Below, in pieces: positions 1 through 46,711 of a stretch of DNA of 46,711 nt (its first letter is position 1; each line of letters begins with the position of its first letter). The DNA comes from Candidatus Woesearchaeota archaeon (GTDB lineage: Archaea; Nanobdellota; Nanobdellia; SCGC-AAA011-G17; JAFCDX01), in assembly GCA_017609465.1 (NCBI GenBank), contig JAFCDX010000003.1, forward strand, positions 1 to 46,711, given 5' to 3'. The notes beneath the pieces are model-generated. The model was not told where the DNA came from, searched no databases, and saw only the letters and a list, made by a program, of their open reading frames with translations. The translations under genes and the position numbers were made by a program.

Positions 1-103
1 CAGAAGAATTAAAAAATATCAACAAAGCTTCCATTTCGTTAAAGAATTTTTTAGCCAAGATAGGATTTCTCTTTTTCAAACTTTTAAATTTTAAATTTTT
101 CAT
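1..103 (-). CDS. Partial hypothetical protein (N-terminus only, runs off the window edge)
   Basis: Minus-strand ATG at 103..101 opens MKNLKFKSLKKRNPILAKKFFNEMEALLIFFNSS...; ATGA overlap with the stop of the 100..291 ORF. Confidence 0.45.
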   Translation of the reverse strand, partial: MKNLKFKSLKKRNPILAKKFFNEMEALLIFFNSS

Positions 104-291
104 TTTCTAAAGCTCTTGTTTATCCACATAAATATTCCTGTAATTATTGCAAGATTCAAAGCCATCCCAGTATTAAGCCTTATAATAAAATACAAGGTTC
201 CTACCAAACCTAAAATTAATATTATCTCGCTTATTAAAACAATAAATCCTTTTTCAGCAATTGTTAATATATTACTTTTTCTTTTTTTCAT
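100..291 (-). CDS. Small membrane protein, two predicted hydrophobic segments
   Basis: 63-aa ORF; hydrophobic stretches GFIVLISEIILILGLVGTLYFII and MALNLAIITGIFMWI; ATGA overlap with the downstream ORF. Confidence 0.55.
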   Translation of the reverse strand: MKKRKSNILTIAEKGFIVLISEIILILGLVGTLYFIIRLNTGMALNLAIITGIFMWINKSFRK

Positions 292-400
292 ACTTCTTTT
301 TTACAGTTCTTTGCCCTCCCCCTTTCTTGTACGGACTATATCTTCTCTTCTCTTTCTTGTCTCTTTTGGACTTTCTTCTTCCATATATATCTGATGCCAT
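272..400 (-). CDS. Small basic hypothetical protein (42 aa)
   Basis: Hand translation: MASDIYGRRKSKRDKKEKRRYSPYKKGGGQRTVKKKYEKKKK*; overlaps the start of the 63-aa ORF; below the ORF-track size cut-off. Confidence 0.4.
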   Translation of the reverse strand: MASDIYGRRKSKRDKKEKRRYSPYKKGGGQRTVKKKYEKKKK

Positions 401-458
401 TTTAACTATTATATTAAACAAGAATTAATTATTTAAATAATTTGTCATAAAATATGCC

Positions 459-1424
459 ATGAAAACGGAAAGTCTTGTTAAAGTAGCATTATTAAGCATA
501 TTTTTGGGTTCTTTGATAATAGGATTTAATGATGTTGATTTTACTTCATTTACAGTTGCAAGAAAGTCTGTTCATGAATCTTATAAAAATATAAAAGTTT
601 ATTTTTGCCCGAGAGACAATTGCTCATTGGAACTTGAGAAAATCATAGAAGATGAAACAATCTGCGCTTTTTATGACTTAAATCTTGAAAATATTGAAAA
701 CAAATTAATAAAAACGCAATATAGATTAGTAACCCACAACAGGGACGATATTGAAATAGCTCACAGGGAAAATAAAGGTTATCAATTAATGCATAATAAG
801 TTCTGTGTATCAGGAAACAATATTGCTACTGGATCTTTTAATCCAACCCATAATGGAAACTACAAGAACAATAATAATTTAATTATAATAAAGTCAGATT
901 ATCTCTCTAAGAATTACAATGATGAGTTTAATGAATTATGGGATTTAAATTTTGGGGACGGTAATGAAGTAAAATACAAATACATTGAATATGGGGATGT
1001 AAAAATAACAAACTTATTCTGTCCAGAGGATTCATGCAAGGAAAATGTTCTAAGAGAACTAGATAAATCTGAAGAGAGTATTTACTTCATGCTGTTTTCT
1101 TTTACTGATAAGGAAATTGCAAATAAATTAATTGAGAAAAACAAAATCATTGATGTGAAAGGAATAATGGAAAAACAGAGAATAAATATGGAATATAATA
1201 TGTATAAAATATTGAGAAATAATAGTATTAATGTAATTCCTGACAATAACAAATATATAATGCACCACAAGGTGTTCATAATAGATAATAAAACAGTAAT
1301 TACAGGCTCTTATAATCCCACAAGTTCTGGTAATAAAAGAAATGATGAGAACATATTAATAATAGAATCAAAAGATATTGCGGAAAAATACCTTGGTGAA
1401 TTTAATTACCTGTGGAACAATTAA
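459..1424 (+). CDS. Secreted or membrane-anchored phospholipase D-like protein (PLD/HKD nuclease superfamily)
   Basis: N-terminal hydrophobic signal; two repeats HNKFCVSGNNIATGSFNPTHNGN and HHKVFIIDNKTVITGSYNPTSSGN matching the HxKx4D...GSxNxT pattern. Confidence 0.85.
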   Translation: MKTESLVKVALLSIFLGSLIIGFNDVDFTSFTVARKSVHESYKNIKVYFCPRDNCSLELEKIIEDETICAFYDLNLENIENKLIKTQYRLVTHNRDDIEIAHRENKGYQLMHNKFCVSGNNIATGSFNPTHNGNYKNNNNLIIIKSDYLSKNYNDEFNELWDLNFGDGNEVKYKYIEYGDVKITNLFCPEDSCKENVLRELDKSEESIYFMLFSFTDKEIANKLIEKNKIIDVKGIMEKQRINMEYNMYKILRNNSINVIPDNNKYIMHHKVFIIDNKTVITGSYNPTSSGNKRNDENILIIESKDIAEKYLGEFNYLWNN

Positions 1425-1430
1425 GTTCTT

Positions 1431-1449
1431 ACAGTAGATCGCAAAGTAA
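1431..1449 (+). repeat. 19-bp inverted repeat, left arm (ACAGTAGATCGCAAAGTAA)
   Basis: Exact reverse complement of 4429..4447. Confidence 0.9.
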
Positions 1450-1490
1450 CCAAGAATTGTAAATAACAGTTTATAATAGGAAAGGAATAT

Positions 1491-2615
1491 TTATTTGGTA
1501 CCCTTGTTTTTAATAAAAAACAATATAACTACAACCATTATAGATAAAATACCTGCAATTCTAAACGCCATTGAAATATTATATAAATCCGCCAAATAAC
1601 CTATAAATGGTGCAAATACAATGTAACCAAAATTCTGCATAAGATTATTTATTGAAAGAACAGTGCTTCTATTTTTTGATTCTATTTCTCTGTTTAACAA
1701 GTGTCCCATCACAGGGGAAGATATTCCTCCAAAGAGAGCCATCAAAATTATCAAACCAACTCCAAAATACCCTAAAAATACTGTAGCTAAAACAACTAAC
1801 AATCCTTTTAATATGTATGATAATATTAAAGTTTGTTTATCTCCTAATTTTTCAGAAATGTAATGTGAAGAAAATGCGCCAAACATTCCAAGAAGCGAAA
1901 TAAGTGCTAAAACGATTCCAAATAAAGCAACAGGCAGATTAACAAAATCGAAGAATATTTGATTCAAATTAAATAATGACTCTCCTACTCCAAAGGAAAA
2001 AATACCAAATACTGCTAAAAATAATAGTTGTCTGTTTTTGATGAATAGTTTAAAGGACTTATAAGAATGTTTTAAGATATTTCTATGTTTTTCTTTTTTG
2101 TAACTTGGCTCTGTTATGAGGAATACTAGAATAAATCCCAATAACGCCAAGGGGATAGTTAGTAGGAATGGAAGCCTAAGAAAATAGTTTGCCATGAAAC
2201 CACCAGCTACAGCACCAATAAAAGAACCTATTTGTAATAAAACTTCATTCCTGCCAAGAATTTTTTTGTAATCTTTTTCTTTCCCAAGTTTTTTTATTGA
2301 ATCATAATAAAGAGCTTCTTGAGTTCCACTATTTAGTGTATTCTTAAATGCAAATATAATAGCAAATAGAACCAACATATAGAAACTCGTAGAAAAAGCT
2401 AATAGAGTTATTGCAATTACTGTAAGAAAACTTGCAATCATCATAGTTTTCTTTCTGCCAAACAAATCAGAAAAAGCACCTGTTGGAATTTCAAAAACTA
2501 AAGCTGTAATCGACATAATGCAAGTCATAACTGGCAAGAAAAAAGCTAAATGAGAAGTAAAGCTCCTTATATACATAATTTTAATATTTCTTTGGAGCAA
2601 ATATCTTTCAGTCAT
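1491..2615 (-). CDS. MFS transporter
   Basis: About 11-12 hydrophobic segments; MFS loop motif GAFSDLFGRKKTM. Confidence 0.9.
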   Translation of the reverse strand: MTERYLLQRNIKIMYIRSFTSHLAFFLPVMTCIMSITALVFEIPTGAFSDLFGRKKTMMIASFLTVIAITLLAFSTSFYMLVLFAIIFAFKNTLNSGTQEALYYDSIKKLGKEKDYKKILGRNEVLLQIGSFIGAVAGGFMANYFLRLPFLLTIPLALLGFILVFLITEPSYKKEKHRNILKHSYKSFKLFIKNRQLLFLAVFGIFSFGVGESLFNLNQIFFDFVNLPVALFGIVLALISLLGMFGAFSSHYISEKLGDKQTLILSYILKGLLVVLATVFLGYFGVGLIILMALFGGISSPVMGHLLNREIESKNRSTVLSINNLMQNFGYIVFAPFIGYLADLYNISMAFRIAGILSIMVVVILFFIKNKGTK

Positions 2616-2863
2616 TTTCCCAACTCCTTCACAGCTTCAGCAGGATCCTTTAACCTATATAGTCTTTTTCTAGAATCTTCTGGATCTAATGTTAAGTTTA
2701 GCCACCCAAATTTTTTAAGTCTTGAGAGAACAATGCTAGTATTAGTTATCCTTAGCAAATTTTCTGCCTGTTGATGAGTAAACTGCTTATCTTTGAATTT
2801 AGACCACAATTTAGAATAGTGCTTCATAATCCATTTTGGAAGAGGAGATATTATATTACTCAT
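2612..2863 (-). CDS. Winged-helix (MarR/ArsR-like) transcriptional regulator
   Basis: 83 aa, HTH-like FTHQQAENLLRITNTSIVLSRLKKFGWL plus basic wing DSRKRLYRL; ATGA overlap with the MFS gene. Confidence 0.7.
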   Translation of the reverse strand: MSNIISPLPKWIMKHYSKLWSKFKDKQFTHQQAENLLRITNTSIVLSRLKKFGWLNLTLDPEDSRKRLYRLKDPAEAVKELGK

Positions 2864-2868
2864 TTGGT

Positions 2869-2885
2869 TAATTATTGTATAATTA
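2869..2885. promoter_or_regulatory. Palindrome TAATTAT-TGT-ATAATTA next to the regulator start, candidate operator
   Basis: 7-bp perfect arms with 3-nt spacer, 5 bp upstream of the regulator ATG on the minus strand. Confidence 0.35.
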
Positions 2886-3010
2886 GTATATAAAGATTTC
2901 CATATTCCACTATAACAATATTTATATATTACTTAACCTTATAGTATATTAATTAACTAAATGATATAAACCAGAGAAGACGAAGTTTCGACGCAACATC
3001 TCCTCTGACC

Positions 3011-4161
3011 ATGGAGTCCGGAATGAACCCCACAAATAGAAATAAGACAAAGGAATTTAATAAATCTTTGCATAATCTGAAATCCAAAGAGATAAAGAAA
3101 ATTACAAAACTCCTGAAAAAGAAAATATATCCTTCTGTAAATCTCAAAATGCACCATAACTCAAAGTATTCTGAAACAGACTTCCTTGATCTCTTAACTT
3201 ATGTTGCAATAACTCATGACTTTACAAATAATGGATCAAAAACATTTGAATTGCTAAAAGAGAATACTCCTGCTTCAAACACAGTTATTCATCATATCAA
3301 AAAAATTCATCCCGATTATGTTGAAAAGCTATTCATGAAAATATTTGATAAATTAATCAAAGAAGCTACAAAATACAAGCCATTCAGGCAAAGAGTTGAT
3401 TTAGCTATTGATATTACAGAACAGATGTATTACGGAGATAAAAATGATTATATGGTGTGTGAAACAAAGCCAAAAGATGGAACTTCTCACTGCTTTAGAT
3501 ACATAACAATAAATGTGGTTGAAAATGGAAAAAGATTTACTTTGTTGGCATTACCAATGCATAAGTTTACAACAAAGGCACAGGTTGTAAGAAAATTAAT
3601 TACTTATGCAAAATCAAAAGTAAAGATAAGATATATTTATTTGGATAGAGGATTTTCAATTCTGAAATTATTAATCTGTTAAAAGAATTAAGAGTTAAAT
3701 TTCTGATGCCTGCTATTAAGAATATTAAGATACAGACTTATATGAAAAAATATGGTGGTGTATGGTCAAGGATTATTGATTATGATATGGGCTACAGAAA
3801 GTATAACAGAGCAGAGTTTAAGCTTGTGTTTGTAGATGACAAAGAAGGAAATAAAAGAACTTTTGCTACAAACATTCTTATTGGGGAACAGATAGCACAT
3901 TATTATTTTAAATGGTATTCTAAAAGATGGGGAATTGAAACTTCCTACAGGGTTAAAGGAGATTTCAAGGCAAGAACTACATCAAAATATTATTCTGTAA
4001 GATTGTTTTATTTTATGTGGTCTGTAAGCTTGTATAATTTATGGGTTTTAGTCAGCTTAATTGTAGCTTTGATATTCTTTATTGATTTAAAGAAGCCATT
4101 AGTTACTGCTAAACTATTTGGAACTGTTCTTTATTCTTCTGCACCAAAAAGAATAACATGA
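3011..4161 (+). pseudogene. IS-element transposase (DDE type, IS4/ISH3-like), interrupted by a frameshift
   Basis: ORFs 3011..3682 and 3706..4161 are one protein if one T is restored in the T4 run at 3653-3656 (..YLDRGF|FNSEIINLLKELRVKFLMPAIKN..); VDLAIDITEQMYYGD and WYSKRWGIETSYR resemble DDE transposase motifs. Confidence 0.8.
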
Positions 4162-4177
4162 CCTAGCGTGAGCTCTC

Positions 4178-4402
4178 TTATTTTGATTCTTCATAATTCT
4201 TAATTGCAAAATAAATACCAACTATTGTGGGAATAGCAAATATTCCTATCTGAATAAGTCTAATATAAGGAATAGCTACCTCACTGCTATTATCAATTAC
4301 ATTTTGGATATGCTCTTTTAGTATAATTTCCATTAGAATTACAGCCCCTGCAATGATAAACCAAGCCCAAGCCTTAGTTGCTATCTTTTTTAGCCAGTCC
4401 AT
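4178..4402 (-). CDS. Small membrane protein (74 aa)
   Basis: Two hydrophobic segments WFIIAGAVILMEIIL and IGIFAIPTIVGIYFAI. Confidence 0.55.
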   Translation of the reverse strand: MDWLKKIATKAWAWFIIAGAVILMEIILKEHIQNVIDNSSEVAIPYIRLIQIGIFAIPTIVGIYFAIKNYEESK

Positions 4403-4428
4403 AAGGAGAAGTATTCATGTAGATTTAT

Positions 4429-4447
4429 TTACTTTGCGATCTACTGT
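4429..4447 (-). repeat. 19-bp inverted repeat, right arm
   Basis: TTACTTTGCGATCTACTGT is the exact reverse complement of 1431..1449. Confidence 0.9.
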
Positions 4448-4452
4448 CTTAA

Positions 4453-4518
4453 CCGAAACATTTAAATATGAATATATATTCAAAATATCATAATGAATAA
4501 TAATTCATTATAGGAGGT
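4453..4518 (+). promoter_or_regulatory. Archaeal promoter (BRE CGAAA, TATA TTTAAATA), two palindromes, and Shine-Dalgarno AGGAGGT
   Basis: CCGAAACATTTAAATA at 4453-4468; TGAATATATATTCA at 4469-4482; ATAATGAAT-AATA-ATTCATTAT at 4490-4511; AGGAGGT at 4512-4518. Confidence 0.7.
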
Positions 4519-4525
4519 TTAACAA

Positions 4526-4756
4526 ATGCCAAATTTTAATGGACAAGGACCTGTATGGGGAAACGGCCCAAGAACAGGAAGAGGATTAGGACCGTGCGGA
4601 AGAGGATTTAGAAGAGGATTCGGTAGAGGTTTCAGAAGATATTTGGAACCAGTATCATTGACAAAAGAAGAAGAGAAAAAGATACTTGAAGCTGAATTAA
4701 AAGAAATAGAAACAGAAAAACAGGAAATAGAAAAAAGACTCAAAGAAATGAAATAA
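4526..4756 (+). CDS. DUF5320 family protein (Gly/Arg-rich N-terminus, coiled-coil C-terminus)
   Basis: MPNFNGQGPVWGNGPRTGRGLGPCGRG N-terminal signature. Confidence 0.75.
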   Translation: MPNFNGQGPVWGNGPRTGRGLGPCGRGFRRGFGRGFRRYLEPVSLTKEEEKKILEAELKEIETEKQEIEKRLKEMK

Positions 4757-5076
4757 TGCCAAGACCAAGAAGATGCAGAAAAATAGGTTTCAGGCCTGAT
4801 ATAACCTATTTCAAACCAAGAGGGTTTAGAATGATTGACTTAGATGAAGTTATATTAACCATGGATGAGATTGAAGCTGTAAGATTAAAGGACTTGGAAA
4901 AACTTGATCAGGAAAAGGCAGCAAAAAAAATGAATGTCTCACAACCAACTTTCCACAGATTAGTATTAAGCGCAAGGAAAAAAATAGCTGATGCACTCAT
5001 AAAAGGAAAGGCAATAAAAATGGAAGGTGGAAATTATATATACAAAGGCAAAAAGTTTTTAAATAAAACAGAATAA
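4756..5076 (+). CDS. DUF134 / UPF0251 family HTH DNA-binding protein
   Basis: MPRPRRCRKIGFRPDITYFKPRG...LTMDEIEAVRLKDLEKLDQEKAAKKMNVSQPTFHRLVLSARKKIADALIKGKAI; TAATG overlap with the upstream gene. Confidence 0.88.
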   Translation: MPRPRRCRKIGFRPDITYFKPRGFRMIDLDEVILTMDEIEAVRLKDLEKLDQEKAAKKMNVSQPTFHRLVLSARKKIADALIKGKAIKMEGGNYIYKGKKFLNKTE

Positions 5077-5084
5077 AATTTTCT

Positions 5085-5456
5085 ATGAAAAAGATAATCT
5101 TGTTAACTTTTTTAATAATATTGATATCCGGGTGTATGCCTAGTTCAGGGATATATCTTGTTTCAGATGGAGAAACATTGCCTTCAAATGTGTGTAAGAA
5201 CATACAGGAAAAAAATATAGTTATTCATAGAAAAGGATGTCTTGCATGCGCAAAAGCATTACCAATATTAAATGAAATTGAATTTGAACATAACATTAAA
5301 ATAGAATATTATGATTTGGCAGTTCCTGAAGAAAGGGAAAAATTATTAAGCATGAATTTCACCACACAGTATGTTCCTACATTAATATCAAACTGCAAAG
5401 CGTATGTGGGAATAAAAAGTAAGGAAAATTATCTACAAATATTAGAAAATGGTTGA
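5085..5456 (+). CDS. Lipoprotein-like thioredoxin-fold protein with a CxxC motif
   Basis: Lipobox-like LISGC; VIHRKGCLACAKALPILNEIE; cis-Pro-like YVPTLI. Confidence 0.75.
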   Translation: MKKIILLTFLIILISGCMPSSGIYLVSDGETLPSNVCKNIQEKNIVIHRKGCLACAKALPILNEIEFEHNIKIEYYDLAVPEEREKLLSMNFTTQYVPTLISNCKAYVGIKSKENYLQILENG

Positions 5457-6150
5457 TTTAACATTACCTACAATAGTATTACTGGCAGCAGCTGATGCCG
5501 TTAATCCGTGTGCAATGGCTGTTCTTGTATTGGTTCTAATCAACATTTTACTTGAAAACCCAAAAAATGAGAAAAAGATTCTAAAGGCAGGATTGTTTTT
5601 TTCATTATCCATATTCATAATGTATTTCTTATATGGAATAATAATAGTTCAGTTCTTTAAGACCCTAAGTTTATTTTTACAAAATTTAACTCCTTACATT
5701 TTCAAAGGAGTTGGTATATTAGCATTAATATTGGGTATCTTAAATATAAAAGATTACTTCAAATACAAACCAGGAGGACTAGGAACAGAGATGCCTTTAA
5801 GTATGAGGCCAAAAGTAAAGAATTTAATCAATAAGATAACAGGACCGACAGGGGCTTTCTTAATAGGAATATTTGTTACATTATTTTTACTTCCATGCAC
5901 CATAGGGCCTTACATAGTTGCAGGAAACATTTTATCATTAACTGAATTCTTACAAACAATTCCTTGGTTGTTGTTATATAATCTTATATTTGTAATGCCG
6001 ATGGTAATAATAACATTGATAATATATTTTGGTGTTTCAAAACTTGAAGACATAAATGCATGGAAGGAAAGAAACATAAGATATCTACATTTGATTGCAG
6101 GGACTTTAATATCAATAATCGGAATTTTAATGTTTTTTAACCTAATCTGA
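5449..6150 (+). CDS. CcdA/DsbD-type thiol-disulfide transmembrane protein
   Basis: Multi-TM; conserved NPC (DAVNPCAMAVL) and LPC (LFLLPCTIGPYIVAG) cysteine motifs; overlaps the thioredoxin gene. Confidence 0.85.
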   Translation: MVDLTLPTIVLLAAADAVNPCAMAVLVLVLINILLENPKNEKKILKAGLFFSLSIFIMYFLYGIIIVQFFKTLSLFLQNLTPYIFKGVGILALILGILNIKDYFKYKPGGLGTEMPLSMRPKVKNLINKITGPTGAFLIGIFVTLFLLPCTIGPYIVAGNILSLTEFLQTIPWLLLYNLIFVMPMVIITLIIYFGVSKLEDINAWKERNIRYLHLIAGTLISIIGILMFFNLI

Positions 6151-6192
6151 ATAATAGAAATATTTATATACTAATTTAAGTAAATTATTCTT

Positions 6193-6549
6193 ATGGAAAC
6201 TAAAAACAAAGTGGTGATTGGAGTAGTAATCATAGCAGTTTTCGCAATTCTAGCTTTTACAGGTGTTGTTAACACAACTGCAAAAGGAACATTAATCAAG
6301 GAATGTAAAGGTTCTTCAGGCAGTGGAGATATCTACAAAATGGGTACAATAATGGGTACACAAGCAAACGGTTTGACATATACAAAAACCGATTATTGTT
6401 CAAGAGAAAACCCAAACATTCTTGTAGAATTTAAATGTGACTTTGGTTCACAATCCGGATGGTCTAGAGATACCATTTATTGTAATAATGGTTGCAGTAT
6501 TGGTGCCTGTAAAAAAGGATCTATAAGCGATGGACTTGAAATCTTTTAA
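6193..6549 (+). CDS. Secreted/anchored Cys-containing hypothetical protein
   Basis: N-terminal TM KVVIGVVIIAVFAILAFTGVV, extracellular Cys residues. Confidence 0.55.
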   Translation: METKNKVVIGVVIIAVFAILAFTGVVNTTAKGTLIKECKGSSGSGDIYKMGTIMGTQANGLTYTKTDYCSRENPNILVEFKCDFGSQSGWSRDTIYCNNGCSIGACKKGSISDGLEIF

Positions 6550-6606
6550 TTTTATATTTTTATTTTTATAAAAAGATTTAAATATCTATGACTATTTTTC
6601 TGTTTT

Positions 6607-8040
6607 ATGGATTATAATAAATTGAATTTCAAAGCAGGTATTGAAATTCATCAACAATTAGAAGGAAAAAAATTATTCTGTTCGTGTCCTACTGAGATAA
6701 TTGATGGCAATCCAGACAATATTATAAAAAGAAAATTAAGGGCTAGTGCCGGAGAAAAAGGGGAAGTGGATATTGCTGCAAAATACGAGCAAAAAATAGG
6801 AAAGGAATTTTATTATCAAATTTATGACAAATCTGTATGCCTGATTGATTTGGATGAACAACCCCCAAATAAATTAAACAAAGATGCTTTAAAAACTGCA
6901 TTGCAGGTTTCTTTATTATTAAACTCAGATATATTTGATAATATACAGTTTATGAGAAAAGTTGTAATAGATGGCTCAAACACAACAGGATTCCAAAGAA
7001 CTGCTTTAATAGCAAAAAACGGATTTATAAAAACATCAAAAGGAAAAGTTGGAATTGACACAATATGCCTTGAAGAAGAAGCTGCAAAAATAGTTGAAAA
7101 AGATGATAATAAAGTTGTCTATAATCTGTCAAGAATGGGAATTCCATTGATAGAAATAGCAACAAAACCAGATATAAAGAATCCTGAGCATGCAAAGGAA
7201 GTTGCAGAGACAATAGGAATGATATTAAGATCCGTTAAAGGAATTAAAAGAGGCCTTGGGAGCATAAGACAGGATGTAAATGTTTCTGTAAAAAATGGAC
7301 CAAGAGTTGAATTAAAGGGCTTTCAGGAAATAAGATATATTAAAAAAGTTATTGAAAATGAAGTTGAAAGACATTTAAAATTAAGTAAAAAATTAAAGTC
7401 AGAAGTAAGAAACGTTAAACCAGACGGAAAATCTGAGTTTTTAAGACCTATGCCTGGAGCTTCAAGAATGTATCCTGAATCAGATCTACCCATATTAAAC
7501 ATAAAAAGTTTATTGAAAGAAACAAAAAAACCTGAATTAATAACAGAAAAAGCAGTAAAACTTGAGAAGAAATACAAGCTAAAACCAGAATATGCTAAAG
7601 AAATAGTAAATAAGAACATTGAGTTTGAAAAATTTATGATTGGAAGATTTGATGCTAATTTGATAGCAAAAATCCTAATAGAAATGCCCAAGGAATTGAA
7701 ATCAAGATTCAATCTTGACATTGAAAAATTAAAAAATGAAGATTATCTTGAAGTTATCAAAAACATAAAAGAAGGTGTTCCTGAGAGATTTGCTATTAAG
7801 ATGCTTGAGGATATATTGAGAAAGGGAAAAATAAACAAAAACAACTACAAAATCGCTGAAGAGGATAAACTTGAAAAGGAGATTAAAAACATAGTAAAAA
7901 AGAATAAGGAATTAATAAAAGAAAGGGGAGAACACGCCATAGGTGCTTTAATGGGAGATATAATGAAAAAATTCAAGGGAAAAGTTGATGCAAAAAAAGC
8001 TTCTGAATTGTTAAAAGAAGAGATTAAAAAGATATTATGA
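6607..8040 (+). CDS. gatE: Glutamyl-tRNA(Gln) amidotransferase subunit E (short form)
   Basis: GIEIHQQLEGKKLFCSCPTE, KLRASAGEKGEVDIAA, DLDEQPPNKLNKDAL, MRKVVIDGSNTTGFQRTALIA, GLGSIRQDVNVSV. Confidence 0.93.
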   Translation: MDYNKLNFKAGIEIHQQLEGKKLFCSCPTEIIDGNPDNIIKRKLRASAGEKGEVDIAAKYEQKIGKEFYYQIYDKSVCLIDLDEQPPNKLNKDALKTALQVSLLLNSDIFDNIQFMRKVVIDGSNTTGFQRTALIAKNGFIKTSKGKVGIDTICLEEEAAKIVEKDDNKVVYNLSRMGIPLIEIATKPDIKNPEHAKEVAETIGMILRSVKGIKRGLGSIRQDVNVSVKNGPRVELKGFQEIRYIKKVIENEVERHLKLSKKLKSEVRNVKPDGKSEFLRPMPGASRMYPESDLPILNIKSLLKETKKPELITEKAVKLEKKYKLKPEYAKEIVNKNIEFEKFMIGRFDANLIAKILIEMPKELKSRFNLDIEKLKNEDYLEVIKNIKEGVPERFAIKMLEDILRKGKINKNNYKIAEEDKLEKEIKNIVKKNKELIKERGEHAIGALMGDIMKKFKGKVDAKKASELLKEEIKKIL

Positions 8041-8095
8041 TAAATATATTTTATATCAGATAAATTGTTTTTAAAAGAGACGTTCCTTCCTATTT

Positions 8096-8464
8096 ATGTT
8101 TGACAATTACAATTGTACTATAATGCCTTTGAGTGAAGAAGAGGAAGATTATGATATTTATTCTGGGAATGGAAAGAGTTACTTGATAAAAAATGGAGTT
8201 CTCATATATGAAATAATGGGTTATATGGATGCAGAAAATAAAAAAGTAACCATAAGCGATGATAGTATTCTCATAGAGGATGAAGAAATATCAAAAAAAC
8301 ATATTGAAAATCTTGAAGATGAGGTTAAATATGAGGGGCAATGGATATGTTTGGCAAGATTATGTGGTACTTTAGGTGGGATGATGGGAAACGAAAAAAA
8401 CTTTGACATAAAACAAAGAACTTACTCAAGAAATCTAATTGCAAAAGTAATAATAAACAAATAA
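8096..8464 (+). CDS. Hypothetical protein (122 aa)
   Basis: Open frame between same-strand genes; no family recognised. Confidence 0.5.
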   Translation: MFDNYNCTIMPLSEEEEDYDIYSGNGKSYLIKNGVLIYEIMGYMDAENKKVTISDDSILIEDEEISKKHIENLEDEVKYEGQWICLARLCGTLGGMMGNEKNFDIKQRTYSRNLIAKVIINK

Positions 8465-8496
8465 TTTAAATAATATTAACATTAATAAAAAATCCT

Positions 8497-9696
8497 ATGG
8501 AAAAAAAGATTTTAAAAAATGGGTTGACTGTATTGTATGAAGAAAGAGATAGTGAAACTGCAGTAATACAGGTTTTAGTTAAATCAGGTTCTAATCATGA
8601 AACAAAAGAAACTCTTGGTGTTGCGCATTTCGTTGAACATAGGGTATTTGAAACAAAAACAAGAAAGCAAAGGGAAATAACTTCTAAAATAGAAAATCTT
8701 GGTGGAGAGATAAATGCATTCACAGGAAAAGAAAATACTAATTTTTACATTTATATCCCAAAAAAACATTTTGACAAAGGTTTTGACATTATGTCTGACA
8801 TGATGCAGAACGCTTCCTTTGATGAAAAGGAATTTGAAAAAGAAAAAAAGATCATTCTTGAAGAAGTAAAATTATGGAAAGATGATCCAAAGCTTTATCA
8901 GTGGGTTTTATTTGAAAGCGCATTATTCAAAGGTTCTCCTGCAGGAGAACCTACTATAGGTACAATCAAAACCATAAAAAACATGAAAAGAGATGACTTA
9001 GTCAACTTTTATGAAAAAAATTATACTCCTGAAAACATGATAATATGCATTTTAGGAAAGATTGACAATGTATTTGAAAAAGTAGGAAAGGCATTTGAAA
9101 ATTTCAATAGAAAGACAGATAAAAAAGAAAATACTCCAATAGAAATTAAAAATAAAAAAACTAATTTTGTTGAAAAAAGAAGGATAGATCATTCTTACAT
9201 GGTTTTGGGATATAAAGTTCCTTTAAGAAAATCAAAAGAGAGTTATGCTCTTGATGTGATTGCAAATATTCTTGGATATGGATTAAGCTCAAGATTATTT
9301 GAAGAGATAAGAAACAAGAGAAGTTTGGCATACCAGGTCGGTGTTGATATTGACATGAACAAAGAAATAAGCTTTTTTTCTGTTTTTTTGAGTACAGACA
9401 AAAGTAACATTGAAGAATGCAAGAGGATAATATTAAATGAATTTGAGAAATTAAAAAATCTTGATGACAAGGATTTGAAAAAGGCAAAAACATCAATAGA
9501 AGGGAGTTTTTTGTTAAAAAAAGAGAACCCTGTCAAATTAGCATTATCTTATAGCTTCTGGGAATATATAGACAAAGCTGAATTATTGAATGAATATATA
9601 GAAAAGATTAAGAAAGTAACTATTGAGGATGTGAAAAATGTTGTTGAAAAATATTTTGATAATGAATATACTGACATTGTAATAGAGCAGGAATAA
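8497..9696 (+). CDS. M16 family zinc peptidase (insulinase-like)
   Basis: Inverted zinc motif HFVEH (HxxEH), downstream ILEEVKLWKDDP, C-terminal R/Y region NKRSLAYQVG. Confidence 0.9.
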   Translation: MEKKILKNGLTVLYEERDSETAVIQVLVKSGSNHETKETLGVAHFVEHRVFETKTRKQREITSKIENLGGEINAFTGKENTNFYIYIPKKHFDKGFDIMSDMMQNASFDEKEFEKEKKIILEEVKLWKDDPKLYQWVLFESALFKGSPAGEPTIGTIKTIKNMKRDDLVNFYEKNYTPENMIICILGKIDNVFEKVGKAFENFNRKTDKKENTPIEIKNKKTNFVEKRRIDHSYMVLGYKVPLRKSKESYALDVIANILGYGLSSRLFEEIRNKRSLAYQVGVDIDMNKEISFFSVFLSTDKSNIEECKRIILNEFEKLKNLDDKDLKKAKTSIEGSFLLKKENPVKLALSYSFWEYIDKAELLNEYIEKIKKVTIEDVKNVVEKYFDNEYTDIVIEQE

Positions 9697-9730
9697 ATAA
9701 CTTTATATATTAATTTAATTATTTCATATT

Positions 9731-10807
9731 ATGGTTGATGCAAGAATTAAAAAAGAGGCTGAAATATTAGTAAATCATTCTATTAATGTAAAAAAAGGAG
9801 AATCAATTATTGTTTCTGGAAGTACTAAAGCAGAGCCTTTAATGAAGGAAATTTACAAGTTAATAATTAAAAAAGGAGCTTATCCAACATTAAAAGTAGG
9901 GCTTTCAGGAACCGAATATATTTATTACAAGTATGCTTCTAATGAACAATTAAAACATTTTCCACAAACAAGTTGGGATGAAGTGAAAAGAGCACAAGGT
10001 TACATTGGAATTCAATCTTCTACAAATACAAGAGAAATGTCAAATGTTGACCCTAAAAAAATGGCATTAAGGCAAAAAGTTACAAGAAAAATTCCTGATT
10101 ATATTGTTAATAGAAAAGACAAAATAAGAAGATGTTCTACAATCTTTCCAACAAAAGCATTAGCACAAGATGCTGAAATGTCTTATGAAGAATATGAGAA
10201 TTTTGTTTTTGGAGCAGTTAACCAAGATTGGAAAAAACTGGGAAAGAGATTCAGGCAATTAAGAGACAAATTAAACAAGGCAAAGAAAATAAGGATCATC
10301 GGAGAAGATACTGATGTTGAATTAAAAGTTTACAAAAAAAGCTTTGTTGCTGATTGTGGAGAAGAGAATTTGCCTGGTGGGGAAATATTCTGTGCTCCTG
10401 AGCCAAAATCTGTCAAAGGACATATAAGATTTACTTATCCTGCAATAAGAAATGGTGTTGAAGTTCAGAACATTTATGCTGAATTTGAAAAAGGAAAATG
10501 TGTTAAAGCAAAGGCGGACAAGAATGAAAAATTCCTTAATACTATGTTAAATATTGATAAAGGTGCAAGATACATTGGTGAATTAGGAATTGGAATGAAC
10601 CCAAAAGTAACTAAGTTTACTAAAAACCTATTATTTGATGAGAAGATTGGTGGAACAATCCACCTTGCATTTGGAATGGCTTACAAAGAATGTGGAGAAC
10701 CAAATAAATCTGCATTGCATTGGGATATTGTCAAGGATTTGAGAAAAAAAGGGGAAATTCTAGCTGATGATAAAACTGTTCAGAAGAACGGTAAGTGGAA
10801 GATTTAA
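9731..10807 (+). CDS. M29-family aminopeptidase
   Basis: VNHSINVKKGESIIVSGSTKAEPLMKEIYKLIIKKGAYP...; GIGMNPKVTKFTKNLLFDEKIGGTIHLAFGMAY...SALHWDIV. Confidence 0.9.
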   Translation: MVDARIKKEAEILVNHSINVKKGESIIVSGSTKAEPLMKEIYKLIIKKGAYPTLKVGLSGTEYIYYKYASNEQLKHFPQTSWDEVKRAQGYIGIQSSTNTREMSNVDPKKMALRQKVTRKIPDYIVNRKDKIRRCSTIFPTKALAQDAEMSYEEYENFVFGAVNQDWKKLGKRFRQLRDKLNKAKKIRIIGEDTDVELKVYKKSFVADCGEENLPGGEIFCAPEPKSVKGHIRFTYPAIRNGVEVQNIYAEFEKGKCVKAKADKNEKFLNTMLNIDKGARYIGELGIGMNPKVTKFTKNLLFDEKIGGTIHLAFGMAYKECGEPNKSALHWDIVKDLRKKGEILADDKTVQKNGKWKI

Positions 10808-11562
10808 AGATCTCCATTATAATTCTCTTTAGTTCTTTTTTCAATCGCTTCCTTATAATTTTCAAACCATTCTTCAAGGTCTTTCTTTGTTTGATACCTC
10901 TCATGATTTTTAAATTTATTATTTTTTAATATGTTATCAAGGTCTTTTAAAAATATCTTTGCATCATAATCTCTTATCTCTTCATCAGTTTCAATATAAG
11001 ACAAACCAATATTCTCAATTCTATGCGCAGCTGAAACAGCAATCCAAGGCTTATTATATTTTTTGGCAAATTCTCTTGCCTTTTCAAACTTTTTTATTTC
11101 AACCAAATCATTATCTTTCAATTTATCTATATTTTCTCCCCATGGTTGTATTGTATAACTCGGAATTTGATTAGAACCAATTATCATATGGTCAACTCTT
11201 TTATCACCAACTTTACATAAAACTGCCTGGCTATTGATTAAATTTACCTTTTTATCATCCTTTTTTACTGTTAATAAAATTGGTTCTGATTATTCATTAT
11301 TAAATCTATTATATAAGATAAAAGCTTTATAATCAGAAGGAAGGTTTTTTATTGAATTCATTAAATATCCAAACCTGTCATGAACACTCCCTTTTTTAAC
11401 GTGTTCTGCACAACTTGTGATGCAACAAAAATCAAGATTAATTTCAAAGCATCTGTCTGCTATTAACTTCAATAAATTCTTTCCTTTGTATCCTTGTCTT
11501 TTCAAGATAGAAATCCTGAAATCCAACTGGTCCGAATGCCCTTAAATCTAATGTTGTCATAA
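10804..11562 (-). pseudogene. PHP-domain metal-dependent phosphoesterase-like gene, disrupted
   Basis: ORFs 11290..11526 and 10804..11187 are in the same frame, separated by a TAA at 11290-11292 (..FNNE*SEPILLTVKKDD..MIIGSNQIP..); NKPWIAVSAAHRIENIGLSYIETDEE resembles the PHP C-terminal GSDAH region; the N-terminus (MTTLDLRAFGPVG..) is in another frame. Confidence 0.6.
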
Positions 11563-11610
11563 TATGGAAAATATAAAAAAACTTATAAATTCTCTTAAAA
11601 ATACTATTCT

Positions 11611-13374
11611 ATGCTAAAAACAGGTATTAGAAGTCATATAAATAATGAATTAACAAAAAAAGATATTGGCAAAAAGGTTTCTTTATGTGGATGGGTTTTA
11701 AGCAGGAGGGATCATGGTGGAGTTATATTCATTGATTTAAGAGATAGGTATGGAATTACTCAAATAGTTTTCAATCCAGATAAATCTTTCTTCAAGGAAG
11801 CAGATAAACTAAGAAGAGAAGATACAATTATTATTTCTGGAAAAGTAAAAAAAAGGCCAAAAGGAATGGAAAACAAGAAAATAAAAACAGGTGAAATTGA
11901 AGTCCTTGTTGATTCATTAGAAATTGTAAACAAATCAGATGTTCCTCCTTTTGAGATTGATTCGAGAGTTGATGTTAATGAAGATACAAGATTAAAATAT
12001 AGGTATTTGGATTTGAGAAGAGGGGACCTTCAAAAAAATCTTCAAGTGAGATCTCAAATAACAAAAATAATAAGAGATTATATGGAAAAAAATAAATTCT
12101 TAGAAATAGAAACACCTATGCTTACAAAATCAACACCAGAAGGAGCTAGAGATTTTCTGGTTCCATCAAGAACCCACTCTGGAAAATTCTATGCCTTACC
12201 TCAAAGCCCCCAAATATTCAAGCAATTATTAATGGTAGGAGGGTTAGACAGGTATTTCCAAATAGTAAAATGCTTTAGGGATGAAGATTTGAGAGCAGAT
12301 AGGCAGCCAGAATTCACTCAATTAGATATTGAAATGTCATGGGTAAATGAAGAAGACATACAAAAATTATGTGAAGGAATGATGAAAGACATTTTCAAGA
12401 AAATCTTAAAGAAAAATATAAAAACACCATTCAAAAGGATAACTTACAAGGAAGCTATGGATAAATATGGAGTTGATAATCCTGATTTAAGATACAATCT
12501 TGAACTTTACAATGTTGATGATATTGCAAAGAAATCAGATTTTAATGTTTTCAAAAACACAGAAATTGTAAAATGCATTTTCTTAGATAAAGAAATAACG
12601 AGAAATGACCTTGACTTGTTAGTAAGTTATGCAATAAGAGAAGGAGCTGCAGGTCTTGCATGGATAAAAGTAGTCAATGGAAAATTTGAAGGCAATTTAT
12701 CAAAGTTCTTCAGTAATTCAATACAAAAAGAATTGATTAAAAAATTAAACATAAAGAAAAACGGGGCAATATTATTCGTAGCTGACAGAGAAAAAACAGT
12801 TAATGAAGTTCTTGGAAGATTAAGAAAGCATCTTGCAGAAAAATATGATTACATTCCAAAAGACAAATGGGAATTAGTATGGGTTACTGAGTTTCCTTTA
12901 TTGGAATATTCTGAAGATGAAAAAAGGTGGGTTTCTGTCCACCATCCTTTTACAAGCCCTTATGAAGAAGATTTAAAATTTCTGGATAAAGAGCCGGGAA
13001 AAGTAAGGAGTAAAGGGTATGACTTAGTTTTAAATGGAGTTGAATTGGGTGGAGGAAGTATAAGAATCCATAAGCAGGAAATGCAGGACAAAATGTTCAA
13101 GGCTTTAGGAATTTCAAAAGAAGAAGCAGAACTAAAATTCGGTTTTTTATTGAAAGCATTAAGATTTGGAGCTCCAGTTCATGGCGGAATTGCTTTCGGG
13201 TTGGATAGATTAGTAATGCTTTTAACAAATTCTGAAAGTCTTAGAGAAATTATAGCTTTTCCAAAAAACAAAGCAGCAGAAGATATAATGTCAGAAGCCC
13301 CTTCAGAAGTATTTCCAGAACAATTGAAAGAGTTGAATATTAAGATTGATAAGAAAAAGAATGAAAATAAATAA
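11611..13374 (+). CDS. aspS: Aspartyl-tRNA synthetase, bacterial type (with GAD insertion)
   Basis: LCGWVLSRRDHGGVIFIDLRDRYGITQIVFNP, YLDLRR, FRDEDLRADRQPEFTQLDIEMS, GGIAFGLDRLVMLL; 587 aa. Confidence 0.95.
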   Translation: MLKTGIRSHINNELTKKDIGKKVSLCGWVLSRRDHGGVIFIDLRDRYGITQIVFNPDKSFFKEADKLRREDTIIISGKVKKRPKGMENKKIKTGEIEVLVDSLEIVNKSDVPPFEIDSRVDVNEDTRLKYRYLDLRRGDLQKNLQVRSQITKIIRDYMEKNKFLEIETPMLTKSTPEGARDFLVPSRTHSGKFYALPQSPQIFKQLLMVGGLDRYFQIVKCFRDEDLRADRQPEFTQLDIEMSWVNEEDIQKLCEGMMKDIFKKILKKNIKTPFKRITYKEAMDKYGVDNPDLRYNLELYNVDDIAKKSDFNVFKNTEIVKCIFLDKEITRNDLDLLVSYAIREGAAGLAWIKVVNGKFEGNLSKFFSNSIQKELIKKLNIKKNGAILFVADREKTVNEVLGRLRKHLAEKYDYIPKDKWELVWVTEFPLLEYSEDEKRWVSVHHPFTSPYEEDLKFLDKEPGKVRSKGYDLVLNGVELGGGSIRIHKQEMQDKMFKALGISKEEAELKFGFLLKALRFGAPVHGGIAFGLDRLVMLLTNSESLREIIAFPKNKAAEDIMSEAPSEVFPEQLKELNIKIDKKKNENK

Positions 13375-13645
13375 AGAATTAATTTTACAAGTTGCAAAAA
13401 ATGCAAGGCTTGAATTAACAGAACCTGAGATTAAAGAATTTGAAAAAGATTTCAAGGATATTTTAGATGCATTCTCAAAAATATCTGAAGTTGATACAAA
13501 AAACATAAAAGAATCATTCCATCCAATAGAAATCAAAAATCATTTAAGAAAAGATGAGATTAAAGAGTCATTGTCACAAGAAGATGCATTAAAGAATTCA
13601 AAGCACAGAACAGATATTTACTTTAAAGGTCCAAAGGCAATATGA
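13361..13645 (+). CDS. gatC: Asp/Glu-tRNA amidotransferase subunit C (ATG at 13361 preferred over TTG at 13346)
   Basis: VAKNARLELTEPEIKEFEKDFKDILDAFSKISEVDT...; overlaps the aspS end and is followed by gatA. Confidence 0.9.
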   Translation: MKINKELILQVAKNARLELTEPEIKEFEKDFKDILDAFSKISEVDTKNIKESFHPIEIKNHLRKDEIKESLSQEDALKNSKHRTDIYFKGPKAI

Positions 13646-14892
13646 AAGATTTACAAAAAATAAACAAAGAATATAATTGTTTTAACACAATTTGTAATAT
13701 TCAGGAAAAGAAGACAGGAAAGTTAAAAGATTTAAAGATTTCTGTGAAGGATTGCATTTGCATTAAGGATATTGAATCAAGAGCAGGATCAAAAATATTG
13801 GAAGGATATAAACCTGTATTTGATGCAACAGTTATTGAAAAAGTGAAAAAAGAAGGTGCCATAATAATAGGAAAAACTAGTCAAGATGAATTCGGATTTG
13901 GATCATTTTCAACAAACACATACAATATACCAAAAAATCCTTATGACAAAACAAGAGTATGTGGGGGTTCTTCTGGAGGCGCGGCAAGTGCAACAGCATT
14001 ATTAGATAATCATGTAGCAATAGCAGAATCAACAGGAGGAAGCATTGCTTGCCCTGCAGCATTTTGTGGGGTTTATGGTTATACTCCAACTTATGGATTA
14101 ATATCTAGATATGGATTAATAGATTATGGAAATTCTCTAGACAAAATAGGATTAATGGCAAAAAACATTAAAGACATAAAGAGAGTTTTAGAAACAATAA
14201 AGGGATATGATGAAAAAGATTCAACATCAATCAAAGATAATTTGAAAAAGGATACAAAAGTAAAAAAAATAGCTGTAATAAAAGAGTCATTAAATGTTAA
14301 TCCCGAAATAAGAGATATTGTTTTGAAATATGTAAAAGAAAAATATGGGGAATATGATGAGATTTCTCTTCCAATAACAAATAAGTATGGATTAGCATGT
14401 TATTATATAATTGCTATGGCAGAATCCTCAACAAATCTTGCAAAGTTCTGCGGGATGAGATATGGGGCTTCTTTGGAATTAAAAGGTAATTTTGATGAAT
14501 ATTTTTCAAAAGTAAGGACAAAATATTTTGAAAAAGAGTCAAAGAGAAGGATAATGCTTGGAACATTTGCAAGAATGGCAGGTTACAGAGATGCTTATTA
14601 CTTAAAGGCTGCAAAAGTAAGAACCTTAATTATAAATGAATACAAAAAAGCATTCAAGAAATATGATTTATTGATAAGCCCTTCAATGCCTGTTATTGCT
14701 CCAAAGTTTTCTGAGATTGATAAATTAAATCCATTAGATGTTTATATGTTTGATAATTTGACAATAGGCCCTAATCTTGCGGGATTACCCCATTTAAGTG
14801 TTCCAATAGGAAAAATAAAAAATATGCCTATTGGATTGATGATAATTGGTGATCATCTAAATGATTATAAAGTTATAGAAAATGGAATGTAA
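13642..14892 (+). CDS. gatA: Asp/Glu-tRNA amidotransferase subunit A (amidase signature)
   Basis: [63 protein letters not shown]. Confidence 0.93.
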
Positions 14893-15076
14893 AAGAAGTT
14901 CAAATTTGGAATTTTGCAATTGTACTTATCCTTGCTCTAGGAAAGGAGAATGCTGTGAATGTTTGCATTATCATTTAAAAAGAAATGAGTTGCCTGCCTG
15001 TTGCTTTTCAAAAGAAGCAGAAAAAACATATGATAGAAGCTTTGAAGCTTTTGCAAAGGATAAAGATTTAATTTAA
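14882..15076 (+). CDS. DUF6485-like small cysteine-rich protein
   Basis: [57 protein letters not shown]; overlaps the gatA 3' end. Confidence 0.75.
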
Positions 15077-15281
15077 TCTAGATTCATAAAGTTCTTTTAA
15101 TTGTTCATCCTCTTTTCCATATTCTTTCAATGAACCAAATAATTCTCTTAAAGAAAGGGTTGCATAAACAGTTTCGCAGATACTAACTCATCTAATATTA
15201 CTTGAAGATTGATCATATAATTTTCTAAAAATTTTTCTACACTTCCAGATTCTACAACTTGTATTAGTATGGGTTTCCATC
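15077..15281 (-). pseudogene. Disrupted small ORF
   Basis: Minus-strand translation gives EKFLENYMINLQVILDELVS then, in another frame, [34 protein letters not shown]. Confidence 0.35.
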
Positions 15282-15902
15282 TTATTTCTTGATTTCAGAA
15301 TATACCTGTGCATAAATAGTCATTACAATAATACCAGAAATAAATGACCCTATCGCACCCCCTATTATTGGTATCAAACCAAATACAAATCCTAATGCCA
15401 ATGTTATTATTGCGGAAATTATCCATGCACCCAAATATTTAACTGTAAATGCCTTTTTAAAAATCAAGTTTATTGCAAAGGCTTCTTTGAAGCTATTTTG
15501 TTTTACAAAGTTTATAATTGAAACCGGCAACAAATAAGCAGCCAACAAGAACAATAATCCTGCGATTATCATGAATGGTCCCGCAGCAAACAATCCCCCT
15601 AATATATCTTCACTTGCAAGTCCTGCACTAATTCCATATGCTAAAGATAACATAAATGCTATTAATGTTGGTAAAAAGTAAACTATGCTTATGATTACAA
15701 CTAACAAACCATTAACAAACAAATCCCTCCATTTTTCCCAATCCGGGAGGGTCTTTTTCTTGTTTAATGTTGATCTTGCAACTTCTAAAGAATATCCAAC
15801 TGCAAAGAAATTTATTATTGGAAGAATGCTTAATGCAATTCCTATAACTAATTTTTTAATATCTGTGAACGGTTTTTTTATTGCCTCTTTATAATCAACC
15901 AT
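15282..15902 (-). CDS. DUF4013-like membrane protein
   Basis: About 5 TM segments, Gly-rich; MVDYKEAIKKPFTDIKKLVIGIALSILPIINFFAVGYSLEVAR..LPDWEKWRDLFVNGLLV. Confidence 0.75.
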   Translation of the reverse strand: MVDYKEAIKKPFTDIKKLVIGIALSILPIINFFAVGYSLEVARSTLNKKKTLPDWEKWRDLFVNGLLVVIISIVYFLPTLIAFMLSLAYGISAGLASEDILGGLFAAGPFMIIAGLLFLLAAYLLPVSIINFVKQNSFKEAFAINLIFKKAFTVKYLGAWIISAIITLALGFVFGLIPIIGGAIGSFISGIIVMTIYAQVYSEIKK

Positions 15903-15940
15903 ATATATTAATAATTTTCTTTATTTAAAAAGTTTTCTAA

Positions 15941-16462
15941 TCAAGATATATGTGGTTGCGGAATTCTTCTACAATAATGTTTATTTAAATTCAAACAGAA
16001 ATTTATAGTTTTCTCAAAATCCTCAGAACCAACTCTACTGAATCCTTGCACATAATCAGTATAAATTAAAGAAGATAATTCATAAAAATTATTCATAACT
16101 ATCATTGTTTCTTTAAGCGTATCTTTAACTTTTTCTCTTTTATGAACACCATAATAATTTTTAAAAAAATCCATAAATTTTATTATAGCCCTAGGATCTC
16201 TTTTAGTAATCTTCATATTCTCTATTTCTTCATCGCTTAAACAATTATTTTCTAAAAAATCTGCCAATCTTCTGACATAATCAAAATTATATTTTGTTTC
16301 TATCCCCTTTGAAAATCGGTCAATATCAAGAGATGCATTTAAAGCAGTCCAACTAAGATAATAACCTCCAAAGGTTTCTTCACTTGTATCTTCATAAGAC
16401 TTAATTAAAAGAGGGTATTTCTTAAGACCGCTCCAATCTACAAATTTTTCTTCTTTGCCCAT
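15941..16462 (-). CDS. Hypothetical protein (173 aa)
   Basis: Long open frame; no family recognised. Confidence 0.55.
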   Translation of the reverse strand: MGKEEKFVDWSGLKKYPLLIKSYEDTSEETFGGYYLSWTALNASLDIDRFSKGIETKYNFDYVRRLADFLENNCLSDEEIENMKITKRDPRAIIKFMDFFKNYYGVHKREKVKDTLKETMIVMNNFYELSSLIYTDYVQGFSRVGSEDFEKTINFCLNLNKHYCRRIPQPHIS

Positions 16463-16539
16463 AAAATATATTCACATCATTTATTAATAAGTATTTATAT
16501 TCCAAAAAACATATAAAATAAATAACTCTTAAATTTACA

Positions 16540-17904
16540 ATGAAAACAGTAATAGGATTAGAAATTCATGTTTCTGTAAACACAAAGTCAAAGTTATTTT
16601 GTGGATGTGCTAACAAAGAATCTAATGAACCTAATTCATTAATTTGTCCCGTTTGCCTGGGAATGCCCGGATCAAAACCAGTTCTAAATGAAAAAGCATT
16701 GGAATACGGGTTGATGCTGGGCAAAGCATTGAATTGTAAAATAGCAAAACAAGCAATATTTTCAAGAAAAACTTATTTTTATCCTGATATGGCAAAAAAT
16801 TATCAAATAACTCAATATGAGGTTCCAATAGGTTTTAAGGGAAAATTAAATATAGGTAGTAAAGATATTAACATAACAAGAGTTCATATGGAAGAAGATC
16901 CTGCAGCTTTGATACATCAAGGGAATTATGTTCTTGTGGATTATAACAGATCGGGAAAACCATTATTAGAAATCGTTACAGAACCTGAATTAAATTCTCC
17001 AAATGAAGCAAGATTATTCCTAAAAAGATTAATTACAACCTTGAATTATTTAGGAATTTATGATGAAAAAACAGGAAGCATAAAAGCAGATGCAAACATT
17101 TCTATAAAAGGGTATGAAAGAGTTGAGATAAAAAACATAACCGGTTTCAAGGAGGTTGAAAGAGCATTAAATTATGAAGTTGAAAGGCAAAAATCAGAAA
17201 TTGAAAATGGAAACAAAATAAAAAGAGAAACTCGTGGCTGGGATGCTCAAAAAGGAATTACAATTTTTCAAAGAAGCAAGGAAGAAGAAGCTGATTATGG
17301 CTATATTATTGATACTGATTTGGTTCCAGTAGACCTAGACTTTGTTGAGAAAATAAAAATTCCTGAACTTGCTCCTGAAAAGATAAATAAATACGTTAAA
17401 CAATTCAAACTTAAAAAAGATGATGCAGAGACGATTGCCTCCGAATACATATTAGCAAATCTATTTGAAGAAATAAGCAAGAAGGTAAATCCTCAGTTGG
17501 CTGCAAAATGGCTTAGAAGAGAATTGATGAGAGTTGTTCATTACAACAAGATAGAATTAAATGAATTAAAAATAGATGCTGTTCACTTATCAGAACTATT
17601 TAAATTAATTGAGAAAAACAAGATAACAGAAACCAATGCACAAAAGATGTTGGAAGAATTGATTGAAAAACCATTTTCTCCAAAAGAATACATAAAGAAA
17701 AAAGGCCTTAAAGTTATATCAGGAAAAGAAGAACTTGAAAAAATATGCAGGGAAATTATAAAAGAAAATCCAAAACCTGTTGAAGATTACAAGAATGGAA
17801 ATGAAAAAGCACTTCATTTTATTTCTGGACAGGTTATGAGAAAAACAAAAGGTCAGGCCTCACCACAGGAAGTTGCTGATATTCTTAAAAAATTGTTAAA
17901 ATAA
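16540..17904 (+). CDS. gatB: Asp/Glu-tRNA amidotransferase subunit B
   Basis: GLEIHVSVNTKSKLFCGCANKES..CPVCLGMPGSKPVLN, ALNCKIAKQAIFSRKTYFYPDMAKNYQITQY, C-terminal GQVMRKTKGQASPQEVADIL. Confidence 0.96.
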   Translation: MKTVIGLEIHVSVNTKSKLFCGCANKESNEPNSLICPVCLGMPGSKPVLNEKALEYGLMLGKALNCKIAKQAIFSRKTYFYPDMAKNYQITQYEVPIGFKGKLNIGSKDINITRVHMEEDPAALIHQGNYVLVDYNRSGKPLLEIVTEPELNSPNEARLFLKRLITTLNYLGIYDEKTGSIKADANISIKGYERVEIKNITGFKEVERALNYEVERQKSEIENGNKIKRETRGWDAQKGITIFQRSKEEEADYGYIIDTDLVPVDLDFVEKIKIPELAPEKINKYVKQFKLKKDDAETIASEYILANLFEEISKKVNPQLAAKWLRRELMRVVHYNKIELNELKIDAVHLSELFKLIEKNKITETNAQKMLEELIEKPFSPKEYIKKKGLKVISGKEELEKICREIIKENPKPVEDYKNGNEKALHFISGQVMRKTKGQASPQEVADILKKLLK

Positions 17905-18786
17905 TTATGTCATTGGATAAACTATCATAAATACACCAAGAAGCATTATTACGCATGCTATACTTTTATATAATATATATTTCTCATGAAAGAATTCCCC
18001 CCCAATTATTGTTGATATTAAAGTTGATAATCTTTTGATTGGTATTACTATTGAAACAAGCATCAAACTTATTGCCATATAATGGAAAGCTGCAGTAAGC
18101 AAGAATGCAACAGCTGAAATAAATATTGGGCCTCTTGATATTTTAAATGCCCTTTTAACCCCCTTATAATTTCTGAAAAAGAACAACTGAAAAAACAAAA
18201 CCGTTACAGACCCAAAGATTGCCAGATAAAATAACATTGATATGGGATCTATTAATCCCTCATCCAAAAGATATTTCTCTGCAATCGATATTATTGAAAA
18301 AAGTATCATTGAGATTACCACATAATGAAAGTATTTTGATTTTAATATTTTCTTGAAAGGCAATATTACGTTTTTCGCTTTATGATCTGATTCTATCATA
18401 TACGCTCCAAATATAAGAAACAAGATTCCCACAAACTGTATTCCTGCAAGCTTTTCCCCAAGAAAAATATATGCAAGCAATAATAAAAATAATGGAGATA
18501 AGTTAGTAAGAGGAACAACAACACTTATTTCCATATGTTTTAACGCTTTTGTTGAAAATATCGAAGCTTCAAGAAAGATTATTGCTATTAGTATCAGGAA
18601 TATGAGAGTATATAAGGATATGCCAAAATTTACAAAAGGTATTATTAATAATGAAAGCAACCCAATAAAAAAAACATGTATTGTCAAGAATTCTGTTGAA
18701 TGCTCTTTTATCAGTTCCCTCTTACCTAGTATAGTGCTAACAGAATGAAATAGTGCAGCACCCAACGCAAACATAAGCCATAACAT
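17905..18786 (-). CDS. EamA/DMT-family transporter
   Basis: About 10 TM; two EamA-like repeats (SVVVPLTNLSPLFLLLLAYIFLGEKLAGIQFVGILFLIFGAYMI). Confidence 0.85.
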   Translation of the reverse strand: MLWLMFALGAALFHSVSTILGKRELIKEHSTEFLTIHVFFIGLLSLLIIPFVNFGISLYTLIFLILIAIIFLEASIFSTKALKHMEISVVVPLTNLSPLFLLLLAYIFLGEKLAGIQFVGILFLIFGAYMIESDHKAKNVILPFKKILKSKYFHYVVISMILFSIISIAEKYLLDEGLIDPISMLFYLAIFGSVTVLFFQLFFFRNYKGVKRAFKISRGPIFISAVAFLLTAAFHYMAISLMLVSIVIPIKRLSTLISTIIGGEFFHEKYILYKSIACVIMLLGVFMIVYPMT

Positions 18787-18787
18787 T

Positions 18788-19909
18788 TTATAGATTAATC
18801 AAATTATATGCTATACCTCCTATCAATATTATTGCAATAAGTATTTTTATCAAAACATTCCTGCTCATTTTATACTCTGGATTTCTGTCTCCTTTTTTAA
18901 TAAAGAAAGTCATTCCCAACACTAGCAGTCCTATTAAACCTCCAGCAAGAAATCCTGCAACATTCAATACTGACGTGAAATTAGCTGTGTTTCTTAGTAA
19001 TAAAAATAACAATAAAGGAACTATAGTTGCAAGAAGGAATGAAATGAATTTGTTTAATTTGAAATCATAATGGAATACTCCTTTTAATGCAAGTGATATT
19101 GCAAGGAATGATGTGAACATAGCAAACACCGCAAATAAATTACCTAGGAATAATGCTGATTTTCCCAATAGTTCTCCAAGACCAACAGTAGCTATTGGTG
19201 TTGTCTGCAAACCAGTAATTCCTACAACAACAAATGCAAATATTGAATATATTATAATTGGGATTATGCTTCCTATTATTATTGCTTTTTTGAAATCCTT
19301 TCTGTTTTTCCCAAGAACTTCCCTTACTTCAGGAACAGCAACCAGCCCCAAAAATGCGAAAATAACAACACCATAAGGTATTCCAATACTTAAAATATTA
19401 AATTCCATCAAATTAGAAATGTCTATATGATTAAAGGATATTAAAGCCAAGACAATAACAATCAATATCATTCCAAAAGTTGCAATTAATTCTGAAAAAG
19501 AAGTTCCCTTTATCCCAATATAAACTATGGAAGATGCTATTACAAAAAATATAAAACTCCAAATCAAGGGGGGAAAACCAAATAAAACACTTAATACTTC
19601 TCCTTCACCTATAAGATAAGCCACTAATGCACCATAATCAACTATTAAAGTAGAGAAAAACATTGTAGCTCTTCCCTTAAAACCAAGATATTTATCTGCA
19701 TATCCTGTAAGTTGATGTTTCTTTTTTGTTCTAAGAACAATCTCTCCAAGATATAGATTAAGAATCATTATCATCACTCCAAGAAATAAAATATCCAGTA
19801 ATCCTGTAAGAAAACCTGCTCGTGCAACAACATAAGGTATTCCTAAGATCCCTGCCCCTATAACACAGCCAGTCAAAACTGCTGATGCTCTTATTACCTC
19901 TTTTTTCAT
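18788..19909 (-). CDS. Amino acid permease (aromatic amino acid / AAAP-like)
   Basis: VLTGCVIGAGILGIPYVVARAGF signature and about 11 TM segments. Confidence 0.82.
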   Translation of the reverse strand: MKKEVIRASAVLTGCVIGAGILGIPYVVARAGFLTGLLDILFLGVMIMILNLYLGEIVLRTKKKHQLTGYADKYLGFKGRATMFFSTLIVDYGALVAYLIGEGEVLSVLFGFPPLIWSFIFFVIASSIVYIGIKGTSFSELIATFGMILIVIVLALISFNHIDISNLMEFNILSIGIPYGVVIFAFLGLVAVPEVREVLGKNRKDFKKAIIIGSIIPIIIYSIFAFVVVGITGLQTTPIATVGLGELLGKSALFLGNLFAVFAMFTSFLAISLALKGVFHYDFKLNKFISFLLATIVPLLLFLLLRNTANFTSVLNVAGFLAGGLIGLLVLGMTFFIKKGDRNPEYKMSRNVLIKILIAIILIGGIAYNLINL

Positions 19910-19946
19910 GATTATTAAAGAATTTTATTTACTTTTAAATATTTTG

Positions 19947-20174
19947 TTATCTAGCCCAAATAAATCTATCATCTTTTACAACTTTTCTTATCTTGTGAAG
20001 AGGGATATTAATTTCTTTTCCATTTTTTTCAATAAACAAATTTAAAGAATCAACTTTTAATATTTTTTCAAAGCCTGTTTCTTTTTTAATTCCATCTATA
20101 TAAACTATTTTATAATCTTGGGGACGTTTATCTTCTTTTATCTTATTTAATATTTCTATTAATTCTTGTATCAT
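19947..20174 (-). CDS. MJ1316-domain (DUF504/UPF0248) protein
   Basis: DYKIVYIDGIK...INIPLHKIRKVVKDDRFIWAR matches the conserved PLHRIR...WxR ending. Confidence 0.7.
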   Translation of the reverse strand: MIQELIEILNKIKEDKRPQDYKIVYIDGIKKETGFEKILKVDSLNLFIEKNGKEINIPLHKIRKVVKDDRFIWAR

Positions 20175-21412
20175 TTTAAGAAATCTTCTTCGTATAATAA
20201 TCTATCTTTTATTTCGCCCCTTAGGTTGTCGTTTATCATATATTTTGCCTTGTCCTTTTTGAAATTTCCCAATAACCATGAAAGTTTTATATAGGCGGTT
20301 TCAGAAAGCATGTCTTCTCCAGATATGACTCCCGCTTTTATTAATTCTCTTCCCCTTCCATAAACATTCATGTTGATTTTTCCAAAAATGCATTGGGATG
20401 TCATTACTATAATAACTCCTTTTTTAACAAGTTTTTTTATTTCATTTATCAGGTCTTTTGAAACATGACCAAGTCCTGTTCCTTCCAATATTATTCCTTT
20501 ATAACTTTCTAAAACAGATAATAATTTTGGATCCATTTCAGGATAGAATTTTATTAAAGCTACTTTTTTCTCAAATTTATTTTTAGTTATTAATTTTTCA
20601 CTTGAATTATCAAATTTAGTATTATCTATTTCTCTTGTCTTGTAATCTATCTTTGCTATTGGTTTTTCATTAATTGATTTAAATGCATCTCTTCTTGAAG
20701 TATGCATTTTTCTTGTCTTGCATGGATTTAATATATTACATAAAGTGTCTGAGGAAGAATCATGCATGCATATTGCAACACCTTTATAGTTTGTTTTTGC
20801 TATGAATTCTGCAGCACATATCAAATTCATTGCAGAATCAGTACTTCCTCTATCAGAACTTCTTTGTGATCCTACAAAAATAACAGGGATTGGTAGATTT
20901 TCAAATATGAAAGACAATGCAGCTGAAGTGTACCCCATTGTATCTGTTCCGTGGGTTATTATTATTCCATCAACCTTATTCACATTATTTTTAATTTTAT
21001 CTGCTAGTTTAACATAATTTGAGAAATTCATATCTTCAGATAATATGTTAAATACCAACTCTGATTTTATATTTGCTATTTTATTTAATTCTGGAAACAT
21101 ATCCAATATTTCTTCTTCAGAAAAGCTTGGTGAAACTCCTCCTGTTGTATAATCAACCTTTGATGCTAATGTTCCTCCAGTATGCAATATGATAATTTTC
21201 TTTAATTTGTTATTTGATTTTATTTTTTTCTTTTTTTGTGTTTTCTTTTTTATTGATTTTAGTTTTTCAATCTTTTTTATTTTTGATTTCTTTAAAGGAA
21301 TATTATATCCTGAATCTAATTTTAATATCAAATCCTTTTCAGAAACAATATCTCCTTCAATCACATCAGAACCATACTTTATTCTTACTCTGTCACCTTT
21401 TTTTAATTTCAT
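20171..21412 (-). CDS. gatD: Glutamyl-tRNA(Gln) amidotransferase subunit D (asparaginase-like)
   Basis: N-terminal GDRVRIKYGSDVIEGDIV, ILHTGGTLASKVDYTTGGVSPSFS, VDGIIITHGTDTMGYTSAALSF. Confidence 0.95.
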   Translation of the reverse strand: MKLKKGDRVRIKYGSDVIEGDIVSEKDLILKLDSGYNIPLKKSKIKKIEKLKSIKKKTQKKKKIKSNNKLKKIIILHTGGTLASKVDYTTGGVSPSFSEEEILDMFPELNKIANIKSELVFNILSEDMNFSNYVKLADKIKNNVNKVDGIIITHGTDTMGYTSAALSFIFENLPIPVIFVGSQRSSDRGSTDSAMNLICAAEFIAKTNYKGVAICMHDSSSDTLCNILNPCKTRKMHTSRRDAFKSINEKPIAKIDYKTREIDNTKFDNSSEKLITKNKFEKKVALIKFYPEMDPKLLSVLESYKGIILEGTGLGHVSKDLINEIKKLVKKGVIIVMTSQCIFGKINMNVYGRGRELIKAGVISGEDMLSETAYIKLSWLLGNFKKDKAKYMINDNLRGEIKDRLLYEEDFLK

Positions 21413-21434
21413 TTTTAAAAATCAAAGAAATTAA

Positions 21435-21490
21435 TTAAATAATATTTATATAATGTAAAATATATATTAGAGTTAAATAATGTTTATATA
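21435..21490 (+). repeat. Imperfect 18-bp direct repeat with TTTATATA TATA boxes (candidate tandem promoters for ftsZ)
   Basis: TTAAATAATATTTATATA (21435-21452) and TTAAATAATGTTTATATA (21473-21490), one mismatch. Confidence 0.6.
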
Positions 21491-21512
21491 CAATAAAGAA
21501 ATAATTTAAATA

Positions 21513-21647
21513 GTTAACTTTAATTTGGGCGTTAAAGTTGAACTAATTTGGGCATGTATTTTAGTTCTAGTTTGAAGAGTATTTTGGGTATTAACTCTTT
21601 CTAAAGTGTAGTATGCATATTTAATATAAAAATATTATTATACTACA
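21513..21647 (+). promoter_or_regulatory. Structured ftsZ 5' region: three hairpins with TTTGGG in the loop plus a fourth AT-rich hairpin
   Basis: AACTTTAA-TTTGGGCG-TTAAAGTT (21516-21539); GAACTAA-TTTGGGCATGTATT-TTAGTTC (21540-21567); AAGAGT-ATTTTGGGTATTA-ACTCTT (21575-21599); TGTAGTAT..ATACTACA (21607-21647). Confidence 0.55.
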
Positions 21648-21686
21648 ACATATATATTCAAAAACAAACTAAAAGGGGGTAATAAA

Positions 21687-22775
21687 ATGGAGTTTTTGAT
21701 GCAAGATGCACTGAAAAATGCAGAATCAAACAATGCTGAAGACCTAAAAGTAGGTCAAGCAAACATAAAAGTATTTGGTGTAGGTGGAGGCGGTGGAAAT
21801 GCTGCCAGCTGGTTACACAAAAAAGGAATTAATGGTGCTGAGGTTATTATATGCAATACTGATAAACAGCACTTGGATATATGTTCTGCTGATCAAAAAA
21901 TATTGATTGGTAAGGAACTAACAAGAGGATTGGGCTGTGGAGGATACTTTGAAAAAGGTAAAGAAGCAGCTAAGGAAAGCATTCAGGAAATAAGAAATGC
22001 ACTAAAAGACGTAGATATGATATTTATATGTGCTGGAATGGGAGGAGGAACCGGTACTGGTGCGGCCCCTGTTATAGCAAAAATAGCAAAAGAAATGGGC
22101 GCTATAGTAATTGGTAGCGTAACAATGCCATTTAATATTGAAAGAGCAAGGATTGATAAAGCTGAATTTGGATTACAGCAATTAAGACAAGAATCAGACA
22201 CAGTTATCGTAGTTGACAATAATAAATTAGTTCAAATTGCAGGAAACTTACCTATTGAACAAGCATTTGCAGTAGCAAATGAGCTTATTAGTACAATGAT
22301 TAAAGGAATAGTTGAAACAATTGCATTGCCATCTTTAGTTAACTTGGATTATGCAGATGTCCAGACAATAATGAGCAATGGAGATGTATCTGTTATTGGT
22401 ATAGGAGAATCTGCATCAGAAAATAGGGTTGAAGAAGCCACGAGAAGAGCACTTACAAATCCATTATTGGAAGTTGATTATAGAGGTGCATCTGGTGCTC
22501 TGATACATGTAGCTGGTGGAAATGATCTAAGATTAGAAGAAGTTACCCAAATTGGTGAAATGGTAACATCAACTTTGGACTTGGATGCAAACATAATATG
22601 GGGTTCAAGAATTGAACCAAGTATGGAAGGAAAACTAAGAGTTATGACAATAATAACAGGAGTTAACTCTCCATATGTGCTTGGAAAAACAAGTCCAAAA
22701 ACAAAACAGCAAGAAGCTCAGAAAATGAGTAATGAGCTTGGAATAGAAATGGTTGGAGGCCAAGGATTTGCTTAA
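21687..22775 (+). CDS. ftsZ: Cell division protein FtsZ
   Basis: [33 protein letters not shown]; tubulin signature [17 protein letters not shown]-like GGGGG upstream. Confidence 0.97.
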
Positions 22776-22809
22776 ATGAAACATTGGCAAAAAAAACTCC
22801 AAAAATCAT

Positions 22810-22828
22810 AGTTTTTCGTAAAGAAAAA
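22810..22828 (+). repeat. Inverted repeat GTTTTTC-GTAAA-GAAAAAC downstream of ftsZ
   Basis: 7-bp perfect arms, 5-nt loop. Confidence 0.5.
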
Positions 22829-22846
22829 CCCCCTTAACGCCTCGTT

Positions 22847-22876
22847 TGCTAATGCTTCGGCATTAGCTTTTTTTTT
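22847..22876 (+). terminator. Intrinsic-type terminator for ftsZ: GCTAATGC-TTCG-GCATTAGC + poly-T
   Basis: 8-bp perfect stem, UUCG tetraloop, then a T run; lies between convergent ftsZ and ftsY. Confidence 0.85.
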
Positions 22877-22896
22877 CTTTTTTTAACTTATTAATA

Positions 22897-23904
22897 TCAA
22901 ATTCCTAAATTATCCAGAACATCTTTTTTATCAAATATTTTCAAATCAGAATAATTTTGTCCTTTTCCTATAAATAGAATAGGTTTCTTGGTAACATAAG
23001 AAATACTCAATGGAGCTCCACCTTTGTCATCAACATCAAATTTAGTCAAAATAATACCATCAATATCTATTGAATCATCAAATTTTTGAGCTTGATTAAC
23101 AGCGTCATTTCCAGTAATAGATTCTCCAACAAAAATCTTCATATCAGGATTTGCAACTCTTACTATTTTTTTCATCTCTTCCTGAAGATTTACATTAGAA
23201 TGCATTCTTCCTGCAGTATCAATAAGAACAACATCAAGATTCTTTGACTCTGCATGCTTTATTCCATCAAAAGCAACAGCAGCAGGATCTGCCCCATAAT
23301 CATGCTTTATAACTTTCACACCCAATTTTTTCCCATGCTCTTCCAGTTGCTGTATAGCAGCAGCTCTCCAAGTATCTGCAGCAACCATCACAGAAGTCAT
23401 GTTTTTTTCCTTAAGTAAATTTGCTATCTTTGCTATTGTTGTTGTTTTTCCAGAACCATTAATCCCTACAAACAATATAACAAAAGGCTTTTTTGATTCT
23501 ATTTTTTTCAATATATCTATATTTTCGATAAACAAATCATCAATGGTTTCTTTTAACGAGTCTAATATTATATTCCCTACTTTTTTTCTTTCTATTGGTT
23601 TGTCAACTATTTTTTCCTTTAAATCAGATTTTATTTTATCTATGACTTCAACAGAAACATTATTTTCCAATAAAGCTATTTCCAAATCCCAGAAAATATC
23701 ATCAAACTTTTTGTCGGAAATCCTTTTTGTTGTTATTTTTTCTTTTATTACTTTACTAATCTTTTTCTTTTCTTTAACAGGCTCTTCAGAAGGTTTTTTT
23801 TCTTCTTCCACAGACTTTTCAACTATTTCTTCTGGAGTTTCCTCTACCTGTTTTGTTATTTTACTTACAGCATTCTTTAATTTTTCTCTTAGTGACTTAA
23901 ACAT
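22897..23904 (-). CDS. ftsY: Signal recognition particle receptor FtsY
   Basis: FVGINGSGKTTTIAKIANLLK, AADTWRAAAIQQLEEHGKKLGVKVI, VLIDTAGRMHSNVNLQEEM, TKFDVDDKGGAPLS. Confidence 0.96.
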   Translation of the reverse strand: MFKSLREKLKNAVSKITKQVEETPEEIVEKSVEEEKKPSEEPVKEKKKISKVIKEKITTKRISDKKFDDIFWDLEIALLENNVSVEVIDKIKSDLKEKIVDKPIERKKVGNIILDSLKETIDDLFIENIDILKKIESKKPFVILFVGINGSGKTTTIAKIANLLKEKNMTSVMVAADTWRAAAIQQLEEHGKKLGVKVIKHDYGADPAAVAFDGIKHAESKNLDVVLIDTAGRMHSNVNLQEEMKKIVRVANPDMKIFVGESITGNDAVNQAQKFDDSIDIDGIILTKFDVDDKGGAPLSISYVTKKPILFIGKGQNYSDLKIFDKKDVLDNLGI

Positions 23905-23926
23905 AATTAAGTTTTAGAAAGAACAT

Positions 23927-24547
23927 TTAAAAACCTTTCTTTAGTATCTTCCTTACTTCTTCAAACCTATTTTCTTCAAGTAATTCAGATGGATTTCTTA
24001 CAATCTCGTGTTTTGGCATTTTCTTTGGCTTTGATATTTCTGTTTTTACTTTCTTTTTTATCTTCTTCTTAACTTCCTTTTTTATCTTGCTCTTTTCTCT
24101 GGCTTTTATCAATCTCTCTTTTATTTTCTTAATCTTGTTTTCTGGTTTTTTTACTTTATTCATAATCTCTTTTTTGTAAAGGTCCTTGTAAAATGACAGT
24201 TTTGTTTCAGAATATTCTATCAATCTTTTCTTGTTAGGCATGTTTTTTTTCAAGTAATCAAGAATATAAGATATTCTAGAAAAAGTATCAGGAACCCTAT
24301 TAAACATCTTATTTTGTATAAGAGTGTAAGATTCCTTAAGTTTCATCAAGAGAATTAACTGTCTTTCTAAATCATCCATAAGATTCTGGACATTTTCCTT
24401 TTTATTTGAAGATAACTTATTGTATTGTCTTTTTACCTTTGGATATAAAACAAGAGCCTTGTCAAATTTCCCTTTTCCAATTAATTCATTGGAATCATTT
24501 ATCAAATCATAAAATTTCCTCAAAGGAGTTGGTTTTTTAAAAAACAT
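23927..24547 (-). CDS. Hypothetical coiled-coil/Lys-rich protein upstream of ftsY
   Basis: 206-aa ORF with helical N-terminus and Lys-rich C-terminal half; 22 bp upstream of ftsY, same strand. Confidence 0.6.
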   Translation of the reverse strand: MFFKKPTPLRKFYDLINDSNELIGKGKFDKALVLYPKVKRQYNKLSSNKKENVQNLMDDLERQLILLMKLKESYTLIQNKMFNRVPDTFSRISYILDYLKKNMPNKKRLIEYSETKLSFYKDLYKKEIMNKVKKPENKIKKIKERLIKAREKSKIKKEVKKKIKKKVKTEISKPKKMPKHEIVRNPSELLEENRFEEVRKILKKGF

Positions 24548-24618
24548 GTATATAATATTAGAATTTTATTTAAATATCTTTTGATTAAATTTAAATACTA
24601 ATTTTTATCTTTAAATAT

Positions 24619-24903
24619 ATGAAAAATTTGTTCATAGTATTAATTACATTATTATTTGTAAGTGCAGGATGTTTGCAACAGAGTAATGATATAATATGTG
24701 AATCGGATTCTGATTGCGTTCGTGCAGGATGCTCCGGGGAGATATGCGCTCAAAAAGAGAAAGCAGAGAATATTGTAACTCCCTGTGTATTTAAAGAAGA
24801 ATACGAATGTCTTGAATTAACTGAATGCTCCTGTAATGATAATGGATGCGAATGGGAAGAAAATCCAGAATATTTAAGTTGTCTTGAAGAAAAACGTCAA
24901 TGA
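24619..24903 (+). CDS. Small Cys-rich lipoprotein
   Basis: MKNLFIVLITLLFVSAGC lipobox-like signal followed by 10 or more Cys. Confidence 0.65.
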   Translation: MKNLFIVLITLLFVSAGCLQQSNDIICESDSDCVRAGCSGEICAQKEKAENIVTPCVFKEEYECLELTECSCNDNGCEWEENPEYLSCLEEKRQ

Positions 24904-27203
24904 TTTTTTTCAACATCAGCAAGATTATATCTTATTTCATCAACAACATCAGGATTAACTGAAATACTGTCTATCCCATTTCTAACCAAAAAGGCTGCAA
25001 ATTCCTTGTCAGAACCTGCCTGTCCACATAATGAACATTTTTTGTTATTTTCCTTAAATGATCTTATTATTCTTTTTATTGCTAATTTAACAGCATCATT
25101 TTTCTCATTGAAATAACCCATTTTTCCTAATCTTCCAGAATCTCTATCAACACCCAACACAAGCTGTGTTAAATCATTACTTCCAATACTACAACCAGTA
25201 ACATCTAATTTAGCAAAATCTTTTGCAAGCAAAGCAAAACTAGGAACTTCTGCCATTAAATAAACTTCAAAATTATCGCTTTTTTCTAATCCAGACTCTC
25301 TCATGATTTCAAGAACTTTTTTAACTTCTCCTGTTTTTCTTACAAAAGGAAGCATTACATGAACATTCTTGAACTCTTCTCTAACTTTTTTAATAGCTTC
25401 GCATTCAAGCTTAAATGCAGGTTTAAACTCATCGCTGATATATCTGGATACTCCCCTAAATCCAATCATAGGATTGTCTTCATGGGGTTCAAATTCATCT
25501 CCCCCTTTCAAATTCCTGTATTCATTAGATTTAAAATCAGAAAATCTAACTATCAATGGTTTTGGATTTATAGCTGAAGCAACTTTTTTTATGTTTTCAT
25601 AAAGTCCGTTTATGTATTTTTCCTGCTGATTATTTTTTATCAAATATAACGGATGCTCTCCTATTTTTGAAGCAATTACAAATTCCAATCTCATCAATCC
25701 AATTCCATCAAAAAATAATTCTTTGTAATCATCAATTTCATCAGGAACTCCTAAATTCATGTAAATCTTTGTTTTGGTTTCCCTGAATTTATAATCTTTT
25801 TTAATCTCTTTTTTCTCCTGAATCTTTTGCTCCCCTCTGTATATTTTTCCATTGGTTCCATCAACAGTAACTATTTCTCCTTCTTTCAAATCTTTTGTAG
25901 AAGAAACAGTTCCAACAACAACAGGAATTCCCATTTCTCTTCCTACAATACTTGCATGACTGGTCATTCCGCCTTCGTCTGTAACTATTGCAGAAGCCTT
26001 TTGCATTGAAACAACGTAATCTGGATTTGTCATAACTGTAACTAAAATATCTCCTTCTTTTATTTTTGACAAGTCAGATACATCTTCCACTATTTTAACA
26101 ACACCTTTTCCAATTCCAGGGCTTGCCCCAAGACCTTCTAAAACAGGGTCAAGATTTATTTTGTCATGAACTCTAGCTTTTTCAACCTTGTTTATTGTTG
26201 TTACAGATCTTGATTGAACAATGTAAATTCTTCCATGCTCTAATGCAAATTCAATGTCCTGTGGTTTTCCCTTGTAAAGAGTTTCTATCTTTTTTCCAAA
26301 CTCTGCTAGTTTAATAATTTCATCGTCCTTTAATTTTTGCTCTTGTGATTTTTCCTCAGAAAGTGTTTTTTTTATCGTCCTTCTTAAAGTTTCATCTCTC
26401 ATATACATCCATTTTTGATTTCCTATTTTCTTGCTTTTAATTTTAAGTCCATTTTTATCAACAATGTAATGGTCTGGAGTTATCTGTCCACCAACTATAG
26501 CATCCCCAAGACCAAAACCAGCTTCAACTAGAATTTCTTCCTTATTGTTTGTTGCGGGGTTTATTGAAAACATAACTCCGGAAACTTCTGAATCAATCAT
26601 TTTTTGAACAACAACAGCAATCAATACTTTCTCATGCGGAAAATTATTTTTTTCCCTGTAATAAATAGCTCTTGCAGTATACAAAGAAGCCCAGCATCTC
26701 TGAACAGCCCTTACAATATTTTCCCCTCCTTTTATATTAAGGAAAGTTGCCTGCTGACCTGCAAATGAAGCCTCTGGCAAATCCTCTGCAGTTGCAGAAG
26801 AACGAACAGCAACCCAAGGCATGTCTCTTCCTGCTTTTATCATATCAAGGGCTTGTTTTGAAATATTTGAAATTGAGGAATCAACATTCATGTTATTGTA
26901 TGAAATTTTTATTTCGCTTGCAATATCTTCAGGAACTTCCTGATCAAGGATCATTTCCTGTATTTCTTTTGCAGTTTTTTCAAGTTTTTCAGTATCCTGT
27001 ATATCAATCTTATCTAATTTAGAAAATATTTTTTTGTTTAATCTTGTTGATTTAAGAAATTTTTCAAAAGCCTGTGCTGTAACAACAAAGCCTGGCGGTA
27101 TTGGCAATTTTGCATTATACATCTCACCAAGATTTGCAGCCTTACCACCAACAGTACCTACATCCTCTTTTTTTATGTCTTTAAACCAAGCAATATTACT
27201 CAT
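24897..27203 (-). CDS. ppsA: Phosphoenolpyruvate synthase
   Basis: VGGKAANLGEMYNAKLPIPPGFVVTAQAF, DEGGMTSHASIVGREMGIPVVVGT (phospho-His site), GSNDLTQLVLGVDRDS, CSLCGQAGS. Confidence 0.96.
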   Translation of the reverse strand: MSNIAWFKDIKKEDVGTVGGKAANLGEMYNAKLPIPPGFVVTAQAFEKFLKSTRLNKKIFSKLDKIDIQDTEKLEKTAKEIQEMILDQEVPEDIASEIKISYNNMNVDSSISNISKQALDMIKAGRDMPWVAVRSSATAEDLPEASFAGQQATFLNIKGGENIVRAVQRCWASLYTARAIYYREKNNFPHEKVLIAVVVQKMIDSEVSGVMFSINPATNNKEEILVEAGFGLGDAIVGGQITPDHYIVDKNGLKIKSKKIGNQKWMYMRDETLRRTIKKTLSEEKSQEQKLKDDEIIKLAEFGKKIETLYKGKPQDIEFALEHGRIYIVQSRSVTTINKVEKARVHDKINLDPVLEGLGASPGIGKGVVKIVEDVSDLSKIKEGDILVTVMTNPDYVVSMQKASAIVTDEGGMTSHASIVGREMGIPVVVGTVSSTKDLKEGEIVTVDGTNGKIYRGEQKIQEKKEIKKDYKFRETKTKIYMNLGVPDEIDDYKELFFDGIGLMRLEFVIASKIGEHPLYLIKNNQQEKYINGLYENIKKVASAINPKPLIVRFSDFKSNEYRNLKGGDEFEPHEDNPMIGFRGVSRYISDEFKPAFKLECEAIKKVREEFKNVHVMLPFVRKTGEVKKVLEIMRESGLEKSDNFEVYLMAEVPSFALLAKDFAKLDVTGCSIGSNDLTQLVLGVDRDSGRLGKMGYFNEKNDAVKLAIKRIIRSFKENNKKCSLCGQAGSDKEFAAFLVRNGIDSISVNPDVVDEIRYNLADVEKNH

Positions 27204-27242
27204 TAATATAAGAAAAATATGATTGTATTTAAACCTTTTTAA

Positions 27243-27767
27243 TTATTTTAGCTTTTCAACTTCAATAGAATACTTGCCAGGTAATCTTGGTATTGCTTTT
27301 TTCAAACTTCTTTCTGCTATGTTCTTTCCATTCTCATTTACACTTATTGTCAATAATGTTTTTCCTTTTTTCATTCTTGCTGCTCTTCCTATAGGCTTTC
27401 CAAAAGCGTGTGACATCCCAGTCTGCATCCTGTCTGCCCCAGCACCTGAAAGTAATTTGTTTTCCCTTAAAACATGATGAGGAAATGCTTTAATGACAAA
27501 ATAATAATCACTTATACCAATATCTTTCTGCAAAATTCTATTAACCATCTGCCTTACAGATTCAATTGAATTATGCCTTACATTCAAATTTTCTCTTGAA
27601 ACTAATTTTATTTTATACTTAAATTCCTTGTTAGGATTTCCGATATTGAACTTAACTATCTTGTGGTCTGGAACCGTTGGAATAAAGCTATATCTTTTGA
27701 ACTTGCTTTTTCTAGTGTAAGACCTAGTTAAATCCCTGTAACATGAACCTTTTCTTAAATTTGCCAT
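27243..27767 (-). CDS. rpl10e: Ribosomal protein L10e (uL16)
   Basis: MANLRKGSCYRDLTRSYTRKSKFKRYSFIPTVPDHKIVKFNIGNPNKEF. Confidence 0.93.
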   Translation of the reverse strand: MANLRKGSCYRDLTRSYTRKSKFKRYSFIPTVPDHKIVKFNIGNPNKEFKYKIKLVSRENLNVRHNSIESVRQMVNRILQKDIGISDYYFVIKAFPHHVLRENKLLSGAGADRMQTGMSHAFGKPIGRAARMKKGKTLLTISVNENGKNIAERSLKKAIPRLPGKYSIEVEKLK

Positions 27768-27768
27768 T

Positions 27769-27966
27769 TTATTTCTCCATTGATTCTGAAACTCTTCTTA
27801 CCAAATCTTTTATTATATTTGGATTATTTATTGCTGTTGTTCCAAAAGCAAAAGATATCCTTTGTTCTATTTGTTCTTCTGAAGTCATATCTCTATCAAA
27901 GCTTCCCATATAACTTAATATTGGTTTCTCATAAAATTTTTTTAATCCAGTATAATAATTTTCCAT
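27769..27966 (-). CDS. Hypothetical 65-aa protein between L35Ae and L10e
   Basis: Tightly packed in the ribosomal operon (1-nt gaps on both sides). Confidence 0.7.
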   Translation of the reverse strand: MENYYTGLKKFYEKPILSYMGSFDRDMTSEEQIEQRISFAFGTTAINNPNIIKDLVRRVSESMEK

Positions 27967-27967
27967 T

Positions 27968-28225
27968 TTATTCTATATTTACTTTTTTTCCTATTGATTG
28001 TCCTGGCAATCCGGGCTTGAAATAAGCTCTTACAGCTCCTTTATTACCGTGTATATTTGTTATTTTTCCTTCCATTTCCTTTCCAGAAGGAGATTTCCAT
28101 ACTATCTTTTTATCTATCAATTCTTTAGCTTTTTCCTTATCATTTATATTGCTAACTTTCACAATCATCTGGTTTACATTTTGAGTGTGTCTACCAATCC
28201 TATAATTAACAATAATACCTTCCAT
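27968..28225 (-). CDS. rpl35ae: Ribosomal protein L35Ae (eL33)
   Basis: NYRIGRHTQNVNQMIVKV...GKEMEGKITNIHGNKGAVRAYFKPGLPGQSIGKKV. Confidence 0.9.
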   Translation of the reverse strand: MEGIIVNYRIGRHTQNVNQMIVKVSNINDKEKAKELIDKKIVWKSPSGKEMEGKITNIHGNKGAVRAYFKPGLPGQSIGKKVNIE

Positions 28226-28261
28226 AAGAATTTCTAGAAATATGAGTATTTAAAAATGTTT

Positions 28262-28680
28262 TTATTCTTCTTTTTCAATAAACCTCTTTAATTTCAAATA
28301 CAAGATCTTATATGGCTTATATTCTTCATCGCCAAGAGGATTCTTCAAATAATTTGTATATCTTCCTATGGTCATAATAAAGAGGGCATTGGATATTATT
28401 TTCTAATTCAATATCATAATCCAGATCAACATAATCCTAATAAGATATAAAAGGCCCATTAACTTTTGAACAAGATGCTAGGAATTTGCCATTAACAAAC
28501 CAATCTCCAATATCTGAGATTGTATTTTTTTTGGAACATGTTCATCAAGCAAAGAAATTAATTGTATTTCCTCTTCCTTTAATTTACCCAAATATAATTC
28601 TATATCTTTTTCTAGTTTATATTCTCTTAAATCTATTATGTTATCTTTTGTAATCTTATTTCTTAATTTTAGAAAGTGTA
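28262..28680 (-). pseudogene. Disrupted hypothetical ORF
   Basis: Protein-like segments in different frames: ITKDNIIDLREYKLEKDIELYLGKLKEEEIQLISLLDEHVPKK | NTISDIGDWFVNGKFLASCSKVNGPFISY* | MTIGRYTNYLKNPLGDEEYKPYKILYLKLKRFIEKEE; frame change at an A8 run. Confidence 0.45.
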
Positions 28681-30152
28681 ATTAGTTTTTTTCTCTGTAA
28701 ATAATCAGAAATCTCGTTTATGAATGGTCTTGCTTCCCTATTAATTTTCTCTATTTCCTGTGTTGTCATTTTTTTTGTTTTGTATGTTTTTTTCATATCC
28801 ATAACATCTTTAAGTATTTTTGCCATTCTTGTAGGAATATGTTCTTTATCAAGCATTTTCTTGAATTGTGTCAAAAGATTGTTTTGAGTATATTTTACTT
28901 TATTAATTTCAAGAGCCTGTTTTGCCAATTTTATACAATTATCATATATCTCATCAACATGTTCTGCATCCTTTTTCTTCTGTATTTGTATGAATAATTT
29001 TTTTATTCTTTTCAAATATTCATCTGCATCTTTTAACAAATCGTCAATGTCCTTTCCTGAAACTTCTTTTATTTTTCTGTGTTCTATATCCTTATAATAA
29101 CTTCTTATTCTTTCAAGCATAGTCACATATTTCTTTTCCAATAATTTTTCCTGTTTTACAAAAATCTTATCCAATAGATCAATGGTTTCCTTTGGAGTTG
29201 GAGGTGCAATACCATACATCATCAATGCCGCCTGAGCTGGATTCAATAAGGCATAATAAAGATCTTCTGAAACCACACTAAGCATCTTGTACTTTGTTCT
29301 TTCAATTAATTTTTCACCGACATTCATCTGCATTTCAATGGATTCTGGAGAAGGTTTAATTCTTCCAGTCTTTAACAATAATTTCCAAGGCATGAATACC
29401 CCTCTATCATACAATGGAATTCCATCTCTTAACAATGTGAATATAACCGGATGTGCATCTTTTACAGACTCCCAAAAATCAGTTAAAATATAGGTCTGAA
29501 CATGAAATTGTTTTTGAACTCCTGTCATTTGCGCTGCCTGGTCTCCCATCTGTAATATTATCGCTCTTAACTTGTCTCTTAATTCTGTCCTTGACATTCT
29601 TTTAACATCAGTATCATCTATTATGATATAAACATCAATGTCATTTGACTTCTCCCCCCTAAATAAGGAACCTGCTGCAACATAGCTCACAACATATTTT
29701 TCAAATTTCTTTATGGACATTGTTTTGTGAACTTCTGCTATTTTTAATGCAGATAATAAATCAGAAGGATCATAAATTGGCATTGACATTGCAATCATTC
29801 TTAAAATGTTATATTTTCCATCATAGCAAGATTCCCTTAAATCAAATAAAGAGATTACTTTAGGAATTATGTTTTTATCTGTATCTATAACTATTTTATT
29901 TATTGATTTTGAGGTTTTTTCCATAAATAATATTGGATTTTTTTCTTTGTCGGAATCAACAACAACAAGAACATTTATTTTGTCTTTATCCTCTTTTTTT
30001 GGGGGCAGTAATGTAATACCCATTATATTTTTTTCCTTGTCTTTTACTAATTTATCCTTAAGGGATTCTAATTTCTTCTTTAATGCTTCCAGTTTTTTCT
30101 TGACTTCTTCTGGAATTTCAGGCACTTCCTGCTTTTTCTTTTCATCTACCAT
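28656..30152 (-). CDS. Nucleotidyltransferase-fold protein (MNT-like) with helical C-terminal region
   Basis: NTase motif AAGSLFRGEKSNDIDVYIIID (GSx..DxD); HEPN-like helical segment SVVSEDLYYALLNPAQAALMMYG. Confidence 0.75.
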   Translation of the reverse strand: MVDEKKKQEVPEIPEEVKKKLEALKKKLESLKDKLVKDKEKNIMGITLLPPKKEDKDKINVLVVVDSDKEKNPILFMEKTSKSINKIVIDTDKNIIPKVISLFDLRESCYDGKYNILRMIAMSMPIYDPSDLLSALKIAEVHKTMSIKKFEKYVVSYVAAGSLFRGEKSNDIDVYIIIDDTDVKRMSRTELRDKLRAIILQMGDQAAQMTGVQKQFHVQTYILTDFWESVKDAHPVIFTLLRDGIPLYDRGVFMPWKLLLKTGRIKPSPESIEMQMNVGEKLIERTKYKMLSVVSEDLYYALLNPAQAALMMYGIAPPTPKETIDLLDKIFVKQEKLLEKKYVTMLERIRSYYKDIEHRKIKEVSGKDIDDLLKDADEYLKRIKKLFIQIQKKKDAEHVDEIYDNCIKLAKQALEINKVKYTQNNLLTQFKKMLDKEHIPTRMAKILKDVMDMKKTYKTKKMTTQEIEKINREARPFINEISDYLQRKKLITLSKIKK

Positions 30153-30253
30153 TTTTCAATTATATACTCGAGTATATGCTTTATAAATCTTTGGATTTAT
30201 TAAAATTTATTAATCAAAAGGTATTTAAATGTAAAATTTGAAGGTTTTTATAT

Positions 30254-30326
30254 GGGCCCATGGTCTAGTGGTTATGACGTCGCCCTTACAAGGCGGAGAT
30301 CGCCGGTTCGATCCCGGCTGGGCCCA
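30254..30326 (+). tRNA. tRNA-Val (anticodon TAC)
   Basis: GGGCCCA/TGGGCCC acceptor, TCGCC-CTTACAA-GGCGG anticodon arm, GCCGG-TTCGATC-CCGGC T arm, discriminator A; CCA not encoded. Confidence 0.96.
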
Positions 30327-30384
30327 TTTTATTTATATATTATTTAGAAATAACAAAATTAATACAAAGAAATATTAAAAATAA

Positions 30385-30639
30385 TTATCTTCTTTTCTTC
30401 TTTTTAGACTTTTTTTTCATAGGTTTTTTCATAGATTTCTTTTTCATTGCTTTTTTCTTTACGGGTTTTTTTGTTATACTCTTCACTGTTATGTTTGGCA
30501 TACTATTACTACATTTTTTGCATACTCCTTTTTTATCTGATTCTTTATGTCCAAAAAGTTTTGATAGAAATCCGTCCATTAATGCTCCGCAGTTTTTACA
30601 TTTTTTCAAAGTATCACCTCTTTTTGCTTTAATTATCAT
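30385..30639 (-). CDS. Zinc-ribbon protein with Lys-rich C-terminal tail
   Basis: CKNCGALMDGF...GVCKKCSNSM; C-terminal KKPVKKKAMKKKSMKKPMKKKSKKKKRR. Confidence 0.7.
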   Translation of the reverse strand: MIIKAKRGDTLKKCKNCGALMDGFLSKLFGHKESDKKGVCKKCSNSMPNITVKSITKKPVKKKAMKKKSMKKPMKKKSKKKKRR

Positions 30640-30715
30640 TTAATTTATTGATTTAAAAATTTTTCTATTGATTTAATTTGATTAATTTTATAAATCCTTA
30701 TTTCCACAATATATT

Positions 30716-31120
30716 ATGAAATACAAATTTTTAGAGCATACAGCAGATGCGAAGTTTCAGGCATTTGGAAAATCATTGGAGGAGGCATTTTCTAATGCAG
30801 CACTTGCAGTGATGTCAATAATGATAGACCCAAAAAAAGTAAATCCTAAAATAACAAAGGAAGTTAATGTAAAAGGAAATGACAAGGAATCTCTACTTTA
30901 TAATTTTCTTGAAGAACTGTTAATCTTATTAGATACTGAAAATTTTATATTAAATAATGTGAAAGAATTAAAAATTAAAGGAAATTCATTAAAAGCAACT
31001 TTAATTGGTGATGAATTAAACAATAAATATGAATTAAAAAGCGATGTAAAAGCAATAACTTACAATGAAATGTTCATAAAAGAAAATCCTTTTATTGTTC
31101 AAGTTGTATGTGATATTTAA
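30716..31120 (+). CDS. Archease (RtcB cofactor)
   Basis: YKFLEHTADAKFQAFGKSLEEAFSNAALAVMSIMID..., AITYNEMFI. Confidence 0.93.
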   Translation: MKYKFLEHTADAKFQAFGKSLEEAFSNAALAVMSIMIDPKKVNPKITKEVNVKGNDKESLLYNFLEELLILLDTENFILNNVKELKIKGNSLKATLIGDELNNKYELKSDVKAITYNEMFIKENPFIVQVVCDI

Positions 31121-31137
31121 TCTCTTGTCAATTTTTT

Positions 31138-31429
31138 CTAGTTTTGCTCATAATTTTTAAATTGTTTTTCAAATTCTTCTCTTGGAGTTAAAGGAACATT
31201 CAATCTTTGTTTTAATAATTCAAGAGTTTTATCTTTTTCTTCTTCTGAGACTTTTGAAACTCTTAATTCTAGATTAAGGTTGCTTGGCTATCTTTCTTAA
31301 ATCATAATCGCTAATTGAGTCCCCTTTTAATTCCTTAAGAGAATACAAATAATTTCCATTTTCATCCTTGGAGGAATAAGCTGTTTCTGCCACACCCCTC
31401 AAAATATCTATGAGAGTATTGAATTTCAT
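31138..31429 (-). pseudogene. Disrupted small ORF
   Basis: MKFNTLIDILRGVAETAYSSKDENGNYLYSLKELKGDSISDYDLRKIAKQP* continues in another frame as NLNLELRVSKVSEEEKDKTLELLKQRLNVPLTPREEFEKQFKNYEQN*. Confidence 0.5.
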
Positions 31430-31682
31430 TCTTGTGTTTTGGTTCTTCTTTTTTACTTAATAATCTTTTATAAAAAGAAGGTCTATTTTTTATTCTTTTT
31501 CTTTCTTTTTTATCCTTTTTGTATAAGGAGACATATCCAGTTTTTCCCTTTTTTTCTAAATGCCCCTGATTTTTTCTGGATGTAAATTATTTTCATAAAA
31601 TTCTCTACATAATTGGGGAAACCTCGTAGGGTATTTTGATTTTATGAATTTCATAATTATATAATAACAAAAAGATATTTAA

Positions 31683-33125
31683 ATGTATTTGGTTATTTCA
31701 TTAGTTATGAAAGACCAACTAAAAAAAATCTCAAAATATGAATGGGAATTGCCAAAATTTGGTTCTATGAAAGTTCCTGCAAAGATATTTGCATCTGAAA
31801 AAATAATGCAGGCAGTAGAGCCTAACGCAATACAGCAATTAGCAAATGTAGCAAGCCTTAAAGGAATTCAAAAACATGCTCTAGCAATGCCAGATATACA
31901 TTCAGGCTACGGTTTTCCAATTGGGGGTGTTGCAGCATTTGATTTAGATAAAGGTATAATTTCTCCAGGAGGGGTTGGTTATGATATTAATTGTGGGGTT
32001 AGACTTTTAACAACTAATTTATCTGTAAAAGAATTTCTCAAAAAAAGAAATCAATTAATTAATGAAGTTTATAAAAATGTTCCTTCAGGTGTTGGTTCTA
32101 AAGGAAGAATAAAAGTAACAAAGGATGTTTTAATGGAAGTTTTAGAAAAAGGAACAGAATGGTGTGTAAAAGAAGGTTATGGTGTTAAAGAGGATATATC
32201 AAAAACAGAAGAAAACGGAAAAATGCCAAAAGCAAATTCCCAACACGTTTCTGATACTGCATTAAGAAGAGGTATGCCTCAATTAGGTTCATTAGGTGCT
32301 GGAAATCATTTTCTTGAAGTACAAAAAATAGAAAGTGTATTTGATGAAAATATTGCTAAAAAATGGGGATTTAATAAGGAAAATGTAACTGTAATGATTC
32401 ATTGCGGTTCAAGGGGGCTTGGACATCAAGTTGCTTCTGATTACATTAAAGAAATGGAAAAAAAATTCGGTTATGAAAATCTTCCTGACAGGGAATTGAT
32501 AAATGCCCCAATAAATTCCGATTTAGGGCAAAAATATTACGGTGCAATGAGTGCTGCAACTAATTTCGCGTTTGCAAACAGGCAGTTAATAATGCATTGG
32601 GTCAGAGAAAGTTTTGAAAATGTGTTTGGAAAAACAGAAATAAATCTTATTTATGATGTTGCGCATAATGTTGCTAAGTTTGAAAAACATAAATTAGAAG
32701 ATAAATGGAAAGAAGTATGCATACATAGAAAAGGGGCTACAAGAAGTTTCGGACCTGGAAGAGAAGAATTGCCTGAAGTTTATAAAAATACAGGACAACC
32801 GGTAATAATTCCAGGCAGTATGGGGACCAGTTCATACTTATTAGTTGGAACTAAAAAAGCAGAGGAAGTTTCTTTTGGAAGCACTGCACACGGAGCTGGA
32901 AGAATAATGTCAAGACATGCTGCCTTAAGACAATTTAGAGGTGAGAAAATAAAAAAAGAATTGTCTGAAAAAAACATCGAAGTTAAATCTGGAACATTCA
33001 AGGGTTTGGCAGAAGAAGGTCCTGGAGTCTACAAGGATATTGATGAGGTTATTGATACAAGTCACGCAGTTGGAATTGGAAATAAAGTAGTTCGTGTTGT
33101 TCCTCTTGCTGTTATTAAAGGTTAA
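31683..33125 (+). CDS. rtcB: RNA-splicing ligase RtcB (start at 31683, or ATG at 31707)
   Basis: MPDIHSGYGFPIGGVAAFD, GGVGYDINCGVRLL, LGAGNHFLEVQ, MIHCGSRGLGHQ, GSMGTSSYLLVG, HGAGRIMSRHAA. Confidence 0.97.
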   Translation: MYLVISLVMKDQLKKISKYEWELPKFGSMKVPAKIFASEKIMQAVEPNAIQQLANVASLKGIQKHALAMPDIHSGYGFPIGGVAAFDLDKGIISPGGVGYDINCGVRLLTTNLSVKEFLKKRNQLINEVYKNVPSGVGSKGRIKVTKDVLMEVLEKGTEWCVKEGYGVKEDISKTEENGKMPKANSQHVSDTALRRGMPQLGSLGAGNHFLEVQKIESVFDENIAKKWGFNKENVTVMIHCGSRGLGHQVASDYIKEMEKKFGYENLPDRELINAPINSDLGQKYYGAMSAATNFAFANRQLIMHWVRESFENVFGKTEINLIYDVAHNVAKFEKHKLEDKWKEVCIHRKGATRSFGPGREELPEVYKNTGQPVIIPGSMGTSSYLLVGTKKAEEVSFGSTAHGAGRIMSRHAALRQFRGEKIKKELSEKNIEVKSGTFKGLAEEGPGVYKDIDEVIDTSHAVGIGNKVVRVVPLAVIKG

Positions 33126-33280
33126 TTTCTTTTCTTAATGATATAAATTAAAGGTGGGATAAATAGAAGTACTATTATCAAAATTCCAAACAAAAAATAA
33201 ATAACAAAAGTAAGCAATAATGATAATAACATTAAACCAATTGTGTGATACCAAGTCCAATTCTTAATTATATTTCTCAT
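33122..33280 (-). CDS. Small membrane protein (52 aa)
   Basis: Hand translation MRNIIKNWTWYHTIGLMLLSLLLTFVIYFLFGILIIVLLFIPPLIYIIKKRN*; below the track cut-off. Confidence 0.5.
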   Translation of the reverse strand: MRNIIKNWTWYHTIGLMLLSLLLTFVIYFLFGILIIVLLFIPPLIYIIKKRN

Positions 33281-33553
33281 ATAAATCCTTAGCTATTTTC
33301 CATAAATCTGATTCCACGATTCCATTTTTAGTGCAATAAGTACAATAACTAACAGCATGAGATTCGCATTTTTAGTCTTTACAATATTTAATGGCTTCCT
33401 TAACTGCATCTTCTTTACTTTTTAAATTAAATTCTTTTAAATATTCTTCAAAACCTTTTCATTAAACCATGTTATAATCTGCCATACCTCAACCCTATAC
33501 CCAAATATTCTTGGCTGCCCCATACAAAGATTTTCATTAGATTTTATTTCCAT
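33264..33553 (-). pseudogene. DUF433-like small protein, frameshifted
   Basis: MEIKSNENLCMGQPRIFGYRVEVWQIITWFNE (frame 1) then GFEEYLKEFNLKSKEDAVKEAIKYCKD (frame 2) then an in-frame TAA. Confidence 0.5.
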
Positions 33554-33554
33554 T

Positions 33555-34913
33555 TTAAAATTTGAATTTACCTTTGAATTTTCTCATCATCTTTTCAAGA
33601 CTTTTTTCACTCATACCTCCACTTTTCATCATCTTCAACATTTTCTTACTTTGTCTGTAATGCTTTAATAATTCCTTAACTTCTGCCGTAGTAGTTCCAG
33701 AACCTTTTGCAATTCTGTCTATTCTGGATTTATCAATAATATCAGGATTCTGTTTTTCTTCCATTGTCATTGAATCCATTATGAACTTCCATTTTTTTAA
33801 TTTATCCTCTTGAACATCAAATATTTCTTTTGGCATCTTGTCTTTTAAACCGCCAAAACCAGGGACCAATTCCATTATCTTATTCAAAGAACCCATCTTG
33901 TTCATGGCTTCCATCTGCTCATATAAATCTATTAAAGTAAAATCTCCTTTAAGCATCTTCTCGGTCATGTCTTTTGCCTTGTCTTCAGAAATAGCAAACT
34001 TAGTCTTCTCTAATAAAGTTTCTAAATCTCCCATACCCAATAATCTTGAAACAAAACCTTTTGGATTAAAATGTTCCAAATCATCAACTTTTTCTCCAAT
34101 ACCTATGAATTTTATTTTTGCTTTTGTAACTGTGGCTGCAGCCAATGCACCCCCTGCCTTTGCAGTTCCATCCATCTTGGTTACAATTATTCCTGTTATT
34201 CCACACGCTTTGTGAAAAGATTCTGCTTGTTTCTGCGCTGCCTGCCCTATATCCGCGCTTATGACTAGCAAATTTTCATCTGGTTTTATAGTGTCATTTA
34301 ATTTTTTTAGTTCAGATATCAAATCGTCACTTAATGCATCTCTTCCCGCAGTATCTATTAATACAATATCATATTTTTCAAGATTTTTTTCAAATTTCTT
34401 GTATATTTTTAGAGGGTCTTTATCACTTTTGTCAACATAACAATCAATCATTACTTGTTTTGAAACCTGCTCCAATTGGTCTGGGGCTGCAGGTCTGTGA
34501 ACATCAAGTCCTACAGAAGCAACTTTATAACCTCTCTTAGTGTAATATTTTGCTAATTTACCTATAGATGTAGTTTTACCTGAACCAAACAAACCAACAA
34601 GCATTATCTTGAAAGGTTTTTTCTTTGATATTTTAATTTCTTCCCTTTCTTCACCCAGGAATTTAACCAATTCCTCATAAACAATTCTTATTATATATTC
34701 TTTTTTAGAAATTCCTTCAGAAGGCTTCTCATTTAATGCCCTATGCTTTATGTCTTTTGTTAACTGAAATACAAGTAAAACATTAACATCTGCTTTTAAT
34801 AATGTCCTTTGTAAATCTTTTACTAATTCATCAATAAGTTTTTCATCAACAAACATAGCATTAGCTATCTTTTTCATAGAATCCTTTAATGATTTGGATA
34901 AGTCTTCTAGCAT
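33555..34913 (-). CDS. srp54: Signal recognition particle protein SRP54
   Basis: MLVGLFGSGKTTSIGKLAKYYTKRGYKVASVGLDVHRPAAPDQLEQ, DTAGRDALSDDLISEL, TKMDGTAKAGGALAA, Met-rich M domain. Confidence 0.97.
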   Translation of the reverse strand: MLEDLSKSLKDSMKKIANAMFVDEKLIDELVKDLQRTLLKADVNVLLVFQLTKDIKHRALNEKPSEGISKKEYIIRIVYEELVKFLGEEREEIKISKKKPFKIMLVGLFGSGKTTSIGKLAKYYTKRGYKVASVGLDVHRPAAPDQLEQVSKQVMIDCYVDKSDKDPLKIYKKFEKNLEKYDIVLIDTAGRDALSDDLISELKKLNDTIKPDENLLVISADIGQAAQKQAESFHKACGITGIIVTKMDGTAKAGGALAAATVTKAKIKFIGIGEKVDDLEHFNPKGFVSRLLGMGDLETLLEKTKFAISEDKAKDMTEKMLKGDFTLIDLYEQMEAMNKMGSLNKIMELVPGFGGLKDKMPKEIFDVQEDKLKKWKFIMDSMTMEEKQNPDIIDKSRIDRIAKGSGTTTAEVKELLKHYRQSKKMLKMMKSGGMSEKSLEKMMRKFKGKFKF

Positions 34914-34987
34914 ATTTATACTGAAGAATTATCTTTTATAAAGGTTTTTAGGATAAGATTTTTATAGTTTTTCATTTCCTTAAAGAT

Positions 34988-35425
34988 ATGGAAAAAATAT
35001 TTGTGATGATAAAACCAGATCATGTTAATATGGCTGAGGAAATATTGAAAGAATTGGATAATCATGCAGAAAGAGTAGATTATAATATTGTTAATAGTGT
35101 TCCATCGGAGATAATAGAAAAACACTATGAAGAGCATAAAGGAAAATATTTTTATGATCGCATGATAAAATATTATGTTGGAAAATCTGTTGTAATTGCT
35201 TTATATAAAGGAGAAAACATAAGAGAAGTCTTTGATAAATTAATAGGAGCTACAGATCCATCAAAAGCAGACCTAAATTCAATAAGGGCGAGATATAGTG
35301 ATGATTCATTTAAAAAATGTGATTCTGAAGGAAGGCCCTTAAAAAATGTAATCCATAGATCTGATTCCGAGGAAAGTGCAGAAAGGGAATTAAAAATCTG
35401 GGGAGATTATTTTCAAAACATTTAA
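34988..35425 (+). CDS. ndk: Nucleoside diphosphate kinase
   Basis: EKIFVMIKPDHV..., IREVFDKLIGATDPSKA, catalytic-site region NVIHRSDSEESAERE. Confidence 0.88.
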   Translation: MEKIFVMIKPDHVNMAEEILKELDNHAERVDYNIVNSVPSEIIEKHYEEHKGKYFYDRMIKYYVGKSVVIALYKGENIREVFDKLIGATDPSKADLNSIRARYSDDSFKKCDSEGRPLKNVIHRSDSEESAERELKIWGDYFQNI

Positions 35426-35515
35426 AAAGTAATATAATGCCCTATTTTTTATGTTTAAGGGTTCAAAACGTTGGTTGGGAATTCTAGGCATAATTAAAAT
35501 TTGGAGGAATAGAAC

Positions 35516-35896
35516 ATGGAAGGAAAAGTAAAATGGTTTAATACCAAAAATGGATATGGTTTTATAGAAGGGGAAGATGGAATGGATTATTTTGTCCATA
35601 AGTCTGCATTAAAATCTATAAAATTCATACGTGAGAATGATAAGGTGTCTTTTGAGGCTGCTGAAGGTGAAAAGGGAAAATACGCTAAAAATGTTATTTT
35701 GCTTCAGAAAGGAAGTGAAATGGAAGGCGGAGAAGAAACACAAAAAGAAGAACCTAAGGAAGAATCTAAAGCTGAAGAATCTGAAGAGTCATCTGAAGAA
35801 GAACAAGAAGAAAATTCTGAAGAGTCATCTGAAGAAGAACAAGAAGAAAATTCTGAAGAGTCATCTGAAGAAGAACAAGAAGAAAATCAAACATAG
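35516..35896 (+). CDS. Cold-shock domain protein with acidic repetitive tail
   Basis: EGKVKWFNTKNGYGFIEGEDGMDYFVHKSAL (RNP1/RNP2-like); C-terminal (SEESSEEEQEEN)x3. Confidence 0.9.
   Translation: MEGKVKWFNTKNGYGFIEGEDGMDYFVHKSALKSIKFIRENDKVSFEAAEGEKGKYAKNVILLQKGSEMEGGEETQKEEPKEESKAEESEESSEEEQEENSEESSEEEQEENSEESSEEEQEENQT
35780..35887 (+). repeat. Three perfect 36-bp tandem repeats within the cold-shock gene
   Basis: TCTGAAGAGTCATCTGAAGAAGAACAAGAAGAAAAT x3 at 35780, 35816 and 35852. Confidence 0.95.
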
Positions 35897-35906
35897 AATT
35901 TGTTTT

Positions 35907-37478
35907 TTATTGTTCTAATTTTATTTTTTTAATTATTAATTTTCCTGTATTATTATTTTCCATATTTATTTTAGAGTCTATTATTTTTAATTTTTTGTTG
36001 AATAAGGGCATGTTAAGAACAAAGGATTCGTATTCCCCCCCTTCTCCTGCAATATTAATATCAAACTTTTTATTTAACTTAATTAATTCATCCAAGGCAT
36101 TTTTGTCTATTTTTCTTCCAAGCCAGTTCTTATCAAGCCCCTCTGACGCAATGGATGTTATAATGACTTCGAATTTATTTTTTATTAATTCTTTTAGTTC
36201 TTCTTCTTGAGACATATGCCATAAAGGATTAATGCATTTTAAACCTAATTTATCGCATATTTTTTGAATTCTTGAACTTTGATACACGGAAAACAAAGCC
36301 CCTGTAACAACTCCATCTAATTCATATTTTTCCTTTGCTTTTTTTATTATTTTTTCCAAATCCTTCAGTTCTTTTTCTTTTTCACCTTTTGTTTTGTCAT
36401 ATATTAAAGAAATATATAAGGATTTTGATTGCATCTTCACAAGATTTATGTTGGGTGTGTGAAACATATAAGAATCGGGGTTTTCAGAGTCCATCGAAAT
36501 TAAACATTTTATATTATTATCTTTAACCTTGTACATTGCTAAACAGGAATCCTTTCCACCTGTAAATAAAATTCCTAAATTCATCTTCATCAATGATTTT
36601 ATGTAATCAGACTTGTATTTAAACCCATTCTCTCTTGCTATTTTCTTAATTGCTTTGTCAAAACTGCTCCCATATTGCGCTGCTCTTTTTTTTCTAAAGG
36701 CATAATCTTCAAGTCCTAAATCATAAGCAACCTCTCTTAGTATTTGTTTGTTATACTTGTCAATTTTGAATCTTCCTGGAATTTTTAATGCTAACTTTAT
36801 AATATTATCATCCAAATAAGGAGTTTCTAATTTTATTCCAAAATAATTTGCTATTGGAATATCTCTTAAATTATCTCTGGAATTCATTTCGAGTAACCCA
36901 TTAAGACACTCTTTGTTAATATTTTTAGATTCAATATGCCTTTGATATCCTGCAAATATCTCTTCAGAACCAAGCCCAGTAAAAACAACATCAATATTGT
37001 CTTTTTTTGCCATTTCCATGCACGAATATGTGACTAGTCCAACACCTATTTTAACAATGTCAATCTCTTTGAATAATTTTGACAATTCATTTATTCTTTT
37101 TTCTATGTCTTTTAATGACATTACTTTTACTTTTAATTTAAATCCAAATTTTTTCGCAACTTCTTCTGCATACTTTAAATCTTCTGATCCTTTCATTCCT
37201 ACAGAATAGCATATGAAATTCTTGTTCAAATTTTTGCAGATTAAAGCAATAGTGGAAGAATCAACACCCCCAGAAAATAAGATTCCAAATTTTTTATTGG
37301 GGGCTCTCTTTTTTACAGCCTCTAAAAGTTCTTTATTAAGAAGGGATTTTATTTTATACTTATCCTTTAATACAACTCCGGATTTTAGTCTATTAATATT
37401 ATTCTTCCATTCTTTATCCGAATATATTTTGTTCTTCATAAAAAAAATAAACAGAAAAACATTTAAATGAGTTTTCAT
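35907..37478 (-). CDS. Fusion of an asparagine-synthase-like PP-loop domain (no glutaminase domain) with a diphthine-ammonia-ligase (Dph6)-like PP-loop domain
   Basis: N-terminal FGILFSGGVDSSTIALI..VVFTGLGSEEIFAGYQRH; C-terminal LGILFTGGKDSCLAMYK..GLKCINPLWHMSQEEELKELI..FDINIAGEGGEYESFVLNMPLF. Confidence 0.88.
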   Translation of the reverse strand: MKTHLNVFLFIFFMKNKIYSDKEWKNNINRLKSGVVLKDKYKIKSLLNKELLEAVKKRAPNKKFGILFSGGVDSSTIALICKNLNKNFICYSVGMKGSEDLKYAEEVAKKFGFKLKVKVMSLKDIEKRINELSKLFKEIDIVKIGVGLVTYSCMEMAKKDNIDVVFTGLGSEEIFAGYQRHIESKNINKECLNGLLEMNSRDNLRDIPIANYFGIKLETPYLDDNIIKLALKIPGRFKIDKYNKQILREVAYDLGLEDYAFRKKRAAQYGSSFDKAIKKIARENGFKYKSDYIKSLMKMNLGILFTGGKDSCLAMYKVKDNNIKCLISMDSENPDSYMFHTPNINLVKMQSKSLYISLIYDKTKGEKEKELKDLEKIIKKAKEKYELDGVVTGALFSVYQSSRIQKICDKLGLKCINPLWHMSQEEELKELIKNKFEVIITSIASEGLDKNWLGRKIDKNALDELIKLNKKFDINIAGEGGEYESFVLNMPLFNKKLKIIDSKINMENNNTGKLIIKKIKLEQ

Positions 37479-37488
37479 ACCAATAGTT

Positions 37489-38193
37489 ATGGATTATATT
37501 CTTAAAGAAAAACCAAAAAACCCAGTAATAATTCAAGGATTTCCAAGTTTTGGTCTTGTAAGCACAATAGCAACAGGGTTTTTAATAGACCACCTTGATG
37601 CAAAGCCAATAGGAGAAATAATTATAAAGAATGCTCCGCCCATGCTTGCGATTCATAATAAACAACTTATAAAACCAATAGAGATTTATTATTCTAAGAA
37701 AGAAAACTTGGTAATTGTAAATGCATTAACAAAAGTTGCGGGCAAAGAATGGGAATTGAGTGATGTTTTGCTTAAGATGTCCAAAGACCTTAATGCAAAA
37801 GAAATTATAATATTAGAAGGTATTGCCACACAAAAAAAATCAGAAGGAAAATCATACTATTATTCCTCAAAACAAAACGAAAAATTAAAACAAATTGGCC
37901 TTAATGAAATGAATGAAGGTATAATAATGGGAGTCCCTGCATCTCTATTGGTAAATGCAAAAACAACAAAAGTTTCTTGTATATTTACTGAGACAAATCC
38001 TAATCTTCCTGATAATAGGGCTGCTGCAAAAGTTATAGAGAAATTAGATAATTATCTTAATTTAAAGGTTGATTATAGACCTTTAATAAAAAAAGCACAG
38101 GAAGTAGAAAGCAAACTGAAAAGCATATTAAGCAATACAAAGAAAGCATTTAGCAAGAAAAAGAGAAAAGATGATTTGAGCTATTTAGGATAA
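37489..38193 (+). CDS. PAC2-family (proteasome assembly chaperone-like) protein
   Basis: NPVIIQGFPSFGLVSTIATGFLIDHLDAKPIGEI. Confidence 0.87.
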   Translation: MDYILKEKPKNPVIIQGFPSFGLVSTIATGFLIDHLDAKPIGEIIIKNAPPMLAIHNKQLIKPIEIYYSKKENLVIVNALTKVAGKEWELSDVLLKMSKDLNAKEIIILEGIATQKKSEGKSYYYSSKQNEKLKQIGLNEMNEGIIMGVPASLLVNAKTTKVSCIFTETNPNLPDNRAAAKVIEKLDNYLNLKVDYRPLIKKAQEVESKLKSILSNTKKAFSKKKRKDDLSYLG

Positions 38194-38216
38194 AAAAATT
38201 TAAAAAAAGAAAAAAA

Positions 38217-38414
38217 TTATTTCTTAGTTTCATAATATATCATGTATAATGCTGCAACACCAACTAATATGTAGACTAAACTTTCCAACCATGTTATTGA
38301 ACCAAAGATCATATTCACCAAATTCCAATTCCTGTTGATACCTACAAGTCCCCAATTAAGACCACCAACAATTACAAGAACTAAAGCAATCCAGTCTATA
38401 ATTTTCTTTTCCAA
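38217..38414 (-). CDS. DUF378 family membrane protein
   Basis: WIALVLVIVGGLNWGLVGI...LVYILVGVAALYMIY. Confidence 0.88.
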   Translation of the reverse strand: MEKKIIDWIALVLVIVGGLNWGLVGINRNWNLVNMIFGSITWLESLVYILVGVAALYMIYYETKK

Positions 38415-38467
38415 ACTGTTTCACCTCCCTTTATATTAATATTACAATATAACAAGTATATTTAAAG

Positions 38468-39370
38468 TTATTCTTTGACATAACTATAGATTAATGGGAG
38501 TGCTATGGTAGCATCACAATGAACATTAACGAATTTTGCTTTTTCGTCCATCTTCCCCCAAGAAATTCCTTCTTTTAATTCTGCACCTGAAGAGCCTCCT
38601 GTTTCAGGTATATCCATTGTTATCTGTATTCCATATTTTGCGGGATTAGTGAATTGCATTGCTTGTTGGATGTAATTTTTGGGTGTGCCCCCTCCAATAT
38701 ACATCACTGCTTTGTTTTTCATAGCCCAAGTTAAATCAAGAATTTCTTTTAAATCTTCAAAATCATTGAATTCTATTTTCTTGTCTTTAATTAAATTATT
38801 CCATATCATTAAACCTATACCTGAATCTGTTATTGCAGGGCAGAAAATTGGAATTTTCTTCTTGTAACATGTTGTTAATATTGAATCTTCTTTGTCTATT
38901 ATTTTTCCTATTTCCCATAAAAACTCATTTACTGTTTTTTTGTCTTTTAATTTATCAAAATTTTCATCAAAGAATTTTTCTAGGCTTTGGTATACTTCAT
39001 TTTTCATGAACACGTCATATATCCTGTCTATTCCTTTTTTATGCAATTTAGAATCATCTGCGTATCTTGAGCCTTTGTAATGATGATGCCCTAATGCTTC
39101 TATTAAATCATGGGTTATATTAGCTCCTGTTGTAACAAATACTTTTATTATATTATCATTAATCATATCAATAACCACCTGCTTCATTCCTGCAGGGACC
39201 ATTGCCCCAGCAAATCCAAAGAACAAATCACAATTTTCTCTTTTTATTGTTTTTAATATTTCTGAAGCCTCAGCTATTCTTCTTGCACCAAAGCTTGCAT
39301 TGGAAAACTCATCTATTAATTCCCTGCATTTAATATCCTTTTTTATTTTTACTGGTTTTATTGGTTTCAT
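38468..39370 (-). CDS. dys: Deoxyhypusine synthase
   Basis: FFGFAGAMVPAGMKQVV, VTTGANITHDLIEALGHHHY, PIFCPAITDSGIG, GGTPKNYIQQ, GISWGKM. Confidence 0.94.
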   Translation of the reverse strand: MKPIKPVKIKKDIKCRELIDEFSNASFGARRIAEASEILKTIKRENCDLFFGFAGAMVPAGMKQVVIDMINDNIIKVFVTTGANITHDLIEALGHHHYKGSRYADDSKLHKKGIDRIYDVFMKNEVYQSLEKFFDENFDKLKDKKTVNEFLWEIGKIIDKEDSILTTCYKKKIPIFCPAITDSGIGLMIWNNLIKDKKIEFNDFEDLKEILDLTWAMKNKAVMYIGGGTPKNYIQQAMQFTNPAKYGIQITMDIPETGGSSGAELKEGISWGKMDEKAKFVNVHCDATIALPLIYSYVKE

Positions 39371-39407
39371 AAAAGAAAATTATAGCAAAAATTTATAAAA
39401 TTATTGT

Positions 39408-40433
39408 TTAAATGCATCCATCACCTGTATTTTCAGAATAACATAATCTGTACAAGAAGGAATAAGCAAGTTCATTTGCATTATAATTTATTCTTAATCT
39501 AACATTTTTACCTCTCCATGAAGGATCTAATTTTGTGTCCCATGTAGGTGCAGACGGAACTCCCAAACAACCATTCTTACAATTATCATATATTAATATC
39601 TCATCACTACTATCTGTATCCTCTAGTGTATAAGTAAAGTCTCCTAATCCCTCCCCATAATATGTAATATAATTTATTCTTTCATCATCAGGAATCTGGA
39701 ATATATTTGACTTAACCCATCCAATCTCATCACTAATAGTTCCAACAAAATGATCTCCTGGAGGAATTTCATTAATCAAATCTATATTTTCGCTTTCCGC
39801 CTCCAATTCTTCAAGTTCTTGTGTTGAACCTATTGCAAAATAAGGTTTTGGATCATTACTATTATCTCCATCTCCATCTTGGTCAGGTATACTTTGTCCT
39901 GTTGCCCCCGCGCTATTTTCAAAACCTTGTGCATCAACCAAGTTTAATAAACTAAAGCAACTTAATACTTCGCTTTTTCTTGATATTGAGCAAACATAAT
40001 CTTCTCCTTCAACATTTATTTTCGGAAATATTTCTATTTCCCTAGGAGTTCCTATTTCATTAACATCAAATTCAAAACTTTCAAGGAAAGTTTTTTTGGA
40101 ATATTCACTTAAAGAAACCTCTGCCTCACCTGTTACTGATCCGTCTTTAGCCTCAACTCTGTATAAAAATCCAGATATATCTTGTGCACCATTATTTTCC
40201 ATAACTAAATTAACTGTATTAGAAAATACGCATGAATTTATTACCTTAAATCCTGTTTCTGAGCACTTCAAAGCAACTTCAGAATCCAGTTCTGTTTTTT
40301 CCTTGTAATTTCTGTAAGTGTCCATACCCCATGTTAAAGTAAATGCAGCAATCATTACAACTAGTCCAATTATCAATATTGTAGAAATTATCGGACTTAT
40401 ACCTCTTTTTCTCATATTTTTATTAAAGAACAA
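39408..40433 (-). CDS. Archaeal type IV pilin-like secreted protein
   Basis: Class III signal MRKRGISPIISTILIIGLVVMIAAFTLTWG. Confidence 0.82.
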   Translation of the reverse strand: MFFNKNMRKRGISPIISTILIIGLVVMIAAFTLTWGMDTYRNYKEKTELDSEVALKCSETGFKVINSCVFSNTVNLVMENNGAQDISGFLYRVEAKDGSVTGEAEVSLSEYSKKTFLESFEFDVNEIGTPREIEIFPKINVEGEDYVCSISRKSEVLSCFSLLNLVDAQGFENSAGATGQSIPDQDGDGDNSNDPKPYFAIGSTQELEELEAESENIDLINEIPPGDHFVGTISDEIGWVKSNIFQIPDDERINYITYYGEGLGDFTYTLEDTDSSDEILIYDNCKNGCLGVPSAPTWDTKLDPSWRGKNVRLRINYNANELAYSFLYRLCYSENTGDGCI

Positions 40434-40465
40434 TGATTTATAAATTTTATCATATATTTGGGAAC

Positions 40466-41506
40466 ATGAAAATTAGACTATTCACATTCGGATGTTTTGC
40501 AAATAAGGATAATTCTGAAATAATTAAGGGGTTGTGCAATGAAAAAGATTATAAGATTACAGAAAAAAATGATGCAGATGTATTCATAGTAAATTCATGC
40601 ATAGTAAAACATACAACAGAAAATAAAATAATTTATTTATTAAAAAAATTAAAAGACAAATATCCCGATAAAAAAATCATTCTTACAGGATGCATGCCTC
40701 AAGCAGAATATGAAAAAGTAAAAAATTTAGATATAATTCTTGTAAATACTTTTAACATAACTAATATAATAGGGGCAATAGAAGAAGGAAAAGATTATTT
40801 GACAGTAAAAAAAGAGAGAAAAATAAATCTCCCAAAGAATGATTCAAAAATAATACAGATAGCAGAAGGATGCACTAATGAATGTTACTTCTGTCAGACT
40901 AAATTGGCAAAAGGAGAACTTTATTCTTATCCCATAAAAGATATAATAAAAGAAGTAAAAAATTCTATAAAGAAAAACAAGAAGATATATCTCACTGCAA
41001 CAGATTGTGGATGTTATGGCTTTGATATTAATACAAATCTTCTTGATTTATTAAATGAAATTATTTCAATAAAAAAAGATTTTAAAATAAGAGTTGGTAT
41101 GATGAATCCTGAACATGTATTAAAATATCTTGATGAATTAATTGAAATTTACAAGGATGAAAAAATAATAAAATTCATTCACATCCCCATACAATCAGGT
41201 TCTGATAAAGTATTAAAGGAAATGAACAGAAATTATAAGGTAAAAAATTTCAAAAAAATAGTTAATAAATTCAGAAAAGAAATACCAAAAATAAACATAA
41301 GCACAGACATAATAATTGGATATCCAACAGAAACAGAAGAAGATTTTCAAAAAACATTAAAATTAATTGGAGAAATAAAACCAGAAGTTCTTAACATTTC
41401 CAAATTCAGTTCAAGAAAAGGAACAAAAGCATCTAAATTAAAACCATTAAAATCTGAAATCATAAAAGAAAGAATGCTAAGATTAAATAAAAAAAGAAAA
41501 AATTAA
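40466..41506 (+). CDS. MiaB-like radical SAM tRNA methylthiotransferase (archaeal e-MtaB/CDKAL1 type); ORF track starts at 40433
   Basis: FGCFANKDNSEIIKG, ILTGCMPQAE, radical SAM CTNECYFCQTKLAKGELYSYP, IPIQSGSDKVLKEMNRNY, STDIIIGYPTETEEDF. Confidence 0.92.
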   Translation: MKIRLFTFGCFANKDNSEIIKGLCNEKDYKITEKNDADVFIVNSCIVKHTTENKIIYLLKKLKDKYPDKKIILTGCMPQAEYEKVKNLDIILVNTFNITNIIGAIEEGKDYLTVKKERKINLPKNDSKIIQIAEGCTNECYFCQTKLAKGELYSYPIKDIIKEVKNSIKKNKKIYLTATDCGCYGFDINTNLLDLLNEIISIKKDFKIRVGMMNPEHVLKYLDELIEIYKDEKIIKFIHIPIQSGSDKVLKEMNRNYKVKNFKKIVNKFRKEIPKINISTDIIIGYPTETEEDFQKTLKLIGEIKPEVLNISKFSSRKGTKASKLKPLKSEIIKERMLRLNKKRKN

Positions 41507-42321
41507 ACCTTTACCTTATTAGCGTTATCCAATTTCTGCCACGTATGTGACAAAATGTTCTCCAAAGCAGTTGCGAAATATGGTGTATTTACCCAAACAC
41601 CAATATCATAGGTTGGATGTACTTCTTCATCACTCATTGTCATGAACATTATTTCCTTGCCGTCAACAACAACGAATCTTGCTTCTGGCTTGCTCATATG
41701 CTTTACATCTGCAATTTTTGATATGTCTTTAACATATCCTTTGTTATCTTTGTTAACATTTGCAGCTATTCTTATTCTAACTCCTTTCTTGTTTAATTTT
41801 TCCAAAGTCGGCTTCAAGGTTTCTAATTTTCTAATAAGCCCTTTTGAAGAAGTTACTATTGTTACTGATTTTTGTGCGTTTTTTACCATGCTTTCCAAAT
41901 GAGAATATATATTATGTCTACCTCTTATTGCTCCCGACAAGTCGCTTGGCTCTACAAATTCTATTCCCTGTTTAAACAAAGAATCCAATTCTTTTATTAC
42001 TTCTGTAGTTTCCAAATCCTTTAATTTTTTTATGTTATTGTCTGCATCTTTTCTAATAAGCTTCTTTACTCTCTCAACCACCTCTTTTGGTTCAACTGCT
42101 ATATACTTTATTGGTTTTCCTAACTTCATTACTACAAAACCTTTTTTTTCCAAACTCTCAAGAATGTCATATGCTCTTGATCTTGGAACATTTCCTATAT
42201 CACTAAGTTCCCCTGCAGTTGATACACCTCTAGAAAGAAGAGCGGTCCATATTTTTGCTTCGTAAAGATTTAATCCAAAGAAACGCCTTAACTTATTCAA
42301 AAAGTCTTCTTTTACAATCAT
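41503..42321 (-). CDS. TrmB-family transcriptional regulator
   Basis: N-terminal wHTH GLNLYEAKIWTALLSRGVSTAGELSDIGNVPRSRAYDILESLEKKGFV; C-terminal TrmB effector-like region. Confidence 0.88.
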   Translation of the reverse strand: MIVKEDFLNKLRRFFGLNLYEAKIWTALLSRGVSTAGELSDIGNVPRSRAYDILESLEKKGFVVMKLGKPIKYIAVEPKEVVERVKKLIRKDADNNIKKLKDLETTEVIKELDSLFKQGIEFVEPSDLSGAIRGRHNIYSHLESMVKNAQKSVTIVTSSKGLIRKLETLKPTLEKLNKKGVRIRIAANVNKDNKGYVKDISKIADVKHMSKPEARFVVVDGKEIMFMTMSDEEVHPTYDIGVWVNTPYFATALENILSHTWQKLDNANKVKV

Positions 42322-42381
42322 TCATATGACCTCCCTTATCACCTCTTTTCACTACCTGAATTCTTTAAGAGTGATTATTAT

Positions 42382-42400
42382 TAATAGGTAATACCTATTA
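42382..42400. promoter_or_regulatory. 19-bp palindrome TAATAGGTA-A-TACCTATTA upstream of the TrmB-like regulator
   Basis: 9-bp perfect arms around a 1-nt centre, 61 bp upstream of the minus-strand start and downstream of a TTTATATA-like TATA. Confidence 0.6.
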
Positions 42401-42448
42401 TATGTTAGTGGTAACTATAGATATATAAATATTATTATTCTGTAATAA

Positions 42449-44122
42449 CTATTTCTTTTGTTTCTTATACAGTGATTTTATTCTTTTTACATCATCCACT
42501 TCGTTTAAAGACTTATCTGGTCTAAGGCGGATAACTCTTGGGAATCTTAATGCGTAACCAGATTCATAAGTGGGGGATTTTTGTATTTCCTCATAACCAA
42601 CTTCAACTATTAATGAAGGTTCTATTTCAACATTTTTTCCTTTTGTCTTTGTAATATGCGGTTTTAATTCTTTTGTAATATTTTTGAAAGTAACTTCCGC
42701 ATCTTTCTCTTTTATTCCTGTTCCTACTTTCCCAATCCCCAAATATTCTTTTCCAGACTTGCATGCAATTTTAAATGATGAAAGCCAATTGCTTCTTTTT
42801 CCTTCTCCCCACTGTGCTCCTATAATAACCAAATCAAGAGTTTCTGTTGTTGGTTTTAGTTTCATCCACCCCCCAACATATCTCCCTGGCCTGTAAGTTG
42901 ATTCAAGGTTTTTTGCAATCAATCCTTCTTTCCCTTCATTTAAAACACTCTTAAAGAATTTTTCAACTTTCTTCTCATCTTCAGTAACTATTTCCTTTGT
43001 TATTTCAATATCATATTTTTTCTCTTTTATGACTTTTTCAAGTTTTTTTCTTCTTTTTTTCAAGATTTCTTTTTCAAGGGATTTTCCATCATAATAAAGT
43101 ATGTCAAATGCTTTTATAGTAACAGGAAATTTCTTGGCCATCTTTTCTATATCATATTTCCTTTTAATTCTTTGAGAAATGTTTTGAAATGGCAAATATC
43201 GTTTTGTTTCCGGTTCATATCCAACAAATTCCGTATCAATTATGTAAGATTTCCCTTTAATTTGTTTTTTTATTATTGGAATTAAGTCTGGAAATTGTTT
43301 TGTAACATTCTCAAGTCTTCTTGTAAATAGATAGATTTCTTTTCCATCATTGTGTATCAGGCACCTAAAACCGTCTAATTTCTCTTCAAATTGACAAGGC
43401 TTTCCAAGAGCCTTGAATATTTCCTTTATGGATTCTGCTTTTATTGCAAGCATAACTTTTGAAGGTTTTCCAGGGGTTAAAGTTACATCAGATAATTTCT
43501 TTTTTCCTTGTTTTGCAAGCTCTGCTATTTTTCCGTAATCTGCAAGTAACTGTCCTGATTTTTCAACTTCCTTAACATCAACATCAAAAGACTTTGCTAT
43601 TGCATCTCTTATAATTCCAGAGGCAACCCCTATCCTCATTTCTTCAAGAATTGTTCTTACAATATATTTTGATTCTTCTGGATTGGCATTATTCAACAAT
43701 TCAACCATTAGAGAAATTTTCTTGTCAATTGATCCTTTTCCTCCTATTTCAGGAAGTTTTCTTATGTTCTCATAAACTTTTTGTGTTGTCAATTCTTTTT
43801 TATTAAATGTTCTTTGTTGCTTGTCTTTCATTAATGATTCAACAACTTTTCCAAGGTCTCCTGTTTTTTTCCATTCTTTTTCAACCTTGTCAGAAATATG
43901 ACCTGTTGCCTTTGAAATAACTTTAATAACCAATCTTGAGGACATTCCTATCTTTTTGTCCTGTCCTCTGGGAAAAACCCTCCCTTGTATAAGATAAATA
44001 ATATGATTCAATTCATCCTTGCTAATATGTTTTATGAAATCGGAAATTATTTTTGTTTTTTCAAGTTTTTTTGTAGTGCTCTCAAGTTCCTTATAAATTT
44101 TAACAAGTTTTAAATATTCCAT
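42449..44122 (-). CDS. lig: ATP-dependent DNA ligase
   Basis: Adenylation motif FEEKLDGFRCLIH, EGLIAKNLESTYRPGRYVGGWMKLKP, RFPRVIRLRPDK. Confidence 0.96.
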   Translation of the reverse strand: MEYLKLVKIYKELESTTKKLEKTKIISDFIKHISKDELNHIIYLIQGRVFPRGQDKKIGMSSRLVIKVISKATGHISDKVEKEWKKTGDLGKVVESLMKDKQQRTFNKKELTTQKVYENIRKLPEIGGKGSIDKKISLMVELLNNANPEESKYIVRTILEEMRIGVASGIIRDAIAKSFDVDVKEVEKSGQLLADYGKIAELAKQGKKKLSDVTLTPGKPSKVMLAIKAESIKEIFKALGKPCQFEEKLDGFRCLIHNDGKEIYLFTRRLENVTKQFPDLIPIIKKQIKGKSYIIDTEFVGYEPETKRYLPFQNISQRIKRKYDIEKMAKKFPVTIKAFDILYYDGKSLEKEILKKRRKKLEKVIKEKKYDIEITKEIVTEDEKKVEKFFKSVLNEGKEGLIAKNLESTYRPGRYVGGWMKLKPTTETLDLVIIGAQWGEGKRSNWLSSFKIACKSGKEYLGIGKVGTGIKEKDAEVTFKNITKELKPHITKTKGKNVEIEPSLIVEVGYEEIQKSPTYESGYALRFPRVIRLRPDKSLNEVDDVKRIKSLYKKQKK

Positions 44123-44155
44123 TAATTATAGATATTTTAACAAAATAAAAAGGTT

Positions 44156-44692
44156 TTGATGATGGAATTGGACAAGGCAATAAAGGAAAGAAAATCTGTA
44201 AGAGAATATTTAACAAAAAGAATTCCTGAAGAAAAATTAATGGAAGTTCTTGATGCTGCTAGGTATGCCCCAAAGGCAGGGAATTTACAAAATTTTTATT
44301 TTATTGTTGTGAAAAGCAAAAAAAGAAAAGAAGATATTTCAGAATGCTGCAAAAACCAATCCTGGATGAAAAATGCTCCTATTCATATTGTGGTATGCAA
44401 TAAAGTAAAAGACATAAAAAGGCTTTATTCGGAACAAGGAGAATTATTCTCAATACAAAATGCAGCTGCTGCAATGGAAAATATTTTGCTTAAAGCAACA
44501 GAATTAGGATTAGGAACATGCTGGGTGGGAGCCCTTGACTTTGTTAAGATACAAAGAATATTGAAGCTTCCAGATGATGTAAGAGTTGAAGCAATAATAA
44601 CACTAGGTTATCCAAAAAAAATTCCAAGAACCTCAAGAAAATATGACCTTGACAAGATAGTTTACTTTGAAGAATGGGATAAAAAGAAATAA
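44156..44692 (+). CDS. Nitroreductase family protein
   Basis: KAIKERKSVREYLTKRIPEEKLMEVLDAARYAPKAGNLQNFYFIVV, LGLGTCWVGALD. Confidence 0.9.
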   Translation: MMMELDKAIKERKSVREYLTKRIPEEKLMEVLDAARYAPKAGNLQNFYFIVVKSKKRKEDISECCKNQSWMKNAPIHIVVCNKVKDIKRLYSEQGELFSIQNAAAAMENILLKATELGLGTCWVGALDFVKIQRILKLPDDVRVEAIITLGYPKKIPRTSRKYDLDKIVYFEEWDKKK

Positions 44693-44693
44693 T

Positions 44694-46454
44694 TTATTCT
44701 AAATAATATTCATTGTTTTGTTTTTGCTGTTTGTCAAGTTGTGAATTTGGTTTGTTTATTCTTGGACGATTTGTATTTGGATCTTTTCTATATGTAATAT
44801 CCAAATTTTTAAGGATTATATTCATGCCTTCTTTTTTTTCAAGAGGACCATTAACATTTCCTTTTATTCCTGGTTTTCCTTCAAAAACAAGCATTGAATC
44901 TGCCAAATAATCAATAAATTGAATATCGTGGTCAACTATTATTGCTGAAATTTCTTTTCTTATTATAAATTCTTTTATGACTTCTGCAACCAATAATCTA
45001 TCTTCAACATCTATGAATGCAGAAGGTTCGTCCATTAATATCAAATCTGCTTCTTTTGACAAGCAGGAAGCTATTTTTACTTTCTGCAGTTCCCCTCCTG
45101 AAAGGTTTTTTATGTTGTTTTTTAATAGATTTTTAATATTTAATTTCTCCAAAATATTTTGCTTATACCATCCTGAATCAAATTCATTTTTTGCTATTTC
45201 CCTCAAATATTGTTCTACATTTTTGTCTTCTGCTTTTAAGTCCTGCTCTTTGTAGGAAATTTTTATGTCATCAATGTTCCCTTTGTCAGATTTTGTTTTT
45301 TTAGAGAGCATATCAAGGAAAGTTGTTTTTCCTAAACCATTTGCCCCCATAATACACATTACTTCTGATTTTTTTATATTAATTTTATTAACTTTTAAAC
45401 TGAACTTATCAAATGATTTCTCCAATCCTGGCAATTCAAATGAAATTACATCTGAAGAAGTTTTTGATATCAAAGGATCAAAGAATTTTATTGCATAATC
45501 TCTGAATCTTATATTATCATCAGACAAGTAACCATCAAGATACTCGTTTATTCCTCTTCTAACTGATTTTGATTGTGAAAAAATACCATAACAAGAAGGA
45601 ACCCCATAAACAATCTGTATCTCATCCGATATATAATCTAACGTGGCTAGATCATGCTCAACAACAATTATTTTTGAATTTTCTTTTAAAGACCTTATTA
45701 ATTTTGCAACTTTTATTCTGTAAGTTATATCCAAGAATGAGGAAGGTTCGTCAAAGTAATAAACATCTGCTTTTTTTAATATGCATGCTGCAATAGCAAT
45801 TCTTTGTAATTCCCCCCCAGATAAATCTTTTATTTGTCTATTTTGAATATTTTCCAAATCTAATTCTTTCATTAAATTATCAATGATATTTTTTTCATCT
45901 ATTTTTTTTAATAAATCAATTACTTTTCCTTTGTATAATTCTCTTAATAATTCAACTCTCTGGGGTTTGTAAGATATTTTAATATTTTCATCAAATAAAT
46001 TTTTGAAATAATCACTAAGGTATTTATTGGAATATTTGTTTATTATTTCTTTGTTTTTTGGTGGATTATCAAAGTTTCCAAGATTTGGTTTTATTGTTCC
46101 TGTTAATATGTTCAATGCTGTACTTTTTCCTATTCCGTTTCTTCCTATTATTCCTATAACAGATTTTTCTTTTAAAATTGGCAATGAGAATAATTCAAAA
46201 GCATTTTCTCCAAATCTATGAATTGGGTCTTCATTTAACTGTTCTGGAAGATTAACTATTTGAATTGCTTCATAAGGGCATTTTTTTATACATATACCAC
46301 ACCCATTGCATAATACTTCATCAATTACTGCCTTTTCATTAATATTTCTTATGCAATCTTGATCCTTTCTGTTAATTGGACAAACTTTTGCACAAAGAAA
46401 GTTGCATTTATGCAAGTGGCATTTCTCTTTTTTTATTATTGCTAATCTTGTCAT
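44694..46454 (-). CDS. ABCE1/Rli1 ribosome recycling ATPase
   Basis: Ferredoxin Cys motifs (CGICIKKCPYEAIQIVNLP), two Walker A (GRNGIGKST, GANGLGKTT) and two LSGGELQ signatures. Confidence 0.97.
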   Translation of the reverse strand: MTRLAIIKKEKCHLHKCNFLCAKVCPINRKDQDCIRNINEKAVIDEVLCNGCGICIKKCPYEAIQIVNLPEQLNEDPIHRFGENAFELFSLPILKEKSVIGIIGRNGIGKSTALNILTGTIKPNLGNFDNPPKNKEIINKYSNKYLSDYFKNLFDENIKISYKPQRVELLRELYKGKVIDLLKKIDEKNIIDNLMKELDLENIQNRQIKDLSGGELQRIAIAACILKKADVYYFDEPSSFLDITYRIKVAKLIRSLKENSKIIVVEHDLATLDYISDEIQIVYGVPSCYGIFSQSKSVRRGINEYLDGYLSDDNIRFRDYAIKFFDPLISKTSSDVISFELPGLEKSFDKFSLKVNKINIKKSEVMCIMGANGLGKTTFLDMLSKKTKSDKGNIDDIKISYKEQDLKAEDKNVEQYLREIAKNEFDSGWYKQNILEKLNIKNLLKNNIKNLSGGELQKVKIASCLSKEADLILMDEPSAFIDVEDRLLVAEVIKEFIIRKEISAIIVDHDIQFIDYLADSMLVFEGKPGIKGNVNGPLEKKEGMNIILKNLDITYRKDPNTNRPRINKPNSQLDKQQKQNNEYYLE

Positions 46455-46513
46455 TTTTAATAAAATAAAGTTAGAAAAAGTATTTTAAAGGTTTTTGGTA
46501 TTATTTTTTGTAT

Positions 46514-46596
46514 GCCTCAGTAGCTCAGAGGTTAGAGCAATTGCCTCGTATAGCTGAGAAAGCAATAGGTCGCAGGTTCGAATCCTGCCTGAGGCT
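46514..46596 (+). tRNA. tRNA-Thr (anticodon CGT) with a predicted 10-nt intron at 37/38 (46551..46560)
   Basis: GCCTCAG/CTGAGGC acceptor, GCTC/GAGC D stem, ATTGC/GCAAT anticodon stem, GCAGG-TTCGAAT-CCTGC T arm, discriminator T; the 17-nt anticodon loop needs removal of TAGCTGAGAA to give CTCGTAA. Confidence 0.93.
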
Positions 46597-46711
46597 TAAT
46601 TTATATTCTATAATGGCCATGTCTTAAACTCGGGACTTGAATTTGCTGTCAAAAATAGGGTCTTTTGCTTCTTTAACAAGGAATTAATTCTTTTTCTTCA
46701 GAAAAGGTACG

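Follow-up and report, generated by a model that had tools for sequence, protein, structure and literature searches.

The window analysed here (46,711 nucleotides) opens a contig of 124 kb, of which it makes up the first 46.7 kb, in an 801-kb archaeal genome. It contains a cell division gene, ftsZ1, which is followed by a terminator and flanked by a divergent gatD-like gene (PF00710 and PF17763, with GatD_N slightly below its cutoff) and a convergent FtsY-like gene (PF00448). Upstream of ftsZ1, a small gene for an MJ1316-type protein (PF04457; 19947-20174, minus strand) overlaps the end of the gatD-like gene. The top FtsZ matches in a named collection, which may omit close relatives, are labelled Altiarchaeota and Aenigmatarchaeota and reach 54-61% identity; they point to an archaeon of DPANN type without fixing its exact lineage.

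Table 1. Features at the ftsZ1 locus of the window (SD, Shine-Dalgarno sequence)
Feature	Position	Strand	Basis or remark
TATA box TTTATATA, predicted ftsZ1 promoter	21483..21490	+	sequence
Leader hairpin 1: 11-bp stem, hexaloop UUGGGC (21525-21530)	21514..21541	+	sequence, folding, conserved hairpin class; arms include AACTTTAA/TTAAAGTT; TTTGGG at 21524
Leader hairpin 2: GAACTAA/TTAGTTC, UUUGGGC within loop	21540..21567	+	sequence, folding; TTTGGG at 21547
Leader hairpin 3: GAAGAGT/ACTCTTT, UUUUGGGU within loop	21574..21600	+	sequence, folding; TTTGGG at 21583
Conserved UUUCUAA motif between last loop hairpin and P4	21598..21604	+	alignment of 60 leaders
P4 hairpin TGTAGTAT/ATACTACA, conserved apical AUAUAAA..UUAUUGU-like part	21607..21647	+	alignment; own versus swapped arms
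SD of ftsZ1, GGGGG	21675..21679	+	within AAGGGGGU, 21673-21680
ftsZ1 coding sequence, 362 aa	21687..22775	+	TIGR00065 FtsZ, 388 bits; PF00091 and PF12327; ATG at 21687
3'UTR anti-SD ACCCCCUU, perfect 8-nt complement of AAGGGGGU	22828..22835	+	adjoins the 3' side of a small hairpin (22811-22829), not in its loop
Terminator hairpin GCTAATGC-TTCG-GCATTAGC and T-run	22848..22876	+	sequence; loops of relatives sometimes bear an SD complement

The TATA box, the three TTTGGG copies with their stems and the fourth hairpin, here called P4, lie exactly where the initial annotation had placed them (Table 1). Its description of hairpin 1 was too modest, the structure being 11 bp closed by a UUGGGC hexaloop. 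The loops of hairpins 2 and 3 are larger (about 13-14 nt), and hairpin 3 stands directly before UUUCUAA, where relatives such as L018 have their last GGC hairpin. Folded singly, hairpins 1 to 4 gave z values of -3.0, -2.6, -0.8 and -2.5, so that only 1, 2 and 4 stand out. The whole 178-nt leader reached a z of -1.4 and was equalled by 20 of 200 shuffles; with folding so unexceptional, the window genome alone would not prove the case.

Comparison was extended to 61 genomes, namely the window's own and 60 relatives of the same order, in all of which an ftsZ orthologue was found. The 61 orthologous leaders were oriented and compared together with five second-copy ftsZ loci. Elsewhere in the class, the genomes searched from families f28 and f36 gave no close ftsZ1 orthologue at the threshold used, although other families have one.

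Loop hairpins and P4 in related leaders

The ftsZ1 leaders of the relatives carry between one and five small hairpins each, with changing stems and a constant GG-containing loop. When hairpins with stems of 6 bp or more were counted in the 61 orthologous leaders, GGC was found in their loops 82 times; dinucleotide shuffles gave 3.6 on average and never more than 9. Shuffled AT-rich sequence does not, then, yield such hairpins at the comparable frequency that the initial annotation had named as a danger to its proposal. Strict hairpins with GGC or GGG loops numbered 83 (10.5 in shuffles) and occurred at least once in 50 of 61 leaders, or in 54 under a laxer hairpin rule. The commonest loop is UUGGCG, the form in the window being UUGGGC. 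CGGCUAA (L016, L017, L020, L024), UUGAGC (L123) and UUUGCG (L004) are also found, L143 bears GUGGCA or GUGGCG three times, and family f32 has UUGGGG or CGCCAA. The initially proposed constant loop thus exists, but what is constant is a GG-containing loop and not TTTGGG itself.

RNAalifold found no structure on a MAFFT alignment of the leaders because the number and spacing of the hairpins vary, and structure was therefore tested from anchored sites. All TTGGCG copies in the leaders were sampled blindly, their flanks being ignored, which gave 115 sites in 45 leaders. Of 6 flank positions, 4.56 paired when a flank met its own partner and 2.05 (sd 0.105) when partners were swapped. Among 112 such UUGGCG sites, eight stem pairs covary: paired cells amounted to 76.0% (41.7% after shuffling), double-sided changes to 339 (138 after shuffling), and the covariation score to 0.756, a value reached by none of 500 shuffles (0.200). 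When the partner was slid by one column, the score fell to 0.24-0.26. The stems are therefore free and covarying, and the loop is fixed.

Loops within one leader agree in type in 77 of 82 pairs (94%), as against 42% between leaders, and such concerted drift would be the trace expected if one factor read all the sites. Together with the enrichment of GGC loops and the covariation, it favours the original suggestion that varied stems with a constant loop are repeated recognition sites. Conservation of stems and loops, which that suggestion called for, extends across the order and into other orders of the class. In the window's closest relatives, from the same family, the loops have drifted to UUUGCG or GAGC (L004, L005) or are absent (L003), while the G5 SD, the C5 run and P4 are retained. 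The array was likewise not seen in the named relatives L032-L036, which are 54-61% identical. Relative to ftsZ1 the orientation of the loop is nearly constant, with 90 UUGGCG and 3 CGCCAA. In the leaders of L240 and L230 (family f32) and of L228 the usual loop is reverse-complemented and reads CGCCAA or CGCCCAA; both hairpins are flipped in L240 and L228, and close relatives of L240 bear UUGGGG on the same stems.

On the 3' side of the last loop hairpin comes a UUUCUUAA-like sequence and then P4, whose arms fold better with their own partner (-11.3 kcal/mol) than with swapped ones (-7.0 kcal/mol; z -14.8, 74 loci). Since the P4 helix covaries, transcription probably begins upstream of it, which would place the RNA start before about -110. 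In the relatives, TATA-like boxes are concentrated at a distance of 30-60 nt ahead of the first strict hairpin. A start downstream of the hairpins, which would have removed them from the RNA, is not what the covarying P4 indicates; the start itself we infer to lie near 21512, in agreement with the earlier prediction from the TATA box. Judged by these comparisons, the loop hairpins, P4 and the 3' hairpin described below are real RNA structures.

The 3'UTR element and the SD of ftsZ1

The picture of a regulatory leader stands, but it was incomplete: the leader is one half, and the other half is an element complementary to the SD in the 3'UTR. Most relatives carry CCCCC or CCCCCC in a hairpin loop downstream of the ftsZ1 stop, usually facing a GGGGG SD. 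The stems of this hairpin vary freely (AAGGGCA/UGCCCUU, GGACCUU/AAGGUCC, AAGCGGGU/ACCCGCUU), and over 84 loci the arms reach -17.9 kcal/mol with their own partner and -12.5 kcal/mol when swapped (z -15.0). GGGGG is a minority SD type in the window genome, where GGAGG-type sites before ATG exceed the control by about 90 and AGGGGG-type sites by about 10. The 16S-type anti-SD GGATCACCTCC is present in this genome, and GGGGG can therefore pair with it only through G-U wobble. No gene other than ftsZ1 combines a G5 SD with a downstream C5 in the part of the genome that was examined.

A first duplex test between the SD and windows around the C-run gave no difference between own and swapped partners within the order (p 0.40), because G5 and C5 are nearly fixed there. 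A later test took the longest complement between the SD region and the whole 110-nt 3'UTR, own or swapped. Own exceeded swapped at p = 0.0003 in other orders and at p = 0.002 within the order, where counts are not independent and the swapped control is conservative for close relatives. All 108 loci together gave a z of 6.0 (p 5e-5, the floor of the test), and drawing one species from each of 56 families gave a median z of 4.35 (5-95% range 3.5-5.3). The score attained by 83 of 108 ftsZ1 loci is reached by only 12 of 514 genes in two genomes, and about a quarter of ftsZ1 loci have no strong SD complement.

Where the SD differs from the usual form, its complement differs too. Changed SD/3'UTR pairs include GGAGGUGC/GCACCUCC (L173), UUGGAGGUG/CACCUCCAA (L214), CGGAGGUG/CACCUCCG (L218), ACCUCGGAG/CUCCGAGGU (L208), GGGGAGUG/CACUCCCC (L244 and L246), GGGAGGG/CCCUCCC (L226), GGUGGUG/CACCACC (L216), GGGGUGG/CCACCCC (L183), UGGGGUAAAC/GUUUACCCCA (L130) and GAGGCAAA/UUUGCCUC (L112 and L118), and in L223 the complement extends over 17 nt. 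Terminator hairpin loops bear the complement in L112 and L118 (UUUGCCUC), L129 (CCCUCCUU) and L136 (CUCCCC); in L112, L118 and L129 the SD has departed from GGGGG and the complement has relocated to that loop. By this comparative measure, the SD and the 3' element covary. L133 lacks the C-run, the GGGGG and the loop array alike. In family f32 the leader hairpins persist although the SD is of GGAGGG type and the 3' element is not clearly present, so the two halves can exist apart.

A different hairpin, such as GGGAAAAAG-AGGUGAUAA-CUUUUUCCC, was noticed within about 150 nt after the ftsZ1 stop in L007, L014, L019, L023 and L122. AGGUGAU, which is perfectly complementary to the 3' end of the 16S RNA, is exposed in its loop, and the hairpin may serve as a terminator or mask the SD of a following gene.

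Specificity for ftsZ1 and comparison with known systems

A strict genome scan for hairpin clusters was underpowered, since the window's own array fails the strict rule, and it was replaced by a covariance model of the loop hairpin (R1), searched over the 61 whole genomes. The best matches concentrate at ftsZ1 leaders: 38 of the best 40 (E below 0.009), counted by hand against the places of ftsZ. Across the class, R1 also matches upstream of ftsZ1 in genomes outside the model (e.g. G106, G099, G092, G082 and G166). Use of the loop hairpin by other genes was considered and rejected, as the 12 off-target matches inspected were single at the scores that retrieved them and lay mostly inside open frames of at least 70 codons. 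The second ftsZ copies examined in the same genomes have neither loop hairpins nor a C-run; those at L116, L125 and L135 (genomes G045, G059 and G005) are about 70% identical to the FtsZ of the window, have an SD of GGAGG type and lack all the RNA elements.

The leader has what is generally expected of a structured cis-regulatory leader, namely covarying 5'UTR helices conserved with one gene. Its anatomy is like that of the cis-regulatory leader families in Rfam 15, but the search of that collection returned no match up to E = 1 save an irrelevant tmRNA fragment match inside the gene. In the openly licensed literature searched, no paper was found that deals with the leader of ftsZ, or with an element in its 3'UTR, in these archaea. 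The idea of an undescribed archaeal ftsZ leader is consistent with both results. We regard the finding as a new RNA family that varies on kinds already known, 5'-3' UTR anti-SD pairing and multi-hairpin leaders.

In CsrA/RsmE leaders, several hairpins expose one short G-rich loop to a translational regulator, as the hairpins of the ftsZ1 array would do. CsrA reads ANGGA and belongs to a bacterial family. The ftsZ1 leader differs in its core (UGGC, GGGC or CGGC), in a loop type that drifts in concert and in a reader that is only putative; a GGA of CsrA/RsmE type was looked for in the loops and not found, their cores being UGGC, GGGC, CGGC, GAGC, GUGGC and GGGG.

The closest parallel for the 3' element is the icaR mRNA of Staphylococcus aureus, in which UCCCCUG in the 3'UTR pairs with UAGGGGG at the SD on the same transcript, so that ribosomes are blocked and RNase III is drawn in; both repression and RNase III cleavage have been shown (PMC3868564). 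The likeness lies in a 3'UTR C-run facing a G-rich SD of the same mRNA, here with an 8-nt complement in the window and own partners exceeding swapped ones in the 56-family sample. It is analogy only and not homology, for icaR is a bacterial gene for a transcription repressor and ftsZ lies in a different, archaeal mRNA. Unlike icaR, ftsZ1 shows compensatory changes in many families and has a 3' hairpin dedicated to the element as well as the constant-loop leader array. In the archaeon Haloferax volcanii, the 5' and 3' UTRs are required jointly for growth-phase translational control, but in other genes, with 5'UTRs that have no SD and with no base pairing shown (PMC2636863).

Proposed mechanism and alternatives

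The reading that we hold to be probable is that 5'-3' UTR pairing masks the SD of ftsZ1 and is gated by a putative trans factor that reads the leader loops. The ftsZ1 mRNA would then carry a single gene between two regulatory RNA regions, one at either end. Its SD-complementary 3'UTR sequence, mostly held in a hairpin loop, would pair with the SD and mask it, and its 5' leader would present several hairpins with a common GG loop next to the structured P4. A trans-acting factor, most likely an RNA-binding protein, would read the loops at several sites and shift the mRNA between a locked state (SD masked, low FtsZ1) and an open one. We infer both that the pairing represses translation and that the loop reader is a protein.

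The nature of the reader and the sign of control are where other explanations come nearest. A small RNA forming kissing loops, in place of a protein, is unlikely. The loops are the conserved, exposed part of the leader, and the concerted flip from UUGGGG to CGCCAA in two hairpins of L240 would be easy for a base-pairing partner. Yet neither the coding region of ftsZ1 nor its 3'UTR is enriched in loop complements, the 400 kb of G025 that were examined contain a triple CGCCAA cluster only where the ftsZ1 leader itself is read in antisense, and Rfam holds no match here. With no such enrichment and with concerted drift, a protein appears the more likely reader. It is rather less probable still that the same anatomy works with the opposite sign, the mRNA being looped so that its ends are protected or ribosomes recycled, and the leader loops binding a stabilising protein. 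The joint action of the two UTRs in Haloferax translation control (PMC2636863) would fit such activation, and the pairing involves the SD, yet sequence data do not fix the sign. On the other hand, it is the very core of the SD that the complement covers, so that competition with the 16S-type anti-SD GGATCACCTCC is to be expected, and such pairing represses in icaR (PMC3868564).

An attenuator, in which the last hairpin and the U-rich UUUCUUAA act during transcription under a loop-binding factor while the 3' element is a separate matter, is improbable. A U-rich motif does directly follow the last loop hairpin in many leaders (CUUUUUCUUA), but the U-tract is short, interrupted and missing in some (L016, L024), and the equally conserved P4 and SD complement downstream would be pointless for a pure attenuator. 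We give even less credence to inverted repeats acting in DNA, where they would be operators or cruciforms and the promoter would lie downstream of them, within P4: the TATAAA-like sequence within P4 and the few leaders with a reverse-complemented loop (L228, L240) are outweighed by the covariation of P4 and the loop stems as single-strand helices, by the nearly constant loop orientation and by the TATA-like boxes that cluster before the first hairpin. Chance production of hairpins and C/G runs by AT-rich sequence can be set aside almost entirely; it is compatible with the unremarkable folding of the single genome, but all comparative controls oppose it and the comparison has already refuted it.

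SD masking gated by a loop reader may be part of something broader: an ancient DPANN cell-division RNA circuit, in which one factor reads a co-evolving array of interchangeable loops and thereby locks or unlocks the ribosome-binding site of ftsZ1 through 5'-3' UTR pairing. We lean equally for and against this proposition. Were it true, both the RNA family and its regulator would be undescribed, and a whole class would have conserved a 5'-3' anti-SD lock. How such very small, mostly uncultured archaea set their amount of FtsZ is not described in the sources found. With a conserved RNA element at its 5' end and another at its 3' end, the ftsZ1 mRNA offers many natural compensatory changes that are directly testable, and it would show that locks of the icaR type, formed by 5'-3' UTR pairing, have also been maintained by evolution in archaea; the array of constant loops on free stems, with its concerted drift, provides a handle for finding the loop-reading factor.

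On contig C26 of genome G000 (minus strand, reverse-strand coordinates of about 55980-56750 and 56888-57683), two other genes have perfect SD/3'UTR complements of 8-9 nt (TTGGAGGTT and CAGGAGAA), which may be due to chance or may mark further users of the same lock.
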